The notes beneath the pieces are model-generated. The model worked only from the letters and a program-made list of their open reading frames with translations. It was not told the DNA's origin and did not search any database. A DNA stretch of 64,000 nucleotides from an uncultured Methylocystaceae bacterium (GTDB taxonomy: Bacteria; Pseudomonadota; Alphaproteobacteria; Rhizobiales; Beijerinckiaceae): the NCBI GenBank assembly GCA_903870245.1, contig CAIQCB010000033.1:62001-126000 (forward strand). Direction: 5' to 3'. The position numbers were made by a program, and so were the translations under genes. This document shows, piece by piece, positions 1 to 64,000 of this stretch; the stretch's first letter is position 1, and every line of letters begins with the position of its first letter.

Positions 1-2
1 GA

Positions 3-941
3 TCAGCGGCAATTCAGGAATTTCGACGCCCTGCAGGCGTCGGCGGCCTGTTTTGCGGCGGCAATTTCTTCCGGTTTCATGCCCTTTTCGAGGTAGTCGC
101 GCAGCGCGCCGGCCTTTCGGTCGCCGTCGTTGGCGGCCAGCGTCGCCCACATATACCCCAGCCGGACGTTCTGCTCGACGCCCTGTCCGAAACCGTATTT
201 CACGCCAAGAAAACCCTGGGCGATGGCGCTTCCTTGCGCGGCCGCCTTCTGGAAGAGTCTGAAGGCTTCGACGTAGTTTTTCGCCACGCCTTTTCCCTCC
301 TCATACATCAGCGCAAGATCAACCTCTGCGCCCAAAACGCCCGCGTCAGCGGCCTTGCGATACCATTTCATAGCCTCCGTAAAATCCTGACCGACGCCTT
401 CGCCGGTTGCATATTTATGGCCAAGATTGAAGGCGCCGCGAGGGTCGCCCTGTTCTGCGGCCTTTCGATACAGCTTGACGGCCTCGGCTTCGTCTTTGGG
501 AATGCCTTCGCCTTTTGAATACATCAGGCCGAGATCGACTTGCGCGCCGGCAAGACCGGCGTCGGCGGCCAGTCGGTAGAATTTCGCCGCCTGGGCGTAA
601 TCGCGCAATACGCCCAGTCCGGTTGCGTAAAAATAACCGATGCTGAACTGGGCATGGGCGTCGCCCTGGTCCGCCGCCTTGCGGAAAAATACAAGAGCCT
701 GTTCATAGTCGCGCTTCAGGCCCCAGCCGTTTTCGAACATCAGGCCCGTGTAGTATTGCGCCCGGGCGTCGCCGTGTTCCGCCAGCGGCTTCAGTTCGCG
801 CAGGGCGATGGCGTAGTCACGATTATCGAAAGCCGAAATGCCGCGTTGCAGGTTGGGGGCGGTCGCAGCCATCGCCGCGCCGCTTACCGCGAGAGCGCAC
901 AGCGCCGAAACAAGGCACCGCGTCGACATTCCTAGAGCCAT
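3..941 (-). CDS. Secreted Sel1-repeat (SLR) protein
   Basis: This is a 312-residue protein with a cleavable-looking signal peptide: a short basic start, a hydrophobic stretch of about residues 10-22 and an AMA-AT cleavage site near residue 25. The rest is about six tandem Sel1-like repeats (roughly residues 55-270) with the usual pattern of A-x-A-Q-x-x-L-G-x-x-Y and G-x-G-V-x-x-D-x-x-x-A-x-x-W/Y-x-x-K-A-A. Such repeats form alpha-solenoids that bind partner proteins, so this is likely a periplasmic scaffold. The client is unknown. The ATG at 929 (MSTRCL) is an equally good start. The stop codon lies at the left edge of the window, so the gene is complete. No neighbour on the same strand hints at a pathway. 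Confidence 0.85.
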   Translation of the reverse strand: MALGMSTRCLVSALCALAVSGAAMAATAPNLQRGISAFDNRDYAIALRELKPLAEHGDARAQYYTGLMFENGWGLKRDYEQALVFFRKAADQGDAHAQFSIGYFYATGLGVLRDYAQAAKFYRLAADAGLAGAQVDLGLMYSKGEGIPKDEAEAVKLYRKAAEQGDPRGAFNLGHKYATGEGVGQDFTEAMKWYRKAADAGVLGAEVDLALMYEEGKGVAKNYVEAFRLFQKAAAQGSAIAQGFLGVKYGFGQGVEQNVRLGYMWATLAANDGDRKAGALRDYLEKGMKPEEIAAAKQAADACRASKFLNCR

Positions 942-999
942 TTTGCCCCCTTAAGTTTCTTGTGTGGCGAGGCGCGCTAACCGTAGACGAAGAACTCAG

Positions 1000-1737
1000 T
1001 CAATTCGGTTCCGGATCGCCCCTGGATGAAGTCGCAGTGCGCTGCTCGAATGGTTGTCGGAACACCGGAAACAGCGCCATCAGAACCAGTCCCAGCGAAA
1101 ACAGGCACCAGATCGCCGGCACTTCATTGACGTTGCCGGTCAGTCGCGCTGCGAGCAGGGGACCGAAAATCGCGTGAAAGAGCGTGAAACGCCAGGCGCC
1201 ATAGAGCAACGGCACGAGGAATGCGACAATCATGTAGGACGGGAAACCCCATTCCAGCCCAATCATGCGGTCGACCCCGACCATCAGCCCATTGTAGGGA
1301 ATGTTCCACGCCAAATGCCAGTTGCCGGAAACGGTGCAAAGCCCCGTGCCGCAGAGATTGACGGTGGGCTCGCAATGACCGGCCCAGGCGAATGGATAGA
1401 GCTGCAACAGCATAATCGCCGAGGAAATTCCGCAAGCCGTATAAACCGGAATTCGGGCGCGGGCGCGGATGGCGGGCGACACCAGTTCGAGAGAGAAGGC
1501 GTTGATGAAAAAGGGCTGGAAGACGATGTGCAGGATGGAGAGCAGCGTAACGGCCTGATTGATCGGATTATCGCACTGGTTGATGACCATATAGCCTGCA
1601 AATTGCAGAGCCTCCATCAGGGTAAACCAGGCGATGGCGACCGGAAAGGCCGTGGGCTCTCCCCGCCGAACAGTCACGACGGTCGCCACCACGCCTACAC
1701 CGACAATTGCTCCGGAAACTCCCGGTCCCCAACACAT
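1000..1737 (-). CDS. DUF5765-like integral membrane protein
   Basis: A 245-residue protein with about seven predicted membrane helices. It begins MCWGPGVS, followed by a hydrophobic helix and the segment FTLMEALQFAGY. The N-terminal MCWGP pattern, the early ME(A/L)LQ segment and the paired cysteines in the middle (NLCGTGLC) match what I recall of the DUF5765 family, whose function is unknown. Acidic and histidine residues inside helices could bind metal or cofactor, but this is not established. It is monocistronic and divergent from the ilv operon. Its start is supported by the family's MCWGP beginning. Confidence 0.7.
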   Translation of the reverse strand: MCWGPGVSGAIVGVGVVATVVTVRRGEPTAFPVAIAWFTLMEALQFAGYMVINQCDNPINQAVTLLSILHIVFQPFFINAFSLELVSPAIRARARIPVYTACGISSAIMLLQLYPFAWAGHCEPTVNLCGTGLCTVSGNWHLAWNIPYNGLMVGVDRMIGLEWGFPSYMIVAFLVPLLYGAWRFTLFHAIFGPLLAARLTGNVNEVPAIWCLFSLGLVLMALFPVFRQPFEQRTATSSRGDPEPN

Positions 1738-1857
1738 TGCCCACCCTCCCTCTCTATTTTGATCAGGATGCAGAGGTTAAGCAGCTTTTGCAACCGCTCC
1801 GGGCCGATGGGCGATCGTCGTTCCGGGTCCACCCGAGAGACGCTGCTGAAGAGACGC

Positions 1858-1886
1858 TTGATTCTCGGCGTCGCCTCCCGTAACCT
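1858..1886 (+). promoter_or_regulatory. Candidate sigma70-type promoter of the ilv leader
   Basis: TTGATT at 1858-1863 and TAACCT at 1881-1886 are separated by 17 bases, placing a transcript start near 1893. That is just upstream of the leader peptide at 1910 and the terminator at 1991-2011. The match is moderate, and no experimental start is known. A plus-strand promoter is needed somewhere in 1738-1990, because the terminator just ahead of ilvB can only act on plus-strand transcripts. Confidence 0.4.
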
Positions 1887-1909
1887 TCTCCGAAATAACG
1901 GGGTGCAAA

Positions 1910-1960
1910 ATGCGAGGCTTTCCCGTCGTATATGTGGCGCCGGGGACGTCGCGGGGCTAG
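1910..1960 (+). CDS. Putative ilv attenuator leader peptide (16 aa)
   Basis: ATG at 1910 opens a 16-codon frame, MRGFPVVYVAPGTSRG, ending with TAG at 1958-1960. A GGGG run just upstream could serve as a ribosome binding site. Codons 6, 7 and 9 are valine, one of the end products of the operon downstream. The last three codons (1949-1957) are exactly complementary to the loop side and 5' arm of the terminator at 1991-2005. This is the geometry expected for translation-coupled attenuation. No leucine or isoleucine codons are present, so if real the control would sense valine. Assignment is by architecture, not homology. Confidence 0.5.
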   Translation: MRGFPVVYVAPGTSRG

Positions 1961-2011
1961 CTCCGCGGACCGTGTCAGGCGCTTGAGCAGGGCCCCGCGA
2001 GGGCCTTTTTT
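1949..2011 (+). terminator. Transcription attenuator ahead of ilvB
   Basis: A terminator hairpin has arms GGCCC (1991-1995) and GGGCC (2001-2005), a CGCGA loop and six Ts (2006-2011), 35 bases before the ilvB start. The nine bases TCGCGGGGC at 1949-1957, inside the leader peptide, are a perfect reverse complement of GCCCCGCGA at 1992-2000. Pairing between them would prevent the terminator from forming. A second small hairpin (1951-1966) overlaps the leader stop codon and could act as a pause site. A ribosome stalled at the valine codons would leave 1949-1957 free (read-through). A ribosome reaching the stop would cover it (termination). Confidence 0.65.
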
Positions 2012-2046
2012 GTTGCCCGCCGTAAGCCGAAATGGAAGCTTAGACC

Positions 2047-3819
2047 ATGTCGAAGGAAATGACCGGCGCCGAAATGGTGGTTCAAGCCCTTGTCGATCAG
2101 GGCGTTGAAATCCTTTTTGGTTACCCGGGGGGCGCCGTACTGCCCATTTACGACGTTCTTTTCCATCAGGAGAAGGTGCATCACATCCTCGTCCGCCATG
2201 AGCAGGGCGCGGCCCACGCCGCCGAGGGCTATGCGCGCGCCTCCGGCAAACCCGGCGTGCTGCTCGTCACCTCGGGGCCGGGCGCCACCAATACGGTGAC
2301 CGGCCTGACAGACGCGCTGATGGACTCCATCCCGCTCGTTTGCATCACCGGCCAGGTGCCCACCCACCTTATTGGCTCGGACGCCTTCCAGGAATGCGAT
2401 ACGGTCGGCATCACCCGCCATTGCACCAAACATAATTATCTCGTCAAAAATGTCGCCGATCTGCCGCGCATTCTGCACGAGGCGTTTTATGTCGCGACCA
2501 GCGGTCGGCCCGGACCGGTGGTGATCGACATTCCCAAAGACGTTCAGTTCGCGCGCGGCGTTTACGCGCCGCCGGCCGGAGCCGGTCACAAGACCTATCA
2601 TCCGAAGCTGGACGCCGATATGGACGCGATCCGAACGGCGGTTCGGATGATGGCCTCGGCCAAGCGGCCGATTTTCTACACCGGCGGCGGCGTGATCAAC
2701 TCCGGTCCCGCCGCGTCGTCGTTGTTGCGCGAGCTTGTCAGTCTCACCGGTTTCCCGATCACCTCGACTCTGATGGGGCTTGGCGCCTATCCCGGCTCGG
2801 GTGAAAACTGGCTCGGCATGCTTGGCATGCACGGCACCTTCGAGGCCAACAACGCCATGCACGACTGCGATTTGATGATCGCCGTCGGCGCTCGTTTCGA
2901 CGATCGGATCACCGGCCGGCTCGACGCCTTCTCGCCGGGATCGAAAAAAATTCATATCGACATTGATCGCTCGTCCATCAACAAGAACGTCAAGGTCGAT
3001 TTGCCGATCGTCGGCGATTGCGGCCATGTTCTTGAGGCGCTTGTGCGGGTGTGGCGCGCAGAGGCGATGCACGCCGAAAAGCAACCGCTGGATCATTGGT
3101 GGGCGCAGATTGAGGAGTGGCGCGCACGCAAGTCGCTCGCTTACCGCCCCTCCGACAAGTCGATCAAGCCGCAATACGCCGTGCAACGGCTCTATGCTCT
3201 GACCCGCAATCACGATGTCTATATCACCACCGAGGTTGGCCAGCATCAGATGTGGGCCGCCCAGCATTTTCATTTCGATGAGCCAAACCGCTGGATGACA
3301 TCTGGTGGACTGGGCACGATGGGTTACGGACTGCCGGCGGCGATCGGAACGCAACTCGCGCATCCCAATGCGATGGTAATCGATATTGCTGGCGAAGCCT
3401 CAATTCTGATGAATATTCAGGAGATGTCGACAGCCATTCAATACAGGCTGCCGGTCAAGGTTTTCATCCTGAATAATGAATACATGGGTATGGTGCGTCA
3501 GTGGCAGGAGTTGCTGCACGGCGGACGCTACTCTCATAGCTATTCTGAAGCCTTGCCGGATTTCGTGAAGCTGGCCGAGGCTTTTGGCGCAAAGGGAATT
3601 CGCTGCGCCAACCCAGCGGCGCTCGACGCCGCAATTCAGGATATGCTGGACTACGATGGCCCGGTGATTTTCGATTGCGTTGTCGACAAGGTTGAAAACT
3701 GCTTCCCAATGATCCCGTCCGGCAAGGCGCATAACGACATGCTCCTCGCTGACCTTTCCGACGACGCCGGTCTGGAGATCGGATCGATTATCGACGAAAA
3801 GGGCAAGATGCTCGTTTAG
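2047..3819 (+). CDS. ilvB: Acetolactate synthase, large (catalytic) subunit
   Basis: A 590-residue thiamine diphosphate enzyme that condenses two pyruvates, or pyruvate with 2-oxobutyrate, in the first common step of valine, leucine and isoleucine synthesis. The N-terminal ThDP domain carries the catalytic glutamate in RHEQGAAHAAEGYARA (about residue 48). The central FAD/regulatory domain follows, then the C-terminal ThDP/Mg domain with LNNEYMGMVRQW. The usual metal-binding GDG/GDA motif reads GEA here (Glu450), a conservative change that may be normal for the clade. The small subunit follows after 38 bases, and ilvC lies further downstream. Expression is probably controlled by the attenuator at 1949-2011. 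Full length for the family. Confidence 0.95.
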   Translation: MSKEMTGAEMVVQALVDQGVEILFGYPGGAVLPIYDVLFHQEKVHHILVRHEQGAAHAAEGYARASGKPGVLLVTSGPGATNTVTGLTDALMDSIPLVCITGQVPTHLIGSDAFQECDTVGITRHCTKHNYLVKNVADLPRILHEAFYVATSGRPGPVVIDIPKDVQFARGVYAPPAGAGHKTYHPKLDADMDAIRTAVRMMASAKRPIFYTGGGVINSGPAASSLLRELVSLTGFPITSTLMGLGAYPGSGENWLGMLGMHGTFEANNAMHDCDLMIAVGARFDDRITGRLDAFSPGSKKIHIDIDRSSINKNVKVDLPIVGDCGHVLEALVRVWRAEAMHAEKQPLDHWWAQIEEWRARKSLAYRPSDKSIKPQYAVQRLYALTRNHDVYITTEVGQHQMWAAQHFHFDEPNRWMTSGGLGTMGYGLPAAIGTQLAHPNAMVIDIAGEASILMNIQEMSTAIQYRLPVKVFILNNEYMGMVRQWQELLHGGRYSHSYSEALPDFVKLAEAFGAKGIRCANPAALDAAIQDMLDYDGPVIFDCVVDKVENCFPMIPSGKAHNDMLLADLSDDAGLEIGSIIDEKGKMLV

Positions 3820-3857
3820 CCGCGCTGTATAGCCCGTGCTGACAATGAAGGATAAGA

Positions 3858-4409
3858 ATGAACGCTCCCGCTTCTCCGCCTTCGCCCTATTCCTCGGCGA
3901 CCCATAATGCGAAGATCGAGTCGCATACGCTATCCGTGCTTGTCGATAACGAGCCGGGCGTACTGGCGCGCGTCGTCGGCCTGTTTTCCGGTCGCGGTTA
4001 TAATATCGAAAGTCTCACGGTCGCAGAGGTTGCCCACGCCGAACATCTCTCGCGCATCACCATCGTCACCTCAGGCGCGCCCGAGACCATCGATCAAATC
4101 CATCATCAGCTCGAACGTCTCGTGCCGGTGCGTCAGGTAACCGACCTCAGTGTTTCGAAACGCTCGCTCGAACGCGAACTGGCCATGATCAAGGTGCGTG
4201 GGCGCGGCGAGAACCGCAGTGACGCCTTGCAGGTCGCGGAAGCTTTTCGTGCGCGCGTGGTGGACGCGACGACCGAGAGCTTCATTTTCGAACTGACGGG
4301 AAAGCCCTCCAAGATCGACGAATTTGTCGATCTGATGCGTCCGATCGGGTTGGTCGAGGTGTCCCGCACCGGGGTCGCGGCGATCTCGCGTGGGCCGGAG
4401 CCGATCTGA
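3858..4409 (+). CDS. ilvN: Acetolactate synthase, small regulatory subunit
   Basis: A 183-residue protein with an N-terminal ACT domain (about residues 20-95; HTLSVLVDNEPGVLARVVGLF, then GYNIESLTV) and the C-terminal domain typical of IlvH/IlvN. The ACT domain binds valine at the dimer interface and gives feedback inhibition of the catalytic subunit encoded just upstream. The gene is 38 bases downstream of ilvB and about 120 bases upstream of ilvC, consistent with one operon. The ATG at 3858 has an AAGGATAAGA ribosome binding sequence in front. No anomaly is seen. Either ilvH or ilvN naming would be acceptable. Confidence 0.95.
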   Translation: MNAPASPPSPYSSATHNAKIESHTLSVLVDNEPGVLARVVGLFSGRGYNIESLTVAEVAHAEHLSRITIVTSGAPETIDQIHHQLERLVPVRQVTDLSVSKRSLERELAMIKVRGRGENRSDALQVAEAFRARVVDATTESFIFELTGKPSKIDEFVDLMRPIGLVEVSRTGVAAISRGPEPI

Positions 4410-4474
4410 AGCGCAAGGTTTTTGACCTTCGCGGCGCTGCAAAGTAGAAGAAGCCCCGCAATCAAAATTCTTAG

Positions 4475-5551
<1,077 letters not shown>

Positions 5552-5574
5552 GCTGCGGGCGTTTTTTTGCGCTG

Positions 5575-5609
5575 GCGTCTCCGGTTTAACGCCGGAGACG
5601 CTTTTATTT
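5575..5609 (+). terminator. Rho-independent terminator after ilvC
   Basis: A 10-bp GC-rich stem, GCGTCTCCGG (5575-5584) with CCGGAGACGC (5592-5601), has a 7-base loop and is followed by a T-rich tract (TTTTATTT). It lies 24 bases after the ilvC stop and separates the ilv operon from the phzF-like gene. Confidence 0.85.
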
Positions 5610-5680
5610 AAGGGGCATTTTCGGAAAGCGTAGATTTTCTGCCATAGTGGCGTTCCCGCTTCATCCGGATATGTTCCTCT

Positions 5681-6592
5681 GTGTCCCGTTCGTTGAAATT
5701 TCATCTGCTTGATGTTTTCGCCGACCGGCCCTTTCGCGGCAATCCGCTGGCTGTCGTCGAAAATGCCGACGTCCTCGCGCCCGCCGAGATGCAGGCGATC
5801 GCCCGCGAGTTTAATTTAAGCGAGACGATTTTTCTTTTCGAACCGCGCAACCCGGCTCATGCGTCGCGCGCCCGTATTTTCACGCCCCGACGGGAGTTGG
5901 CTTTTGCCGGCCATCCGACGGTCGGCGCTATTGCGCTGATCGCGCAAACGCGCGGGCGTGACATGCTGCAGCGCAGCGGCTTGACGATGACCATGGAGAG
6001 CGAGGTTGGCGTGCTGCGCTGTGAAGCGCGTCTCGCAGGAAACTCTCTTGTCTATGCTCAGGTCGCGTTGCCCGCGCCGCCCCGATCGCCGCGCGCCGCG
6101 CCCTCCGTCGCTGCGCTGGCCGCCGCGCTCTGTCTGCCCGAGGCGGAGATTGGATTCGGCGCCCATCGGCCAAGCGTCTTCGACGCCGGCGTCCCCTTCC
6201 TTTTTGCGCCGGTGAAGTCCCGCGCGGCGCTGGAAAGCGCAAAACCCGATCCGGCGCTCTTTTCCCTCGCGTTGCGCGAGGTAATTGGCGTTTATCTCTA
6301 CACCCTGGAGACAATTGAACCCACGAGCGCCATTCATGCCCGCATGCTGGCGCATGATCTTGGTTTTGACGAGGACCCAGCGACAGGTTCTGCGGCGGCG
6401 GCCTTCGCCGGCGTTGCGATGGCTTTCGAGCGCCCCGAGGAGGGCGAACACGAAATCCATATCGAGCAGGGGGACGCAATGGGACGTCCGTCGCGCATCA
6501 CATTGTTTATGTCGATCGAAAATAACGAACTCGCAGATGTCGCCATCGGCGGCCTGGTGCGTCCCTGGGGCGAGGGAGTCCTGCGCTTATGA
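5681..6592 (+). CDS. PhzF family isomerase/epimerase-like protein
   Basis: A 303-residue member of the PhzF (diaminopimelate-epimerase fold) family. Diagnostic segments are the N-terminal D-V-F-x-x-x-P-F-R-G-N-P-L-A-V-V, the catalytic glutamate in FNLSETIFL (about residue 46), FAGHPTVGA and, near the C terminus, DPATGSAA. Outside phenazine producers, the substrate of these enzymes is generally unknown, and no phenazine genes are present here. The GTG start at 5681 is preferred because it gives the family-standard start. The stop overlaps the next gene by four bases (ATGA), so it is translationally coupled to the Nudix gene. Confidence 0.88.
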   Translation: MSRSLKFHLLDVFADRPFRGNPLAVVENADVLAPAEMQAIAREFNLSETIFLFEPRNPAHASRARIFTPRRELAFAGHPTVGAIALIAQTRGRDMLQRSGLTMTMESEVGVLRCEARLAGNSLVYAQVALPAPPRSPRAAPSVAALAAALCLPEAEIGFGAHRPSVFDAGVPFLFAPVKSRAALESAKPDPALFSLALREVIGVYLYTLETIEPTSAIHARMLAHDLGFDEDPATGSAAAAFAGVAMAFERPEEGEHEIHIEQGDAMGRPSRITLFMSIENNELADVAIGGLVRPWGEGVLRL

Positions 6593-7320
6593 GCGAGATC
6601 CCGCGCATTTTCGATGTTGATCGTCTTATCTGTCGTCGCGTCGATTATGCATGGCCGTATGAACGCGACAACGCTCTTGCTATCCGCAGCCACTGGACGA
6701 CCCGTTCGCATCAGACGCCATCAATTTACGATGGCCGCGTTTTGCTCGCCAACCGTTTCGAAACCAAAAGCGATGACCTCGGCTCATTCCTGCTGTTAGA
6801 GGTTTTCGAGACCAGTTTTTCCGCCTTTCTGGCGTGGCGCGAGACCGGCTGGCCGGACAGATCGGTCTATAACTGCTTTTCGATGCCGGCGGTTCGATCC
6901 TGCGACGGCGGCTTTCTGGTGGGCGAAATGACCACGGATCATTCCGTCGCGGGCGCGTTGTATTTTCCTTGCGGCACGCCGGACCCCTCGGATCTGGATC
7001 GGGATGGCGGCGTCGATCTGTTGGCCAGTCTGACGCGCGAACTGGCCGAGGAAACCGGTCTCGACGCCGGGAGGGGCACGCTTGCGCCGCACTGGACAAT
7101 TGTTGTCGATGGTCAAAGGATCGCCTGTGTCCGAACCATCCACTGGCCTGAGCCGTCGGCGTCTCTTGTGGCCGAGGCCCGGGAGCGTATCGCCGCGCAG
7201 AAGCAGCCCGAACTGGCGGAAGTCCATATATTCGCGACGCCGTCCGAGCTTTCCGATCTCCGTCTTCCACAGTATATGACGGCTTTCCTCAGCCGCGCCT
7301 TTGGTTGCGTCAAGGGATGA
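6589..7320 (+). CDS. Nudix-type hydrolase
   Basis: A 243-residue protein with a recognisable Nudix helix around residues 143-160 containing RELAEETGL, which fits the R-E-U-x-E-E-x-G-U core that binds divalent metal. The first Glu of the full Nudix box (G-x5-E-x7) is replaced by a hydrophobic residue in the spacing I read, so activity is likely but not certain. Substrates are usually nucleoside diphosphates linked to other groups; none can be assigned. It overlaps the upstream phzF-like gene (ATGA) and the downstream aroKB start, so the three are probably co-transcribed. Confidence 0.75.
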   Translation: MSEIPRIFDVDRLICRRVDYAWPYERDNALAIRSHWTTRSHQTPSIYDGRVLLANRFETKSDDLGSFLLLEVFETSFSAFLAWRETGWPDRSVYNCFSMPAVRSCDGGFLVGEMTTDHSVAGALYFPCGTPDPSDLDRDGGVDLLASLTRELAEETGLDAGRGTLAPHWTIVVDGQRIACVRTIHWPEPSASLVAEARERIAAQKQPELAEVHIFATPSELSDLRLPQYMTAFLSRAFGCVKG

Positions 7321-9164
7321 ATTTCTCGCCATCCCCGTGTAGATTGCCCATTATGTCTCGTCTGAACACAACAGGATCTGTCGAAACCGCGATCCCATCG
7401 ACAGATACGCGAGTCTCAGCCATTCTTGATGGTCTGAACGGCCGTTCGATCGTTTTTGTCGGCATGATGGGATCGGGAAAAAGCGCTATCGGCCATCGTC
7501 TGGCGGCGCGACTGGGGTTGCCCTTCGTTGACGCCGACGCTGAAATCGTCGCCGCAGCCGCCGGTCTGACGATCCCGGAGATTTTCGCCAGATACGGCGA
7601 GAGCTATTTTCGCGATGGCGAACGCCGCGTCATCATGCGATTGCTTAATGGCGGGCAAGTGGTGCTCGCCACGGGCGGCGGCGCCTTCATGGATCCTCGC
7701 ACCCGCGCGCGGATTGCGGAACAGGGAGTCTCGATCTGGCTCGACGCCGATCTCAAGACCCTGTTGAAACGTGTGCGACGCAAAAACGACCGACCGCTGC
7801 TTCATACTGCGGATCCTGAGGCGACGCTGCGAAAGCTGCTCGACATTCGCACGCCAGTTTATTCAATGGCCGACATTCGGGTTCCATCGCACGACGCCCC
7901 GCAGGAAGTCATGGTCGACGAGACGATGGATGCGCTGGCGCTCGGGCTCGCCGGTCTGGATCAAACGCGTCGCTCGGCGCGGGAACAGGAATTCGCAAAA
8001 GTCATGTCGCATCTTCACCCACATCGCGGAGCAATGGAAACAGACGCTGGCCATCGTGAGAACGTTCGCGTTGAGTTGGCCGGTCGCGCCTATGACATTG
8101 TCATCGGCGCGAATCTTGTCGCCGAGGCTGGCGCGCGCATCGCGGCGATGGCTCCGGGGGCGGCTTGCGCCATCGTCACCGATGAAAATGTCGCTCGTCT
8201 TCATTTGCCGGCGCTTCAGGAGAGCCTCTCCACAGCCGGCGTCAGACATACGACTATCGTCGTAAAGCCAGGCGAGACGTCGAAGTCCCTTGGCGTCTTC
8301 GGACGCGTTTGCGACGAGGCGCTGGCGGCGAAGATCGAGCGGCGGGATATTGTTGTCGCTTTTGGCGGCGGCGTCGTTGGCGATCTGGCGGGCTATGTCG
8401 CGTCAAGCCTTCGGCGCGGATCGCGCTTCATTCAAATTCCGACGACCCTGCTATCGCAAGTCGACTCCTCTGTCGGTGGTAAGACGGGGATCAACTCCGC
8501 GCACGGCAAGAATTTGATCGGAGCCTTTTACCAGCCGGCGCTGGTGCTTGCCGATGTCGACGTGCTGAAAACCCTTCCGATCCGAGAATTTCGCGCCGGT
8601 TACGCTGAGGTGGTCAAATACGGCGTGATCGGCCACAAACGTTTCTTCGAATGGCTTGAGGCCGACGCCGAAGCCGTTTTCAACAGTCGCGCCGAACAGA
8701 TCTGCGCCGTCGCCGTGAGTTGTGAAAGCAAGGCGGCGATTGTCGCTCGGGACGAAACCGAACAGGGCGATCGCGCCCTTCTCAATCTTGGTCATACCTT
8801 TGGCCACGCCTTCGAATATCTGGCGCAATACGATGGCGCGCGACTGGTGCATGGCGAGGGGGTGGCGATCGGCATGGTCTGCGCCGCGCGTTTCTCCGCG
8901 CGTCTGGGACTTTGTTCAGGGGATGACGCGGACCGGCTGGAGAGCCATCTCGCCTGCGTTGGCTTGCCAACGAAAATCTCCGATATTCCCGGCTGGCGCG
9001 ACGATGCGCAGTCCATACTGGACGCGATGTATCAGGACAAAAAAGTCGAGGGCGGCGCGCTGACGTTCATTCTGATCCGGGGCATTGGCGAGGCCTTCGT
9101 CGCAAAGGGCGTGGACGCACAGGATGTGCGCGCCTTTCTCGAAGACGAACTGAGGCGAGAGTAA
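7317..9164 (+). CDS. aroKB: Fused shikimate kinase / 3-dehydroquinate synthase
   Basis: A single open frame of about 615 residues encodes two shikimate-pathway enzymes. The N-terminal kinase (about residues 35-215) has the P-loop GMMGSGKSAIG, the DADAEI segment, GGGA and the RPLL lid. The C-terminal synthase (about residues 245-610) has the NAD-binding GGGVVGDLAGYVAS segment and the metal site around the E-V-V-K-Y-G-V-I, H-T-F-G-H and HGEGVAIG segments. They perform non-adjacent steps (step 5 and step 2). Many alphaproteobacteria have adjacent aroK and aroB; here no stop separates them. I chose ATG 7317 (ATGA overlap with the Nudix stop). ATGs at 7305 and 7353 are alternatives. Confidence 0.93.
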   Translation: MNFSPSPCRLPIMSRLNTTGSVETAIPSTDTRVSAILDGLNGRSIVFVGMMGSGKSAIGHRLAARLGLPFVDADAEIVAAAAGLTIPEIFARYGESYFRDGERRVIMRLLNGGQVVLATGGGAFMDPRTRARIAEQGVSIWLDADLKTLLKRVRRKNDRPLLHTADPEATLRKLLDIRTPVYSMADIRVPSHDAPQEVMVDETMDALALGLAGLDQTRRSAREQEFAKVMSHLHPHRGAMETDAGHRENVRVELAGRAYDIVIGANLVAEAGARIAAMAPGAACAIVTDENVARLHLPALQESLSTAGVRHTTIVVKPGETSKSLGVFGRVCDEALAAKIERRDIVVAFGGGVVGDLAGYVASSLRRGSRFIQIPTTLLSQVDSSVGGKTGINSAHGKNLIGAFYQPALVLADVDVLKTLPIREFRAGYAEVVKYGVIGHKRFFEWLEADAEAVFNSRAEQICAVAVSCESKAAIVARDETEQGDRALLNLGHTFGHAFEYLAQYDGARLVHGEGVAIGMVCAARFSARLGLCSGDDADRLESHLACVGLPTKISDIPGWRDDAQSILDAMYQDKKVEGGALTFILIRGIGEAFVAKGVDAQDVRAFLEDELRRE

Positions 9165-9169
9165 CCAGC

Positions 9170-10474
9170 ATGCATGGTCTTGGAGCCGGCGTTCCTGGAG
9201 GCGATTTATGGACCGACATCCTGATCGTCGTCCTGTGCATTTTCCTCTCGGCCTTCTTTGCAGGCTCTGAAACGGCGCTAACCGCCGCCTCGCATGGCCG
9301 CATGCATACGCTGGAGAAAGAGGGCGATCGCCGCGCCGCCGCCGTGAACCGCCTCCTGCGCCAGCGCAACAGGATGATCGCCGCGCTGCTTATGGGCAAC
9401 ACGCTTGTCACCATCGGCAGCTCCGCCTTCACGACGAGCGTACTCAACTCGCTGGTCGGCGAGAATGGCGCTGTTTACGCCACGATTATCATGACGGCGT
9501 TATTGCTTGTCTTTGCAGAAGTTCTCCCCAAAACCCTTGCCATCAACTATCCCGACGCCGTGTCGCTGCGGGTGGCGAAAATCATCAGTCCCTTCGTCTC
9601 GATCTTTGGTCCGGTGCTTGCAGCGGTCGAGTTCATTGTCCGGTCGGTGCTGAAACTTGTCGGCGTCGATATTGTTCATGGGCGGGCCATGCTGTCGCCT
9701 TACGAGGAGTTGAAAGGCGCGGTGGATATCCTGCACGAAGAGGGAAATGTCGAGCGCGCCGCGCGCGATATGTTTGGCGGCGTGCTCGATTTGCAGGTTC
9801 TGCATGTGGCGGACGTGATGATTCACCGCACCAAGATGCGCACTATCGACGCCGATCTGCCGCCAGTGCAGATAGTCCGGGAAGTTCTCTCCTCCCCTTT
9901 CACCCGTATGCCGCTCTGGCGCGAGCGGCCTGATAATTTTGTCGGCGTTTTGCACTCCAAGGATCTTTTGCGCGCGCTCGACGCCGCCGGGGGCGACGCC
10001 TCCAAAATCAATATCGACGAGGTGATGTTCGCGCCGTGGTTCGTGCCCGAGGCGACGACTCTGGAGGATCAGCTCGAAGCGTTTTTGAAACGTAAAACGC
10101 ATTTCGCGCTGGTTGTCGACGAATATGGCGAGGTGATGGGGCTCGTCACGCTGGAGGATATTCTTGAGGAGATTGTCGGCGACATTCGCGACGAGCACGA
10201 TCTCGCTGTACAGGGCGTGCGGCCACAGCCCGATGGCTCGGTTCTGGTCGATGGCGCCGCGCCGGTGCGCGATCTCAATCGCGTGATGGCGTGGGATCTC
10301 CCGGACGAAGAGGCGACGACCATCGCCGGACTTGTGATTCATGAAGCCGGCGCCATTCCTGAAGCCGGACAGATTTTTACCTTTCACGGATTCCGTTTCG
10401 AAGTGATGCGGCGGGTGCGTAATCGTGTCACGGCGCTTAAGGTCACGCCGCAGGAAACGCAGGCTGAAAGCTGA
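9170..10474 (+). CDS. CNNM/CorC-type membrane protein (DUF21 + CBS pair + CorC_HlyC)
   Basis: A 434-residue protein. The N-terminal DUF21 domain has about three or four membrane helices and the conserved SAFFAGSETALTAAS segment (about residues 25-40). It is followed by two CBS domains (about 205-330) and a C-terminal CorC_HlyC/transporter-associated domain with VDEYGEVMGLVTLEDILEE and GLVIHEAGAIPE. The family is linked to Mg2+/Co2+ efflux or homeostasis; the older hemolysin label is misleading. It starts 5 bases after aroKB and is probably in the same transcription unit. Confidence 0.9.
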   Translation: MHGLGAGVPGGDLWTDILIVVLCIFLSAFFAGSETALTAASHGRMHTLEKEGDRRAAAVNRLLRQRNRMIAALLMGNTLVTIGSSAFTTSVLNSLVGENGAVYATIIMTALLLVFAEVLPKTLAINYPDAVSLRVAKIISPFVSIFGPVLAAVEFIVRSVLKLVGVDIVHGRAMLSPYEELKGAVDILHEEGNVERAARDMFGGVLDLQVLHVADVMIHRTKMRTIDADLPPVQIVREVLSSPFTRMPLWRERPDNFVGVLHSKDLLRALDAAGGDASKINIDEVMFAPWFVPEATTLEDQLEAFLKRKTHFALVVDEYGEVMGLVTLEDILEEIVGDIRDEHDLAVQGVRPQPDGSVLVDGAAPVRDLNRVMAWDLPDEEATTIAGLVIHEAGAIPEAGQIFTFHGFRFEVMRRVRNRVTALKVTPQETQAES

Positions 10475-10575
10475 TGATCTTGCTGAGCGCTTTACGCCGT
10501 AGTGGTTTGCGAGAAAAGTTGCGACAAAACCAAAAACCATAAGCCCGGTCAGACATAATCAGGCCGGGACAATCC

Positions 10576-11478
10576 TCAGGCTTGCGCCGTCAGGGTCACG
10601 CGGAGACCTTCCCGCTCGAAGGCGATGTCCACGTCGCCGCCGAACTGCCGCGCAAGAACGTTGCGGATCAAATAATGTCCAACGCCCTGGGGCTGGGGAT
10701 GTTCGAGCAGAGGACCGTCGCGTTCCATCCAGATCAGCGTCAGGCGATCAGAAGCGTTCGGTTCAATACGCCACGAGATGTTGACGCCGCCGGAATCCGT
10801 CGACAATGCGCCATGTTGTTCTGCGTTGGTCAAAAGCTCGTGAAGCGCCATTCCCAGGGCGAGGGCGACCTCCGAGCGCAGGTCAATGTCTGGACCGCTG
10901 GTTTGGATTCGGTCAGTCCATTGTTTGTCGATCACAGTTTCGACCAGTTCGAGCAAGGGCGTTTGCGCCCAGGATTTGCTCACCAGCAAGGTCGAGATGC
11001 GACTGAGGCATTGAACGCGTTCGTTGAAAGCGGCCCGGAAATCATTAAAGTTATTTGCCGTTCGCGCGGTGATGTTGGCGATGCCCTGGATCATCGCCAT
11101 CGCGTTGTTGACCCGGTGGTGCAGCTCAAGATCCATCACCCGACCTTGTTCGCGCGCCGCCCGGATTTCGCTCTGATCGGCGGCGATGCGGCTGCGTTTT
11201 TCTTGCAGCCGCGAATGGATCTCCTGCATTTGTTGCGCGACGGCGTCGATCTCGCCATCGCCGGTGGGACGCCAATTGACTGACGCATCCTTGCCGATCG
11301 CCGTTGCGAAAGCAGCGAGACTTTTCCGGGCCGCCCGGGATTTCTCGCCGGCGACGTAGAGCAGGGCGATCGCACCTATCGATAGGACCAGCGCACTGGC
11401 CAGCAACAGGGTCGTCACGCCGCCAGCGTCGCCGACTCCGCTGGCCGTCTCAGCCGCCTGCGCGGCAGGCCCACTCAT
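10576..11478 (-). CDS. HWE/HisKA_2-type sensor histidine kinase of the stress locus
   Basis: About 300 residues: one N-terminal membrane helix (LLLASALVLSIGAIALLYV), a coiled-coil linker, a HisKA_2 dimerisation box with the phospho-accepting histidine in ELHHRVNNAMAMIQGIAN, and a HATPase domain with HELLTNAEQHGA and a final GVGHYLIRNVL segment. It lies downstream of nepR-ecfG on the same strand. Kinases of this class at such loci phosphorylate PhyR, so this is the likely PhyK-type input. No large sensory domain is present, so the signal may come from the membrane helix or partner proteins. The GTG at 11583 gives a 35-residue extension that I consider less likely. Confidence 0.85.
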   Translation of the reverse strand: MSGPAAQAAETASGVGDAGGVTTLLLASALVLSIGAIALLYVAGEKSRAARKSLAAFATAIGKDASVNWRPTGDGEIDAVAQQMQEIHSRLQEKRSRIAADQSEIRAAREQGRVMDLELHHRVNNAMAMIQGIANITARTANNFNDFRAAFNERVQCLSRISTLLVSKSWAQTPLLELVETVIDKQWTDRIQTSGPDIDLRSEVALALGMALHELLTNAEQHGALSTDSGGVNISWRIEPNASDRLTLIWMERDGPLLEHPQPQGVGHYLIRNVLARQFGGDVDIAFEREGLRVTLTAQA

Positions 11479-11613
11479 GAAAATGGCGCTGGAGCCGACG
11501 CCAGCCCCAAGTCTTGTTAGACAGTCCGGGCGATGACGGGGCAGGGGCCGAGGGTACGGGACGTAAATCACGCGGGACAGCACTCCGGGACATGCGGCCT
11601 TTCATGGCCAAAG

Positions 11614-12159
11614 TTAGGACTGGCGAAGAGTTTTTCGATCCTCGATCGCCCGATCCGCTCCCGCAGGTCCGTCGCCGGTGAGGCCGAGCAGTTCCGCCAG
11701 CCGGGCGCGGGCGCGGTTCAGTCTGCTTTTGACTGTCCCGACGGCAATGTTGCAGATTTGGGCGGCCTCCTCGTAAGAGAGTTCTGTTACGCCGATCATC
11801 AGGAGTATCTCCCGTTGATCCGGGGGCAGCAGATTAATGGCCCTCTGCATGTCGCGCATGGATGCGGAAGATTCCTGTTCGCCGCCCACAGCAATCTGTC
11901 CGGCGTGGACGTGATCGCTATCCTGCACTTCTCTTGAGAGTTTTCGATACTGGTTGAAGTAGGTGTTGCGAAGGATAGTCACCAACCAGGCGCGAAAATT
12001 GGTGCCCTTCTCGAAGGAACCGGCGTGAGTCCATGCCTTGACGAGCGTTTCCTGCACGAGATCGTCGGCGACAGAGGTCGAGCCCGAAAGCGAGAGGGCG
12101 AAGGCGCGTAAATAGGGCATCTCCGCCACCATCATGTCCGCGAAAGGATCTCCGCTCAT
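11614..12159 (-). CDS. ecfG: EcfG-family sigma factor of the general stress response
   Basis: A 181-residue ECF sigma factor with region 2 (PYLRAFALSLSGSTSVADDLVQETLVKAW, through the NFRAWLVTILRN segment) and region 4 (LPPDQREILLMIGVTELSYEEAAQI, then GTVKSRLNRARARL). ECF15/EcfG factors direct RNA polymerase to GGAAC-N16/17-CGTT-type promoters of stress genes. The ATG at 12159 overlaps the nepR stop (ATGA), coupling sigma to its anti-sigma factor. The longer frame upstream (to 12243) runs into nepR and is not needed. The histidine kinase gene follows. Confidence 0.93.
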   Translation of the reverse strand: MSGDPFADMMVAEMPYLRAFALSLSGSTSVADDLVQETLVKAWTHAGSFEKGTNFRAWLVTILRNTYFNQYRKLSREVQDSDHVHAGQIAVGGEQESSASMRDMQRAINLLPPDQREILLMIGVTELSYEEAAQICNIAVGTVKSRLNRARARLAELLGLTGDGPAGADRAIEDRKTLRQS

Positions 12160-12383
12160 TCTTTTCCGCGCTGTTTGGCCTCTAGACGCGCAAGCAGAAC
12201 GGCCAGTTTGTCGGGTATCGGCTGGTGAACGAGGTCGTCGCAAAAGCTTCGGAAGACGCGGCCAAGCTGTTCCTGCACTCTCGGGTCAAGTGACGGGCCT
12301 TCTTCCGCAAGCTCCTCTCCCTTGTCGGTCGCCGGGTTGCGTCGTCCGTTGGCAGGAGAGTGACCGTCCTCGTTCATCGTCAT
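12156..12383 (-). CDS. nepR: NepR anti-sigma factor
   Basis: A 75-residue protein with a disordered, polar N-terminal half and a conserved helical core: LGRVFRSFCDDLVHQPIPDKLAVLLARLE. The core matches the NepR pattern of two helices around a (V/I)P(D/E) turn. NepR sequesters EcfG until phosphorylated PhyR displaces it. It is the first gene of the nepR-ecfG-kinase unit and is divergent from phyR, the classical arrangement. The ATG at 12377 is an alternative start. Confidence 0.93.
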   Translation of the reverse strand: MTMNEDGHSPANGRRNPATDKGEELAEEGPSLDPRVQEQLGRVFRSFCDDLVHQPIPDKLAVLLARLEAKQRGKE

Positions 12384-12451
12384 CGAAAATTCCGTAACCT
12401 TCCAGATAAAGGGGGATGACTTGCGACCTCATTTCAGGGACGCTCCTGATT

Positions 12452-12477
12452 AACCCGCCACAGGGGGCGAATGTTCC
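12452..12477 (-). promoter_or_regulatory. Candidate EcfG-dependent promoter of nepR-ecfG
   Basis: On the minus strand the sequence reads GGAAC (12477-12473), 17 bases, then GGTT (12455-12452). The EcfG consensus is about GGAAC-N16/17-CGTT, so only one base of the -10 element differs. It is 69 bases upstream of the nepR start, consistent with the autoregulation known for this sigma family. Confidence 0.55.
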
Positions 12478-12576
12478 CGCCCGGGAGCCGAGTTTCGAGG
12501 AGATGAGCCCAGGTTGGCGGTTTCTTGCCGGAAGGCTTGCAAGCCTTTAAGTCAGAGATCTGTCTTGTGAAGGTCT

Positions 12577-13377
12577 ATGGTTGTCGACATGAACATCTCC
12601 AGAGAGATCGCCCCTCATCTTCCCTATCTCCGGCGATTCGCCCGTTCGCTCTGCGGCTCGCAAAAAAGCGGTGACGCCTATGTTGTCGCCACGCTGGAGG
12701 CGCTGATCGACGACACCGGCTCCTTTCCCGCAGGCGTGTCGCCCAAGGTCGGTCTTTATCAAGTTTTTATGACCTCATGGGGATCAATTCCGCTCAACAT
12801 CGCCGACGATCCGGACGAGGATCTCACCGCGGCGCAGCATAACGTCAGCCAGCTCACCCCCCGGTCGCGGCAAGCCTTCCTTTTGCGGACGGTTGAAGGG
12901 TTTACACCCGAGGAAGTGGCGACGATCCTTTCCGTTACGCCTTCCGAAGTTGGGGATTTGATCGCCGAAGCGGGGCGGGAGATCGCGCAGCGTGTGGCGA
13001 CCGATGTGCTGATCATTGAAGACGAAGGCTTGATCGCTCAGGACATCCAGTTCATTTGCGAAGACCTGGGCCATCGGGTGATTGGCGTGGCGCGCACCCA
13101 TGGCGAGGCGCTGGAGCTGGCGAAAACGCGCCGGCCTGGGCTGATTCTCGCAGATATCCAACTCGCCGACGGCACCTCCGGCCTCAATGCCGTAAACGAT
13201 CTCTTGGCTATGTCGGACTCGCCGGTGATTTTCATAACCGCCTATCCCGAACGATTGCTCACTGGCGAACGGCCGGAGCCGGCCTTCCTGATCAGCAAAC
13301 CCTATCGGGTCGAAATGGTGAAGGCGACCATCAGCCAGGCGCTGTTCTTCGATAAAAAAGTTCGTCGCGCCTCCTGA
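12577..13377 (+). CDS. phyR: PhyR response regulator (sigma-like domain + receiver)
   Basis: A 266-residue protein with an N-terminal EcfG-like decoy sigma domain (about residues 5-135; IAPHLPYLRRFARSLCGSQ and LTPRSRQAFLLRTVEGFTPEEVATIL) and a C-terminal receiver domain with acidic residues EDE (148-150), phospho-acceptor Asp193 in LILADIQLADG and the lysine of ISKPYR. When phosphorylated, the sigma-like domain binds NepR and frees EcfG. It is divergent from nepR. ATG 12589 (MNISRE) is an alternative start; GAAGG lies just upstream of 12577. Confidence 0.95.
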   Translation: MVVDMNISREIAPHLPYLRRFARSLCGSQKSGDAYVVATLEALIDDTGSFPAGVSPKVGLYQVFMTSWGSIPLNIADDPDEDLTAAQHNVSQLTPRSRQAFLLRTVEGFTPEEVATILSVTPSEVGDLIAEAGREIAQRVATDVLIIEDEGLIAQDIQFICEDLGHRVIGVARTHGEALELAKTRRPGLILADIQLADGTSGLNAVNDLLAMSDSPVIFITAYPERLLTGERPEPAFLISKPYRVEMVKATISQALFFDKKVRRAS

Positions 13378-13395
13378 AGACCCGGAGGCCTGGTG

Positions 13396-14298
13396 ATGTC
13401 CGGCTATTCACTGGTGATTCACGGCGGCGCCGGGGCGATCAGGGAGCCCGGGCGTTTTGAGCCCTCTCTTCGTCGCATCGTCGCGGCCGGCGCGGCTGCG
13501 CTCGAACAGGGCGCAACGGCCCGCGACGCCGTCAGTCTCTGCGTCACGCTGCTTGAGGACGATCCGCTCTACAACGCCGGTCTTGGCTCGGTGCTCAACG
13601 CCGAAGGCCGCGCTGAATGCGATGCGGGGATCATGGACGGCCGCAATCTCATGGCCGGCGCTGTCGCCGGGGTCGGGCGGATCAAAAACCCGATCCTCGC
13701 CGCCCGCGCCGTAATGGAGAAAAGTCCCCATGTTTTTCTGATCGGCGCGGGCGCCGAGGACTTCGCCGCCGCTCATGGAGTCGCGCTGGTGACGGAAAGC
13801 TATTTCCGGACGCCGGAGCGCCTCACAGATCTGGCCCGCGCGAAAGCCCGCAATGAGACCGCCCTGGATCATTATGCGCCTCCGACGGAGAAACTCGGCA
13901 CGGTCGGCGCGGTTGCGCGCGACCGCGGCGGCAATCTTGCCGCCGCGACCTCGACTGGCGGCATGACTAATAAATTACCCGGCCGGGTTGGCGATTCGCC
14001 GGTGATCGGCGCCGGCGTTTTCGCCGATAACGCCAGTTGCGCGGTATCCTGCACGGGCGTTGGCGAGCATTTTCTGCGCACAACGCTAGCGCGCGTGGTC
14101 GGTTTTTTGATTGAGGATCAGGGGCTGGATACGCAGGCGGCGGCCGATGCGGCCATAGCACGATTGATTGGCAAAGTTGGCGGCGTCGGCGCGCTGATTG
14201 TTGTCGGGCGTGACGGCGTTTGCGCGCGCGCGCAAAACGCCCCGGGATTATTATCCGCCTGGGCGCGCGATGGCGACATTGAGGTCTCGACGCAATAA
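13396..14298 (+). CDS. iaaA: Isoaspartyl peptidase / L-asparaginase, Ntn-hydrolase type
   Basis: About 300 residues of the plant-type asparaginase family. The N terminus SGYSLVIHGGAGAI and the N-A-G-x-G-S-V-L-N segment are typical. The autoproteolysis and nucleophile site is the threonine of LGTVGAVARDRGGNLAAATS (about residue 170), which becomes the new N terminus of the beta subunit after self-cleavage. GGMTNKLPGR and GDSPVIGAG complete the active site. It hydrolyses isoaspartyl dipeptides and asparagine. ATG 13396 is preferred over GTG 13393. It follows phyR by 18 bases and might be read through from it. Confidence 0.92.
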   Translation: MSGYSLVIHGGAGAIREPGRFEPSLRRIVAAGAAALEQGATARDAVSLCVTLLEDDPLYNAGLGSVLNAEGRAECDAGIMDGRNLMAGAVAGVGRIKNPILAARAVMEKSPHVFLIGAGAEDFAAAHGVALVTESYFRTPERLTDLARAKARNETALDHYAPPTEKLGTVGAVARDRGGNLAAATSTGGMTNKLPGRVGDSPVIGAGVFADNASCAVSCTGVGEHFLRTTLARVVGFLIEDQGLDTQAAADAAIARLIGKVGGVGALIVVGRDGVCARAQNAPGLLSAWARDGDIEVSTQ

Positions 14299-14326
14299 TC
14301 GCCGAAGAAACGACTGGCCGTCACGA

Positions 14327-16150
14327 CTACCGCACAAGAAGTTTGCGCGTCGCGCCGCGCAACCAGGCGCGCGTCGCAGGGTCGGCTCGCGGCGAGAGCG
14401 TCTTGCGAACCCGCGCGTGATAGGCGTCCAGCCAATGGATTTCTGCCGGCGTGAGGAGCTTCTCATCAATGCAGGCCAGGTCGAACGGCGCCAGCGTGAT
14501 CGTCTCAAAGCCATACATCTCCCGTTCGCCGCCATTGATAGGCCGTTTCTCGACGATCACGAGATTTTCGAGGCGAATCCCATATTCTCCGGCGCGGTAG
14601 TAGCCCGGCTCGTTAGAGAGAATCATGCCTGGTTGGAGCGGAGTCGAGTCAATCCGGGAGATGCGCTGCGGTCCTTCATGCACAGATAGATAGACCCCGA
14701 CGCCATGGCCGGTGCCATGATCGAAATCGAGACCTGCTTCCCAAAGGGGCCGACGAGCGAAGGCGTCCAGTTGCGCCCCCGTTGCGCCTCTGGGAAATAC
14801 GGCGCAGGCGATGGCGATGTGGCCCTTGAGCACGCGCGTGTAATGCTCGCGAAATTGTTTCGACGGACGACCCACCGCGACGGTGCGCGTCACATCTGTG
14901 GTGCCGTCCAGATATTGCCCGCCGCTATCGACCAGATAAACGCCCTTGCCAATCGGCAGATTGCTTTTTTCTGTGACGCGATAATGCGGGATTGCCGCAT
15001 GTTCGCCGAAGGCGGAAATCGTCGGGAAAGAGATATCGCGCAGATCGCCGTTTTCGCGCCGGAAAGTTTCGAGCGCCTGCGCGGCCGAGATTTCTGTAAG
15101 ACCGCCTTTCGGCGCAGCCATGGAAAACCAGGCCAGAAAACGCGTCAGCGCAAGCCCGTCGCGGATGTGCGCTTCGCGGGCGCAGGCCAGTTCCGAAGTA
15201 TTTTTTACCGCCTTCGGCAGCGACGCCGGATCGGCCACGATCTTTGGTTTGCCGCCGGCCTCGCGCAGCAAGTCGACGAGTTTTGATGGCGCCGTGGCGG
15301 CGTCGAAGAGAACCGTCGCGCCCTCGCGCCCCAGGCGCGTCAATGTTTCGGTCAGCGCCGTCGACGGAAGCAGTTGAAGGTATTTCTCCAACACGCCGCG
15401 AGTTTTGACGTCGATCTTCGCGGAGTCGATAAACAGAGACGGCTGACCTGTGCCCGGCAACAGCGCAAAACACAGGGCGATGGGGGTATGAGCGACATCG
15501 GCGCCGCGCATATTGAATGTCCAGGCGATGGCGTGCGGATCGGAGAGCAGGGCCGCATCGGCTCCGCCTAATTTCGCACGCAAGCGCTTGATCTTGGCGC
15601 TGACGGATTCGCCGGCGAGGCGCGTCGGGTAGGGCGTCACTTTTCCGGCGGGTTCGGCCGGCCGGTCGAGCCAGATCGCGTCGATGGGGTTGTCTTCGAG
15701 GCGAACCAGCGTAACGTTTCTGCCCTCAAGCGCCTTGCGGAATCGTCCGATCTGGTCGTCCGTATGCAACCAGGGATCGTAGCCAATTTTGGCGCCGTCC
15801 GGAGCGTTTTCGGCGAGCCAGGCGGATGGGGCGGTCGAGGAAACATCAAGAGACGTCATTACACGGGGATCAATTTCGCCCTTTACCTGAATAACGTAAC
15901 GCCCATCGACAAAAATCGTCGCTTTCGTCGCCAGAACGATAGCGAAGCCGGCGGAGCCGGTGAACCCGGTCAGCCAGGCCAGTCGCTCGGCGGATTTCGG
16001 AACATATTCGTTCTGATGGGCGTCAGCGCGCGGGACAAGAAATCCGTCAAGACCCCGTCCGGCCAGTTCGGCGCGCAACAGGCCGATGCGCGCCGCGCTA
16101 TCGCTGGCGTCTGCGGAATCGGCGAAAGACTGGAATTTGGCTTCAAACAT
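14327..16150 (-). CDS. pepP: Xaa-Pro aminopeptidase (M24B)
   Basis: A 607-residue, long-form aminopeptidase P with two creatinase-like N-terminal domains and a C-terminal M24 pita-bread domain. Metal ligands are visible as two aspartates in LVDSGGQYLDGTTDVTRTVA, the histidine in HGTGHGVGVYLSVHEGP, and glutamates in SNEPGYY and GIRLENLV. It releases N-terminal residues that precede proline, in the cytoplasm. It is on the same strand as, and downstream of, prmA (38-base gap), so they may be co-transcribed. Confidence 0.94.
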   Translation of the reverse strand: MFEAKFQSFADSADASDSAARIGLLRAELAGRGLDGFLVPRADAHQNEYVPKSAERLAWLTGFTGSAGFAIVLATKATIFVDGRYVIQVKGEIDPRVMTSLDVSSTAPSAWLAENAPDGAKIGYDPWLHTDDQIGRFRKALEGRNVTLVRLEDNPIDAIWLDRPAEPAGKVTPYPTRLAGESVSAKIKRLRAKLGGADAALLSDPHAIAWTFNMRGADVAHTPIALCFALLPGTGQPSLFIDSAKIDVKTRGVLEKYLQLLPSTALTETLTRLGREGATVLFDAATAPSKLVDLLREAGGKPKIVADPASLPKAVKNTSELACAREAHIRDGLALTRFLAWFSMAAPKGGLTEISAAQALETFRRENGDLRDISFPTISAFGEHAAIPHYRVTEKSNLPIGKGVYLVDSGGQYLDGTTDVTRTVAVGRPSKQFREHYTRVLKGHIAIACAVFPRGATGAQLDAFARRPLWEAGLDFDHGTGHGVGVYLSVHEGPQRISRIDSTPLQPGMILSNEPGYYRAGEYGIRLENLVIVEKRPINGGEREMYGFETITLAPFDLACIDEKLLTPAEIHWLDAYHARVRKTLSPRADPATRAWLRGATRKLLVR

Positions 16151-16188
16151 AATTGATAGCTAGTCGCCCCGAGGCCGGGCGGCAACTG

Positions 16189-17151
16189 TCAATCCTCATC
16201 GTCCGGGTCAAGATCGTCATTATCCGCCGGAAGGGACTGAGCGCCGCCCCGGCGCAGTAGCAGCGTCGCCCAGCCGTCGATGTCGATGCGACGGGCGAGA
16301 GCAAAGCCCTGGGCGCGATAGGCCGAGAGCACACCCGGCGCATCGCGTGCGAGCAGGCCGGAGAGCACCAGTTCCGCGCCGTTGGCCGCCGCCGCAGCGA
16401 GCGAGGGAGCGAGCAGGCGCAATGGCTTGGCCAGAATATTGGCGAAGATCAGGTCGTATTGCCCGACCAGCGCCGGATGGCGGAGGCCGCTTGCGACCAC
16501 AGGCCGCACATAGACGCCGGCGGCGTTGGCGCGGGCGTTGGCGCGGGCGGTTTCGACCGCGACAGGGTCAATGTCGCCGCAGGAAACCGACTGGCGTAAC
16601 AGCCGCGCCGCTGCGATGGCGAGCACCCCGGTGCCACAACCAACGTCGAGGACGCGTTGCGGCCGCCGACGCTTCACGATGCTATCCAGCATCCGCAGAC
16701 AGCCCAGCGTCGTGCCGTGATGGCCGGTGCCGAAGGCCAACGCCGCCTCAATCTCGACGCCCACATCATTGGCGCGCACCCCCCCGCGATCGTGGGATCC
16801 ATGCACCACTACTCTGCCGGCCCGCACAGGCTTGAGACCGGCGAGGGCGCTTTGCACCCAGTCCTGCTTGGCGATTTGCTCCAGTCGCGCAGCCTGCGCC
16901 GTCCCGGCGTCGCTTACGGCGGCGACCAATTCCCGCACCGCCGTTTCGTCTGGCGGATCGGCAAAATAAACCTCGACCGCCCAGGTCGCGCCGTCCGGCT
17001 CCTCGAAGGCGGCGGCGGCGGTCTCGGCGGGATCGAAGGTCTCGACGAAAATATCTGCGATGGCGCGAGCGCGACGTTCATCGCAGGCGAGGCGCAGCAC
17101 ATGGCTGGCGCCGTTGGGGGGCAATCCTTCGAGCATAAGCGCGCTTAGCAT
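16189..17151 (-). CDS. prmA: Ribosomal protein L11 methyltransferase
   Basis: A 320-residue SAM-dependent methyltransferase. The N-terminal substrate-recognition domain is followed by the catalytic Rossmann domain with FGTGHHGTT, VLDVGCGTGVLAIAAA (SAM-binding glycine loop) and D(L)IFANILAKPL, the PrmA version of the N-P-P-like motif. It trimethylates ribosomal protein L11. An acidic tail (DNDDLDPDDED) is unusual but harmless. It is divergent from the GTPase-like gene at 17302. Confidence 0.93.
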   Translation of the reverse strand: MLSALMLEGLPPNGASHVLRLACDERRARAIADIFVETFDPAETAAAAFEEPDGATWAVEVYFADPPDETAVRELVAAVSDAGTAQAARLEQIAKQDWVQSALAGLKPVRAGRVVVHGSHDRGGVRANDVGVEIEAALAFGTGHHGTTLGCLRMLDSIVKRRRPQRVLDVGCGTGVLAIAAARLLRQSVSCGDIDPVAVETARANARANAAGVYVRPVVASGLRHPALVGQYDLIFANILAKPLRLLAPSLAAAAANGAELVLSGLLARDAPGVLSAYRAQGFALARRIDIDGWATLLLRRGGAQSLPADNDDLDPDDED

Positions 17152-17301
17152 GTTGTCGTCAGGGCGTCATCCGGTCGCCGGCTCGTCGCCGCCATCGTTT
17201 TGCGCGAATATTTCGCAGGCCACAGAGTATATCCGCCCCTTGCCCAGCGCCTTGGCCTCTGTATTGTCCGGGCGGGCAAAAGCCGGGGACTCGCACGGGG
17301 C

Positions 17302-18297
17302 ATGACGGAAAAACTCACCATCTGCCTTGTCGGGCCGAAAGCCGGCGGAAAGTCGTCGCTGCTCGCCGCTTTGACGGAGTGCGTCGCGCAAGGCTCCTTT
17401 GGATATGCTCCAAGGCTGCGGCCGGCGATCCAGCCTCTTGGCGAAAAGGATTTTCGCGCCGCAGAGGCCGAGATGCGTCCCGCCGACTTTCTGGCCCATG
17501 AAGAAGGCGATTACGAACGCCTTCAGCGCGATTTTGCGCAGGGCGGCGTCGCCACCGATACGCTAGACACCTACGAGTATTATTTCCGACTCACCGTGAA
17601 TGGCGAGGCCCCGCCAGCGATACTCACTCCAGGGCCGTGGCTTCTTGAGATTGTCGATTCCGCCGGCGAGGTCGCCGTACCGCCCAATGGCGTGGAGATC
17701 GCCATTCTTGACGACGTGAAAACCAAACTGGCGCGTCAATTGCTCGCTTGCGAGGCGATTGTGCTGGTGTTGCCGCTGGTGCGTCTGGAGGACTCCTTAT
17801 GGATTGGCGCCCTGACGCGCTTGATTGATCGCCTCGTGATCGCGCCGGAGAAAAAATTACGGCGCCTGGTCGTTGTGTTTTCGCATTATGAACGGCTGTT
17901 CGTGCGACTGGGTCCGAGCGCCTTCACCTACGCCTGCGATCCGGCCGTGGCGCGACATGTTTTGAGTCGCGCCCTGCGCCGCGCCCAATGGCTGGAGCGC
18001 CTGCGGGCGCTTGAGACGCCCAATGGCGGCGCGCGCGTGCGCTTCACCGTTGCTTCGGCCTATGGCTTCACCAAGCGTTTCCAGAATCCCAACATCGATC
18101 CTCATCAGCCCGGCGAACGCCGTTTCCGACGCGCCGGTCTTGAGGGCGCGCGCGCCGCCGGGGAATTCTGGCGTCCGTTTCTGACCGCTGAACCTTTTCT
18201 CTACGCCGCGCTTGGCATGGACAGCGCTTTCACCTTCTCTTTCGCACAGCTCGATGCGCGCGCGGCAGGAAACGACGAGACGTCAATCATCGATTAA
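17302..18297 (+). CDS. P-loop GTPase-like protein of an uncharacterised membrane-linked locus
   Basis: A protein of about 331 residues starting MTEKLTICLVGPKAGGKSSLL. The Walker A motif GPKAGGKS is at residues 10-17, followed by a G3-like DSAGE in LLEIVDSAGEVAVP (about residue 115). The position of the NKxD specificity motif reads VVVFSHYERLF, so base specificity is degenerate. The C-terminal third is helical with no motif I recognise. The layout suggests a TRAFAC-type GTPase of the kind paired with GAP1-family proteins in bacteria, but that is recollection and not verified. The 41-base gap to the next gene suggests an operon. Start at 17302 rather than 17200 because the upstream 34 residues look non-coding. 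Confidence 0.55.
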   Translation: MTEKLTICLVGPKAGGKSSLLAALTECVAQGSFGYAPRLRPAIQPLGEKDFRAAEAEMRPADFLAHEEGDYERLQRDFAQGGVATDTLDTYEYYFRLTVNGEAPPAILTPGPWLLEIVDSAGEVAVPPNGVEIAILDDVKTKLARQLLACEAIVLVLPLVRLEDSLWIGALTRLIDRLVIAPEKKLRRLVVVFSHYERLFVRLGPSAFTYACDPAVARHVLSRALRRAQWLERLRALETPNGGARVRFTVASAYGFTKRFQNPNIDPHQPGERRFRRAGLEGARAAGEFWRPFLTAEPFLYAALGMDSAFTFSFAQLDARAAGNDETSIID

Positions 18298-18338
18298 AGT
18301 CTCGCGATTAATGTTCCTCCGTCGTCAACCGCCGGCGG

Positions 18339-19145
18339 ATGTCTTCCCCAGTGAGCGCAAACACTTCCACCGCCGTTGAGGCGGCGATTGATATCCGGCG
18401 GCTGCATTACGGCAAGCTCGTCGATGCAACGACGGGCGCTGTGCCGTCCCAATCCGGCTATGAGGTTACGCGTCGCTCGTTCGACCTTGATCCGTCTCTC
18501 GTTGGACATCTCTCACCAGCGCGGCTGATCGGTCGCCGTCGTTTCGATCCCGATGCGATCGAGACGTCGGCGTTACGCTCAGGATGTTTTGTCGCCCGCA
18601 CGACGGCTTATGACGCCACGGCGTTGATGCGCGCCCGCTTCCGCCCGGAGGACGGCGAGAACGGCGGCGCGCGCCGGCATCAGCAGTCGTCGGTCTGGGT
18701 CGTCGCTTTCGACGATTGGCGTCGTTTTCCGGCCGCCTGTCTCGCCATCGCGGCGGGTCACCTGCGCGCCGATCCTGACCTTGCCGCAGAAACGGCGGCC
18801 GTCCGGCTCGCCGAGACGCCCAGTCGCTGGCGCTTTCAAAATCTCGACGTGGATCGGGCGCGAGCCGTTTTACTGCGCGACGCCTGGGGGTGCGACATGC
18901 TCGAATTTTTTCTGGACGCGGCGTCGTCGGATGCGGCGGCGTGTCTGGATTTCGACGCGAGGGATTTCGCGAACGAGCGGGATTTCCTGGCGGCGGCCGG
19001 CTTCGCCCTGCAATCCTTGTCGTCCTCCTATCCGCGCTGGCGCGACGTCAGCGTCGCCTGCGGACTTGCCTATCCCGCGCCCGGGGTATGTTTGCGGTAC
19101 AGCCCCGATCACGCATTGCCGGGAGCTTTGTCCGACGCAGCCTAG
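18339..19145 (+). CDS. GAP1-N-like (GTPase-associated) protein
   Basis: A 268-residue protein, probably soluble. It opens with IRRLHYGKLVDA, then SGYEVTRRSF and a segment SSVWVVAFDDW. This HY...SGY...RS pattern resembles the N-terminal domain of GTPase-associated protein 1 (GAP1-N), known from genomic surveys as a partner of GTPases. The similarity is by eye and could be wrong. It follows the P-loop gene by 41 bases and converges with the membrane-protein gene, whose stop is only 5 bases away. No catalytic motif is evident. Confidence 0.45.
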   Translation: MSSPVSANTSTAVEAAIDIRRLHYGKLVDATTGAVPSQSGYEVTRRSFDLDPSLVGHLSPARLIGRRRFDPDAIETSALRSGCFVARTTAYDATALMRARFRPEDGENGGARRHQQSSVWVVAFDDWRRFPAACLAIAAGHLRADPDLAAETAAVRLAETPSRWRFQNLDVDRARAVLLRDAWGCDMLEFFLDAASSDAAACLDFDARDFANERDFLAAAGFALQSLSSSYPRWRDVSVACGLAYPAPGVCLRYSPDHALPGALSDAA

Positions 19146-19150
19146 ACGAA

Positions 19151-21367
19151 TTACCCGCCTTCCGCGCCGACACCGGCGTCGCTATCCTCCGTCAGATACC
19201 GCTCCAGCGCCGTCGGCCGACGGCGCCGGCTGCGCGCTGCAATCGGATCGGCGTAAAAAGCGCGCGGCCCGGCGTCCTCTTCGAGGCCGTCCAGAGTTTG
19301 TCCAAACGTAGAGCGCAGGGCGCGTCCGCCGCGCTGCCTGAGCGCCGCATTCAGGCGCTGCTCAGCCTGGGCGATCGTAATGTTATCGACAACATAGGCC
19401 CCGCTGCGCGCGACATGTGCGATCTCGTCGCGAACCAGCCGATTGAGAATAGCCGTCAAGTTTTCCCGCACCCCTGGCGGCAACGCCATAATCAACGGCG
19501 CGCCGGGGGCGATTTCGCTCATATCGCCGGGCAGGGGACGCGCGACGCGCAACATCGCCTTCATGGCGCGGATCTCGACCGGATCGTCTTCGTCGTCGGT
19601 CATGTCCAGCGGCGTCGCGAAGTGTCGTCGCTCGCGCGTTTCGAATCCGCGTTTGAAAATCTCCGACAGGAACTTCATGATAAACAGGAAGGCGTCCTGC
19701 GCCATGGCGACGCAAATCGCCATGGTCGAGTCCGGCGTGAAGCTCCAGAAGGCCTCGCGCGCCAGTTCGAATTTGTTGCGCTCGGAAGAATGAGCGCGCA
19801 AAAACGCGTCGCTTGTTTTCAAAAAGCCGCGCACGTCCTCGTCGCTCAATCCCAGCGCTTTGCCGCTGACGATGCAGGCGTCGACCGCCGCCTTTGCGGC
19901 GTTAAAGCCATCGGCTGCGGCGTTTTTATCGGACGCTGGCGCCTTGCGGATTTTGCCGACGATAGCGTTCAACTCGTCGCGCAGTCCCGTCTCCATGCCA
20001 CATTTTTGATTGTAGGCGACGCGGGCGGCGAGACGCTCGTCGCGCGCGGAGAGCAGATCGCGGGCTTCGCCCTGCGGCTCACAAGCGAAATCACGCCCGA
20101 TGGCGGCGGGTGCGGCGTTGGCTTGGCGCGCGGCGGCGAGGATCGGCTCGCATAATGGCTTGGCTGCGCGCACGCGCGCCCAGGTGGGATCGACCCGCAA
20201 CTGATCGCGCAGCGCGGCGAGTTCGCGTACATTGCCGTCGAGATCGGGCGCCGCCTCCGTCTTGGATGCGGACTGGACAGCGCCGCTCTCAGCCGCTTCG
20301 GCTTTCTGTTTCAGGGGGATCAGCCTTGCGGCAAGGGCGTCGCGTTTCTTGAGCGCGTTGGCCCGCTCCGCCGTCGGGCCGGCAAGGGTGCGACGAATCG
20401 CGGCCACCCTTTGAAGCGCTTCCTGGGCCTTCGCCTGGTGGGCCCGGCAATTGGGACCGCAGGTCGCCCCTTGATTGTCGAGCCCCTGGGCGGCGTCGAC
20501 GGCGAGTTGCTCTTCCTGCCTTGCGGTGGCGGAAAGCTGATCGATCTCCCCCTGTTTGGATTTGATGATTTCTTCGAAGGCGGCGGCGTTTTTTTCCAGC
20601 GTGGCGATCTCTTCCTGAGTTTCGCTCATCTGTCGGGCCGCCGCTCGCGCCGTTTCAAGTTCGAGGGCTGCCTTTTGGGCCGCCTGCGCCATGACGGCGC
20701 GCTGGGCGTCCTGATTTTTTCGGATTGTCTCGCGCAGCGCCGGTCCCGCCTCCCTTGCCGATTGGATCAGCGCGTCGAGACTGTCGAGATAGGCCCGGAA
20801 GGTCGAGGTCGCGGCGAGACGAGCGGCCTCCGTCTCGCTGGCGGCGGCGATTTGCTTGGCGGCCGGTAACATCACCTCGGCGGCCAGTTCGTTGGGTTGC
20901 AGCTCGGCGACGATCTTGCGCGAGGAAAGCTTGAAGATGTTGTTGTAGTAATAGGTGAAGGAGAAGAAGGCGGAAATCGAGAAGACAAAGCCGAAGACCA
21001 GCGCCGTCACCAGCGTCTTGATGATCATTCGCTCGCGCGCCATGCGCCGATGGGCGATCAGCGCGGCCAGATCGGCTCCCAGCGACCAGGAAGTCGCTGC
21101 CAGCATGATGAGAATCGCCGAGGTGGCCACCAGGGCGCCCACGATCCCGACCGGATCTCCCGGCTCTTTCTGCATGATGTCGATCATGCCGGAGGAGGTT
21201 GTGTAAAAGACCCAGGCCAGAACGGGCAGGGCGACGGCCATACCGACGCGCCCGAGATCGATCCGTCCGGCCCAGAGATGGCGAACAGGCGTCGCAAGGG
21301 TTTGAAAAATTGTAACTTTCCTCGACTCCGTCGCTTCCGGAGCCGTGGGCGTTGGCGCAATCGTCAT
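19151..21367 (-). CDS. Large membrane protein with periplasmic coiled-coil domain
   Basis: A 738-residue protein. Three N-terminal membrane helices (about residues 42-60, 76-97, 118-140) are followed by about 400 residues rich in Ala/Glu/Gln heptads (coiled coil). At about 555-578 is a fourth hydrophobic helix (TMAICVAMAQDAFLFIMKFL) and then a charged C-terminal domain. Cysteines cluster only in the central domain (ATCGPNC, PLCEP, FACEP, QKCG, DACIV), suggesting disulfides and a periplasmic location, which fits an N-in topology. The C-terminal part would be cytoplasmic and could meet the GTPase-like protein. I do not recognise the family. It converges with the GAP1-N-like gene. Confidence 0.6.
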   Translation of the reverse strand: MTIAPTPTAPEATESRKVTIFQTLATPVRHLWAGRIDLGRVGMAVALPVLAWVFYTTSSGMIDIMQKEPGDPVGIVGALVATSAILIMLAATSWSLGADLAALIAHRRMARERMIIKTLVTALVFGFVFSISAFFSFTYYYNNIFKLSSRKIVAELQPNELAAEVMLPAAKQIAAASETEAARLAATSTFRAYLDSLDALIQSAREAGPALRETIRKNQDAQRAVMAQAAQKAALELETARAAARQMSETQEEIATLEKNAAAFEEIIKSKQGEIDQLSATARQEEQLAVDAAQGLDNQGATCGPNCRAHQAKAQEALQRVAAIRRTLAGPTAERANALKKRDALAARLIPLKQKAEAAESGAVQSASKTEAAPDLDGNVRELAALRDQLRVDPTWARVRAAKPLCEPILAAARQANAAPAAIGRDFACEPQGEARDLLSARDERLAARVAYNQKCGMETGLRDELNAIVGKIRKAPASDKNAAADGFNAAKAAVDACIVSGKALGLSDEDVRGFLKTSDAFLRAHSSERNKFELAREAFWSFTPDSTMAICVAMAQDAFLFIMKFLSEIFKRGFETRERRHFATPLDMTDDEDDPVEIRAMKAMLRVARPLPGDMSEIAPGAPLIMALPPGVRENLTAILNRLVRDEIAHVARSGAYVVDNITIAQAEQRLNAALRQRGGRALRSTFGQTLDGLEEDAGPRAFYADPIAARSRRRRPTALERYLTEDSDAGVGAEGG

Positions 21368-21662
21368 GGGGGGAGCCGCCCCGGCGGGACTTGGGACGGC
21401 GGCGTGTGCGCTCGGTTCATCGGTTGATTGCTCCGGAGGTCGCGTCGCGTCCTTCTGATTGCCGCTCTCATGCCCGAAAAGAGACTGATTTTGTCCCTAA
21501 GGCAAGGCGGTCGGCGGGGAAATCGGCGGCAGGCTCGCCGATTTCCCCGCTGCGTCTTTTCATGCTAGACGGCCAAATGGCGAACGCTCGTGGTTTGTTC
21601 CGCGCCGGCGCCCTTTGTCTCGCAGTCCCTTGAAGGCTCGCGTATCACAACAGGAAACTGCC

Positions 21663-22814
21663 GTGTCCATACCTCTCCGCTATATCGCGAAAATCGGCGC
21701 CTATATTGTCAAGCAACATCTGACGGGCGTGAAGCGCTATCCGCTCGTCCTGATGCTCGAACCGCTCTTTCGCTGCAATCTGGCCTGTTCCGGCTGCGGC
21801 AAGATCGACTACCCCGATCACATTCTCAACAAGCGCCTGTCGGTCGAGGAGTGTCTCGAATCAGTGGATGAATGCGGCGCGCCCGTTGTCGTGATCGCTG
21901 GCGGCGAACCGCTTCTGCACAAGGATTTGCCGCAGATCGTTGAGGGAATTGTCGCGCGCGGCAAATTCGCCATTGTTTGCACCAATGCGCTGCTGCTCGG
22001 CAAAAAAATCGATCAATACAAGCCCAGCCCCTATTTCACCTGGTCGATCCATCTTGATGGCGACAAGGAGATGCACGACAAGGCTGTCTCGCAGGAGGGC
22101 GTTTACGAGCGCGCTGTCGAGGCGATCAAACTCGCCAAGGCGAAAGGTTTCCGCGTCACCACCAACAGCACCTTCTTCTCGGACGCTGATCCCGAGCGGG
22201 TCGCCAAATTCCTCGACGAGACGACCGCGCTCGGCGTCGATGGCATGACAGTGTCGCCGGGCTACGCCTATGAGCGCGCGCCCGATCAGACGCATTTCCT
22301 TAACCGTCAGCGCACCAAGGAGCTGTTCCGCGGTATCCTGTCGCGCGGGCGTGGCGGAAAGGCCTGGGAATTCCAGCAGTCTGGCCTGTTCATGAATTTC
22401 CTCGCCGGCAATGAAAGTTATTATTGCACGCCCTGGGGCAATCCGCTGCGCACCGTTTTTGGCTGGCAGCGTCCCTGCTATCTGCTTGGCGAGGGCTATG
22501 TGCCGACCTTCAAGCAATTGATGGAGGAGACCGATTGGGACTCCTACGGCGTCGGTAACTACGAGAAATGCGCTGATTGCATGGTGCATTCCGGCTTCGA
22601 GGCGAGCGCTGTCAATGACGCCGTACGGCGACCGTGGAAAGCGGCGGCCGTAGCGCTTCTCGGCGTGCGCACGGATGGACCGATGGCTCCCGACATTTCT
22701 CTGGAGAACCAGAGACCTGCGCAATATGTCTATGATGAAAACGTCGCCCGGCTTTCAGAGATCCGCGAGCACGAGGCGAAGCAGCGGGCCGATCAACGGT
22801 CCGACGCGGCCTAG
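21663..22814 (+). CDS. hpnH: Adenosyl-hopene transferase HpnH (radical SAM)
   Basis: About 383 residues. The GTG at 21663 gives the family start (V/M)SIPLRYIAKIGAYIVKQHL. The radical SAM cluster motif is CNLACSGC (Cys-x3-Cys-x2-Cys, about residues 40-47), followed by IAGGEPLLHKD. C-terminal cysteines include CTPWG, RPCYLL and YEKCADCMVHSG. The enzyme couples a 5'-deoxyadenosyl radical to diploptene, giving adenosylhopane, the first step of side-chain building. The last 60 bases overlap the hpnG 3' end on the other strand. Confidence 0.95.
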   Translation: MSIPLRYIAKIGAYIVKQHLTGVKRYPLVLMLEPLFRCNLACSGCGKIDYPDHILNKRLSVEECLESVDECGAPVVVIAGGEPLLHKDLPQIVEGIVARGKFAIVCTNALLLGKKIDQYKPSPYFTWSIHLDGDKEMHDKAVSQEGVYERAVEAIKLAKAKGFRVTTNSTFFSDADPERVAKFLDETTALGVDGMTVSPGYAYERAPDQTHFLNRQRTKELFRGILSRGRGGKAWEFQQSGLFMNFLAGNESYYCTPWGNPLRTVFGWQRPCYLLGEGYVPTFKQLMEETDWDSYGVGNYEKCADCMVHSGFEASAVNDAVRRPWKAAAVALLGVRTDGPMAPDISLENQRPAQYVYDENVARLSEIREHEAKQRADQRSDAA

Positions 22815-23480
22815 AGTGGCGAAAGCCGCGCGGGAATCCAGTCCCGCGCGGATAAGCTCGCCGATCTGGCCCGGCGCGCGAATCAATTCGCGCGCCACAT
22901 AGCCCTGATCGATGTCGCCTTCCGGGGTGATCGCTTTCGCCGCCAGCGGCGGCAGGGTCCGAGTCGCCGGGTCTGCGATGACGCGCACCGCCGCGAACGT
23001 CGCGCCCTTTTCTGCCGCAAAGGCGGCGGCGATGTGCGACTCCATATCCACGGCGTCCGCACCGGTCAGCGAACGGAGCGCCGTTTTCGCCGCGACATCC
23101 ATCGCCATTTCATCAACTCCGGCGATCGCGCCTGAAACCGGCGGCCGACCGGCGCCGGCGACAGCGTCGATCAGCGCGTCGACAAGGCGGTTGTCAGACG
23201 TAAAACACGCTCCCTCCGCGACAATCTCGCGCGCAACAATGCAGTCGCCGGGGCGCAGTGTTGGATTGAGACCGCCGGCAAGCCCAAAGCTGATCACGGC
23301 GCCGAAGTCCTGCGCCTTCAGATCGTCCAGCGATAGACGAAGATGCGTGACGTTGGCGCCGCTGCACAGGGTGACGACGCCATCCGACGCCGCGCAGGCG
23401 GCTTCCCGCTTCATGCCGGTCAGCAACAGCGTCGGCAGGCCGGCGCGGGAATTGCGATGTTGTGCGGTAATCGCGGACAT
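22755..23480 (-). CDS. hpnG: Hopanoid-associated phosphorylase HpnG (nucleosidase-like)
   Basis: A 241-residue protein of the purine nucleosidase/phosphorylase superfamily. It shows FGLAGGLNPTLRPGDCIVA near the middle and ADAVDMESHIAAAFA near residue 145, which correspond to the base- and ribose-binding sites. HpnG removes adenine from adenosylhopane to give ribosylhopane or its phosphate, just after HpnH. It lies 3 bases downstream of shc on the same strand and runs antisense into the end of hpnH. Confidence 0.92.
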   Translation of the reverse strand: MSAITAQHRNSRAGLPTLLLTGMKREAACAASDGVVTLCSGANVTHLRLSLDDLKAQDFGAVISFGLAGGLNPTLRPGDCIVAREIVAEGACFTSDNRLVDALIDAVAGAGRPPVSGAIAGVDEMAMDVAAKTALRSLTGADAVDMESHIAAAFAAEKGATFAAVRVIADPATRTLPPLAAKAITPEGDIDQGYVARELIRAPGQIGELIRAGLDSRAAFATLGRVGPLIGPLLRLVLADL

Positions 23481-23483
23481 TCC

Positions 23484-25463
23484 CTAGAGGCCGAAGCGCA
23501 TCACGCGGTCATTGGCGCGTTTCAGATTACGATAGCGCGCCAGCGCCCACAGCGGAAAGAATTTCGCATAGCCGTGGTAGCGCAGGTAAAAGACACGGGG
23601 AAAGCCGGTGGCGGTGTAGCGGGCCTCGTCCCAGAGTCCATGATCTTGCTGATGCTGCTGAAGATATGCGACGCCGCGCGCAACGGCCGGGTGATCGACT
23701 TCGCCTGCCGCCATTAGGCCGAGCAGCGCCCAGGCGGTTTGCGAGGCGGTCGAAGGGGCCGCCTCGTAACCCTTGTAATCCATTTTGTAGCTGGAGAGAT
23801 CCTCGCCCCAGCCGCCGTCGGCGTTCTGGATGTCTACAAGCCATTTGACGGCGCGGCGGTACGACTCGTGATCGTGTGGCAGGCCGGCCGCGTTGAGCGC
23901 GCAGAGCGCCGACCAGGCGCCGTAAATATAATTGGCTCCCCAGCGGCCAAACCAGCTGCCGTCCTTCTCCTGTTCGGCGAGCAGATAGTCGACGCCGCGC
24001 TTCAACGCCCCGGAACTCTCCAGCGTGTCGCCCAGTTGGGCCAGCATCGAGACGCAACGCGCCGAAACGTCTGTCGTCGGCGGATCGAGTAAAGCGCCAT
24101 GATCTGCGAAAGGAATGTGGTTGAGGTAATGATAGGCGTTGTCGGCGTCGAAAGCTCCCCAGCCGCCATTCTTGCTTTGCATGCCGATTATCCACTCACG
24201 CGCGCGCGAGATCCGCTCCTCATAAGGCTGGGCGGTCTCGCCATTGGTCAGTCGATCCATGGCAGTGGCGACGACAGCCGTGTCGTCGACGTCCGGATAG
24301 TAGGCATTGGCGTATTGGAAGGCCCAGCCGCCCGGCCGAAGGTCGGGACGCTGCGCCGCCCAGTCGCCTTTCACATCGAGAATTTGCAGCGGCGCAAGCC
24401 ACTCGCAAGCAGCGCGCGCGCGCTCGCGCGCATCGGTGTCGCCAGTCTCCAGCAGCGCGTGAGCGACAAGAGAAGTGTCCCAAACCGGCGAGACGCAGGG
24501 CTGGCAATAGGCTTCCGTCTCGTTGACGACAAGCAGTCGTTCGATCGACTCGCGCGCATCCTTCACGCGCGGGTCCGAGGGGGGCGCGCCCAGTACGTCA
24601 TACATCAGCAGGGAATTCACCATCGCCGGGAAAATAGCGCCCAGTCCATCGACGCCGTTGAGGCGTTCTGTCGTCCAGCGTTCCGCAGCTTCTATGGCGC
24701 GCTCGCGCGTGCGTTTGGGAAAATACGGTTCTGCGAAGCGCAGAAGCTTGTCGACTTCTCCGAAGATATGCGCCCAGGGCCATGTCTGATGTTCGCCCTT
24801 GGGCCATACCTTCACCTCTTCCGGAGGCGTGATGAACAATTCGGCGATATGCGCGCCCCGCGGATTGATGGCGCGCGGTTTTTTGGCGTTGAGCACCAGA
24901 AGCGGCACCAGCACGGTGCGTCCCCAGTAGGAAATCTTGTCGAGGTGGAAGGGAAACCAGCGCGGGAGGAGCATGATTTCGACGGGCATGACCGGCACGC
25001 CGCGCCAGGGAATTTCACCATACAGCGCCAGCAGGGCGCGGGTGAAAACATTTGTCGTCGCCGCCCCGCCATGCGCGAGGATTGCTGTACGGGCGCGCGT
25101 CATGTGCGGCGCGTCGATATCGTCGCCGATCATTTTAAGAGCGAAATAGGCCTTGACGCTGGCGCTGATGTTGAAATCGCCATCCTGGAACAATGGCCAG
25201 CCGCCATGCGCTCCTTGCGTGCGACGCAAATAAACGGCGATCTTTCGTTCGAGTTCGCTGTCGACCGGCTCGGCGCGAAAATGGCGCATCAGCACATATT
25301 CAGCCGGGATTGTGCAATCGGCCTCAAGTTCGAAACACCAGTGGCCGTCGCTCTTGCCCATTGCCAGCAACGCCTTTTTTGCGTTCTGGATGCTGTCTTC
25401 CAGGGCTTGCGCGGAAAGCGGTTGAACAGGGGTCTCGATACGCGCTGCAGCGGTCATGTCCAA
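23484..25463 (-). CDS. shc: Squalene-hopene cyclase
   Basis: A 659-residue class II triterpene cyclase, also called hpnF. The catalytic DxDD motif is D391-V-D-D394, which protonates squalene. Several QW repeats are visible (for example QSKNGGWGAFDADN, QNADGGWGEDL, QEKDGSWFGRWG), the signature of this family. It forms the hopene ring skeleton at the membrane. It sits between hpnE upstream and hpnG downstream in a compact minus-strand operon. Length is normal. Confidence 0.97.
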   Translation of the reverse strand: MDMTAAARIETPVQPLSAQALEDSIQNAKKALLAMGKSDGHWCFELEADCTIPAEYVLMRHFRAEPVDSELERKIAVYLRRTQGAHGGWPLFQDGDFNISASVKAYFALKMIGDDIDAPHMTRARTAILAHGGAATTNVFTRALLALYGEIPWRGVPVMPVEIMLLPRWFPFHLDKISYWGRTVLVPLLVLNAKKPRAINPRGAHIAELFITPPEEVKVWPKGEHQTWPWAHIFGEVDKLLRFAEPYFPKRTRERAIEAAERWTTERLNGVDGLGAIFPAMVNSLLMYDVLGAPPSDPRVKDARESIERLLVVNETEAYCQPCVSPVWDTSLVAHALLETGDTDARERARAACEWLAPLQILDVKGDWAAQRPDLRPGGWAFQYANAYYPDVDDTAVVATAMDRLTNGETAQPYEERISRAREWIIGMQSKNGGWGAFDADNAYHYLNHIPFADHGALLDPPTTDVSARCVSMLAQLGDTLESSGALKRGVDYLLAEQEKDGSWFGRWGANYIYGAWSALCALNAAGLPHDHESYRRAVKWLVDIQNADGGWGEDLSSYKMDYKGYEAAPSTASQTAWALLGLMAAGEVDHPAVARGVAYLQQHQQDHGLWDEARYTATGFPRVFYLRYHGYAKFFPLWALARYRNLKRANDRVMRFGL

Positions 25464-25481
25464 ACCTCGTCGATAGCGCAG

Positions 25482-26777
25482 TCAGGACGGTCGCACGGGA
25501 CTTTCGGCGCCGCGTCCGGCGAGTTCGGCCGCCCGATATCCGGAGCGGATCGTTCCCTCAATCGTCGCGGGCAGTCCCGTCGCCGTCCAGTCGCCAGCCA
25601 GAAAAAGATTGCTCCAGTCCGTTACGGCGTCGGGGCGGCGCGCGTTTTGGGCGGGAGTCGCGGCGAAAGTCGCGCGTTTCTCCTTGACGATCTGCCATGG
25701 CGGCGGAACGCAGGCAAGCCCCGATGCTGCACCGCGGCAATCAAGGCCGGCCGCCGCCGACGCCTCGGTCCAGATTTGCGCCGCCAGCGTCTCGCGCGGC
25801 GCGTCCATGAGCCGGTCCGCGCCGCTGATCGTTACCGACAGGCGATCCTCAAAGGCGAATAGCCATTCCGAAAGCCCCCCAACCAGACCAAGCAACAGCG
25901 GCTGGCCAGGCGGCGGCGCAACCCTGAAATGCACGTTGAGAATCGCGCGATGATCATTCGGCGCGGTCAGGCCGGGGATAGTTTCCAGTGCGGACCAGGC
26001 GGGCGCGGCGAACACGACGCTGTCCGCGGGGCCAAGGGGGACCTCTTCGTCGCCGAAACGCAGCGACGCGACCCGGCCGTCCGCAAAAACCAGTTCACGC
26101 AGCCTCGCGCCGAATCGGGGCGTGACGCCTTTCGCCGCCAGCGTTTGCAGGGCAGGTTCGACGAAGGCTGCGCCCAGACCTTTCTGGGCGACCAGCGGCC
26201 GACAGGCCGCGCCGCCCGCCGCCAGGGTCTCCCGCAGCACCGCGCCGGCAAGCGTCGCAGCAGACTCCGCTGGCTCTGTGTTGAGCGCCGAGAGCAGCAC
26301 AGGGCGCCAGAGCTTCTCCCATAATACGCCTTCGCAACGCATGGTCTCGCCGATGGTCGCGCCGTCGCGGGCGAAGAGCAGTCGCCCGGCGTCGAGGTAA
26401 TCTCCTGGTCCCGTTCCGGGAACGCGACGGTCGGCGAACAGCACCCACCAAGGCAGGCGCGAGGCGTTAGGCCGCAGCCGCCATCGCGCGCCGTCGCGCA
26501 GGTCCAGAAAATCGAAAACGCAGACTTCAGGGCCGACGAGCGCGTCGCCGGCCCCGATGCGGCGGGCGTAATCGCGGGCTGCGGCGTTGCCCGACAACAA
26601 CAGATGGTTGCCGTTATCGATGGTCAGGCCGAGCGAAGCGTCGTGATACGAGCGACAGCGTCCGCCCGCCATGCGCGCCGCTTCGTAAAGGGCGACGTGA
26701 CGACCCTCATCCGTCAAACGGACGGCGCATGACAGTCCGGCGAGCCCGGCGCCGACAATGTGAACGACCCCGGTCAC
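25482..26777 (-). CDS. hpnE: Hydroxysqualene dehydroxylase HpnE
   Basis: About 431 residues of an FAD-dependent amine-oxidase-like enzyme. The N-terminal dinucleotide fold is VHIVGAGLAGLSCAVRL, followed by MAGGRCRSYHD. The C-terminal FAD segment is LFLAGDWTATGLPATIEG. HpnE reduces hydroxysqualene to squalene, completing the HpnC/HpnD/HpnE route. The GTG at 26777 overlaps the hpnD stop (GTGA) and gives the right length; the open frame continues 73 codons further into hpnD but without family similarity. Confidence 0.94.
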   Translation of the reverse strand: MTGVVHIVGAGLAGLSCAVRLTDEGRHVALYEAARMAGGRCRSYHDASLGLTIDNGNHLLLSGNAAARDYARRIGAGDALVGPEVCVFDFLDLRDGARWRLRPNASRLPWWVLFADRRVPGTGPGDYLDAGRLLFARDGATIGETMRCEGVLWEKLWRPVLLSALNTEPAESAATLAGAVLRETLAAGGAACRPLVAQKGLGAAFVEPALQTLAAKGVTPRFGARLRELVFADGRVASLRFGDEEVPLGPADSVVFAAPAWSALETIPGLTAPNDHRAILNVHFRVAPPPGQPLLLGLVGGLSEWLFAFEDRLSVTISGADRLMDAPRETLAAQIWTEASAAAGLDCRGAASGLACVPPPWQIVKEKRATFAATPAQNARRPDAVTDWSNLFLAGDWTATGLPATIEGTIRSGYRAAELAGRGAESPVRPS

Positions 26778-27670
26778 GAGAATAGATGGCGCAACAACGC
26801 GACGAGGAGTTTGAAACGCGACACATGAACCGGCGGTCGAGGCGGGGCAAAACCTCGGGCGGCGAGATTGTCGAGAATCGAATGATAGCCGACTGACATC
26901 ATCACCGGCGCTTTCAGCGCCGATTTTGGCAAACCCGCCATTACCAGATCGGCTTGCGCGTAATGTTCGCGGGCGCGCTGGAGCACAGGTTCGCACGCGC
27001 GCGGCAAGCCGGGATGCGCCAATACGGCGTGCGGCGCACGGGTGTCGACGCCGGCGTCCTCCAGCGTCTCTCGCGGCAGATACAGACGTCCGCGAGCGGC
27101 GTCTTCATCAAGATCGCGCAGGATGTTGGTGAGTTGAAGCGCGCGGCCGAGATGATAGGCGAGGAGTTTGGCGCCGGTCGGTAATTCCGTCGCCCCGTCG
27201 GGAACAAGGCCGAAGGCGTGAACTGACAATCGTCCGACGGCGCTGGCGACCCTGTCGCAGTAGAGATCGAGTTTTTCCCAATCGGGCGCGCAAATATCCT
27301 CGTCGACGTCCATCTGCATGCCGTCAATCACCGCCTCGAAATCGGCGCGGTCGAGATGAAAGCGCCGCACAGGCTCGGCCAGAAAAGCGACGGGCGGGCG
27401 AATGCGGCCAGCGTATAATTCATCCAGATCGAAGCGCCATTTGTCGAGCGCCGCGCGTCGCTCGTCGCGGTCGCCCTCGTCATCGGCGATATCGTCCACG
27501 GCGCGGCAAAAAGCGTAGATCGCAAACATCGCATCGCGGCGTGGCGGCTCTAAAATCCTCATCGCCAGGTAGAACGAGCTTTTCGAGGCGATGCCGCTGG
27601 TGGGCGGCGGCGGTAAATCCTGTGCGCCGCCGGTACCCGCGGGACTGCGACTGAGAGGGCTAAGACTCAT
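26774..27670 (-). CDS. hpnD: Presqualene diphosphate synthase HpnD
   Basis: A 298-residue member of the squalene/phytoene synthase family. The first aspartate-rich motif is FCRAVDDIADDEGDRDERR (about residues 55-75). The second is LTNILRDLDEDAARGRLYLPRE. It condenses two farnesyl diphosphates to presqualene diphosphate. The start codon overlaps the hpnC stop (ATGA), and its own stop overlaps hpnE, so hpnC-D-E are translationally coupled. Confidence 0.94.
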   Translation of the reverse strand: MSLSPLSRSPAGTGGAQDLPPPPTSGIASKSSFYLAMRILEPPRRDAMFAIYAFCRAVDDIADDEGDRDERRAALDKWRFDLDELYAGRIRPPVAFLAEPVRRFHLDRADFEAVIDGMQMDVDEDICAPDWEKLDLYCDRVASAVGRLSVHAFGLVPDGATELPTGAKLLAYHLGRALQLTNILRDLDEDAARGRLYLPRETLEDAGVDTRAPHAVLAHPGLPRACEPVLQRAREHYAQADLVMAGLPKSALKAPVMMSVGYHSILDNLAARGFAPPRPPVHVSRFKLLVALLRHLFS

Positions 27671-28590
27671 TGGGCTGCGTCCATTGCGAGGCGTCGGGGA
27701 CGCACCAGGCGTCGCGCCAGCGCGGCGACGGCGCCGCGCGCGCCGGTCAACGCGAAACCAAGTTTGCCGGCGTGAACCTTTTCGCTGAGCGGGTCCGCGA
27801 CGCGCAGCCGCGCCACGAGCTCCTCAGCGAGCGCCTGGATCGCGCCGACGTTCATCGCGAGCCGCGTATCATCGATTAAATCGGCGAAGCAACGGGACTG
27901 ATCGAGAAGTTGCGCCGTCTTGTCGTTAAGATCCCGGATTGCCGCCCGCAGGGGCTCGGGCGCGCGCGGCGCCGCCAGCATCTCGACGTTCGCGCCATGC
28001 GCGGCAAGCGCCTCCTGCGTGAGATAGACGCGGTTGAGCGATTGATAGTCCTTGGCGCAATCCTGAAGGTGATTGATCACTTGCAAAGCGGCGCAAAGCG
28101 CATCGTTCGCCGGCCAGGTGCGCGAGGCGTTTTCGCCATGCACATCGCAGACGAAACGCCCCACCGGCATCGCCGAATAACGACAATAGTCGATCAGATC
28201 GTCCCAGTTTTCGTAGCGCAGCTTTGTTACGTCGCGCCGGAACGCGACGAGAAGATCGCGCGCGTGCTGACGATCCAGACCGCGTTCGGCGCAGATGAGG
28301 CGGAGCCGCGCCGCGACTTCTTCATCCGGGCCGACGCCCATCAGCGCGTCGTCGAGCCTGTCGAGAAGCGCAAGCTTCTCATCTGCGCTCAGCGACGGGT
28401 GGTCCGAGATGTCGTCGGCGGCGCGAACAAAATTGTAAAAACACATGACCGGGGCGCGGCGATGGGGCGCAAGTATGGAGGCGACCGGAAAATTCTCGTC
28501 GCGATGGGATTTTCCCGAGCCTGTTTCGGCGATTTCGATCATGCGCCCGGTAATGCCTTGCTCCGACGGAGAGAGCAAGAAAAACCCCAT
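27667..28590 (-). CDS. hpnC: Hydroxysqualene synthase HpnC
   Basis: A second squalene/phytoene synthase-like enzyme, about 307 residues. Family segments are SGKSHRDENFPVAS, FYNFVRAADDISDHPSLS (first aspartate motif) and LQVINHLQDCAKDYQSLNRVYL. HpnC converts presqualene diphosphate to hydroxysqualene. Possible starts are ATG 28629, 28590 and 28542; I chose 28590. The first 30 residues of the longest form are basic and not family-like. It is upstream of hpnD and about 70 bases downstream of hpnB. Confidence 0.92.
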   Translation of the reverse strand: MGFFLLSPSEQGITGRMIEIAETGSGKSHRDENFPVASILAPHRRAPVMCFYNFVRAADDISDHPSLSADEKLALLDRLDDALMGVGPDEEVAARLRLICAERGLDRQHARDLLVAFRRDVTKLRYENWDDLIDYCRYSAMPVGRFVCDVHGENASRTWPANDALCAALQVINHLQDCAKDYQSLNRVYLTQEALAAHGANVEMLAAPRAPEPLRAAIRDLNDKTAQLLDQSRCFADLIDDTRLAMNVGAIQALAEELVARLRVADPLSEKVHAGKLGFALTGARGAVAALARRLVRPRRLAMDAAQ

Positions 28591-28659
28591 CCGCCTGCGA
28601 CCCCGAGAACGCCGATTTACCCGCGTCACTCAGACAGGGCGGTCAACAACAGTCGAGAA

Positions 28660-29832
28660 TCAGGCGATTTTCTCGCCTTGCGCCGCCTGATAGCGGCCTT
28701 TCCAGTCGCCGCCCTGCCCCTTTAAATGTCGCCAGACCGAGAGCGCCGTAAACCAGGTGTAGCAACCCGCGATCGCCGGCAGGGCCACTGCGCGGGCGGG
28801 GGAGAGACCGTAAAAACGGAGCGCCGGCATGAATGCCTGGGTCTTGATGAGCCAGGCGACCATGGCGATTTCGGCGGCCGGGGAGCCGCCAAACAGCGCG
28901 ATGAGCGGCGGCGCGAGATAGATTCCGGCCATTCCGGCCAGCGCCGCGAGAGCGCGCATCGGCGAATAGCCGAGCTGGGCGTAGGCCGAGCGCACGATCA
29001 TATGTTCGATGTCGGCGAAGCGCGGATAAGGCCGAAGGCTGTGAACATCGTCGGTCAGGCCGAGCCAGATCGGACCTTGCGATTTCATCAGACCGCCCAG
29101 CGCGCAATCATCAATCAGCGCGTCACGGATCGCGGGGAGCCCGCCGGCGTTGGCCAGCGCCATCGGACGCACCAGCATAACCCCGCCAGCCGCGCCGGCC
29201 ACGGAGCTCTGCGGATCATTAATGTGACGGAAGGGGTAAAGCTTCTGGAAGAAGAATATGAAGGCCGGGATGAACCAGCGCTCCACCCGGCTTTCGCATC
29301 GCAATTTCACCATCAGCGACGACAGCACTGTACCGCGCGCCGTCGCGCCGGCGACCAGGCGGGACAGCACCTGCGGCGCAAAGGCGATGTCTGCGTCACA
29401 AAACAATACGAAATCCGGCGGCGCAGATCGCCCCTGAACATGGACAAAGCCCTGTTGCATTGCGGCGAGCTTGCCAGTCCAGCCGGCGCCCGGTCCCGTG
29501 GCTCGCAGAATGGTCAACCGATCCAGGGCGCCGAGCGTTTCGGCGCAGGCGCGGGCGATGACGGCGGTGTCGTCGCTGCTTTGATCATCGACCAGCACAA
29601 TTTCGAAACGACCAGGAAAGTCCTGTTTCAAAAGCGAGCCAAGGCTTGTAGCGATCACCTCGGCCTCGTTGCGCGCCGGCACAATCGCAATCACATGGGC
29701 GTCTGGCGACGGCGCGGCGCCCTCGGGCGCGAACCGCCGGTCATGCTCGGTCAACCGCCAGAAACCGCCCCGGAAGGCAATCAGGTAAATCCAGGCCGAC
29801 AGGCCAAACAGCGCGATCAGGGTCGGGAACAT
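28660..29832 (-). CDS. hpnB: Hopanoid-associated glycosyltransferase HpnB
   Basis: A 390-residue family 2 glycosyltransferase with an N-terminal hydrophobic anchor (LIALFGLSAWIYLIAF), the GT-A domain with VIAIVPARNEAEVI and LVDDQSSDDT, the DxD-like CDADIAF, and several C-terminal membrane helices. HpnB genes sit in hopanoid clusters and are thought to modify the side chain or act on a linked lipid; the exact reaction is not established. It is the first gene of the minus-strand hpnB-C-D-E-shc-hpnG run. Confidence 0.9.
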   Translation of the reverse strand: MFPTLIALFGLSAWIYLIAFRGGFWRLTEHDRRFAPEGAAPSPDAHVIAIVPARNEAEVIATSLGSLLKQDFPGRFEIVLVDDQSSDDTAVIARACAETLGALDRLTILRATGPGAGWTGKLAAMQQGFVHVQGRSAPPDFVLFCDADIAFAPQVLSRLVAGATARGTVLSSLMVKLRCESRVERWFIPAFIFFFQKLYPFRHINDPQSSVAGAAGGVMLVRPMALANAGGLPAIRDALIDDCALGGLMKSQGPIWLGLTDDVHSLRPYPRFADIEHMIVRSAYAQLGYSPMRALAALAGMAGIYLAPPLIALFGGSPAAEIAMVAWLIKTQAFMPALRFYGLSPARAVALPAIAGCYTWFTALSVWRHLKGQGGDWKGRYQAAQGEKIA

Positions 29833-29926
29833 GAAACGCCACCGAATCAGTATCTTTCTCTGATAAAAAGTGACGCCTGAAACTTGACCTCAAAAGGGCG
29901 GACTGCGCGCCCGCCTGATTTTTTGG

Positions 29927-30625
29927 TTATTGATCGACTGTCGCGATCTCGGCGAGGATCGCCTCCGCCGCCGCGCGCGGATCGGCGGCGCGGGTGATGG
30001 GTCGGCCGACGACAATGTGATCGGCCGAGGCGGCGATGGCCTGCGCGGGAGTCATGATCCGTTTTTGATCGCCGATGTCGGCGCCGGCCGGCCGAACGCC
30101 CGGGGTCACCAGCAACATGTCCGGGCCGACCAGTTTGCGGATTGAGCCCAATTCCTGCGGCGACAGGATCAGTCCGTCGATGCCGGCGGCCTTCGCCTGT
30201 CCTGCGCGGCGAGCGACAAGTTCGGCGACGCCGCAACCATAGCCTGCCTCTGCGAGGTCGGCGTCATCCCACGAGGTCATCACCGTCACGGCCAGTAGCT
30301 TGAGGCCATCGCCTGCGCCGGCCCGCGCCGCGATCATGGTTTGCGGAAAGGCGTGAACGGTCAAGAAATCCATGCCCATTTTGTCGATCTGCCGCGTCGC
30401 CCGCTCGACCGTGGCGCCGATGTCATGCAGTTTGAGATCTATGAAAACGCGTTTACCGGCGTCTTTCAGATCGCGGGCAAGACCCAAGCCGCCAGCGTAG
30501 GCGAGCTCCATGCCAATTTTATAAAAGCAGACCGTCTCTCCCAGACGATCGACCAGCGTTTGCGCCGCTGCAACGCTCTCGACATCCAGGGCGACGATGA
30601 GACAGTCGCGTCGGTTTCGGGTCAT
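29927..30625 (-). CDS. pyrF: Orotidine 5'-phosphate decarboxylase
   Basis: A 232-residue TIM-barrel enzyme catalysing the last step of UMP synthesis. The catalytic D-K-D tetrad region is [13 protein letters not shown] (about residues 60-72). [14 protein letters not shown] and the phosphate-binding VVGRPITRA near the C terminus fit the family. Its start overlaps the end of the upstream methyltransferase gene by four bases (ATGA). Confidence 0.95.
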
Positions 30626-31242
30626 GCCGAAGGTTTGCCGCCATGCCCCGCCTTGCGATAGCGCCAGACGCGCGCCGGCGGAATGTTCATTAAAATCGGC
30701 GCCGAGGCCTTGCCGACAAAGGCGCCGCTGACGCCGTGCGCATGCAGCGGCATCGGCGATTTGGTCAAACCGTAGGTGAACTGGATGAACAGGCCGTCGT
30801 CGCCCATCAGTTCAAAGGCCTGATGGAGAAGTTCGACGCGGTCGCGCTCCGGCCGCACGAGCAGCGGGAGGCTGGAGACGACGCAGGCGACAGGGCCATC
30901 GAGGCGGTCGGCGAGCGTCTTTTTTAACCCATAGGCGTCGCCCTGAACGATTCCGACGCCGGGATAACGTTCGGCGAGCACAGTGCAAAAGCGCGGTTCG
31001 TATTCCACCAGCAACAGTCTCTCGCGCGGCACGCCGCGCGCCACCAGCGCCTGGGTCACCGGTCCCGTTCCCGGTCCAAGTTCGATGACCATTCCGGGAC
31101 GCTCCAACTCAACATAGCTGGCCATGCGTTTGGCGAGCGCCGGTCCGGAGGGCGCGACGGCGCCGATCAGGCGCGGATTCTCGATCCATTGGCGAATGAA
31201 ATGAGCGCTGTCGGCGACCGCGGATTTCCTGTTCTGCGACAC
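30622..31242 (-). CDS. PmtA-like phospholipid N-methyltransferase
   Basis: A 206-residue SAM-dependent methyltransferase. It shows the alphaproteobacterial PmtA-type pattern [23 protein letters not shown], the SAM loop [16 protein letters not shown], and SSLPLLV as motif IV. Such enzymes methylate phosphatidylethanolamine towards phosphatidylcholine, or are KsgA-like relatives of unknown substrate. Function is inferred from family. It is coupled to pyrF by overlap, with no metabolic link obvious. Confidence 0.75.
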
Positions 31243-31304
31243 GGGTGGAGAACCTTTCGTGGTAGTTTCAGTCGGCGGCTTTTACGCCGAAATTGTAAAC
31301 AACG

Positions 31305-32426
31305 CTAGCCGCCAAACAAATCCTTCATCCTGGCGAAAAAGCCATGTTCCTCGGGATGGGTGTCGTGCGACGACTCCCGCTCGAATTCGGCGAGCAATTC
31401 TCTTTGCTTTTTGTTGAGTTTCTGGGGCGTCTCGACGCTGATCTGGACATGCAGATCGCCATGCTCGCGGCCGCGCAAAACGGGCATGCCCTTGCCCTTC
31501 GCCTTGATCTGCTTGCCGGATTGGGAGCCTTCGGGAACCTTTAGATTCACTTCCGAGCCATCGAGCGCCCGGACGGTGATCTCGCCGCCCAGCGCAGCGC
31601 GGACCATTGAGATCGGCACGCGACAATAGAGATCGGCGCCATCGCGCTGAAAGAGCGGATGCGGCTTCACCGAAAGAAAAATGTAAAGATCGCCGGCTGG
31701 ACCGCCGCGCAAGCCGGCTTCGCCCTCGCCCGAGAGGCGGATGCGCGTTCCATCCTCGACGCCTGCCGGCACATTGACCGAAAGAGTGCGCTCAACCGTT
31801 TTGCGGCCGGCGCCATTACAATCGGGGCAGGGGTTGTCGATGGTTTCGCCACGACCCTGACAGCTCGGGCAGGTGCGCTCAATGGCGAAAAAGCCCTGCT
31901 GGGCGCGCACCCTTCCCTGACCGCCGCAACTTTTGCAGACGCGTGGTTTCGAACCCGCTTTCGCGCCCGAGCCGCCGCAGGGCTCGCAGGCGATCGAGGT
32001 GGGAATTTTCAGCGTCGCCGCCTTGCCGGCGTAAGCCTCTTCGAGGGTGATCTCCATGTTGTATCGGAGATCCGAGCCTCGCTCGCGCCCGCCGGTCCGC
32101 GTGCGCCGACCCATCACGTCGCCAAACAGGTCCTCAAAGATGTCGGCCATCGACGCGCCGAAGCCGTCGCCGCCTCCAAATCCTCCCATGCCGCCGCCGC
32201 CTTCGAAGGCCGCATGGCCGAATCGATCATAAGCGGCGCGTTTTTGGGAATCGCAGAGACACTGATAGGCCTCGTTCAATTCCTTGAAGCGAGCCTCGGC
32301 GGCTTTATCGCCGGGATGGCGGTCGGGATGACATTGCATCGCCGCTTTCCGGAAAGCGACTTTCATCTCGACTTCCGTACAGGTGCGGGAGACCCCAAGA
32401 ACTTCGTAGTAGTCGCGTTTTGCCAT
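31305..32426 (-). CDS. dnaJ: Chaperone DnaJ
   Basis: A 373-residue type I Hsp40. The J domain (1-70) has the HPD motif in [15 protein letters not shown] Gly/Phe-rich linker ([14 protein letters not shown]) follows, then the four zinc-binding repeats [24 protein letters not shown] and CPDCNGAG, and the substrate-binding C-terminal domains. The start [11 protein letters not shown] at 32426 is standard; the frame extends 23 codons upstream without similarity. It stimulates DnaK, which is encoded just upstream. Confidence 0.97.
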
Positions 32427-32504
32427 GCGGTTGTCGCAAATCGTGTAGGTGGAGGAATTCAAAATCCGGAACCGCGCCAAGGCGCAAGGCGCCACTCGCG
32501 ACGA

Positions 32505-32526
32505 ACCCGGCGTTGGCGCGCCGGGT
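32505..32526 (-). terminator. Intercistronic hairpin between dnaK and dnaJ
   Basis: ACCCGGCG (32505-32512) and CGCCGGGT (32519-32526) form an 8-bp stem with a 6-base loop between dnaK and dnaJ. No T tract follows on the minus strand, so it is more likely a partial terminator or mRNA-processing/stability hairpin than a full terminator. Confidence 0.4.
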
Positions 32527-32573
32527 CCGGTTTCGCTATCGCATTGGAGCGGTCAAGACCATCCCCGCAGTCT

Positions 32574-34466
<1,893 letters not shown>

Positions 34467-34764
34467 AATGTTGTCCTTTCAGTCGATACGAGCGGACCCC
34501 GAGGCGGTCCTGTGCGGCGTATATGGACGGCGGCTCGCCAGGAGCCCGCCGCGCGATCCATCGCCTTTTTCCCATGACAAGATTGTGTCCGCCGGTCGCC
34601 GACGCAAGAGCCGACAATCGCCCAAAATGGGAATCTTTCGACGTGCGCAGCCTCTGAGCCGCTTGTGTTCCCATGCCCCCGCCTTGACGCGGATTAAACC
34701 ATAATAAATACAGTCATATCTACATTTTAACTCTGGCGCGTCGCCGGTCGACGGGAACAGGCTG

Positions 34765-35889
34765 ATGCCTCACTTTCTGAAATCCGTAAAGTCCCCGGAC
34801 CCAGGTTGGCGCGACGCGACGCCCGGTCGTGGCGCGGCGCTGGCTATGGCTCTGCTGCTGTTTGGCGGCTGCGGACGGTCGGACGAGACCGCCAGAAAGG
34901 AGCCCGATCGGCCCGTTCTGATAGAATCGGCGCGCCTCTTGCCGCAGGGACAAATGCGCGACTTCGTGGCTACTATTCGGCCGAAAGTCGAAGTGGATCA
35001 AGGGTTCCGCGTATCCGGAAAAGTCGTCAAACGACTGGTGCAGGCGGGCGCGCGGGTCAACGAGGGCGACGTGCTGGCGCTTCTCGACGAACGCGACCTT
35101 CGCCTCCAGAAAGAACAGGCCGAAGCTGAGCTTGCGGCGGCGAAAATGGTCCTGACGCAGGCGGCCGGCGACGAGCAGCGGACATTAACATTGCACAAGG
35201 ACGGCTGGACCGCGCCGGCGGCGGTCGATCGCGTCCGAGCTTTAGCCCAGGAGGCGCGGGGTCGGGTCATGCGCGCCGAGCGCGCTGTCGAACTTTCCCG
35301 CAATTCTTTGACCTATGCGACCCTGCGCGCCGACAGCAATGGCGTGGTCACGCAAACGCTCATCGAACCCGGACAGGTTGTGGCCGCCGGTCAAACGGCG
35401 ATCCGCATCGCGCGGGCCGGCGAGTTCGAAGCGGCAGTATCGCTGCCAGAGGATTTCGCCGCAGTCGCGGACGCCGGCGAGGCCACAGTCACTCTTTGGT
35501 CGAAGCCCGATAAGCATTACCGGGCGAAATTGCGGGAGCTCAGCCCAACAGCGGATGCCATGACCCGCACCTTCGCGGCGCGTTACACGATCCTCAATCC
35601 AGATTCGGCGATTTCGCTGGGCATGAGCGCCGTGCTCGACATCGCGACCCCCGGGGCACGGCCGATGGCCCGTGTGCCCCTCCCGGCCTTGTTCAACCAG
35701 GGAAGCGGCCCGTCGCTCTGGACCATCGACGCCGACAATCGCCTGAAACTCTTGCCGGTAGAGGTCGTGCGCTATGAAAACGACAGCGTGATCGTGACCG
35801 GCGTCAAGCAAGGCGAACCCATCGTCGTTCTCGGCGCCCACAAGCTGGAAGTCGGGCGCAAGGTGCGCACGATGCAGCGGCCGAGCTAG
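34765..35889 (+). CDS. RND efflux periplasmic adaptor (MFP), lipoprotein
   Basis: A 374-residue membrane-fusion protein. The N-terminal hydrophobic segment ends in a lipobox, LLFGGC (Cys at about residue 36), suggesting an outer-leaflet inner-membrane lipoprotein. The barrel-sandwich (lipoyl-like) halves are visible around VDQGFRVSGKVVKRLVQAGARVNEGDVLALLDERD and LRADSNGVVTQTLIEPGQVV, flanking a coiled-coil hairpin. It links the RND pump encoded 8 bases downstream to an outer-membrane channel, which is not encoded here. Confidence 0.9.
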   Translation: MPHFLKSVKSPDPGWRDATPGRGAALAMALLLFGGCGRSDETARKEPDRPVLIESARLLPQGQMRDFVATIRPKVEVDQGFRVSGKVVKRLVQAGARVNEGDVLALLDERDLRLQKEQAEAELAAAKMVLTQAAGDEQRTLTLHKDGWTAPAAVDRVRALAQEARGRVMRAERAVELSRNSLTYATLRADSNGVVTQTLIEPGQVVAAGQTAIRIARAGEFEAAVSLPEDFAAVADAGEATVTLWSKPDKHYRAKLRELSPTADAMTRTFAARYTILNPDSAISLGMSAVLDIATPGARPMARVPLPALFNQGSGPSLWTIDADNRLKLLPVEVVRYENDSVIVTGVKQGEPIVVLGAHKLEVGRKVRTMQRPS

Positions 35890-35897
35890 GTCATTCG

Positions 35898-38800
35898 ATG
35901 CGCCGCATCAATCTCTCCGAATGGGCCGTTCGACGCCCGACGCTGATCTTTTTTCTCATTCTCGCCGTGAGCGTCGCGGGTATTTTGTCCTACAAAAAAA
36001 TAGGACGCGACGAAGATCCCTCCTTCACGATCAAGCTTGCGGTCGTTACCGCCAAATGGCCGGGCGCCACCACGCAGGACATGCGGGATCAGGTTGTCGA
36101 TCTTTTCGAGAAAAAAATCCAGGAACTGCCCTATCTCGACAAGATCGAAACCTACGCAAAGCCAGGCTTCATGGCGATGCAAGTGAATTTCAAGGATGCA
36201 ACGCCGGCGAAGGAGGTGCCGACGCTTTTTTATCAGCTCAGGAAAAAGCTTGGCGATATCCAGAACGATTTGCCGCGCGGAGTGATTGGTCCGCAGGTCA
36301 ACGATGAATATGGCGACGTGGACTCGGTGCTTTACGCGATCAGTGGCGAGGGCGCCGATTACGCCTTGCTCGACAAGATCGCCGAGGTGTTGCGCAAGCG
36401 CTTTCTCGAAGTGCCGAACGCGACAAAAGTCGAGGTCGTCGGCAAGCAGGAACGACGCATTTATGTCGAGTTCAGCGGCGTTAAGGCCGGGACGCTGGGG
36501 ATCGAACAGCAGGCGATTTTCGACTCGCTATCCAGGCAGAACGACGTGGCCGACGCCGGCGTCTTCGAGACCGGCGATAATCGTGTGCGCGTCCAGGTGA
36601 CGGAGGCGCTCAAGGGAGTCGACGCCATCGCCGCCGTCCCGGTCGAGGGCAATGGCAAGGTAATCCGTCTCGGCGACGGCGCGAAAGTTTACGAGGGATT
36701 CGAAGACCCGCCCCGGACTCTGGCGCGGTTCAATGGCAAGCCGGCGATCATGGTCGGCGTCGTCATGGCCAAGGGCGCCAATATCCTCCAATTTGGCGAA
36801 CTGATGCGGGCGGCTGTCGAAGACGTGCGCGCGCAGACACCGGTTGGAATCGACATCGATCAGATCGCGGACCAGCCAAAGGTCGTGGAGGCGGCGGTCA
36901 ACGAATTCACGAACTCATTCCTTGAGGCGCTGGTCATCGTGCTGGGCGTCAGTTTCGTTTCTCTCGGTTTCCGCACCGGCATTATCGTGGCCATGTCGGT
37001 GCCGCTGGTGCTGGCGCTGGTGTTTATCTTCATGGACGCCAAGGGCATCGACCTGCAACGCATATCCCTCGGCGCCCTCATTATCGCTCTCGGGCTTCTT
37101 GTCGATGACGCCATCATCGCCGTCGAAATGATGATGGTGAAGATGGAACAGGGCTACAGTCGCTACAAGGCGGCGACCTTCGCCTGGGACTCCACCGCTT
37201 TTCCAATGCTGACGGGCACGTTGATCACAGCGGCCGGCTTCATGCCGGTGGGTTTTGCAAACTCCGGCGTCGGCGAATACACCGGCTCAATGTTTTGGGT
37301 GTTGCTGGTGGCCTTGCTCTCTTCCTGGCTGGTGGCGGTTTTGTTCACGCCCTATCTTGGGGTCAAGCTCTTGCCGGATTTCAGCAAGCTGCGCCCCCAT
37401 CACGAGCCGGACGAAATCTACAATACGCCCAATTACCGGCGGTTGCGCGCCGTTGTCACATGGGCCGTCGATCATCGCTATCAGGTTATCGCCGGCGTTA
37501 TCGGCGTTTTTCTTCTGGCCTGCCTGGGTTTTATTGTCGTCCAGAAACAGTTCTTCCCCTACGCCGAACGTCTTGAACTCTTCATTCAGATTCAATCGCC
37601 GGAAGGCGCATCCATTACGGCTTCGCAGCGAGTGGCGCATGAAGCGGAAGGGTTGCTGAAAAACGATCCCGACGTCGATTATTTCTCCACCTATATTGGA
37701 CAGGGACCTCCGCGTTTCTGGCTCGGGCTCAACCCGCAATTGCCCAAAGAGTCCTATTCGGAAATTGTGGTTATGACGAAAGACTCCGCCGCACGCGAAC
37801 GCCTGAAAGCCCGGCTGGAGAATGCCGTTGCGCAGGGCGCGTTGGCTCAGGCGCGCGTTCACATCGAACGTTTTAGCTATGGCCCGCCGGTCGGCATGCC
37901 GGTGTCTTTCCGCGTCATTGGACCGGACGTCCTGAAGGTTAGAGACATCGCCTATCAGGTGCGAGATATCATGCGCGCCGATCCGGGCGTCGAGGAGCCG
38001 CATCTCTCCTGGAACGAACAGACGCCCGTTATGCGATTGGTGATCGACCAGGATCGCGCGCGATTGCTGGGCGTTACGCCGCAGGACGTGTCCATGCGTC
38101 TCAACCTGCTGATCTCCGGGGTCACGGTCACGAAACTGCGCGATGGCATCGATCAGGTGCCGGTCGTCATGCGCGCGTCGCCCGAGGAGCGCGGCGATCT
38201 TGGCCATATCGCCGATCTGGTCATTTACACGCGCGACGGCAAACAGGTGACGCTTTCTCAGATCGCCAGAGTCGTTCCCGATCACGAAGAGCCGCTCATC
38301 TGGCGTCGCAACCGGAATATGATGATCAAGGTTCAGACGGGCGTGAAAGATGGGGTGCAAGCCCCTGACGTCTCCACCCGCATCTGGCCGAAGCTGGCGC
38401 AAATTCGCGAGGCGCTCCCGCCCGGCTACCGGATCGAAATGGGCGGGGCGATCGAGGAATCGACGAAGGGAAACGCATCGATTTTCAGCATTTTTCCCAT
38501 GGTGGGTCTTATCATGCTGACGCTGGTCATGCTGCAATTGCAGGATTTCACCCGCGCCGGTCTGGTGATGATGAGCGCGCCGCTTGGCGTGATCGGCGCC
38601 TCGCTGGCGCTCAATGTCGCGCATGCGCCCTTCGGCTTCGTTGCATTGCTCGGGCTGTTCGCATTGTCGGGAATGGATATGCGAAACTCGATCATTCTGG
38701 TCGATCAGGTTCGACAGGATCTCGAAAACGGCGCGACCTACCGCGAGGCGATCATCGGCGCGACCGTGCGACGGACCCGTCCAGTCATGCTGACGGCGCT

Positions 38801-39008
38801 GGCGGCGGTTCTGGCCATGATTCCGTTGTCGCGCTCGGCCTTCTGGGGGCCGATGGCCCTGACGGTTATGGGCGGACTGTTTGTCGCGACCTTTCTAACC
38901 GTGCTTTTTTTGCCAGCGCTTTACGCCGTCTGGTTTCGTCATCGTCTGGATTCGCGGGATGAGACTAATTCCGATGCGGCGGCGGCGGCCGCAGAATTGG
39001 GCGGCTGA
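35898..39008 (+). CDS. RND efflux transporter (HAE1/AcrB-like)
   Basis: A 1036-residue inner-membrane proton/drug antiporter with about 12 membrane helices in two halves and two large periplasmic loops. Helix 4 contains the proton-relay acids in LGLLVDDAIIAVEMM. Helix 10 contains GLFALSGMDMRNSIILVDQVR. The periplasmic porter domains and the second half starting near residue 525 (VITWAVDHRYQVIAGVIG-like) fit the family. Substrates cannot be told from sequence. It is coupled to the adaptor gene upstream; no local regulator is seen. Confidence 0.94.
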   Translation: MRRINLSEWAVRRPTLIFFLILAVSVAGILSYKKIGRDEDPSFTIKLAVVTAKWPGATTQDMRDQVVDLFEKKIQELPYLDKIETYAKPGFMAMQVNFKDATPAKEVPTLFYQLRKKLGDIQNDLPRGVIGPQVNDEYGDVDSVLYAISGEGADYALLDKIAEVLRKRFLEVPNATKVEVVGKQERRIYVEFSGVKAGTLGIEQQAIFDSLSRQNDVADAGVFETGDNRVRVQVTEALKGVDAIAAVPVEGNGKVIRLGDGAKVYEGFEDPPRTLARFNGKPAIMVGVVMAKGANILQFGELMRAAVEDVRAQTPVGIDIDQIADQPKVVEAAVNEFTNSFLEALVIVLGVSFVSLGFRTGIIVAMSVPLVLALVFIFMDAKGIDLQRISLGALIIALGLLVDDAIIAVEMMMVKMEQGYSRYKAATFAWDSTAFPMLTGTLITAAGFMPVGFANSGVGEYTGSMFWVLLVALLSSWLVAVLFTPYLGVKLLPDFSKLRPHHEPDEIYNTPNYRRLRAVVTWAVDHRYQVIAGVIGVFLLACLGFIVVQKQFFPYAERLELFIQIQSPEGASITASQRVAHEAEGLLKNDPDVDYFSTYIGQGPPRFWLGLNPQLPKESYSEIVVMTKDSAARERLKARLENAVAQGALAQARVHIERFSYGPPVGMPVSFRVIGPDVLKVRDIAYQVRDIMRADPGVEEPHLSWNEQTPVMRLVIDQDRARLLGVTPQDVSMRLNLLISGVTVTKLRDGIDQVPVVMRASPEERGDLGHIADLVIYTRDGKQVTLSQIARVVPDHEEPLIWRRNRNMMIKVQTGVKDGVQAPDVSTRIWPKLAQIREALPPGYRIEMGGAIEESTKGNASIFSIFPMVGLIMLTLVMLQLQDFTRAGLVMMSAPLGVIGASLALNVAHAPFGFVALLGLFALSGMDMRNSIILVDQVRQDLENGATYREAIIGATVRRTRPVMLTALAAVLAMIPLSRSAFWGPMALTVMGGLFVATFLTVLFLPALYAVWFRHRLDSRDETNSDAAAAAAELGG

Positions 39009-39145
39009 GCAAACCGTTCCCGTCGAAGAAATGGCGCTGGTTAATCCTGTTCCGGACTCAGATGCCGGGGGCGCAGGAGACTCCATTGATTCACGGGAAA
39101 AAATCGTGATGATGACGTTTCCATGAAACAACCGCCGGATTAGAG

Positions 39146-39970
39146 ATGAAAGTCACCCTGGTTCAGATGAATTCGATTGACGACAAGGCCGTCAACCTCG
39201 CCAATGCGCGCGCGCTGATTGAGCAGGCGGTTCGGCAGGAAAGCCCTGACTGGATTTGTCTGCCGGAGGTCTTCGATTTCATGGGCGGCTCGCGCGCCGA
39301 GAAAATGGCTGCCGCTGAAGAACTGCCCGGGGGCCCTGCCTATGAGATGTGCAGTGAGCTTGCGCGCAAACATAAGGTCTTCATTCACGCGGGCTCGATT
39401 CTGGAAAAAATCCCGCATGAGGACCGTCTCCACAACACCAGCGTCGCGTTCAATCGCGATGGCGAAGAGGTGGCGCGGTATCACAAAATTCACATGTTCG
39501 ACATCACCGCCCCGGATGGCGCAAAATATCATGAAAGCGCCGCTTTCAAGCCGGGAGACGCGGTGGTGACCTACGACTGCGAAGGCTTCAGGATCGGCTG
39601 CGTCATTTGTTACGATCTGCGCTTTCCATACCTTTTTCAGGCCCTCGCCCAGAAGAACGTCGATATTGTTGCGCTACCCGCCGCCTTCACGCTGGTGACC
39701 GGCAAGGATCACTGGGAGGTGCTCTGCCGCGCCCGCGCCATCGAAATGCAGGCCTATGTCTGCGCGCCGGCCCAGACAGGTTCGCACAAGGCCGGACACG
39801 AGACGCGCTTCACTTACGGGAACTCCCTGATCGCCGATCCATGGGGGCACGTAGTCGCGAGGGCTTCGGAAGGACCGGGCCTTGTGTCCTCCCACATCGA
39901 TCTAGATAGAATCCGTAAAATCAGAGCGATGATCCCTGTCGCGCAGCATCGGGTGAACTTGCCGGTCTAG
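39146..39970 (+). CDS. Carbon-nitrogen hydrolase (nitrilase superfamily)
   Basis: A 274-residue nitrilase-fold hydrolase. The catalytic triad is visible as Glu in ICLPEVFDF (about residue 42), Lys in YHKIHMFD (about 113) and Cys in IGCVICYDLRFP (about 155). It resembles the Nit/omega-amidase and deaminated-glutathione amidase group, which removes damaged glutathione or 2-oxo-acid amides. The exact substrate is uncertain. It stands alone between the RND pump and ihfA. Confidence 0.87.
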   Translation: MKVTLVQMNSIDDKAVNLANARALIEQAVRQESPDWICLPEVFDFMGGSRAEKMAAAEELPGGPAYEMCSELARKHKVFIHAGSILEKIPHEDRLHNTSVAFNRDGEEVARYHKIHMFDITAPDGAKYHESAAFKPGDAVVTYDCEGFRIGCVICYDLRFPYLFQALAQKNVDIVALPAAFTLVTGKDHWEVLCRARAIEMQAYVCAPAQTGSHKAGHETRFTYGNSLIADPWGHVVARASEGPGLVSSHIDLDRIRKIRAMIPVAQHRVNLPV

Positions 39971-40189
39971 GCGATCAGCCCCGGGTCACGCGCGTCTTAT
40001 TGTGAGCGCCGCCGGCGTCCGGGAGCGTCTGAACGCAGCGCGCCAAGACTTGCCAACCGCGCAGTCCGGCGCGCTGACGCTTGACTCTAGAGTATTTTCA
40101 CGCATTGAATGATCTTGCGGTCGGCTAATCCCCTATGGGTGCAGGTTCGTATCGTCATCCAACATCCATTAGTATTGCGTTCGCTCACC

Positions 40190-40522
40190 ATGGTCAGAAA
40201 AAGCGCTCCCGGGAATACATTGACTCGCGCCGCCTTACGGGAGGCCGTGTATAGCTGTTGCCCGACACTATCCCGCTCGGAAGCGCGGAAGATCCTCGAC
40301 GCCACCTTCGAGGAAATCAGCGAAGCGCTTTTACGAGGTGAATCCGTTAAATTACGCTCATTTGGCACGTTCAACGTTCGCTCGAAGCGTGAGAGGATCG
40401 GACGTAATCCCAAGACAGGCGTCGAGGCCAAAATCACACCCCGGCGCGTTCTGACCTTCAAGGCCTCCCCGGTTCTGGTCGCCCATGTAAACGGCGACGC
40501 GATCATTCCCGAAGAAGATTAA
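40190..40522 (+). CDS. ihfA: Integration host factor alpha-type (HU family)
   Basis: About 110 residues. The start at 40190 (MVRKSAPGNTLTRAALREAVYS) fits the family. The DNA-binding arm is GTFNVRSKRERIGRNPKTGVEAKITPRRVLTFKAS, with the proline that intercalates in DNA at the GRNPKTG turn, as in IHF/HU. IHF bends DNA and supports site-specific recombination, including ICE integration. Slightly atypical for IhfA at the N terminus and tail, so another HU-family member is possible. Confidence 0.8.
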   Translation: MVRKSAPGNTLTRAALREAVYSCCPTLSRSEARKILDATFEEISEALLRGESVKLRSFGTFNVRSKRERIGRNPKTGVEAKITPRRVLTFKASPVLVAHVNGDAIIPEED

Positions 40523-40679
40523 TCTTTTTTCGCCTCGCATTCTCACGGCCAAACGTTATACGCGTCGGGACCTCACCCCCGTCATGGCGCGCTGCGGCGT
40601 CTGTCCTCGAAAGCGCCTTGTTTCAGGCGGAAACAGGCCGCTCTGAGCGCAATCGCCTTGCGTGGCCGAAGGAAGCATC

Positions 40680-42779
40680 ATGCATAAGCTAAGCATCGCC
40701 GTCGCTGGTTTCGCCCTTCTTTCGGCGGCCTGTGGACTTCACGCGCACGATGGCGATTTGTTCATTCTGGCGGCGGCGGCGGCGCTCTGCGCTTTCACCA
40801 CGCGCCGGGCCGCCTCGATTTCGAGCTTTATGAAGATTTTTGTCGGGATCTTCTCGACCGAGACAATAGTCTTTGGCCTCGTGCGTCTGATGCAGGCCGA
40901 AGGCCTCTGGCCAAAGGCTTTGACCGATTACGCCCCCGCCGACATCATGGCGCTGACGGTCGCGATTTTTTCAATCCTCGTCTATCTTGTGTCCAACATC
41001 GGCGTCGTGCGCGAGATGAACCGCATCGCCGATCTGTTCTTCGATTCACATGACCGGGGCGAAGGCCGGGTCTGGCCGTTTCCGGCCTTTGGCGCACGCG
41101 AAAGTCTGATCGCTGTCGCCATGATCGTCGTGCTGGTTTTGATCAATCAGGCGCAAGTCGGCATCTCGGTGCGCCTCTCCATTTTCAATCGCGACTGGTT
41201 CAATGCGATTCAGGAGAAAAACGCTGCAGAGTTCTGGCGTCAACTTCTCTACATCTTCACGCCCTGGGCCTTCGGTTATGTCGCTCTGGCGGTGATCGAA
41301 TTCGTTCTGCAATCGATGCTCGTCATTCGCTGGCGTCGCTGGTTGACCGAGCATTATGTCGAACGCTGGCTCGGCGGACACTCGCATTACGGCATGGTGC
41401 TGGCGGGCGGCGACGCCGACAACCCGGATCAGCGTATCGCCGAAGACGTGAACCGTTTCATCAGCGGCGGCGAGGACGGCTATGGCGTCTATTCCTATTC
41501 GATCCTGCTGATCTCGACTGTGAGTTCACTGGTGTCGTTTTCGGTGATGCTCTGGGAGTTGTCAGGCAATTACCCGTTGCCGGGCACCAGCATTTATGTG
41601 CCGGGCTTTCTGTTCTGGGTGGTGCTCTTATATGCGGCGCTCGGAACGTTTATTACTCATTTGATCGGTCGTTCGCTCACCGTTCTCTATTTCGATCGTC
41701 AGCGGCGCGAGGCCGATTTTCGTTTTTCCCTGGCGCGATTGCGCGAATACAGCGAACAGATCGCCCTGCTGTCTGGAGAAAAGACCGAGCGACTGTCGCT
41801 TTTTCATCGCTTCAGCGGCATCGTGCTCAATTATCTGGCCATCGTGCGCAAGCGCAAGGAGCTGATGGCCTTCACGGCGGCCTATGGTCAGTTATCGCCG
41901 ATCATCCCCTATGTCATTACCGCGCCGTTTTATTTTGCTGGAAAAATCCCGCTGGGCGTCATGACGCAAACCGCGAGCGCGTTTGGTCGGGTCGAAGGCG
42001 CCCTCACATTTTTCATTAACTATTATACCTCGCTGGCGAACTTCAAATCCGTGCTGGATCGGTTGAGCTCCTTTGACGTAGCGATCGACGCCGCGCGCGC
42101 CAGCGCGAAGAAATCCCAACATGTTGCGCGCATTGAAGGCGATGTTCTTGCCCTCAAGGATGTGACGCTGTCCTTGCCGGATGGGCGACAGATCGTCCAC
42201 GCAGATCACCTGAAGTTTGAGGCGGGCCCCGCCGTGCTTCTCACTGGTCCTTCCGGTTCCGGCAAATCGACGCTTTTTCGCGCCATCTCGGGCATCTGGC
42301 CCTATGTCGCCGGCGAGATCGTTCTGCCCAAGGACACGCGCATCATGCTGGCGCCGCAACGTCCCTACATTCCGATGGGCCCATTGTCGGCGGCCATAGT
42401 CTATCCGGCGCCGCCCGAATCCTGCGCTCGCGCCGATATCGAGGAGGCGTTGCGCGCTGCCCGGCTCGCGCCTTTCATCGAGCGTCTGGACGAAGATAAT
42501 CACTGGGGCCAACGTATGTCCGGCGGCGAGCAACAACGGGTCGCCATCGCCCGCGCCCTGCTGGCGCAGCCGCAATGGCTTTTCCTCGACGAAGCGACCT
42601 CGGCGCTCGACGAGAAGCTGGAGGGCGAGATTTATCGCATGTTGCGCGAACGTTTACCGGGCACGACCATCGTCTCCATCGGTCATCGTTCAACGCTTCT
42701 GGACTATCATGATCGTCATATCGAAATGGCGCCCATGGCCAATGGATTATTCGCGCCCGTTGATAAGGTCGTGGCGTGA
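40680..42779 (+). CDS. BacA/SbmA-like ABC transporter, membrane-ATPase fusion
   Basis: About 699 residues. The N-terminal half has six to eight membrane helices of the SbmA_BacA/ABC_membrane_2 type ([34 protein letters not shown]). The C-terminal ATPase has Walker [19 protein letters not shown], signature [16 protein letters not shown] and Walker [14 protein letters not shown]. Relatives import peptides or vitamin B12, or act in very-long-chain fatty acid modification (BclA/YddA/Rv1819c types). ATG 40680 has AAGGAAG upstream and is preferred over GTG 40662. rlmE overlaps its end by four bases. Confidence 0.88.
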
Positions 42780-43510
42780 GCGAGGAAAACAAAGGCTCGG
42801 GTCGTGAGAGTGGCCGCTCGCTCAAAACGCGCGTCAAGACTGCGCGCAAGCGAACGCTGTCATCGACCCTTTGGCTTGAGCGTCAGCTCAACGATCCTTA
42901 CGTCGCCCGCGCAAAACGCGAAGGCTATCGTTCCCGCGCAGCTTACAAGCTCCTTGAGATGGACGAACGTTTTCATTTGTTCAAACCGGGCGGCCGAATT
43001 GTCGATCTTGGCGCCGCGCCGGGCGGTTGGTCTCAGGTCGCCGCCGACAGGGTGAAGGCGAAGGATGGACGCGGCAAGGTGGTCGGGGTCGATCTGCTCG
43101 ATATGGAGCCAATCGCCGGCGTGACCTTCGCTGTAAAGGATTTTAATGACGACGACGCACCGGTTCTGATCAAGTCTATGCTCGGCGGCGAGGCCGACGG
43201 CGTTATGTCGGACATGGCGGCAAACGCAACCGGTCACCGGCAAACCGATCATTTGCGGATTGTCGCGCTGGCTGAGCTGGCGGCGGAGTTTGCGATGGAG
43301 GTATTGGCGTCGGGCGGATTTTTCGTCGCCAAGGTGTTACAGGGCGGCACCGAGGGGCAGTTGCTCGCCAGACTTAAGCGGGACTTCGCTACAGTGCGTC
43401 ATGTCAAGCCCGCCGCAAGCCGCGCAGACTCAGCTGAGCTTTACGTGCTGGCGACAGGCTTTCGCGGTCGGCGCAAAGCCGCGAGAGCGCCGGACGACAT
43501 CCCCGCATAA
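42776..43510 (+). CDS. rlmE: 23S rRNA 2'-O-methyltransferase RlmE (FtsJ/RrmJ)
   Basis: A 244-residue methyltransferase. The first 45 residues are basic ([14 protein letters not shown]), followed by [18 protein letters not shown], the SAM loop [16 protein letters not shown] and the K-D-K-E catalytic set, with [10 protein letters not shown] and [10 protein letters not shown] visible. It methylates U2552 of 23S rRNA in the large subunit. The GTG start overlaps the stop of the ABC transporter gene (GTGA). Confidence 0.95.
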
Positions 43511-43513
43511 TTC

Positions 43514-44860
43514 TCAGAAACGAGGCCCGCCCCGGTTTGTTAATATGTCGCCGGCGGTGGGCGGCAGGGACCGGAAGATGATCGGCGACAGGGCCGTAAT
43601 CGTCGCCACGACACAAAAGGCCGGGGCGAAATCGCTCGCAACGAGCTGGCCCCCGCCATGAAGTTCGCGCGCAGCTTCAAGCGCGCCCGCGCCTATGGCG
43701 ACCCCGGTCGACAGGGCGAGTTGCTGACCGACGGCGGCGAAGCTGGTGGCGTTGCTCATGTCCCCTGGCGCAATGTCCGCGAAGGCGATGGCGTTGAGCG
43801 CCGTGAACTGCAGCGAGCGGAAGAAGCCGCCGACAAGAATGACAAGCAATATCGTCATATGCGCCGTCGTTGAGGTGAAAAAGGCGTAGCCATACAGGAA
43901 GGCCGCTGAAATCAGCCCATTCACGATCAACACAGAGCGAAAGCCGAAACGATTGATGATCGGCTGGGCGGTGGTTTTCATCGCGATGGCGCCAACGGCG
44001 CCGGCGAAAGTGAGCAGACCGGATTGTAACGCCGTCAGTCGAAAACCTTCCTGCAAAAGTAAGGGAAGCAGAAAAGGCGCCGCGCCCAGTCCGACTCTGA
44101 ACAGGAAGCCGCCGAGTATCGCAGCCCGGAAGGTCGGAATGCGTAGCATCTTCAGATCGAGGATTGGATAAGTCGTCTGGCGCGCATGTCGGACGTAGGC
44201 GGCGAGCGCCAACCCGCCAACGCACAGGATCAGGGCGACCATTGGCGGCGCTACAAGACCGCGTCCGCCAATGGTGAAACCAAAAACAAGGCCGCAAAGG
44301 CCGACGCCGGAGAGTAGGGCGCCGGGCGCGTCCAAAGGTCGGGGTTGCGGTTCGATCAAATCGGGAATGTAACGAGACGCCAGCGCAACGCCCAGCAGGC
44401 CAATCGGGACATTGATCCAGAAGATATAACGCCAATGGGCATAGGTCGCGAGGAGGCCGCCGAACGGCGGGCCGATCGCCGGGCCAATCAGGGCGGGGAT
44501 CGCCAGCCAGGACATCGCCTGCACCAGTTCATGGCGCGGCGCCGTGCGCAAGACTACCAGACGTCCAACCGGGACCATCATGGCGCCGCCCAGACCCTGC
44601 ACAATGCGTGCGGCGACGATAGTCGCCAGCGAATTGGAGAAGGCGCAGAGAATCGAGCCGAGGACGAAAATGACGAGGGAGGCTCGAAAGACGCGCCGTG
44701 CGCCAAATTTGTCCGCCGCCCAGCCGGATAACGGGATGAAAATCGCCAGAGACAGCAAATAGGCGGTGAGGGCCAGCTTCAGCGCAATCGGGTCTTCGCC
44801 GAGATCGCGCGCCATCACAGGCAGAGCCGTCGCCAGCACCGTGCTGTCGAGATGTTCCAT
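43514..44860 (-). CDS. MFS exporter, EmrB/QacA-like (DHA2)
   Basis: A 448-residue drug:proton antiporter with about 13-14 membrane helices. Motif D1 is MEHLDSTVLATALPVMARDL, motif A is SGWAADKFGARRVF and motif C-like glycine-rich helices follow. The reading frame is open upstream to a stop near 44979 and encodes a plausible first helix (TPLIIATALF) right before Met-1, but no ATG, GTG or TTG occurs in that stretch. The true start is therefore unclear: a rare start codon, or a start lost by mutation. Substrate unknown. Confidence 0.82.
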   Translation of the reverse strand: MEHLDSTVLATALPVMARDLGEDPIALKLALTAYLLSLAIFIPLSGWAADKFGARRVFRASLVIFVLGSILCAFSNSLATIVAARIVQGLGGAMMVPVGRLVVLRTAPRHELVQAMSWLAIPALIGPAIGPPFGGLLATYAHWRYIFWINVPIGLLGVALASRYIPDLIEPQPRPLDAPGALLSGVGLCGLVFGFTIGGRGLVAPPMVALILCVGGLALAAYVRHARQTTYPILDLKMLRIPTFRAAILGGFLFRVGLGAAPFLLPLLLQEGFRLTALQSGLLTFAGAVGAIAMKTTAQPIINRFGFRSVLIVNGLISAAFLYGYAFFTSTTAHMTILLVILVGGFFRSLQFTALNAIAFADIAPGDMSNATSFAAVGQQLALSTGVAIGAGALEAARELHGGGQLVASDFAPAFCVVATITALSPIIFRSLPPTAGDILTNRGGPRF

Positions 44861-45498
44861 GAAAAGCGCTGTCGCAATGATCAGTGGCGTGACGCGTGGA
44901 GTGGACAGGACGAACTCACAGGATTGGGGAGGAGAACTCAGAACAAGCCATGCGCATGCGCCAGGAATAACTCAGCCGCCATGCAGATTGACGGAAGCAT
45001 GGATCGCCTGTCTGACGGGCAGAAATGGCGGATCAAAGCTGGTTTGTAAATGCTCTCGTTGATCTGTGAGGATTATTGTTTCTCCTGGTCGACGCATCCA
45101 GCAGGAAATGACGCAGAATAGTCCTCATGAGTCCGACTGCCGCCAGACCTGACGCGCGCCCGAAATATGGATATCAGCTCTCATTGAATCGGTCTGGTTA
45201 TTCGTCTCATCGCTGCATCGACCCTGTGAGGACGAACGATTTTGACGAAGGCGTAACGTTGAAAAGCTCAGGGGCGCATCTCCGGGTTACCGACATACCG
45301 AAAATGCAGGACGAATGGCGAGAAGTTGGCGGTTAATAATTGTAAGAGCAGTTAGTTTTAGGGTCCGCAGGTTCGTCAATTCCCTTTGACGGCCTTCCAA
45401 GGAGAGGCGGTAAGCGGGAGCAAGTCAGTATCGGAAACGTCTTGCTCCCGCCAACCGCTTTAATAATCGATAACCTAAACCCACATGAAGACTACACC
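44861..45498 (+). other. Long intergenic region between MFS exporter and small ORF
   Basis: About 640 bases with no convincing protein gene. The 69-codon open frame at 45127-45336 lacks a clear ribosome site or recognisable features. The stretch holds a short hairpin (CGTCAA/TTGACG near 45375-45392) and the long hairpin at 45407-45458. The left part holds the open but start-less extension of the MFS frame on the minus strand. I see no tRNA or known RNA family. Confidence 0.4.
45407..45458 (+). terminator. Long imperfect hairpin, terminator-like
   Basis: An 11-bp perfect stem GCGGGAGCAAG (45414-45424) with CTTGCTCCCGC (45441-45451) and a 16-base loop is extended outwards by GCGGT/ACCGC (45407-45411 with 45454-45458) and followed by TTTAATAA. 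It could end an unrecognised small transcript or be a structured leader of the small ORF at 45499. Confidence 0.5.
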
Positions 45499-45660
45499 AT
45501 GCGCTTTACTCTAATATTCGAAACAGACACCCTCCCGCTCTTTGTAGGAGAATTTAAAACCATTGACGAAGCCTATGGCGCGGCACAGGGGTTGGTGGCC
45601 TATTTTAAAAGTAAAGGATATCCTACCCTCAACCAATATTGCATACGTCAGAAAATCTGA
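45499..45660 (+). CDS. Possible 53-residue hypothetical protein
   Basis: ATG 45499 opens a short frame (MRFTLIFETDTLPLFVGEF...), with alternating hydrophobic strands and a helix DEAYGAAQGLVAYFKSKGY, suggesting a small alpha/beta fold. The amphipathic pattern is reasonable for a real protein. The frame extends upstream to 45442 but that part overlaps the hairpin. The ribosome site is weak. I do not recognise a family. Confidence 0.35.
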   Translation: MRFTLIFETDTLPLFVGEFKTIDEAYGAAQGLVAYFKSKGYPTLNQYCIRQKI

Positions 45661-45775
45661 AATTCCCTTGCGCTGCGCGTGGGTTGGGATCAATCAAGAT
45701 GATTGTTTGCCAATATAAATTATTCTGCCTGTTAATCGATAAGCTTCGTTTTATGAATTGTCGCCCGTGAGTTTT

Positions 45776-46504
45776 TTACATTAGCTTTTGTCCACGAAAA
45801 CTCGTCTGACCGTGTTTGCCAACGATCAGATGGTCGTGAACCGTAATGCCGAACGGTTCGGCAATCATAACGATGTCTTTTGTCATGCGAATGTCCGCCG
45901 CCGAAGGCGTCGGGTCTCCGGAGGGATGGTTGTGCGCCAGGATGAGTGCGCTGGCCCCGAGCTCCAGCGCTCGTCGAATAATCTCTCGCGGATAAACTGG
46001 CGTATGATCGATCGTGCCGACGCCCTGCACCTCATCAGCGATCAGCGCATTGCGCTTGTCCAGAAATAAAATTCGAAACTCCTCGCGGTCGGCGTAGGCC
46101 ATCGCCGTTCGACAATAATCGAGAACCTCGACAAAAGAGGATAGCGTCTGTTTCGCCTCGATCTTGCCGCGGGCCAGTCGAGTCGCGACAGCCTCCGCGA
46201 GTTTGATTTCGACGATCGCCGCTTCGCCCAATCCTTCGATTTCGCGCAGGCGCTCGGGCCGCGCCGCCGCCGCCTCGGCGAACGAGCCGAAACGCTTGAT
46301 CAACGCCTTGGCGAGCGGTTTCACGTCGCGTCGGGGAATGGCGCGAAAGAGCACCAACTCCATAAGTTCGTAATCCGCCAGCGCCCCCGCGCCGCTTTCC
46401 ATGAAACGCTCGCGCAGCCGCTGACGATGACCGAGGTAATGCGCCGATTCCTCTTTCAGGTCGCCCGCCAGAGCGGTGGAGGTTTGGGGCGCTGACGCCG
46501 TCAT
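45776..46504 (-). CDS. radC: RadC family JAMM-domain protein
   Basis: About 242 residues. An N-terminal helix-hairpin-helix-like region (LADYELMELVLFRAIPRRDVKPLAKALIKRFG) is followed by a JAB/MPN domain with the metal motif LAHNHPSGDPTPSAAD (H-x-H-x7-S-x2-D). Although named for DNA repair, RadC's cellular role is unsettled. The start at 46504 overlaps the map stop (ATGA) and removes a spurious upstream extension. Co-transcribed with map. Confidence 0.9.
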   Translation of the reverse strand: MTASAPQTSTALAGDLKEESAHYLGHRQRLRERFMESGAGALADYELMELVLFRAIPRRDVKPLAKALIKRFGSFAEAAAARPERLREIEGLGEAAIVEIKLAEAVATRLARGKIEAKQTLSSFVEVLDYCRTAMAYADREEFRILFLDKRNALIADEVQGVGTIDHTPVYPREIIRRALELGASALILAHNHPSGDPTPSAADIRMTKDIVMIAEPFGITVHDHLIVGKHGQTSFRGQKLM

Positions 46505-47340
46505 GTCCCGACGGACGCGCTGGAGGCGGGGTTGTCCAGGCCACGCGGCGACGCCGTGAAGATCTCCGCGCCGGTCTCCGTTACGCCAATCGAATGTTCG
46601 AATTGCGCCGAGAGCGACCGGTCGCGGGTCACCGCAGTCCAGCCATCGGAAAGAATTTTCACCTGTGGCTTGCCGAGATTGATCATCGGTTCGATGGTGA
46701 AAAACATGCCGGGCCGCAAGGGCGCGCCTTCCCCAGGCTTGCCGTAGTGGAGAATATTCGGTTCGTCGTGAAACACCCGGCCCAGCCCATGGCCGCAAAA
46801 ATCACGCACCACCGAGCAGCGCTCGCTCTCGGCGTAGCGCTGGATCGCGGCGCCGATGTCTCCGGTCGTTGCGCCGGGTTTGACCGCGGCGATGCCGAGC
46901 ATCAGACATTCGTAGGTAACGTCGATCAGCCGTTGCGCCTTGCGGGGAATTTCACCGACCGCGAACATGCGACTGGCGTCGCCGTGCCAACCATCGAGAA
47001 TGAAGGTGACGTCGATATTGACTATATCGCCCTCGCGCAGCGGCTTGTCGTCAGGCACGCCATGACAGACAACATGATTGATGGAGGTGCATACTGATTT
47101 GCGATAGCCCCGATAATCGAGTGGCGCCGGATAGGCGCCATGCGCGAGTGCGAAGTCGAACGCCAGATCGTCGATGGCCTGAGTAGTGACGCCCGGTTTG
47201 ACATGCGGGATCAGCATATCGAGCGCTTCACCGGCCAGTCGTCCCACCCGGCGCATGCCCTCGAAATCGGCGGGGCCGTGCAATTTGATCTGGCCTTTCT
47301 GGCGGCCGGCGGGAGCGAGATGCGACTCGATAAAGGTCAT
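46501..47340 (-). CDS. map: Methionine aminopeptidase, type I
   Basis: About 279 residues of an M24A enzyme that removes initiator methionine. Metal ligands are visible in VNIDVTFILDGWHGDASRMF (two Asp), GHGLGRVFHDEPNI (His), FTIEPMINLG (Glu) and the C-terminal SAQFEHSIGVTETG (Glu). ATG 47340 is the likely start with AGAGG upstream; a TTG lies 12 bases earlier. radC follows with a four-base overlap. Confidence 0.95.
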   Translation of the reverse strand: MTFIESHLAPAGRQKGQIKLHGPADFEGMRRVGRLAGEALDMLIPHVKPGVTTQAIDDLAFDFALAHGAYPAPLDYRGYRKSVCTSINHVVCHGVPDDKPLREGDIVNIDVTFILDGWHGDASRMFAVGEIPRKAQRLIDVTYECLMLGIAAVKPGATTGDIGAAIQRYAESERCSVVRDFCGHGLGRVFHDEPNILHYGKPGEGAPLRPGMFFTIEPMINLGKPQVKILSDGWTAVTRDRSLSAQFEHSIGVTETGAEIFTASPRGLDNPASSASVGT

Positions 47341-47591
47341 GGGCCTCTGCAATGGTTTTGGTTTTGCGGGTATGCGGACAAGTTAATGGTTCGTCGCGCC
47401 AAAGCAAGCCGCCGATCAAAGCGATCACCGTGGGCGAATGCGCGGCGGCGAGCGCGGTCTTTTTGGCAATCATGTAAAAACAATCATTTATCCGGGAAGC
47501 GACCTCCCCCGACACTTGCCAGGCTCTTGGCCTTTGCGGATATCCCCGTCATAATCGGTCTCCCGGTGCGGCGGGGCGGGGAGCAAAGAGC

Positions 47592-48341
47592 ATGGGTGAG
47601 TCGGCGGTAACGGCGGCGGTTCTGGTGATCGGCGACGAGGTGCTCTCCGGCCGAACGCCGGACTCTAACACGCATTACATCGCCAATTATCTTGGCCAGA
47701 TTGGCGTTGATCTGCGCGAGGCGCGGGTCGTGCCGGATGTTGAGTCGGAAATCGTCGCCGCCGTCAACGCACTGCGCGGCCGTTACACCTACGTGTTCAC
47801 GACCGGCGGCATCGGGCCGACGCACGACGACATCACCGCCGACGCCATCGCCCGCGCCTTCGGCGTCGATATCGACGAGGATCCGCGTGCGCTGGCGATG
47901 TTGCGGGAACGGTTCGCCGAAGCGGATCTCAATCCGGCGCGGCGACGAATGGCGCGTATTCCCAAAGGCGCGGCGCTGGTGCCCAACGCCGTCTCCAAGG
48001 CCCCGGGATTTTGGATCGGCAACGTCATCGTCATGGCCGGGGTGCCTTCGGTGATGCACGCCATGCTTGACACGGTCGGGCCGCAGCTTCAGACCGGCCG
48101 CCGCGTGCTTGTCGAGAGCGTGGCTGCGGGCGCGATCCCGGAGGGCGCCTACGCCGCCGGGCTGGAGACAATCGTTCGCGCCTGCGACGCCGTATCCATT
48201 GGCTCCTACCCCTCGTTCACCAGCGAAGGCGTGCGCAACCAGATCGTTTTACGCAGTCGCGATGCGACGGCGCTGGCGCAGGCTGTCGCTCAGGTGCGTC
48301 TGTTGATCGACGAACTTGCATCCCACGCCGGTCAACGCTAG
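47592..48341 (+). CDS. CinA-type MoCF-domain protein
   Basis: A 249-residue protein equivalent to the N-terminal (molybdopterin-binding-like) domain of CinA. It has AAVLVIGDEVLSGRTPDSNTHYI and VFTTGGIGPTHDDITADAIA, the conserved segments of this domain, and GVPSVMHAMLD. It lacks the C-terminal nicotinamide-nucleotide amidase domain. Stand-alone forms are common in alphaproteobacteria; function is uncertain, possibly a nucleotide pyrophosphatase. The gpt-like gene is 13 bases downstream. Confidence 0.88.
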   Translation: MGESAVTAAVLVIGDEVLSGRTPDSNTHYIANYLGQIGVDLREARVVPDVESEIVAAVNALRGRYTYVFTTGGIGPTHDDITADAIARAFGVDIDEDPRALAMLRERFAEADLNPARRRMARIPKGAALVPNAVSKAPGFWIGNVIVMAGVPSVMHAMLDTVGPQLQTGRRVLVESVAAGAIPEGAYAAGLETIVRACDAVSIGSYPSFTSEGVRNQIVLRSRDATALAQAVAQVRLLIDELASHAGQR

Positions 48342-48354
48342 GGGGCGCGGGAAT

Positions 48355-48855
48355 ATGAACGGTGTCCACACGCCATCGACGAGCGTCGCCGTGTCCTGGA
48401 CCCGGTTTCACCGTGACGCGCGGCTGCTGGCGGCTCAGCTAAGTCTTGCGGGCGATTTTTCGGCGATTGTCGCCGTGACGCGCGGCGGTCTCGCGCCGGC
48501 GGCGATCATTGCGCGGGAACTGGGCGTGCGCGTGATCGAGACGCTGGGGGTCTCAAGCTACACCAATGAAAACCGGCAGGGCGGCCTCGCTGTGATCAAA
48601 CCGCTTTCGGAGTCGTTCCGGCTGCGTCCGTCATCCGAAATCGTGGCGATCGACGATCTTGCCGATACGGGCGCGACAGCCCGCGCCGTGCGCGAGCTTT
48701 TGCCGGGCGCGCATCTAGCGACCCTCTACGTCAAGCCGCGCGGACGAGCGACGGTCGACAGTTTCGTCGCCGAATTTCCGCAGGACTGCTGGGTCTATTT
48801 TCCATGGGATCTGGACGCCGACAGCGGCTACCAGCCGCCGATGCGCCCGGCCTGA
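48355..48855 (+). CDS. gpt: Xanthine-guanine phosphoribosyltransferase
   Basis: About 166 residues of a type I phosphoribosyltransferase. The PRPP motif reads VAIDDLADTGATARAV, and the N-terminal part has SWTRFHRDARLLAAQL and VAVTRGGLAPAAIIARELG, as in bacterial Gpt. The C-terminal WVYFPWD also fits. It salvages guanine, xanthine and hypoxanthine. ATG 48355 with GGGGGCGCGGG upstream is chosen over 48316, which lies inside the previous gene. Confidence 0.9.
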   Translation: MNGVHTPSTSVAVSWTRFHRDARLLAAQLSLAGDFSAIVAVTRGGLAPAAIIARELGVRVIETLGVSSYTNENRQGGLAVIKPLSESFRLRPSSEIVAIDDLADTGATARAVRELLPGAHLATLYVKPRGRATVDSFVAEFPQDCWVYFPWDLDADSGYQPPMRPA

Positions 48856-48877
48856 TGGGTCGAGGACCTAGAAATCG

Positions 48878-49357
48878 CTAGATGAATTCCTGCAAATTAA
48901 GCACGAGTTTCACGAGACGCCGGATTTCGCGTCGCAGATAATCCTGCAAGTCGGAGCGCAATACAGGCGTCTCGCCCTGCAAAGCGAGGCGCCAGCCGCT
49001 GCGGCCAATTCGCGAAACCCAGCCGCGATTTTCGAGCGATTTCAGCTTGCGACGCACGGTTTCGCGGGGAATGCCGGTGAGCTCTGAAAGCCGCGCCGCG
49101 CTTAAAGAGCTTCGTTTCGGGGCGGTGGGGTTTTTGCGCCGGGATTGACCGACTTCGTCGCGCAGATTTGCGCGCGCCAGAACCACGCAGACGAGCATTT
49201 CCTCAAGATCGCCGTTGAATAACCGGGAGCTGTCGCTGAGGTGGGCGGCCAGAAATTCTATAAAGTGATGCTGGAAGGGCGCATAGGAGTTTTGCAGGAC
49301 GCGCTGCGAGACGCGTTCGACCTCGTCGAAATCCGATGGCTTGACCAGCACAGACAC
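48878..49357 (-). CDS. Winged-helix transcription regulator
   Basis: About 159 residues. The C-terminal half has a clear helix-turn-helix/winged-helix pattern: LSAARLSELTGIPRETVRRKLKSLENRGWVSRIGRSGWRLA, resembling the DNA-binding part of Crp/MarR-like regulators. The N-terminal half is helical without a cNMP-binding signature. GTG 49357 has an AAAAGGGGG run upstream; GTG 49351 is an alternative. The frame stays open back through the tRNA gene, but that part is not coding. Target genes unknown. Confidence 0.65.
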   Translation of the reverse strand: MSVLVKPSDFDEVERVSQRVLQNSYAPFQHHFIEFLAAHLSDSSRLFNGDLEEMLVCVVLARANLRDEVGQSRRKNPTAPKRSSLSAARLSELTGIPRETVRRKLKSLENRGWVSRIGRSGWRLALQGETPVLRSDLQDYLRREIRRLVKLVLNLQEFI

Positions 49358-49642
49358 AGGCAGGCCCCCTTTTCCCGCATGACCATGGTTAACCTTAAGC
49401 AATAACCGCCGACTTCTCAATTCGGCCGGGCGCCTGATATCTCCCGGGGGGAGGGGCGGAGGCCGGTGGACTGCGGTGCGGCGATGCGACGCTTGGCGGG
49501 AGACGCGTATAGGCGATCCAGCGAGGCGACGTCCAAAACCCCGCGAGAATTTCCGGGAGATTCCGCTTGTCGTCCGCCGCTCGCGCGACCTATAACCCCC
49601 GACGTGTGCGGGCGTGGCGAAACTGGTAGACGCAACGGACTT

Positions 49643-49870
49643 GAAAAATTGAGTGCCCGTCCGGGAAACCGGCGGTGCAGAACCGCTCAAATTCGGGGAA
49701 ACCTCCAAAAGTGGCGATCCCGAGCCAAGCCCGCCGATTCCGGCGGGAAGGTGTAGAGACTAGACGGGCGGCGCCTAAGGCGCGCCGGGTCGAAAGCCCG
49801 GCGGCGACGGCGAAGGGATAGTCCAGACCCCAAACCCGATTTCGGGGCGGCGAAAGCCGTAGAGGGTACG
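49643..49870 (+). ncRNA. Group I intron (IC3-like) in tRNA-Leu(UAA)
   Basis: A 228-nt intron. P1 pairs exon ACUU with intron GAGU (49651-49654), giving the required G·U at the 5' splice site; the last base is G (49870). Core elements are visible in order: P (around 49690-49705), Q (about 49716-49728), R with GTGTAGAGACTAGACGGGC (49751-49769) and S with AAGGGATAGTCC (from 49813). P7 pairs GACTA with TAGTC; P3 pairs GCCCGT (49655) with ACGGGC (49764); P6 and P8 are local hairpins. No endonuclease ORF is present. It should self-splice with guanosine. Confidence 0.9.
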
Positions 49871-49924
49871 AAAATCCGTAGGGCCGAAAGGCCTGTGCCG
49901 GTTCGATTCCGGCCGCCCGCACCA
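49871..49924 (+). other. Probable attachment site (attL) in the tRNA 3' exon
   Basis: The tRNA 3' exon, containing the T arm and CCA end, directly precedes an integrase gene pointing towards it. This is the standard layout for tyrosine-integrase elements using the 3' half of a tRNA. No second copy occurs in the window, so the other end must lie beyond 64000. The exact crossover is unknown. Confidence 0.7.
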
Positions 49925-50015
49925 TTTCCTCTTTCGTTCTAGTTTAGACCACTGTTTTTACAGTGGTTTCTTTTTAGGTGGTAACAACGTCTTGGCAGGG
50001 TGGTAACATAGAAAC

Positions 50016-51056
50016 TCATTTCGTTCTCTTTTTCGCTAGCTTAGCGATGGCCTCTTTCGCTAATTTTGCCCTGTCGGCGCGCTCCGTATAGAGGCTCGCC
50101 ATGCGAGAGCCAGACCAACCAAAAATCGCGTTAAGCTGATGGATGGTGGCGCCAGCTTCGGCCATTCGATTAGCTCCTGATTTACGCAATCCATGAGCCG
50201 AGCCACTCACGCCGGCGGCGTTGCAAACGCCTCGAAACCAGTTTCCGAATGCTTCCTTCACGAAAGGCTTGCCAGTATTGCTAGTGATAATCGTCAGGTC
50301 TCCAGCGGGGCTGGCGTCGATAATCTTCTTCAAAATCGGAAGAAGCGGAATCGTGACAAAGGTTCCTGTCTTCTCAGTTGGAAGCTGGATAATTCCGTTT
50401 CTTATATGCTGGTTGCCTAAACGCGCGGCGTCACCACGCCTCAATCCAGTATAGAGAAGAACAGACATAGCTAGACGCTCACGCGTCCCGATCGGCCAGT
50501 AATTCTCAAACTGCTCAATCTCTTCTTCTGTCCATTGTTTGAAACCGCCATTACGCGGCCGTTGGACGCTCTTCACACCGCTTGCTGGGTTAATCTCGAC
50601 TAGGCCTGCTTCTTGCGCCCAATCGAATAGATTCCGCATGACGTTGATAAATTCGTTGGCAGCGGAAGGCGTAGCGCGTTTTGCATCTCGTGTTGCTGCG
50701 ATGTCGGCTTTTGTTATGGTTGTATATGGTTTGTCGCCAACCTTCTTTTCGATGTTCTTCAGGATATTGCCACGAGCGCGCTGGGTTGACCCTTTAAGCT
50801 GCGACCAAGCAGACGTTTCCCGATAACGAGCAATCAACCAGGAAAGTGACTCCGGCGAATGTCTGGGTTTTTCTATTGCTTTCGGCACCGTCCCCGCAAC
50901 GATGGCGTGATACGAAGCCATAAATTCTTCGGATCCGTAATCGCCACGCACGCGTATTTGCGGGCCAGGACGACGCCAAACATACCAGCCCGTCTTTCCA
51001 TGACGGCTAATCCGCTTGATAAGGTATGGTGGGCGGGGCTTGGGCATATCAATCAT
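50016..51056 (-). CDS. int: Tyrosine integrase
   Basis: A 346-residue site-specific recombinase of the phage integrase family. The core-binding domain (about residues 60-165) precedes the catalytic domain with Arg in LLYTGLRRGDAARL, the H-x-x-R box HGLRKSGANRMAEAG and the nucleophilic Tyr in GWSGSRMASLYTERADR. It should integrate and excise the element at the adjacent tRNA-Leu 3' end. Its start overlaps the stop of the small gene upstream (ATGA). The repeat block at 51484-51522 lies upstream of this operon. Confidence 0.93.
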   Translation of the reverse strand: MIDMPKPRPPYLIKRISRHGKTGWYVWRRPGPQIRVRGDYGSEEFMASYHAIVAGTVPKAIEKPRHSPESLSWLIARYRETSAWSQLKGSTQRARGNILKNIEKKVGDKPYTTITKADIAATRDAKRATPSAANEFINVMRNLFDWAQEAGLVEINPASGVKSVQRPRNGGFKQWTEEEIEQFENYWPIGTRERLAMSVLLYTGLRRGDAARLGNQHIRNGIIQLPTEKTGTFVTIPLLPILKKIIDASPAGDLTIITSNTGKPFVKEAFGNWFRGVCNAAGVSGSAHGLRKSGANRMAEAGATIHQLNAIFGWSGSRMASLYTERADRAKLAKEAIAKLAKKRTK

Positions 51057-51250
51057 GACAATAGCAGCACCGGCCTGTTTTCAACCTTGAGCTTAGCTTT
51101 ATTGTCGGTTATTTCTCGTTTTTCACACGGTACTAGCCGGATTGTGCCGCCAGGAAGCACCTCGACGGTCACGGTGGCTCCTGTCTGAGCCACAGCGCGC
51201 AATGCGCGGGCGATGTCTGCTTGGGTCACCGATGCAGCTGTGCGTGGCAT
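51053..51250 (-). CDS. Small integrase-linked protein
   Basis: A 65-residue protein, MPRTAASVTQADIARALRAVAQTG..., then a short strand region EVLPGGTIRLV. The ATG at 51250 has AGGAA upstream; an in-frame start at 51283 adds 11 residues. Similar small proteins often precede integrase genes in Rhizobiales islands; I recall them only as hypothetical. The TQADIARAL segment could be the start of a helix-turn-helix, so a role as excisionase or recombination regulator is possible. Coupled to int by ATGA. Confidence 0.6.
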   Translation of the reverse strand: MPRTAASVTQADIARALRAVAQTGATVTVEVLPGGTIRLVPCEKREITDNKAKLKVENRPVLLLS

Positions 51251-51819
51251 TGTGTGTTCCTTGCTGGATTTCAGAACAGTCATGGCTGCCTGAGTTACTT
51301 CTCAACATGTTTGTGCAGCGTGGCGTCGTGTTTTCTTGTGAGAGCTGCCGGCACGTCGAAGTTAATCAGATGTCTCTGGAAAAACCGCTTCTGACAGTCC
51401 TGATGATGTGCGCTAGGCTTCATCGGTTCAAAAACTGTGGTTTCGTAGCACTTTGGTCAACCGTGAAATATTGATTTGGTTGAAAAAGAAACGATAGCGT
51501 AGGATAGCGTAGATTAGCGTAGTACAAATGGCGGCGATGTCTTGGCATCAATTTCTGATCTGAACACTGAAATTGAGTCTTTGTCGTCGAAAGCGGTGTT
51601 TCTGATCTCACCTCTCAAGAACTGAATGGGCCTCAAACTGGGTCGATAACCGCCCTTGTGTCGCGATCAACGCGGCTCGCTTCCTTCACTTCTCTTCGTG
51701 CAGCTCCGCCCCGCTGTGCGGCAGGCTAGGCCTGGCGTTTGATCGCGCCGACGGCTAAGGCCGGTTTGATCTTTCCCATGAGGCCGCAACTCAGCGGCTT
51801 CAAAAAATGGGAGATCAAA
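51251..51819. other. Intergenic regulatory region between int operon and ardC
   Basis: About 570 bases between divergent genes. It contains the 39-base repeat block (51484-51522) facing the int operon, and an AT-rich stretch around 51400-51480. Open frames here (for example 51142-51474 plus) overlap known genes or lack ribosome sites. The ardC start has GGGAGAT upstream at about 51809. No RNA gene is recognised. Confidence 0.5.
51484..51522 (-). repeat. Tandem 10-bp repeats, copy 1 (upstream of int)
   Basis: Read on the minus strand, this is three consecutive 10-bp units of the form CTACGCTAWY followed by GTTTCTTTT. All 39 bases are an exact reverse complement of 62447-62485. It faces the int operon, whose first start is at 51250. 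Confidence 0.85.
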
Positions 51820-52701
51820 ATGAACACTGCTCGTTTCGATATTCACCAGACCATTACGGATCAGATCATCGCGGCGATTGAAGCTGGGGCCGGCGAATTT
51901 AAACTGCCCTGGCATCGTGCTGGCGCAGATCTCCTACATCCCCGAAATGTCGCATCAAAGATTGCTTATCGTGGCGTGAATATTCTGACGCTTTGGCTGA
52001 CCGCTGAAGGCAAGGGCTATAGTTCAGGACTGTGGGGAACCTATAATCAGTGGGCATCGCTTGGCGCGACAATCTGCAAAGGGGAAAAGGCCGCGCATAT
52101 CGTTTTCTACAAACAGGTCGAGATGGATTCTGATAACACAGAAGACAAGAAAACACGTCTCATCGCGCGAGTAACGCCTGTCTTCGCTGCTGAGCAGGTG
52201 ACGGGTTATGAAATAAATACACCCGCTCCATTAAACGCTTCAGAATTCAAACATTTTGAAGAAGCTGAATCCTTTATCAAAAAGACAGGCGCAGAGATCA
52301 TTTACGGATACGATCAGGCCTATTATCAGCCCACCACTGACAGCATTCATCTTCCTCATCGGGAATCTTTTATTGCAACGGAGACTTCTTCAGCAGAAGA
52401 AAACTTTTACTCTGTTCTTTTCCACGAGATGACCCATTATTCGGGAACGCAGGAACGCTGCAATCGTGATCTCACCGGTAGATTTGGGTCTGAATCCTAC
52501 GCCATGGAAGAGCTTGTTGCCGAGCTCGGCGCCGCATTTCTTTGCGGACACTTCAATATTTCTTCTTCGCCACGTCAGGATCATGCACAATATTTGACGC
52601 ATTGGTTGTCGATTATGAAGTCAGACAAGCGCGCCATCTTCACCGCCGCCAGCAAGGCGTCTCAAGCCGTCGACTTCCTCACACGCGAGACGGTCTCATG
52701 A
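51820..52701 (+). CDS. ArdC-like antirestriction protein with zincin domain
   Basis: About 293 residues. The N-terminal ssDNA-binding-like domain (about residues 5-125; TITDQIIAAIEAGAG, then WHR, and GYSSGLWGTYNQWASLGATICKGEKA) is followed by a metallopeptidase-like domain with the zinc motif FHEMTHYSGT (H-E-x-x-H, about residue 202). ArdC proteins protect incoming conjugative DNA from host restriction. ATG 51820 is chosen for the ribosome site and family start; an in-frame ATG at 51739 is less likely. A position near one end of the element suits early expression after transfer. Confidence 0.88.
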   Translation: MNTARFDIHQTITDQIIAAIEAGAGEFKLPWHRAGADLLHPRNVASKIAYRGVNILTLWLTAEGKGYSSGLWGTYNQWASLGATICKGEKAAHIVFYKQVEMDSDNTEDKKTRLIARVTPVFAAEQVTGYEINTPAPLNASEFKHFEEAESFIKKTGAEIIYGYDQAYYQPTTDSIHLPHRESFIATETSSAEENFYSVLFHEMTHYSGTQERCNRDLTGRFGSESYAMEELVAELGAAFLCGHFNISSSPRQDHAQYLTHWLSIMKSDKRAIFTAASKASQAVDFLTRETVS

Positions 52702-52813
52702 CCGCCTCGCATCTTTTTATTTACAAGACTCGCGAGTCTGCTAGAATCTTGCTCGCGCGAAGGAGGAGGAGGCAAGCGCAATCCCTCAATTTCTTGATTG
52801 GGACTGCCTTGCC

Positions 52814-53347
52814 ATGATCATTTTTGGCCTCTTCGCCGGCTTTGCAGCCGCATTCGCCTTTCTGTGTGTGTTGATTAATCTTGCCGCTCTGGCCTTGCCC
52901 GTCTGGGTGGCGAGCTCGGTTTTTTTCTTTCTCGAAAAATCAGGAGAGGGACTCATCGGCGCGGGCGTTCTTGGTCTCGTCGCTGGAGCAGCAACATATT
53001 TTGTCGGCGTCATCACTTGCGCCAGGGCGCCGTCTCGAGCCTTATCTCTTCTGATTGCTCTTATCTTCGCCATACCCGCTGGCGCTGCGGGCTATCATGT
53101 TGGTTCTGGCCTCAGTCGTCTTGTCTTCATTGCGCCAGTCTTACAGCAGTGCGGCGCCTCATTGACCGTAATTTTTGTTTTCATTCTTTGCTGGCGAAGA
53201 CTATCTCCGATGGGGAACTCCCCGCCAGATATTCAGGGAAAAAGGGCCGCTAAATCTGCGGCATCCATTCTTGATGCGGAGTTCACGGAAGTCCCAAATA
53301 GATGCAGAGCTACGCCACTTTTGATTGATGCAGACAACAAAATTTAA
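52814..53347 (+). CDS. Hypothetical four-helix membrane protein
   Basis: A 177-residue protein with four predicted membrane helices (about residues 5-42 as one or two, 50-70, 78-100, 108-128), followed by a hydrophilic tail ending near ILDAEFTEVPN. It begins right at an ATG preceded by a weak ribosome site. I do not recognise a family. It lies between ardC and a non-coding gap in the ICE and may be accessory cargo. Confidence 0.55.
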   Translation: MIIFGLFAGFAAAFAFLCVLINLAALALPVWVASSVFFFLEKSGEGLIGAGVLGLVAGAATYFVGVITCARAPSRALSLLIALIFAIPAGAAGYHVGSGLSRLVFIAPVLQQCGASLTVIFVFILCWRRLSPMGNSPPDIQGKRAAKSAASILDAEFTEVPNRCRATPLLIDADNKI

Positions 53348-53842
53348 TCGCCGCTGCCTCGAACCATCACGTTCGACTAACGTCGCGATCCCAGCGGTAG
53401 AGACTTTATCATTACGTCAACTCATATTTTACGAGAAGCTAGGGGGAGCGACACGTTTTTGCTGTTGGATCGAAGTCCTGCTGACTATCGCCTGCTAATG
53501 AAGGAATATTCGCACAATTTCCAAACTGCCGGTTTAAGCGCTGACCTCATCGCCAACATCTCCTTGAAGACATTGGAACCAACCATCCAACCTTGCTTCC
53601 TCTTGATAGGCCTGATCTAGCCGAAGGCCGGCCTTGCCTCTTTCGTCTGTCTGCAACGCGGCTTTAAAACTTTCTTCCCCTGGCTACGCCATTCCGCGCG
53701 AAACAAGAAAGTTCCTCAGCCTGCGTCCTCCGCGGCGCTTCGGCCTCAAATGAGGTGCAGCGCCGATAAGCCTTCGTCTCCTGATCCGCCATCGAGGCCG
53801 CGATGGGCGTGGTTTCGAAACAAATGATCAAGGAGAAATATC
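53348..53842. other. Intergenic gap within the ICE, no gene seen
   Basis: About 495 bases with stops in all frames at short intervals. There is no tRNA-like or known RNA pattern and no copy of the element's repeats. The last part should hold the promoter of the DUF736 gene, whose ribosome site AAGGAGAAA is at about 53830-53838. Confidence 0.4.
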
Positions 53843-54166
53843 ATGGCGACCATCGGTTCTTTCAAAAAGTCCGGCTCGGAATATGTCGGCGAAATCGCGA
53901 CTCTCAACATCCAGGTCAAGAATGTCAGGATCGTTCCTGAGGCGACCCGCGCCAACGACATCGCGCCGACCCACATTATCTATCTCGGCAAATCCACTGT
54001 AGGCGCCGGCTGGGCAAAACGCTCTGCTGAAAATCGCGACTATCTGTCGATCAAGCTGGATGATCCGAGCCTGGCGGCGCCGATCTACGCCAACCTCTTC
54101 GACAATGAAGGCGGTGAGGGCTCTAGCCTGGTCTGGTCCCGTAGTCGCAAGAACGGGAGCGAATAA
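53843..54166 (+). CDS. DUF736 protein, first copy
   Basis: A 107-residue protein typical of DUF736: MATIGSFKKSG at the start, GEIATLNIQVKNVRIVPE, and the core AENRDYLSIKLDDPSLAAPIYANLF. DUF736 proteins are small beta-rich proteins frequent in conjugative plasmids and ICEs of alphaproteobacteria; function unknown. The element carries a second, diverged copy at 58052. A hairpin follows at 54183. Confidence 0.9.
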   Translation: MATIGSFKKSGSEYVGEIATLNIQVKNVRIVPEATRANDIAPTHIIYLGKSTVGAGWAKRSAENRDYLSIKLDDPSLAAPIYANLFDNEGGEGSSLVWSRSRKNGSE

Positions 54167-54182
54167 GCTTCCCAACGACCTC

Positions 54183-54210
54183 TTCCCCGCCCGGATCTCT
54201 GGGCGGGGAA
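54183..54210 (+). terminator. Hairpin after DUF736 gene
   Basis: TTCCCCGCCC (54183-54192) and GGGCGGGGAA (54201-54210) form a 10-bp stem with an 8-base loop, 16 bases after the stop. The following sequence is TATATCG rather than a T run, so it may be a weak terminator or a 3' stabilising hairpin. Confidence 0.6.
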
Positions 54211-54278
54211 TATATCGCTGATAGATTCTCAGGAACCCATTCTTGGAAGAATCCAAGCTCAGTGACACAGCTTTTGAG

Positions 54279-54369
54279 GCTATGCGATTTTTCGCATAGC
54301 TAGGATCGGATTAGGCCCTAAAACCTATAATCAATGACTTATGACGAGCGCTATACGTTTTTTCGTATA
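54279..54369 (+). promoter_or_regulatory. Two operator-like palindromes upstream of DUF2285 gene
   Basis: Site A at 54281-54298 and site B at 54352-54369 fit the 18-bp palindrome TATRCGWTTTTTCGYATA, with starts 71 bases apart. A degenerate third site (TGTGCGTTTTTACG) follows at about 54374. All lie in AT-rich DNA 100-190 bases before the regulator gene at 54470. The T-rich centre and symmetric arms suit a dimeric DNA-binding protein, perhaps the downstream regulator itself. Confidence 0.6.
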
Positions 54370-54469
54370 ACCCTGTGCGTTTTTACGGCCTACACAGCCC
54401 ATTTTGGGTCAATATGTTTTTCTCCATGTAATCTGGAAATATTATTCCAAAAACATGGAGTTTTGGGCG

Positions 54470-55210
54470 ATGATGCCCGATTGGCGTTCTGCAAAAGCTT
54501 ATGAAGGCGTCACAGGTCTCATGCCACGTGAGATCGCCTGGGAGTTTTTGCGTCGCAATCCGGCCTATCGAGCGGACTTCAAACAATCCCGACATATGTC
54601 GGGTGACGCAGCGGAAAAAATTTCACAACGCTGGGGGCTCAGATTTATCGTCGATCCAAAAATTCCAGCGAATGACGCCGGCGTCTTCTGGCTGCATGAT
54701 GAATGCACTTCTGTTCTCATTCTCTCAAACGCCAAACCATCACCAAAAACCCGCGCCTTTTCACTGTCAGATCTGCCTAGTTTCTTTAAATGGCGACACG
54801 CGCAAGAGGGCGCGCATATCCTTGTTCGGCAGCAGGGTTATAAATTCCAGCTGTTTACGACTGGAGAGGTCGACCCTCAGGAAAGCTTGCAAGTCAACAT
54901 CCCAATAGATGCTGGTGCGAGCATTAGATGCGCGGTCGCGGGTAGATTTTCCCGATTCATTAATGGCGAACCACCCATGCAAATACGACGTCGTAACGGC
55001 GTCTATGAAAGATTGCGTGACTCAATCCGGGTGTTAGACGCTCGCCTTGCTGGGGTGAGCTACCATGAGATAGCTGAAGTCTTTCTTGGCTCTCATCGTC
55101 TTGAGGGCGAGGCCTGGAAAACATCCTCATCTCGCGCTGTCACTATTCGGCTCTCGAAGCTCGGACACAGGCTGATGTCTGGTGGATATGAGAAGCTGCT
55201 TCATATCTAG
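54470..55210 (+). CDS. DUF2285/DUF6499-type ICE regulator
   Basis: About 246 residues. The N-terminal MMPDWRSAKAYEGVTG...AWEFLRRNPAYRADF is the DUF6499-type start. The C-terminal half has the DUF2285 pattern YERLRDSIRVLDARLAGVSYHEIAEVFLG and a helix-turn-helix-like tail ending RLSKLGHRLMSGGYEKLL. Such proteins regulate transfer genes in Rhizobiales ICEs, sometimes as paired activators. ATG 54470 has GGAG at 54457-54460; ATG 54455 is an alternative. Two palindromic sites upstream suggest autoregulation. Confidence 0.78.
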   Translation: MMPDWRSAKAYEGVTGLMPREIAWEFLRRNPAYRADFKQSRHMSGDAAEKISQRWGLRFIVDPKIPANDAGVFWLHDECTSVLILSNAKPSPKTRAFSLSDLPSFFKWRHAQEGAHILVRQQGYKFQLFTTGEVDPQESLQVNIPIDAGASIRCAVAGRFSRFINGEPPMQIRRRNGVYERLRDSIRVLDARLAGVSYHEIAEVFLGSHRLEGEAWKTSSSRAVTIRLSKLGHRLMSGGYEKLLHI

Positions 55211-55285
55211 CCGGATGCCTCCGCCCGCCCCCACGCTGACCGTCTGGGGGGTGATGTTTTTTGACAGGCAAAATTCGTCATCCCC

Positions 55286-55302
55286 CTACGCTATTCTACT
55301 AC
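55286..55302 (+). repeat. 10-bp repeat, degenerate copy upstream of alpA-repA
   Basis: CTACGCTATT followed by CTACTAC differs slightly from the exact unit pair CTACGCTATC-CTACGCT. It lies 66 bases before the AlpA-like start, in the same orientation relative to transcription as the other copies. Confidence 0.5.
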
Positions 55303-55368
55303 GACAGAGTGACCGCCATCCGCCGCCGATTTTCGGCAGGCGGCTCGAAACATCGAGATTGGCGATCC

Positions 55369-55656
55369 ATGCAAAGCAAATTTTCCCAACCGCAGCGCGG
55401 ATATCTCTGCACGCCGCTGGCCGGCATTTTTCTTGGCGTGTCTGGCCGGACGCTTGAAAAGCACCGCAGCTATGGCACCGGCCCCCGCTTCTCAAAGCTG
55501 GGTGGAAGGGTCGTCTACAAAATCGAAGATCTGGAAGAATGGGCTGACGGGGCTGTTCGAGCGTCCACGCTTGATCCTGGGTTCAGCGAGATCACCGCAA
55601 CTACTCGGTCATATAGCAGGGCCATGTCCCGCTATGTCGGCTATCCCGAACGCTAA
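55369..55656 (+). CDS. AlpA/excisionase-like DNA-binding protein
   Basis: A 95-residue protein with a MerR-type helix-turn-helix: YLCTPLAGIFLGVSGRTLEKHRSYGTGPRFSKLGGRVVYKIEDLEEWAD. This is the helix-turn-helix_17/AlpA pattern, where the K-I-E-D-L-x-x-W segment forms the wing. Such proteins sit directly upstream of RepA in these elements and may regulate excision or replication. The start at 55369 omits a 36-residue upstream extension without similarity. Confidence 0.8.
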   Translation: MQSKFSQPQRGYLCTPLAGIFLGVSGRTLEKHRSYGTGPRFSKLGGRVVYKIEDLEEWADGAVRASTLDPGFSEITATTRSYSRAMSRYVGYPER

Positions 55657-55672
55657 TCGAGGAGAGTCGCTC

Positions 55673-56953
55673 ATGCTTAAACTCTCATCTCGATCTGAAA
55701 CAGCACAGATCCATTCATCCCAGCCATATTTTGGTGACAACAGGGCGCGTTGCGTCCAGATGCTGATGGCGCATCCCTTCTTCAGTCTATCCAAGACGCC
55801 ACGTCTGGCGCCGATTGATTACGCCAGCGGAACCTCCACAATTTTGGTTGAGGCGACAGGGATCCACGGAATTGCGACCATATGGGACGCCGATATTTTA
55901 ATCTGGTTGGCTTCCCAGATCATGAGAAGCAACAAAGACGACGGTGTTTCCACCGCCAGACTTATTGAAGCGCGCCCCCATGAAATTTTGACCTTCCTGG
56001 ACTGGGATCATTCCAAGCGTAGCTATGAACGCCTCCGCGCTAGCCTGTCCCGTCTCAGCGCAACGAGGGTCACCACCTCTCTGGGCCCTGGGTCCGTTGG
56101 AGGACTCCGTCATTTTCACTGGATTGAAGAGTGGCGAGAACTGAAAGAAGAAGATGGTCGCTCAACGTGCCTTCAAATTATTCTGTCTGAATGGGTCTAC
56201 GACGCTATCGTGACGCCAGGCGGTTGCCTGACGATCGATAAAGACTTTTTCTATCTGACGGGCGGCTTGCAGCGCTGGCTCTATCTGCTGGTCCGCAAAC
56301 ATGGCGGGTTTCAGGAAGACGGCTGGCAGTTCGACCTTCGCTACCTTTATCAAAAGTCCGGGCTTCTCTCTCGCTCTGTCGCCTTCGTGGCGGAGATCAG
56401 GCGGATTGTGCGACGCCAGAGCATCCCTGGTTACGAACTCTCCATCGTGACGAGTGGCGCGGGAAAAGAGGTGCTGCGATTCAAAAATCTCGCCTGTGGA
56501 AAAGCTGTGGATTCGAACGTGTTAACACGTGTCAAACCGCACGTGTTAACACGTCCAAAACGAACGTGTTATCAATGGTCACAATCGAATCCATCGCGTT
56601 GTAATCAAGACGTTCGCGGATCCCGTAAAATATATTCTAAAATAGATTCTAAATATTTATTGGAACGAGACCTTGTGAATAACGCCTCTTCTGAGGCGAC
56701 ATCGAAGCGTCAAAATCCATCAGCATTCGGTTTAGGAGTTGAGGCAAACAACCGGGCTCATGGACCTTCAACCTTAAAATCCTTCTCAGAGTTAGAATCC
56801 CTCTACGCCATTCTCCCTGGATCGTCATCAAGAGCCCAAAAGCCTCAGGATCGAAAGGAAGGCCCGCCAGATCGGTTCAGACAAGGGCCAAGCCCATCCC
56901 TGCTAAATAGCAGGCTGTTTCGGCAAATCTCCGACGCAGGAGACGCGCAATGA
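55673..56953 (+). CDS. repA: Replication initiator protein RepA (RPA family)
   Basis: About 426 residues with a RepA-type core: MAHPFFSLSKTPRLAPIDY, IATIWDADILIWLASQIM, FLDWDHSKRSYERLRASLSRLSATRV, TIDKDFFYLTGGLQRWLYLLVRKHGG. Two winged-helix domains are expected in the first 290 residues. The tail is polar and AT-rich at DNA level and contains iteron-like palindromes (56517-56570), so DNA signal and protein coding overlap. ATG 55673 has GAGGAG upstream. Presence of an initiator in an integrated element suggests autonomous replication after excision. DUF2840 overlaps its stop (ATGA). Confidence 0.88.
   Translation: MLKLSSRSETAQIHSSQPYFGDNRARCVQMLMAHPFFSLSKTPRLAPIDYASGTSTILVEATGIHGIATIWDADILIWLASQIMRSNKDDGVSTARLIEARPHEILTFLDWDHSKRSYERLRASLSRLSATRVTTSLGPGSVGGLRHFHWIEEWRELKEEDGRSTCLQIILSEWVYDAIVTPGGCLTIDKDFFYLTGGLQRWLYLLVRKHGGFQEDGWQFDLRYLYQKSGLLSRSVAFVAEIRRIVRRQSIPGYELSIVTSGAGKEVLRFKNLACGKAVDSNVLTRVKPHVLTRPKRTCYQWSQSNPSRCNQDVRGSRKIYSKIDSKYLLERDLVNNASSEATSKRQNPSAFGLGVEANNRAHGPSTLKSFSELESLYAILPGSSSRAQKPQDRKEGPPDRFRQGPSPSLLNSRLFRQISDAGDAQ
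56517..56570 (+). repeat. Iteron-like palindromes inside repA
   Basis: ACGTGTTAACACGT occurs at 56517-56530 and 56541-56554 (perfect 14-bp palindromes, starts 24 bases apart), and a half site ACGTGTT at 56564-56570. The repeated codons give NVLTRV, HVLTRP in the protein. Regular spacing near two helical turns suggests RepA-binding iterons within the gene. Confidence 0.7.
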
Positions 56954-57471
56954 CGATGCGTGCGCTCTCCCCCATACAGCAGGCGGCGCTGGATAGCCGC
57001 CGACCTTTCGACAATCTGACCCATGTCGAGCTGACCATTGTGCCGAAAAAAGTCGAGCAATGGCTACGCTTTGGCGATCCGATTGAGCGGACGGTCATCA
57101 ACCGCATTCGTAGCGTCGCGAGCTTCAAGCCGGGGCAGGTTTTTGGCTTCGTGCGGTGGGCGGCAAACAACTCTGGGACGATCATTTCCCGTCTCGATAT
57201 CGTGCGAACGATTGATCGAGGAGAGGCCTATCAGACGCTTCCCTTCGTGCGGCCTGGCGGAGAGATTTTTCTCCGCGTCGAGAGCTGGCCGAAGGTCGAG
57301 CGGGTCTTCCAAGAGGTCGACGCCATTGAGGCGATTGGCATTTATCCGCCGGACGTTTCACCCGCTTATTGGCGTCACGTGCACAATCGGCTGGCGGTCA
57401 ATCAAGAGCCGCGACACTATACGCGCATCCAGCACAGGGCTTGGCTTCTACGCGCCAGCGCACAGTCATGA
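56950..57471 (+). CDS. DUF2840 protein
   Basis: A 173-residue protein matching DUF2840: LTHVELTIVPKKVEQWLRFG, RSVASFKPGQVFGFVRWAANNSGT, RPGGEIFLRVESWPKVERVF and DVSPAYWRHVHNRL. It is found between repA and traF in conjugative elements; function unknown. Its start overlaps repA and its end overlaps traF, both by ATGA, so repA-DUF2840-traF are translationally coupled. Confidence 0.88.
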   Translation: MTMRALSPIQQAALDSRRPFDNLTHVELTIVPKKVEQWLRFGDPIERTVINRIRSVASFKPGQVFGFVRWAANNSGTIISRLDIVRTIDRGEAYQTLPFVRPGGEIFLRVESWPKVERVFQEVDAIEAIGIYPPDVSPAYWRHVHNRLAVNQEPRHYTRIQHRAWLLRASAQS

Positions 57472-57992
57472 GCACATCATCTAATTGGCTCATGGCGAGC
57501 GCCACGGCAGGTCTGATCGCTGCTCTTGGAGTGATCAAGCCCACGCCTCGGCTGGTCTGGAACGCGAGCGCCAGTGCGCCGCTTGGGCTCTACTGGGTTG
57601 AGCCGTCAGCGACTCCAAAGCTGGGTGATCTTCTGGCGATCCGTGCGCCAGAAAAGCTCGCGCGACTGATGGATGCGCGCGGCTATCTGCCGATGAATGC
57701 GTTGCTTCTGAAGCGTGTGGCGGCGCTCTCGGGTGAGAAGGTTTGTCGGGAGGGTGAGCGCGTTATTGTCGCTGGAAAAGTCATCGCGCTCGCTAAACGA
57801 ACCGACGCTCAGGGGCGTCGTTTGCCTGTCTGGCAGGGATGCCAGCGGCTCGCTGACGACGAGGTTTTTCTAGTCAACACACAAGTTAAAGACAGCCTGG
57901 ATGGCCGCTATTTCGGGCCATCTCTCAAGAACTCCATCATCGGTCTAGCGCATCCAATCTGGACCGATGACGCGAGCGCCGGCCGGCGCTGA
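57468..57992 (+). CDS. traF: TraF signal peptidase (S26) for pilin processing
   Basis: A 174-residue serine peptidase of the S26 family. It has an N-terminal membrane helix, the catalytic serine in SASAPLGLYWV, the general-base lysine in ALLLKRVAALSGE and the DSLDGRYFGP segment near the C terminus. In conjugation systems TraF processes and cyclises the pilin. Start at 57468 (ATGA overlap with DUF2840). The pilin gene must lie outside the window. Confidence 0.9.
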   Translation: MSTSSNWLMASATAGLIAALGVIKPTPRLVWNASASAPLGLYWVEPSATPKLGDLLAIRAPEKLARLMDARGYLPMNALLLKRVAALSGEKVCREGERVIVAGKVIALAKRTDAQGRRLPVWQGCQRLADDEVFLVNTQVKDSLDGRYFGPSLKNSIIGLAHPIWTDDASAGRR

Positions 57993-58051
57993 TCGCGCCT
58001 GTCGTTCATCAACCCAGCAACTCAAAACTCAGACAAGAAAGGAGCCATATC

Positions 58052-58390
58052 ATGGCTTTGATCGGCGTATTTGCGCCCACCAATGACGGCTTCACCGGCT
58101 ACATCAAGACGCTTCTCCTCAATATTGAGGCGACGCTGACGCCGCCTCTGGACGCATCACATGAAAACGCGCCCGACTATCGGATCACGCTCGGAAAGGG
58201 GAGTGACGGCGCGGTGATTGGCTTTGCGCGAAACAGAAAAACGGAGGAAGGGCGCGAGTTCATTTCCTTTGTGATGGATGATCCAACGCTGGCCAATCCA
58301 ATCTTCGCCGTACTCTTCCCAACCGATAAATCGAATAAGACCCACCACCTTTATTGGACGCGGGCGAGCCGCCGGGATGACAAGCTATGA
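58052..58390 (+). CDS. DUF736 protein, second copy
   Basis: A 112-residue DUF736 member: MALIGVFAPTNDGFTGYIKTLLLNIEATLTP, then NRKTEEGREFISFVMDDPTLANPIFAVLF. It is only distantly similar to the copy at 53843, so they are old paralogues, not a recent duplication. It lies between traF and the transglycosylase, with AAAGGAG upstream; the downstream gene overlaps its stop. Confidence 0.9.
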   Translation: MALIGVFAPTNDGFTGYIKTLLLNIEATLTPPLDASHENAPDYRITLGKGSDGAVIGFARNRKTEEGREFISFVMDDPTLANPIFAVLFPTDKSNKTHHLYWTRASRRDDKL

Positions 58391-59166
58391 GAGGACAACT
58401 GATCGTCTCTCATGCACGATATGGCAGGCGGCGTCCTGGTTTTCTGGCCTGCGTAGCGGCCGCGACCGGGCTCATCTTGGTCGGTTCGCTGATGGTCACG
58501 TCGTCGGTCAACGCAGCTGAACGGGCTGTTTTGAAACCGCCATCAGGTGCGCGTGGTGGCTCCATGGAGGCGATCCGATCGGATGTTGAGGAAGCGTCAC
58601 GGCGCTTCCTCATCCCCAGCTCCTGGATATGGGCGGTGATGAAAGTTGAGAGCGCGGGCGATGTCCGCGCTCTCTCCAACAAGGGCGCGATGGGTCTGAT
58701 GCAGATCATGCCCAAGACGTGGGAGACGCTGCGACAGCAGCACCGTCTGGGCGCCGATCCCTATGATCCGCGTGACAATATTCTGGCGGGCGCAGCCTAT
58801 CTCGGTGAGCTCTATGATCGCTACGGAGAACGAGGCTTCCTGGCCGCCTATAACGCCGGTCCTGGTCGATACGAAGACCATCTGAACGGCCGACGCTCGC
58901 TACCCGTTGAGACAGTTGATTACGTCTCAAAAGTCAGCCAGCGGATCATTTCTGACTCACGATCTTTCGCATTGCCGAACACCGAAGATGGGTCATCGCC
59001 GCACAATTCTGGGCTCTTTGTGGGGTCAAATTTAGATCCACGTAGCGACCAACAAACAGATGAGAAACGACCTTCCGAGCGTTCATCAATTGATCAACGC
59101 ATTGTCGATCTCTCGGCAATCACGCCGCGCGCGTCTGGTCTTTTTGTGGCTCCGTCGCGACCCTGA
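58387..59166 (+). CDS. Lytic transglycosylase (SLT)
   Basis: A 259-residue secreted or membrane-anchored enzyme. The N-terminal hydrophobic segment (FLACVAAATGLILVGSLMV) is followed by a C-type lysozyme-like SLT domain with the catalytic Glu in WAVMKVESAGDVRALSNKGAMGLMQIMPKTW and AAYNAGPGRY. It opens peptidoglycan for the conjugation channel. The last 80 residues are polar without motif. ATG overlaps the DUF736 stop (ATGA). Confidence 0.92.
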   Translation: MRGQLIVSHARYGRRRPGFLACVAAATGLILVGSLMVTSSVNAAERAVLKPPSGARGGSMEAIRSDVEEASRRFLIPSSWIWAVMKVESAGDVRALSNKGAMGLMQIMPKTWETLRQQHRLGADPYDPRDNILAGAAYLGELYDRYGERGFLAAYNAGPGRYEDHLNGRRSLPVETVDYVSKVSQRIISDSRSFALPNTEDGSSPHNSGLFVGSNLDPRSDQQTDEKRPSERSSIDQRIVDLSAITPRASGLFVAPSRP

Positions 59167-59280
59167 GTGGGCGCCTTCCAACGATCAATCCCATGAGAAT
59201 ATTCATGCAAATACTTGAAAATCATTCACTGGAAAACCAGACAAAAACTCAACGACCGACCTACGACAAGATAAAAGGCT

Positions 59281-59396
59281 TGGCGCCAACGCAACATAAG
59301 CCTCTGACGAGACTCATGTTTGCTGGCGCCAGTCGGTCGGGGCTGGCGCCAGTGTTTCGTCATTCTCGTTTCCTTTCAATGATAATTCTGGCGCCA
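59281..59396. repeat. Cluster of TGGCGCCA palindromes, oriT candidate
   Basis: TGGCGCCA occurs at 59281-59288, 59324-59331, 59344-59351 and 59389-59396, with a fifth at 59538-59545 inside the relaxase gene. The upstream four lie in the 261-base gap before the relaxase start, where transfer origins are often found. The repeats could be relaxosome or regulator binding sites. No nic site is proven. Confidence 0.55.
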
Positions 59397-59398
59397 GC

Positions 59399-59415
59399 CT
59401 ACGCTATCCTACGCT
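59399..59415 (+). repeat. 10-bp repeat pair upstream of relaxase
   Basis: CTACGCTATC followed by CTACGCT, directly after the last TGGCGCCA palindrome and 12 bases before the relaxase ATG. Same unit as the blocks at 51484 and 62447. Its TATCCTAC core also resembles P-type nic sequences (YATCCTG), an alternative reading. Confidence 0.7.
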
Positions 59416-59427
59416 GGAGCACGATCC

Positions 59428-61188
59428 ATGCGTGAGGATGACAATGAGTTCAGCATCCGTCCTGGCAAGGTTTTGAGCAGAGGTGGCGGCAAACCCAAGA
59501 GCTTCGTCAATGAGGTTCTGCTCGCCGCTAAAAAGGCTGGCGCCAAAACCTCAACACTGGGGCGCAGTGGCGGGATCATGCCAGGACGCTCAACCTTTGG
59601 AAGGGGACGCAACGCTTTCGGCCGATCGCGGCTGCAATCATCAGGAAGGCGCGTGACGGTCAAGAGCCGGATCGCCCGGCATCAGGGCAAAGCTTTCCGC
59701 TCGGCCCCCATGGCTAATCACCTGTCCTATCTCAAACGCGATGGCGTCACCCGTGACGGCGAACGCGCCACCATGTTTGACGCCAAGAGCGACCGGGCAG
59801 ATGAGGGGGCGTTTGCGCAAAGGTGTGCTGAGGACCGTCACCACTTCCGCTTCATCATCTCACCGGAGGACGCCGCGGAGATGGAGGATCTTCGCGCCTT
59901 CACCCGAGACCTTACTCAGCAGATGGAGAAGGATCTCGGGACAAGGCTCGACTGGGTGGCTGTCGATCATTGGAACACCGACAACCCGCATATTCATCTT
60001 CTGGTCCGGGGCGTGGACGAGACCGGCGCCGATCTCGTCATCGCGCGCGATTATATCAGCGCCGGCATGCGCTCCCGCACCGAGGATCTTGTCGCCCTTG
60101 AACTTGGTCCCAAGCCAGAGCACGAGATCCGCGCCAGCCTAGAACGGGAGGCGACGGCTGACCGCTGGACGCGTCTTGATCGTGAGATCAAATCTCGCGC
60201 CGACGAGATGGGGCTGGTGGATATGAGGCCGGAGCAGCCTGGGCCGGAAGATCCCTTCATGCGCCGACAAATGATCAGACGACTCCAATATCTCGAAACC
60301 ATGGGACTTACCGTCACAGATGGCGCCGGTCAGTGGGTGTTGGGCGTTGAGACGGAGGAGCGGCTCCGAGATCTCGGACTGCGTGGCGACATCATCAAGA
60401 CCATGCACCGGGCCCTGACTGAGAGGGGACTGGAGCGAGCATTTGAAGATTATGTCATCGAGTCTCCTGACAGAAACCCGCCGATTGTCGGCCGACTGGT
60501 CGCCACAGGTCTGCATGATGAACTTTCTGGCGAAGCCTATGCGATCATCGATGGTGTGGACGGGCGCGCGCACCACATTCGCTTCAAGGAGGTGGAAGCA
60601 TTTGAGCACGCACCGAACTTTGGTGGCGTGGTTGAACTCCGGCGCTTTGGTGCCCCTGATGACCCTCACCCAACCCTTGTTCTCGCGAACCACTCCGATC
60701 TGGCTCTCGCTGCTCAGGTCAACGCCCCTGGGGCGACATGGCTTGATCACCGGCTGGTTGAGCGTGCACCGATGACCCTGGCGCATAATGGCTTTGGCGA
60801 AGAGGTTCGTCGCGCCTTGCGGGAGCGGACAGATTGTCTGGTCACACAGGGTCTCGCGCGTCGTGACGGCGGGCGCGTCTTCTTCCGCAAAGATCTTCTC
60901 GACACGCTGCGCAACCAGGAGTTGCAGAATATAGGCGAGCAGCTCGCGCAGGAGCGCGGGATGACCTTTAATCCGACGCCGTCTGGAGGTTCGGTGTCAG
61001 GAACCTACCGCGACGCCATCCGCCTCAGTTCGGGCCGGTTCGCCATGATCGACGACGGGCTTGGATTTCAGCTCGTGCCCTGGGCGGCATCGCTGGAGAA
61101 GTTCAAAGACCGACAGGTTTCCGGGATCGCGCGGAATGATGGTGGGATCGATTGGCGGCGGGAGCGGGAAAGGGGGGTGGGACGATAA
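59428..61188 (+). CDS. Relaxase, VirD2-type with DUF3363
   Basis: A 586-residue mobilisation nuclease. The N-terminal region is basic (GRSTFGRGRNAFGRSRLQSSGRR). It contains HHFRFIISPEDAAEM and the His-hydrophobe-His metal motif in DHWNTDNPHIHLLVRGVD (about residues 180-197), followed by the DUF3363 region (about 260-570). It nicks one strand at oriT and pilots DNA into the recipient. ATG 59428 is the only good start. It is normally followed by traG in this family; here a two-gene AT-rich cargo intervenes. Confidence 0.92.
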   Translation: MREDDNEFSIRPGKVLSRGGGKPKSFVNEVLLAAKKAGAKTSTLGRSGGIMPGRSTFGRGRNAFGRSRLQSSGRRVTVKSRIARHQGKAFRSAPMANHLSYLKRDGVTRDGERATMFDAKSDRADEGAFAQRCAEDRHHFRFIISPEDAAEMEDLRAFTRDLTQQMEKDLGTRLDWVAVDHWNTDNPHIHLLVRGVDETGADLVIARDYISAGMRSRTEDLVALELGPKPEHEIRASLEREATADRWTRLDREIKSRADEMGLVDMRPEQPGPEDPFMRRQMIRRLQYLETMGLTVTDGAGQWVLGVETEERLRDLGLRGDIIKTMHRALTERGLERAFEDYVIESPDRNPPIVGRLVATGLHDELSGEAYAIIDGVDGRAHHIRFKEVEAFEHAPNFGGVVELRRFGAPDDPHPTLVLANHSDLALAAQVNAPGATWLDHRLVERAPMTLAHNGFGEEVRRALRERTDCLVTQGLARRDGGRVFFRKDLLDTLRNQELQNIGEQLAQERGMTFNPTPSGGSVSGTYRDAIRLSSGRFAMIDDGLGFQLVPWAASLEKFKDRQVSGIARNDGGIDWRRERERGVGR

Positions 61189-61299
61189 ATAATTTGTATG
61201 TCAACAGCGTGAGAATCTGGTGATGATGGAGCGATCACCTTCATTCCAAATAACTAGGAATGTATTAAAACAAGGCATGGACTCAATAGGAACATAGCC

Positions 61300-61557
61300 A
61301 TGCGCATAGCAGCAATTCTTGCTTCAGTCGTCGCGGTAATATTATCTGCTATTTGGTTGTTCAATAGACCTTCTCTAGAGGCAGCAATAGCATTGGCAAC
61401 TTCATCAGCTTCTCTATTTGCTTCAATTACTTTTGTTGGCAAGTCTGTAACGGTCGACCAATCACAGAAAATATCTGGAGAATCCATGGGAATTCAAGCG
61501 GGCCGTGATGTACACATTGATTCAAGTAGCAATGACCGCACAAGAGACAAGCAATGA
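61300..61557 (+). CDS. Small membrane protein with QAGRDVH tail (cargo gene 1)
   Basis: An 85-residue protein with two predicted membrane helices (about residues 3-21 and 27-48), then a polar tail containing QSQKISGESMGIQAGRDVHI. This tail motif recurs in the N terminus of the next protein (ALQAGRDIHV). AGGAA at 61288-61292 is a good ribosome site. The DNA is visibly more AT-rich than neighbouring tra genes, suggesting later acquisition. Its stop overlaps the next start (ATGA), so the two are co-translated. No family recognised; a membrane anchor or effector partner is one possibility. Confidence 0.6.
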   Translation: MRIAAILASVVAVILSAIWLFNRPSLEAAIALATSSASLFASITFVGKSVTVDQSQKISGESMGIQAGRDVHIDSSSNDRTRDKQ

Positions 61558-62405
61558 TAGGTGATAAGCAGACTCAATCCGCCGAAGGAAGCGCCACTGC
61601 CCTTCAAGCTGGTCGAGATATTCATGTATATGGTTTATCGGCGAGCGATGTGTACGAGATCTGCGCGCTATGTCTTCGAGAAAATTTTCCAAAGTTAAAG
61701 GAAGAGGCGCTTCGTATTGCCGAAAATAATGTAAAGGACTTTGCTGAGATACTTCAAAAGCGACTTACTGATACATTTTCTTCAATTGCAATTGAAAAGC
61801 TAAAAGACCCAGATGTTCAGGCTGCAATTAATGATGCGGTGCAGGCGAGTGCTCGAAAGGGGATCAGCGCTAATCCGCAAGTCTTAACCACTCTTATTTC
61901 TGAGCGAGTTGCAAAAAACAGCGATGCTTTCAAGGATATCGTTTTATCAGAAGCTGTAAGAATTGTGCCCCGCTTAACTGCCCAACAGATAGCTCTTTTG
62001 TCTTTCGTGCATTTTGTCTGTTCAATGCGCTATCCCTCCTTGATATCCATCAAGGATTTAGAGCTCGTTGGGCAAGCTGCTCTTCGATTCTCTTCCGCTG
62101 GATTTGGATTATCGGACTCTCAAAAGCAACATCTTCAATATGCCGGAGTAGCGTCAGTGAATAACATACTTAGTGGCGACATATTTGATATTCAGTGCAA
62201 AGAATATGCCCGCTTTGGCTTAGCAGGAGGCGTTGCATTTAAAGAGGAGTTAGCTCGTTATGCTCCATCATACTCACGGTTACTAGAACAGTTTTCCCAA
62301 GAAAACTTGTTTGCCATCCATCTTACAAGCGTTGGCCAGGCCATAGCACTGGCTCACGCATCGAATTATAGCGGATCGATGGATTACTCAATTTGGATAA
62401 AGTAA
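61554..62405 (+). CDS. LPO_1073/Vpar_1526-like protein (cargo gene 2)
   Basis: A 283-residue protein. The N terminus MIGDKQTQSAEGSATALQAGRDIHVYGLSASDVYEICALCLRENF, a short beta-like prefix then a helical region, matches what I recall of the LPO_1073/Vpar_1526 family; no function is known for that family. The rest is mainly helical, with AQQIALLSFVHFV near the middle and a C-terminal mixed region. No enzyme motif is obvious. It shares the QAGRD[VI]H motif with its partner upstream and has AT-rich codon use. Role in defence or element maintenance is inference from location only. Confidence 0.55.
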   Translation: MIGDKQTQSAEGSATALQAGRDIHVYGLSASDVYEICALCLRENFPKLKEEALRIAENNVKDFAEILQKRLTDTFSSIAIEKLKDPDVQAAINDAVQASARKGISANPQVLTTLISERVAKNSDAFKDIVLSEAVRIVPRLTAQQIALLSFVHFVCSMRYPSLISIKDLELVGQAALRFSSAGFGLSDSQKQHLQYAGVASVNNILSGDIFDIQCKEYARFGLAGGVAFKEELARYAPSYSRLLEQFSQENLFAIHLTSVGQAIALAHASNYSGSMDYSIWIK

Positions 62406-62446
62406 TAACATAATTAATTGATGCAAAGCGGTCTTTAAAACGTGGT

Positions 62447-62485
62447 CTACGCTAATCTACGCTATCCTACGCTATCGTTTCTTTT
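62447..62485 (+). repeat. Tandem 10-bp repeats, copy 3 (upstream of traG)
   Basis: Three consecutive 10-bp units (CTACGCTAAT, then CTACGCTATC twice) followed by GTTTCTTTT. The 39 bases are the exact reverse complement of 51484-51522. It ends 80 bases before the traG TTG start and faces traG. Confidence 0.88.
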
Positions 62486-62565
62486 CCTTCGATCCACATT
62501 TTTGCCCCTTGAGCAACCGGCGCCTTTCTCTATCTCCTTGAGGTTTCTGCCCATGGAGATAGGCC

Positions 62566-64000
62566 TTGCCCACCACCAAGATCCATTGGGGTCAAATTCT
62601 TGTTGTTTTTGGAATCATATTTTTGTCGCTCTGCGCTGCGACGCAGTGGACAGCCTGGCGTTTAGGCTTTCAAGCGGAACTGGGGCTTCCCTGGTTTGAG
62701 CCTTTCAGAGGTTTTCCCCTCTACTCCCCGCTAATCTTCTTTTGGTGGTGGTATGCCTATGATGCCTATGCGCCGGATGTTTTCCTGGAAGGCGGGGCTA
62801 TTGCCGCCTCAGGCGGCTTCATCTCGATTGGTGTTGCGATTGCAATCTCTGTCTGGCGTGCGCGCGAGGAAAGGGAAGCTGCGACCTATGGCTCCGCCCG
62901 CTGGGCGACAGCAAAAGAAATCAACTCAGCTCATCTGACGAAAGCCTCCGGCGTCATACTGGGTAAATTTGGCCCCGAGTATCTGCGTCATGATGGGCCG
63001 GAACATGTTCTGTGCTTTGCTCCGACACGTTCAGGCAAGGGCGTCGGTCTGGTTGTGCCGTCCCTGCTCACCTGGCCTGGGTCGGCCATCGTTCATGACA
63101 TCAAGGGCGAGAACTGGGCGCTCACCTCAAAATTCCGCGCAGGATTTGGTCACGTTCTGCTCTTTGACCCGACCAATCTCAAATCAAACGCCTACAACCC
63201 ACTGTTAGAGATCCGTCGCGGCCCATCCGAGATCCGGGATGTTCAGAACATCGCTGATGTTTTGGTAGATCCGGAAGGTTCGCTTGATCGTCGTAACCAT
63301 TGGGAGAAGACCAGCCATTCGCTTCTGGTTGGTGCCATTCTCCACGTTCTCTATGCCGAGGAGAACAAGAGCCTGGCGGGCGTCTCCAATTTTCTCTCAG
63401 ACCCGACCCGGGACATTAAGCAGACGCTGGACCGCATGATGACGACCCCACATTTGGGGCCGAATATGCCTCATCCAGTGGTCGCTTCAGCCGCGCGCGA
63501 ACTGAAGAACAAGTCAGATAATGAATGTTCCGGTGTTCTCTCGACGGCTATGTCCTTCCTGGGCCTCTACCGTGATCCAATCGTCGCGGAAGTCACCTCC
63601 CGCTGCGATTGGCGAATTGCCGACATAACGTCGAGCGATCGACCCACGACCCTTTATATCGTTATTCCGCCCTCTGATATCAGCCGCACCAAACCCTTGA
63701 TCCGACTCATGTTGAATCAGATCGGACGGCGGCTGACGGAAGATCTGGAGGCTAAGGACAAACGACATCGCCTCTTATTGATGCTGGATGAGTTCCCGGC
63801 GCTTGGCCGCCTGGACTTCTTTGAAAGCGCACTCGCCTTCATGGCTGGCTATGGGATAAAGGCGTTTCTGATCGCCCAGTCTCTCAATCAGATCGAGAAG
63901 GCCTATGGCGCGAATAACTCGATCCTGGATAACTGTCATGTTCGGGTGAGCTTTGCGACCAATGACGAGCGCACCGCCAAACGCGTATCAGATGCGCTCG
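62566..64000 (+). CDS. traG: TraG/VirD4 coupling protein (truncated by window end)
   Basis: The first about 478 residues of a conjugative coupling ATPase. It starts with TTG at 62566 (MPTTKIHWGQILVVFGIIF), with GGAG at 62555-62558, matching the usual TraG start (KxxWGQxxVVF). Two or three N-terminal membrane helices lead to the ATPase, with Walker A CFAPTRSGKGVGLVVPSLL (about residue 150) and Walker B RLLLMLDEFPALGRLDFF (about 410). It links the relaxosome to the secretion channel. The 3' end lies beyond the window. An ATG-only search would miss this gene's true start. Confidence 0.93.
   Translation, partial: MPTTKIHWGQILVVFGIIFLSLCAATQWTAWRLGFQAELGLPWFEPFRGFPLYSPLIFFWWWYAYDAYAPDVFLEGGAIAASGGFISIGVAIAISVWRAREEREAATYGSARWATAKEINSAHLTKASGVILGKFGPEYLRHDGPEHVLCFAPTRSGKGVGLVVPSLLTWPGSAIVHDIKGENWALTSKFRAGFGHVLLFDPTNLKSNAYNPLLEIRRGPSEIRDVQNIADVLVDPEGSLDRRNHWEKTSHSLLVGAILHVLYAEENKSLAGVSNFLSDPTRDIKQTLDRMMTTPHLGPNMPHPVVASAARELKNKSDNECSGVLSTAMSFLGLYRDPIVAEVTSRCDWRIADITSSDRPTTLYIVIPPSDISRTKPLIRLMLNQIGRRLTEDLEAKDKRHRLLLMLDEFPALGRLDFFESALAFMAGYGIKAFLIAQSLNQIEKAYGANNSILDNCHVRVSFATNDERTAKRVSDAL

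Follow-up and report, generated by a model that had tools for sequence, protein, structure and literature searches.

A group I intron in the tRNA-Leu(UAA) gene of a Methylocystis-type alphaproteobacterium, with occupied and empty versions of its site among related genomes

Does an alphaproteobacterial tRNA-Leu(UAA) gene carry a working group I intron, and is such an intron a relic of ancient descent or a traveller between genomes? The question is raised by a locus in a 64,000-nucleotide stretch of DNA (hereafter the window; positions 62001-126000 of contig C33) from a genome that we take to belong to an alphaproteobacterial methane oxidiser of the Methylocystis type, since its GTDB genus includes a genome (G012) sharing an identical contig with the MAG that its depositor labelled Methylocystis sp. 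JZJ.7. According to the accessible part of one source, cyanobacteria, alphaproteobacteria and betaproteobacteria all have group I introns in their tRNAs, with tRNA-Leu(UAA) named for cyanobacteria and plastids (PMC4033280), and the cyanobacterial tRNA-Leu(UAA) introns have long been known, as is evident from the available part of another (PMC5733544). In the window, positions 49608-49924 are confirmed to be a tRNA-Leu(UAA) gene interrupted by a group I intron. The gene is split after U34, the insertion site known from cyanobacteria and plastids.

The gene and its boundaries were recovered by ARAGORN on both raw and spliced DNA (plus strand, U34 at 49642). With the intron option, the raw DNA gives the identical gene and the identical 228-nt intron, while a run without introns reports zero tRNAs across the whole window. 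The parts of the gene are as follows.

49608 to 49642, plus strand: 5' exon of tRNA-Leu(UAA), ending in U34 (ARAGORN, raw and spliced DNA).
49643 to 49870, plus strand: group I intron of 228 nt without a gene of its own, last letter G49870 (RF00028, E 7e-12; ARAGORN).
49871 to 49924, plus strand: 3' exon of tRNA-Leu(UAA), from A35 to the encoded CCA (ARAGORN).

Joining the two exons yields an 89-nt tRNA-Leu(taa) with a perfect fold and an encoded CCA, and the wobble pair U49642.G49651 closes P1 at the 5' splice site. The longest open frame in any of the six frames of the intron has 75 codons (minus strand, spanning the entire intron), so that no homing endonuclease gene fits. A first-pass annotation made from the letters alone had proposed a tRNA split after U34 in an alphaproteobacterial host, at the 34/35 site known from cyanobacteria and plastids, with a G·U at the 5' splice site, a terminal G and a compact 228-nt intron without an endonuclease. 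These coordinates are borne out exactly, and excision of 49643-49870 restores the UAA loop in a perfect tRNA, as that annotation had held. ARAGORN in intron mode mislabels several comparable genes (L010, L018, L023, L025 and L027 as Ser or Phe, and L270 as a stop tRNA); intron-bearing tRNAs were classed via a splice-site search and a reading of the exons. All 131 typed tRNA-Leu(UAA) introns end in G, a terminal G having been a condition of that search.

The identity of the insert follows from the Rfam group I covariance model to which the first-pass annotation had pointed. RF00028 matches 49633-49846 over all of its positions (1-253) at 49.8 bits, with E 7e-12 in a search of 401 bases, and on the whole genome this is the sole match at E up to 0.001 (E 1.3e-11). 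The Rfam gathering score for this model is 50 bits, 0.2 bits above the score of the intron, which is why a default Rfam scan of the whole window returned nothing. A chance match is excluded by the E-value, by the perfect tRNA obtained on excision, by the presence of an intron at the same site in 14 other genomes of the genus and by covariation over 130 introns. From its likeness to the Azoarcus and Anabaena introns, we presume that it belongs to subgroup IC3, the small bacterial tRNA introns.

Covariation was examined in an alignment of 130 tRNA-Leu(UAA) introns (86 bacterial, 42 from viral contigs and two from plasmids), with the duplicate L093 excluded. Across 47 pairs, a standard pairing was found in 91% of cells. 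In the shuffled control the mean was 79% and the best of 200 shuffles reached 79.4%; displacing the helices by 1-3 columns lowered pairing to 28-43%. The latter control is the safer one, since shuffles do not preserve relatedness. The elements of the fold in the window's intron are listed below, with percentages of paired cells in the alignment.

49639 to 49654, plus strand: P1, ACUU (49639-49642) with GAGU (49651-49654), U.G at the 5' splice site; 97% paired.
49661 to 49672, plus strand: P2 tip with a GAAA loop at 49665-49668, read from the sequence.
49683 to 49771, plus strand: P3, CCGCUC (49683-49688) with GGGCGG (49766-49771); 100% paired, shuffled mean 79%.
49693 to 49723, plus strand: P4, 49693-49697 with 49719-49723; 99% paired, shuffled mean 92%.
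49724 to 49726 with 49750 to 49752, plus strand: P6; no better than shuffled.
49730 to 49736 with 49741 to 49747, plus strand, within 49724-49752: P6a; 84% paired, shuffled mean 64%.
49758 to 49823, plus strand: P7, GACUA (49758-49762) with UAGUC (49819-49823), nearly invariant; 100% paired, shuffled mean 98%.
49772 to 49812, plus strand: P8, 49772-49775 with 49809-49812, CCUAAG on the 5' side; 100% paired, shuffled mean 82%.
49835 to 49839 with 49842 to 49846, plus strand, within 49835-49859: P9; 83% paired, shuffled mean 57%.
49848 to 49851 with 49856 to 49859, plus strand: P9b with a GAAA loop; 100% paired, shuffled mean 80%.

The named core helices all pair in the window's intron. P3, P4, P6a, P8, P9 and P9b lie clearly above each of 100 shuffles and P7 narrowly so, and in P3 both sides have changed in 149 of 780 cells. 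The core helices are maintained by compensating changes, and the group I assignment of the first-pass annotation is right. Over the same 130 introns, P1, P6 (which hardly varies) and a proposed P9.0 paired no better than shuffled columns. The alignment rows had been selected for the exon letters ACTT, which were prefixed to every row as a constant, so that P1 yields no covariation evidence. The P9.0 pairing was rejected, as only 44% of its cells paired and this rose to 81% once it was slid by one column. A crude letter search of the P2-tip region recovered a GNRA-type motif in all 87 bacterial and in 37 of 42 phage Leu introns.

In P8, the motifs CCUAAG and UAUGG are presumably the two halves of a tetraloop receptor. 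The window's intron has the first half and lacks the second; both are found in the G012 locus (L009) and in just eight of the 87 bacterial Leu introns overall, so the missing half says little. It is nevertheless the observation on which one would have to build the view that the locus is a decayed intron inside a dead tRNA copy. We regard decay as highly improbable, because the spliced tRNA is perfect, the core helices pair and searches of the genome gave no further tRNA-Leu(UAA). A search with the spliced exons returned the gene itself (in two pieces) and one other full match, a tRNA-Leu(UAG), and the sole match of the uninterrupted-gene pattern in the host genome (G000) is a GACTCAAAATC variant read as tRNA-Leu(CAA). 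Since neither search found a second tRNA-Leu(UAA), splicing is probably needed, and the reading of UUA codons should depend on the intron-bearing gene. The host genome (3.2 Mb, completeness 99.95) is assembled in 66 contigs, where an overlooked second copy is possible.

The intron very probably splices itself out of its precursor. From established knowledge of group I introns we infer both the reaction and its occurrence in the cell: the precursor tRNA would be transcribed whole, and the intron would fold, bind a guanosine at P7 and cut behind U34, at the point that the U.G pair of P1 marks. Once free, U34 would attack after the terminal G, joining the exons as tRNA-Leu(UAA). The alphaproteobacterial tRNA-Arg(CCU) introns of Agrobacterium and Bartonella (BbgpI) share the size class and core of the window's intron, and that of Bartonella is spliced in vivo and self-splicing in vitro, according to the accessible part of its description (PMC7717549). 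They differ in the tRNA and in being split after position 36 rather than 34, and the window's intron, with its tRNA-Leu(UAA) host and position 34, falls outside the tRNA-Arg(CCU) position-36 type.

The distribution of the intron among close relatives was examined in 39 genomes of the genus. A pattern search found the intron-bearing gene in 15 and the uninterrupted gene, at zero mismatches, in 19; none has both and five have neither (G006, G011, G019, G027 and G034, among which G011, G019 and G027 are less than 80% complete). Matches to the group I model pick out the identical 15 intron-bearing genomes. Upstream of the tRNA lie a cinA-like gene and a phosphoribosyltransferase gene (Pfam MoCF_biosynth and Pribosyltran). 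Of 18 uninterrupted loci (one of the 19 genomes being without a locus), 16 have at least one of these genes next to the tRNA, as do all 14 other intron-bearing loci, among which L314, on a short contig, has the nearer gene only. In L275 (G024) and L285 (G033) the tRNA is situated elsewhere. The common upstream genes indicate that most of these sites represent one and the same locus, either with or without the intron.

On a tree of the two upstream genes from 31 genomes (the flank-gene tree), the intron trait needs three changes, against a shuffled mean of 10.5. The hosts of the window and of G012 pair on this tree (98/96), G012 being represented by 40% of columns and a long branch, and their introns pair as well, with support of 84/65 in a large intron tree and 99/89 in a smaller tree that includes Anabaena and Azoarcus outgroups. 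The 15 genus introns form one side of a branch with only 83/76 in the large tree. The window's intron is up to 91.5% identical to the other genus introns over 211 positions. In plain identity an intron from Sphingomonas (L041, 89.2%) is as near to it as most genus introns are, with values of 87.8% for one from Caulobacter (L089) and 87.7% for that of G012. L041 joins the introns of the window and G012 in one further small tree (96/82), where an arrangement that keeps the genus introns as a unit passes the AU test without rejection (p-AU 0.56). Descent of the intron within the genus looks mainly vertical, perhaps with one regain.

The candidate for a regain is G021, an intron-bearing genome nested within a clade with 15 intron-free genomes on the flank-gene tree (100/100). 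Its intron, of 256 nt, occupies the exact tRNA-Leu(UAA) site, and its exons are identical to those of six aligned clade mates except for one position in G004. Over 150 bases upstream of the tRNA, G021 shares 79-95% identity with the 15 mates. Downstream, identity is 84-87% for G004, G005, G015 and G018 and 57-60% for ten mates, with one contig ending there. As both flanks match in these four genomes, their difference from G021 is essentially the 256-nt intron. In the large intron tree the G021 intron lies outside the remaining 14 genus introns (100/99), a position which suggests that the clade lost the intron and G021 regained it; two vertical placings of this intron are not rejected by AU tests (p-AU 0.31 and 0.23).

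Immediately 3' of the tRNA, the window contains a gene series at 50016-61188 that begins with an integrase (50016-51056, minus strand) and continues with an ArdC-like antirestriction protein, a RovC-type regulator, a replication initiator (RPA), DUF2840, an S26 signal peptidase, a lytic transglycosylase and a relaxase with DUF3363. It is an integrative conjugative element, for which the 3' end of tRNA-Leu(UAA) was apparently the integration site. Within about 1.5 kb on each side of 33 genus loci, the integrase is present at the window's own locus only. A second att site was looked for and not found: the end of the 3' exon recurs nowhere else in the window (up to three mismatches in 20 bases) or in the genome (up to three in 25 bases), and none of three short repeat families in 49500-60000 touches the tRNA.

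Beyond the genus, we searched with a 22-base core pattern derived from introns of related genomes, mainly Leu introns, which matched 25 of the 29 loci then available. Against named species genomes it gave at least 121 core hits, and the matches listed include 65 in tRNA-Leu(UAA) after U34, 27 in tRNA-Arg(CCU) after position 36, three in tRNA-Thr(UGU) after position 34 and scattered others; the origin of the pattern biases these proportions towards Leu, while there is no doubt that such introns extend across many orders. Related genomes add 24 core hits, 22 of them in tRNA-Leu(UAA). The 65 Leu loci among the matches listed fall into Alphaproteobacteria (49), Betaproteobacteria (five), Gammaproteobacteria (one), Acidobacteriota (four) and records without a class (six); several are MAG contigs, so single taxon labels may be wrong. 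The suggestion of the first-pass annotation that the site is exceptional for proteobacteria is not supported by these counts, even allowing for the Leu bias of the pattern.

Of the 145 bacterial core hits, 11 stayed without an assigned tRNA type, as did 52 of the 122 from viral contigs. Nine rows initially typed as Leu(UAA), two bacterial and seven viral, were excluded because of a misplaced 3' splice site, and the typed set further lost an Arg row (L144) and a phage Met row. Distinct sequences number 83 among the 87 bacterial Leu introns and 35 among the 42 phage ones; L009 and L093 are the same DNA, the entire 2700 bases of L009 equalling the first 2700 of L093. In a set of 387 genomes drawn evenly from the Alphaproteobacteria, a strict intron pattern gave 20 matches, of which seven were uninterrupted tRNAs, leaving 13, and the uninterrupted pattern matched 169; with patterns this strict, both 13 and 169 are lower bounds. 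The tRNA-Leu(UAA) intron is a minority but widely spread feature, and the window's intron is real, probably functional and ordinary in kind, its wider distribution being the more interesting aspect.

Several further arrangements were seen in the course of these searches. In three of the sampled Alphaproteobacteria, a single contig (G183:C9, G219:C5 and G375:C18) holds tRNA-Leu(UAA) both with the intron and without it, at a distance of about 1.4 to 15 kb. Group I introns of related sequence follow U34 of tRNA-Thr(UGU) in L026, L077, L082 and L134, whose hosts are a genome of the window's family, Massilia, a Thiobacillus MAG and an unplaced proteobacterium. In L008 (G089) the group I intron of a tRNA-Leu(CAA) seems to be inserted after U33, one nucleotide before the usual point.

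The core pattern also recovers introns outside bacterial chromosomes. Viral contigs gave at least 122 core hits, and 42 among the matches listed are tRNA-Leu(UAA) introns at the same position. Among these listed matches, 34 of the 42 have another tRNA within 2 kb (for example L171, L203, L219 and L230), and the stretch L171 holds 30 tRNAs. Of three stretches checked for phage genes, L219 encodes a virion structural protein, an endolysin-like protein and a Mom-like DNA modification protein. L228 and L247, which lie within about 350 bases of contig ends, may be prophage borders. In the large intron tree, 37 of the 42 phage Leu introns form one clade (97/94) adjoining introns of a Rhizobium and of one genome of the window's order, and the remaining five are placed close to Burkholderiales introns at two separate points; in the smaller tree with outgroups, 11 phage rows need five changes and the 37-phage clade is not stable. 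Named phage records contain no match over 80% of the query, and 16 of 50,697 match partly. Two other kinds of intron were noted in viral DNA: a tRNA-Arg(CCU) intron in a viral contig (L165) that pairs with one from Skermanella aerolata (L051; 100/97), and group I introns or cores that interrupt apparent phage protein genes in L005, L028 (G014) and ten viral stretches (L151, L154, L160, L163, L164, L170, L172, L174, L176 and L178), where by eye one gene seems to recur. The protein-gene introns in viral stretches come from 14 of the 52 untyped viral core hits, which were inspected.

One intron-bearing tRNA-Leu(UAA) gene matches 1280 of 72,556 plasmid records, mostly from Enterobacteriaceae, with 1257 matches over at least 80% of the gene and 1273 at 99% identity or more, and the same gene is matched in 635 of 5426 complete E. 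coli genomes. No annotated feature lies on the gene in 22 rows from plasmids and E. coli, the plasmid table being one without RNA genes. In the one plasmid inspected (L270, 6001-6300) the gene lies between an IS26 transposase and genes annotated as an AAA ATPase and as pieces of AAC(3)-II. The plasmid intron groups with that of Enterovirga aerilata in the large tree (97/85), which suggests that this stretch is probably of alphaproteobacterial origin, and the intron-bearing tRNA may indicate the source of the IS26/aac(3)-II segment. It is conceivable, and we advance it tentatively, that Leu introns without an endonuclease cycle via phage tRNA clusters and plasmids, which would serve as both reservoir and carrier, with the site in proteobacteria repeatedly emptied and refilled, for which G021 would be an example, the exons moving along with the intron and recombination replacing the resident tRNA.

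How the intron reached the site in the window's genus is a separate question. A recent horizontal acquisition, whether the donor was a cyanobacterium, a different proteobacterium or a phage, could account for its patchiness in the class (13 of 387 genomes by the strict pattern), for its presence in phage tRNA clusters and on plasmids, for the G021 intron, which sits at the exact site between exons and flanks matching four of 15 intron-free mates and falls outside the other 14 genus introns, and for the close likeness of the Sphingomonas intron. It is nonetheless an unlikely account of the window's intron, which is closest to genus introns and follows the flank-gene tree; vertical placings of G021 are not rejected, and one Anabaena intron is at most 64% identical to any row of the tree. 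Two cyanobacterial-type core patterns, the first of them approximate, found no match in viral contigs.

An intron already present in the shared ancestor of cyanobacteria and proteobacteria, and kept at the same tRNA site since then, would explain why the cyanobacterial and plastid intron agrees with the window's in tRNA, position and general core despite the different host phylum, and the use of the site in Alphaproteobacteria, Betaproteobacteria, one gammaproteobacterium and Acidobacteriota fits this view too. However, the distribution is strongly patchy, close relatives have empty sites and introns with the same core also occupy other tRNAs. In a tree with one Anabaena and one Azoarcus row the deep branches are without resolution, and neither a Leu-only clade (p-AU 0.47) nor a grouping of Leu introns with the cyanobacterium (p-AU 0.37) is rejected, although the latter grouping is not recovered in the tree. 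We consider such ancient descent improbable. In the smaller tree a single branch (98/98) sets the 11 rows of bacterial Arg introns apart, whereas they need two changes in the large one, with a 21-row group at 98/95. The Azoarcus tRNA-Ile(CAU) intron, which is small and has the 22-base core pattern except its first base, differs in tRNA and site and sits on a long branch in the smaller tree. A tRNA-Leu(UAA) intron of 231 nt was reportedly described in 2002 from a Pseudomonas-like gammaproteobacterium; it shares the tRNA outside cyanobacteria and differs in host class. The accessible parts of three sources (PMC3984707, PMC3937112 and PMC1995217) hold nothing on the tRNA-Leu(UAA) site in proteobacteria, and no title found in a literature search announces such introns in Alphaproteobacteria or phage tRNA clusters, which is weak evidence of absence as subscription journals were mostly uncovered. 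We hold with high confidence to the reading of the window's intron as a functional self-splicing group I intron, inherited mainly vertically in its genus and coming and going as a precise insert. Within the genus it would pass mainly from parent to offspring and be gained or, more probably, lost with the locus otherwise unchanged.

These findings bear on how such genes are recognised and how their introns spread. Default gene finding misses what is apparently the cell's only tRNA-Leu(UAA), because the intron both hides the gene and scores just under the Rfam cut-off; as only six of 24 related genomes with a group I match have one above that cut-off, similar genes are probably missed elsewhere too. 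A comparable effect is described for bacterial tRNA-fMet and tRNA-Ile2 genes hidden by group I introns, in the accessible part of the tRNAscan-SE 2.0 paper (PMC8450103). The phage and plasmid copies provide concrete routes of intron spread, and the clean occupied and empty sites at one locus make the question of relic or traveller, for tRNA-Leu(UAA) introns, addressable inside a single genus.
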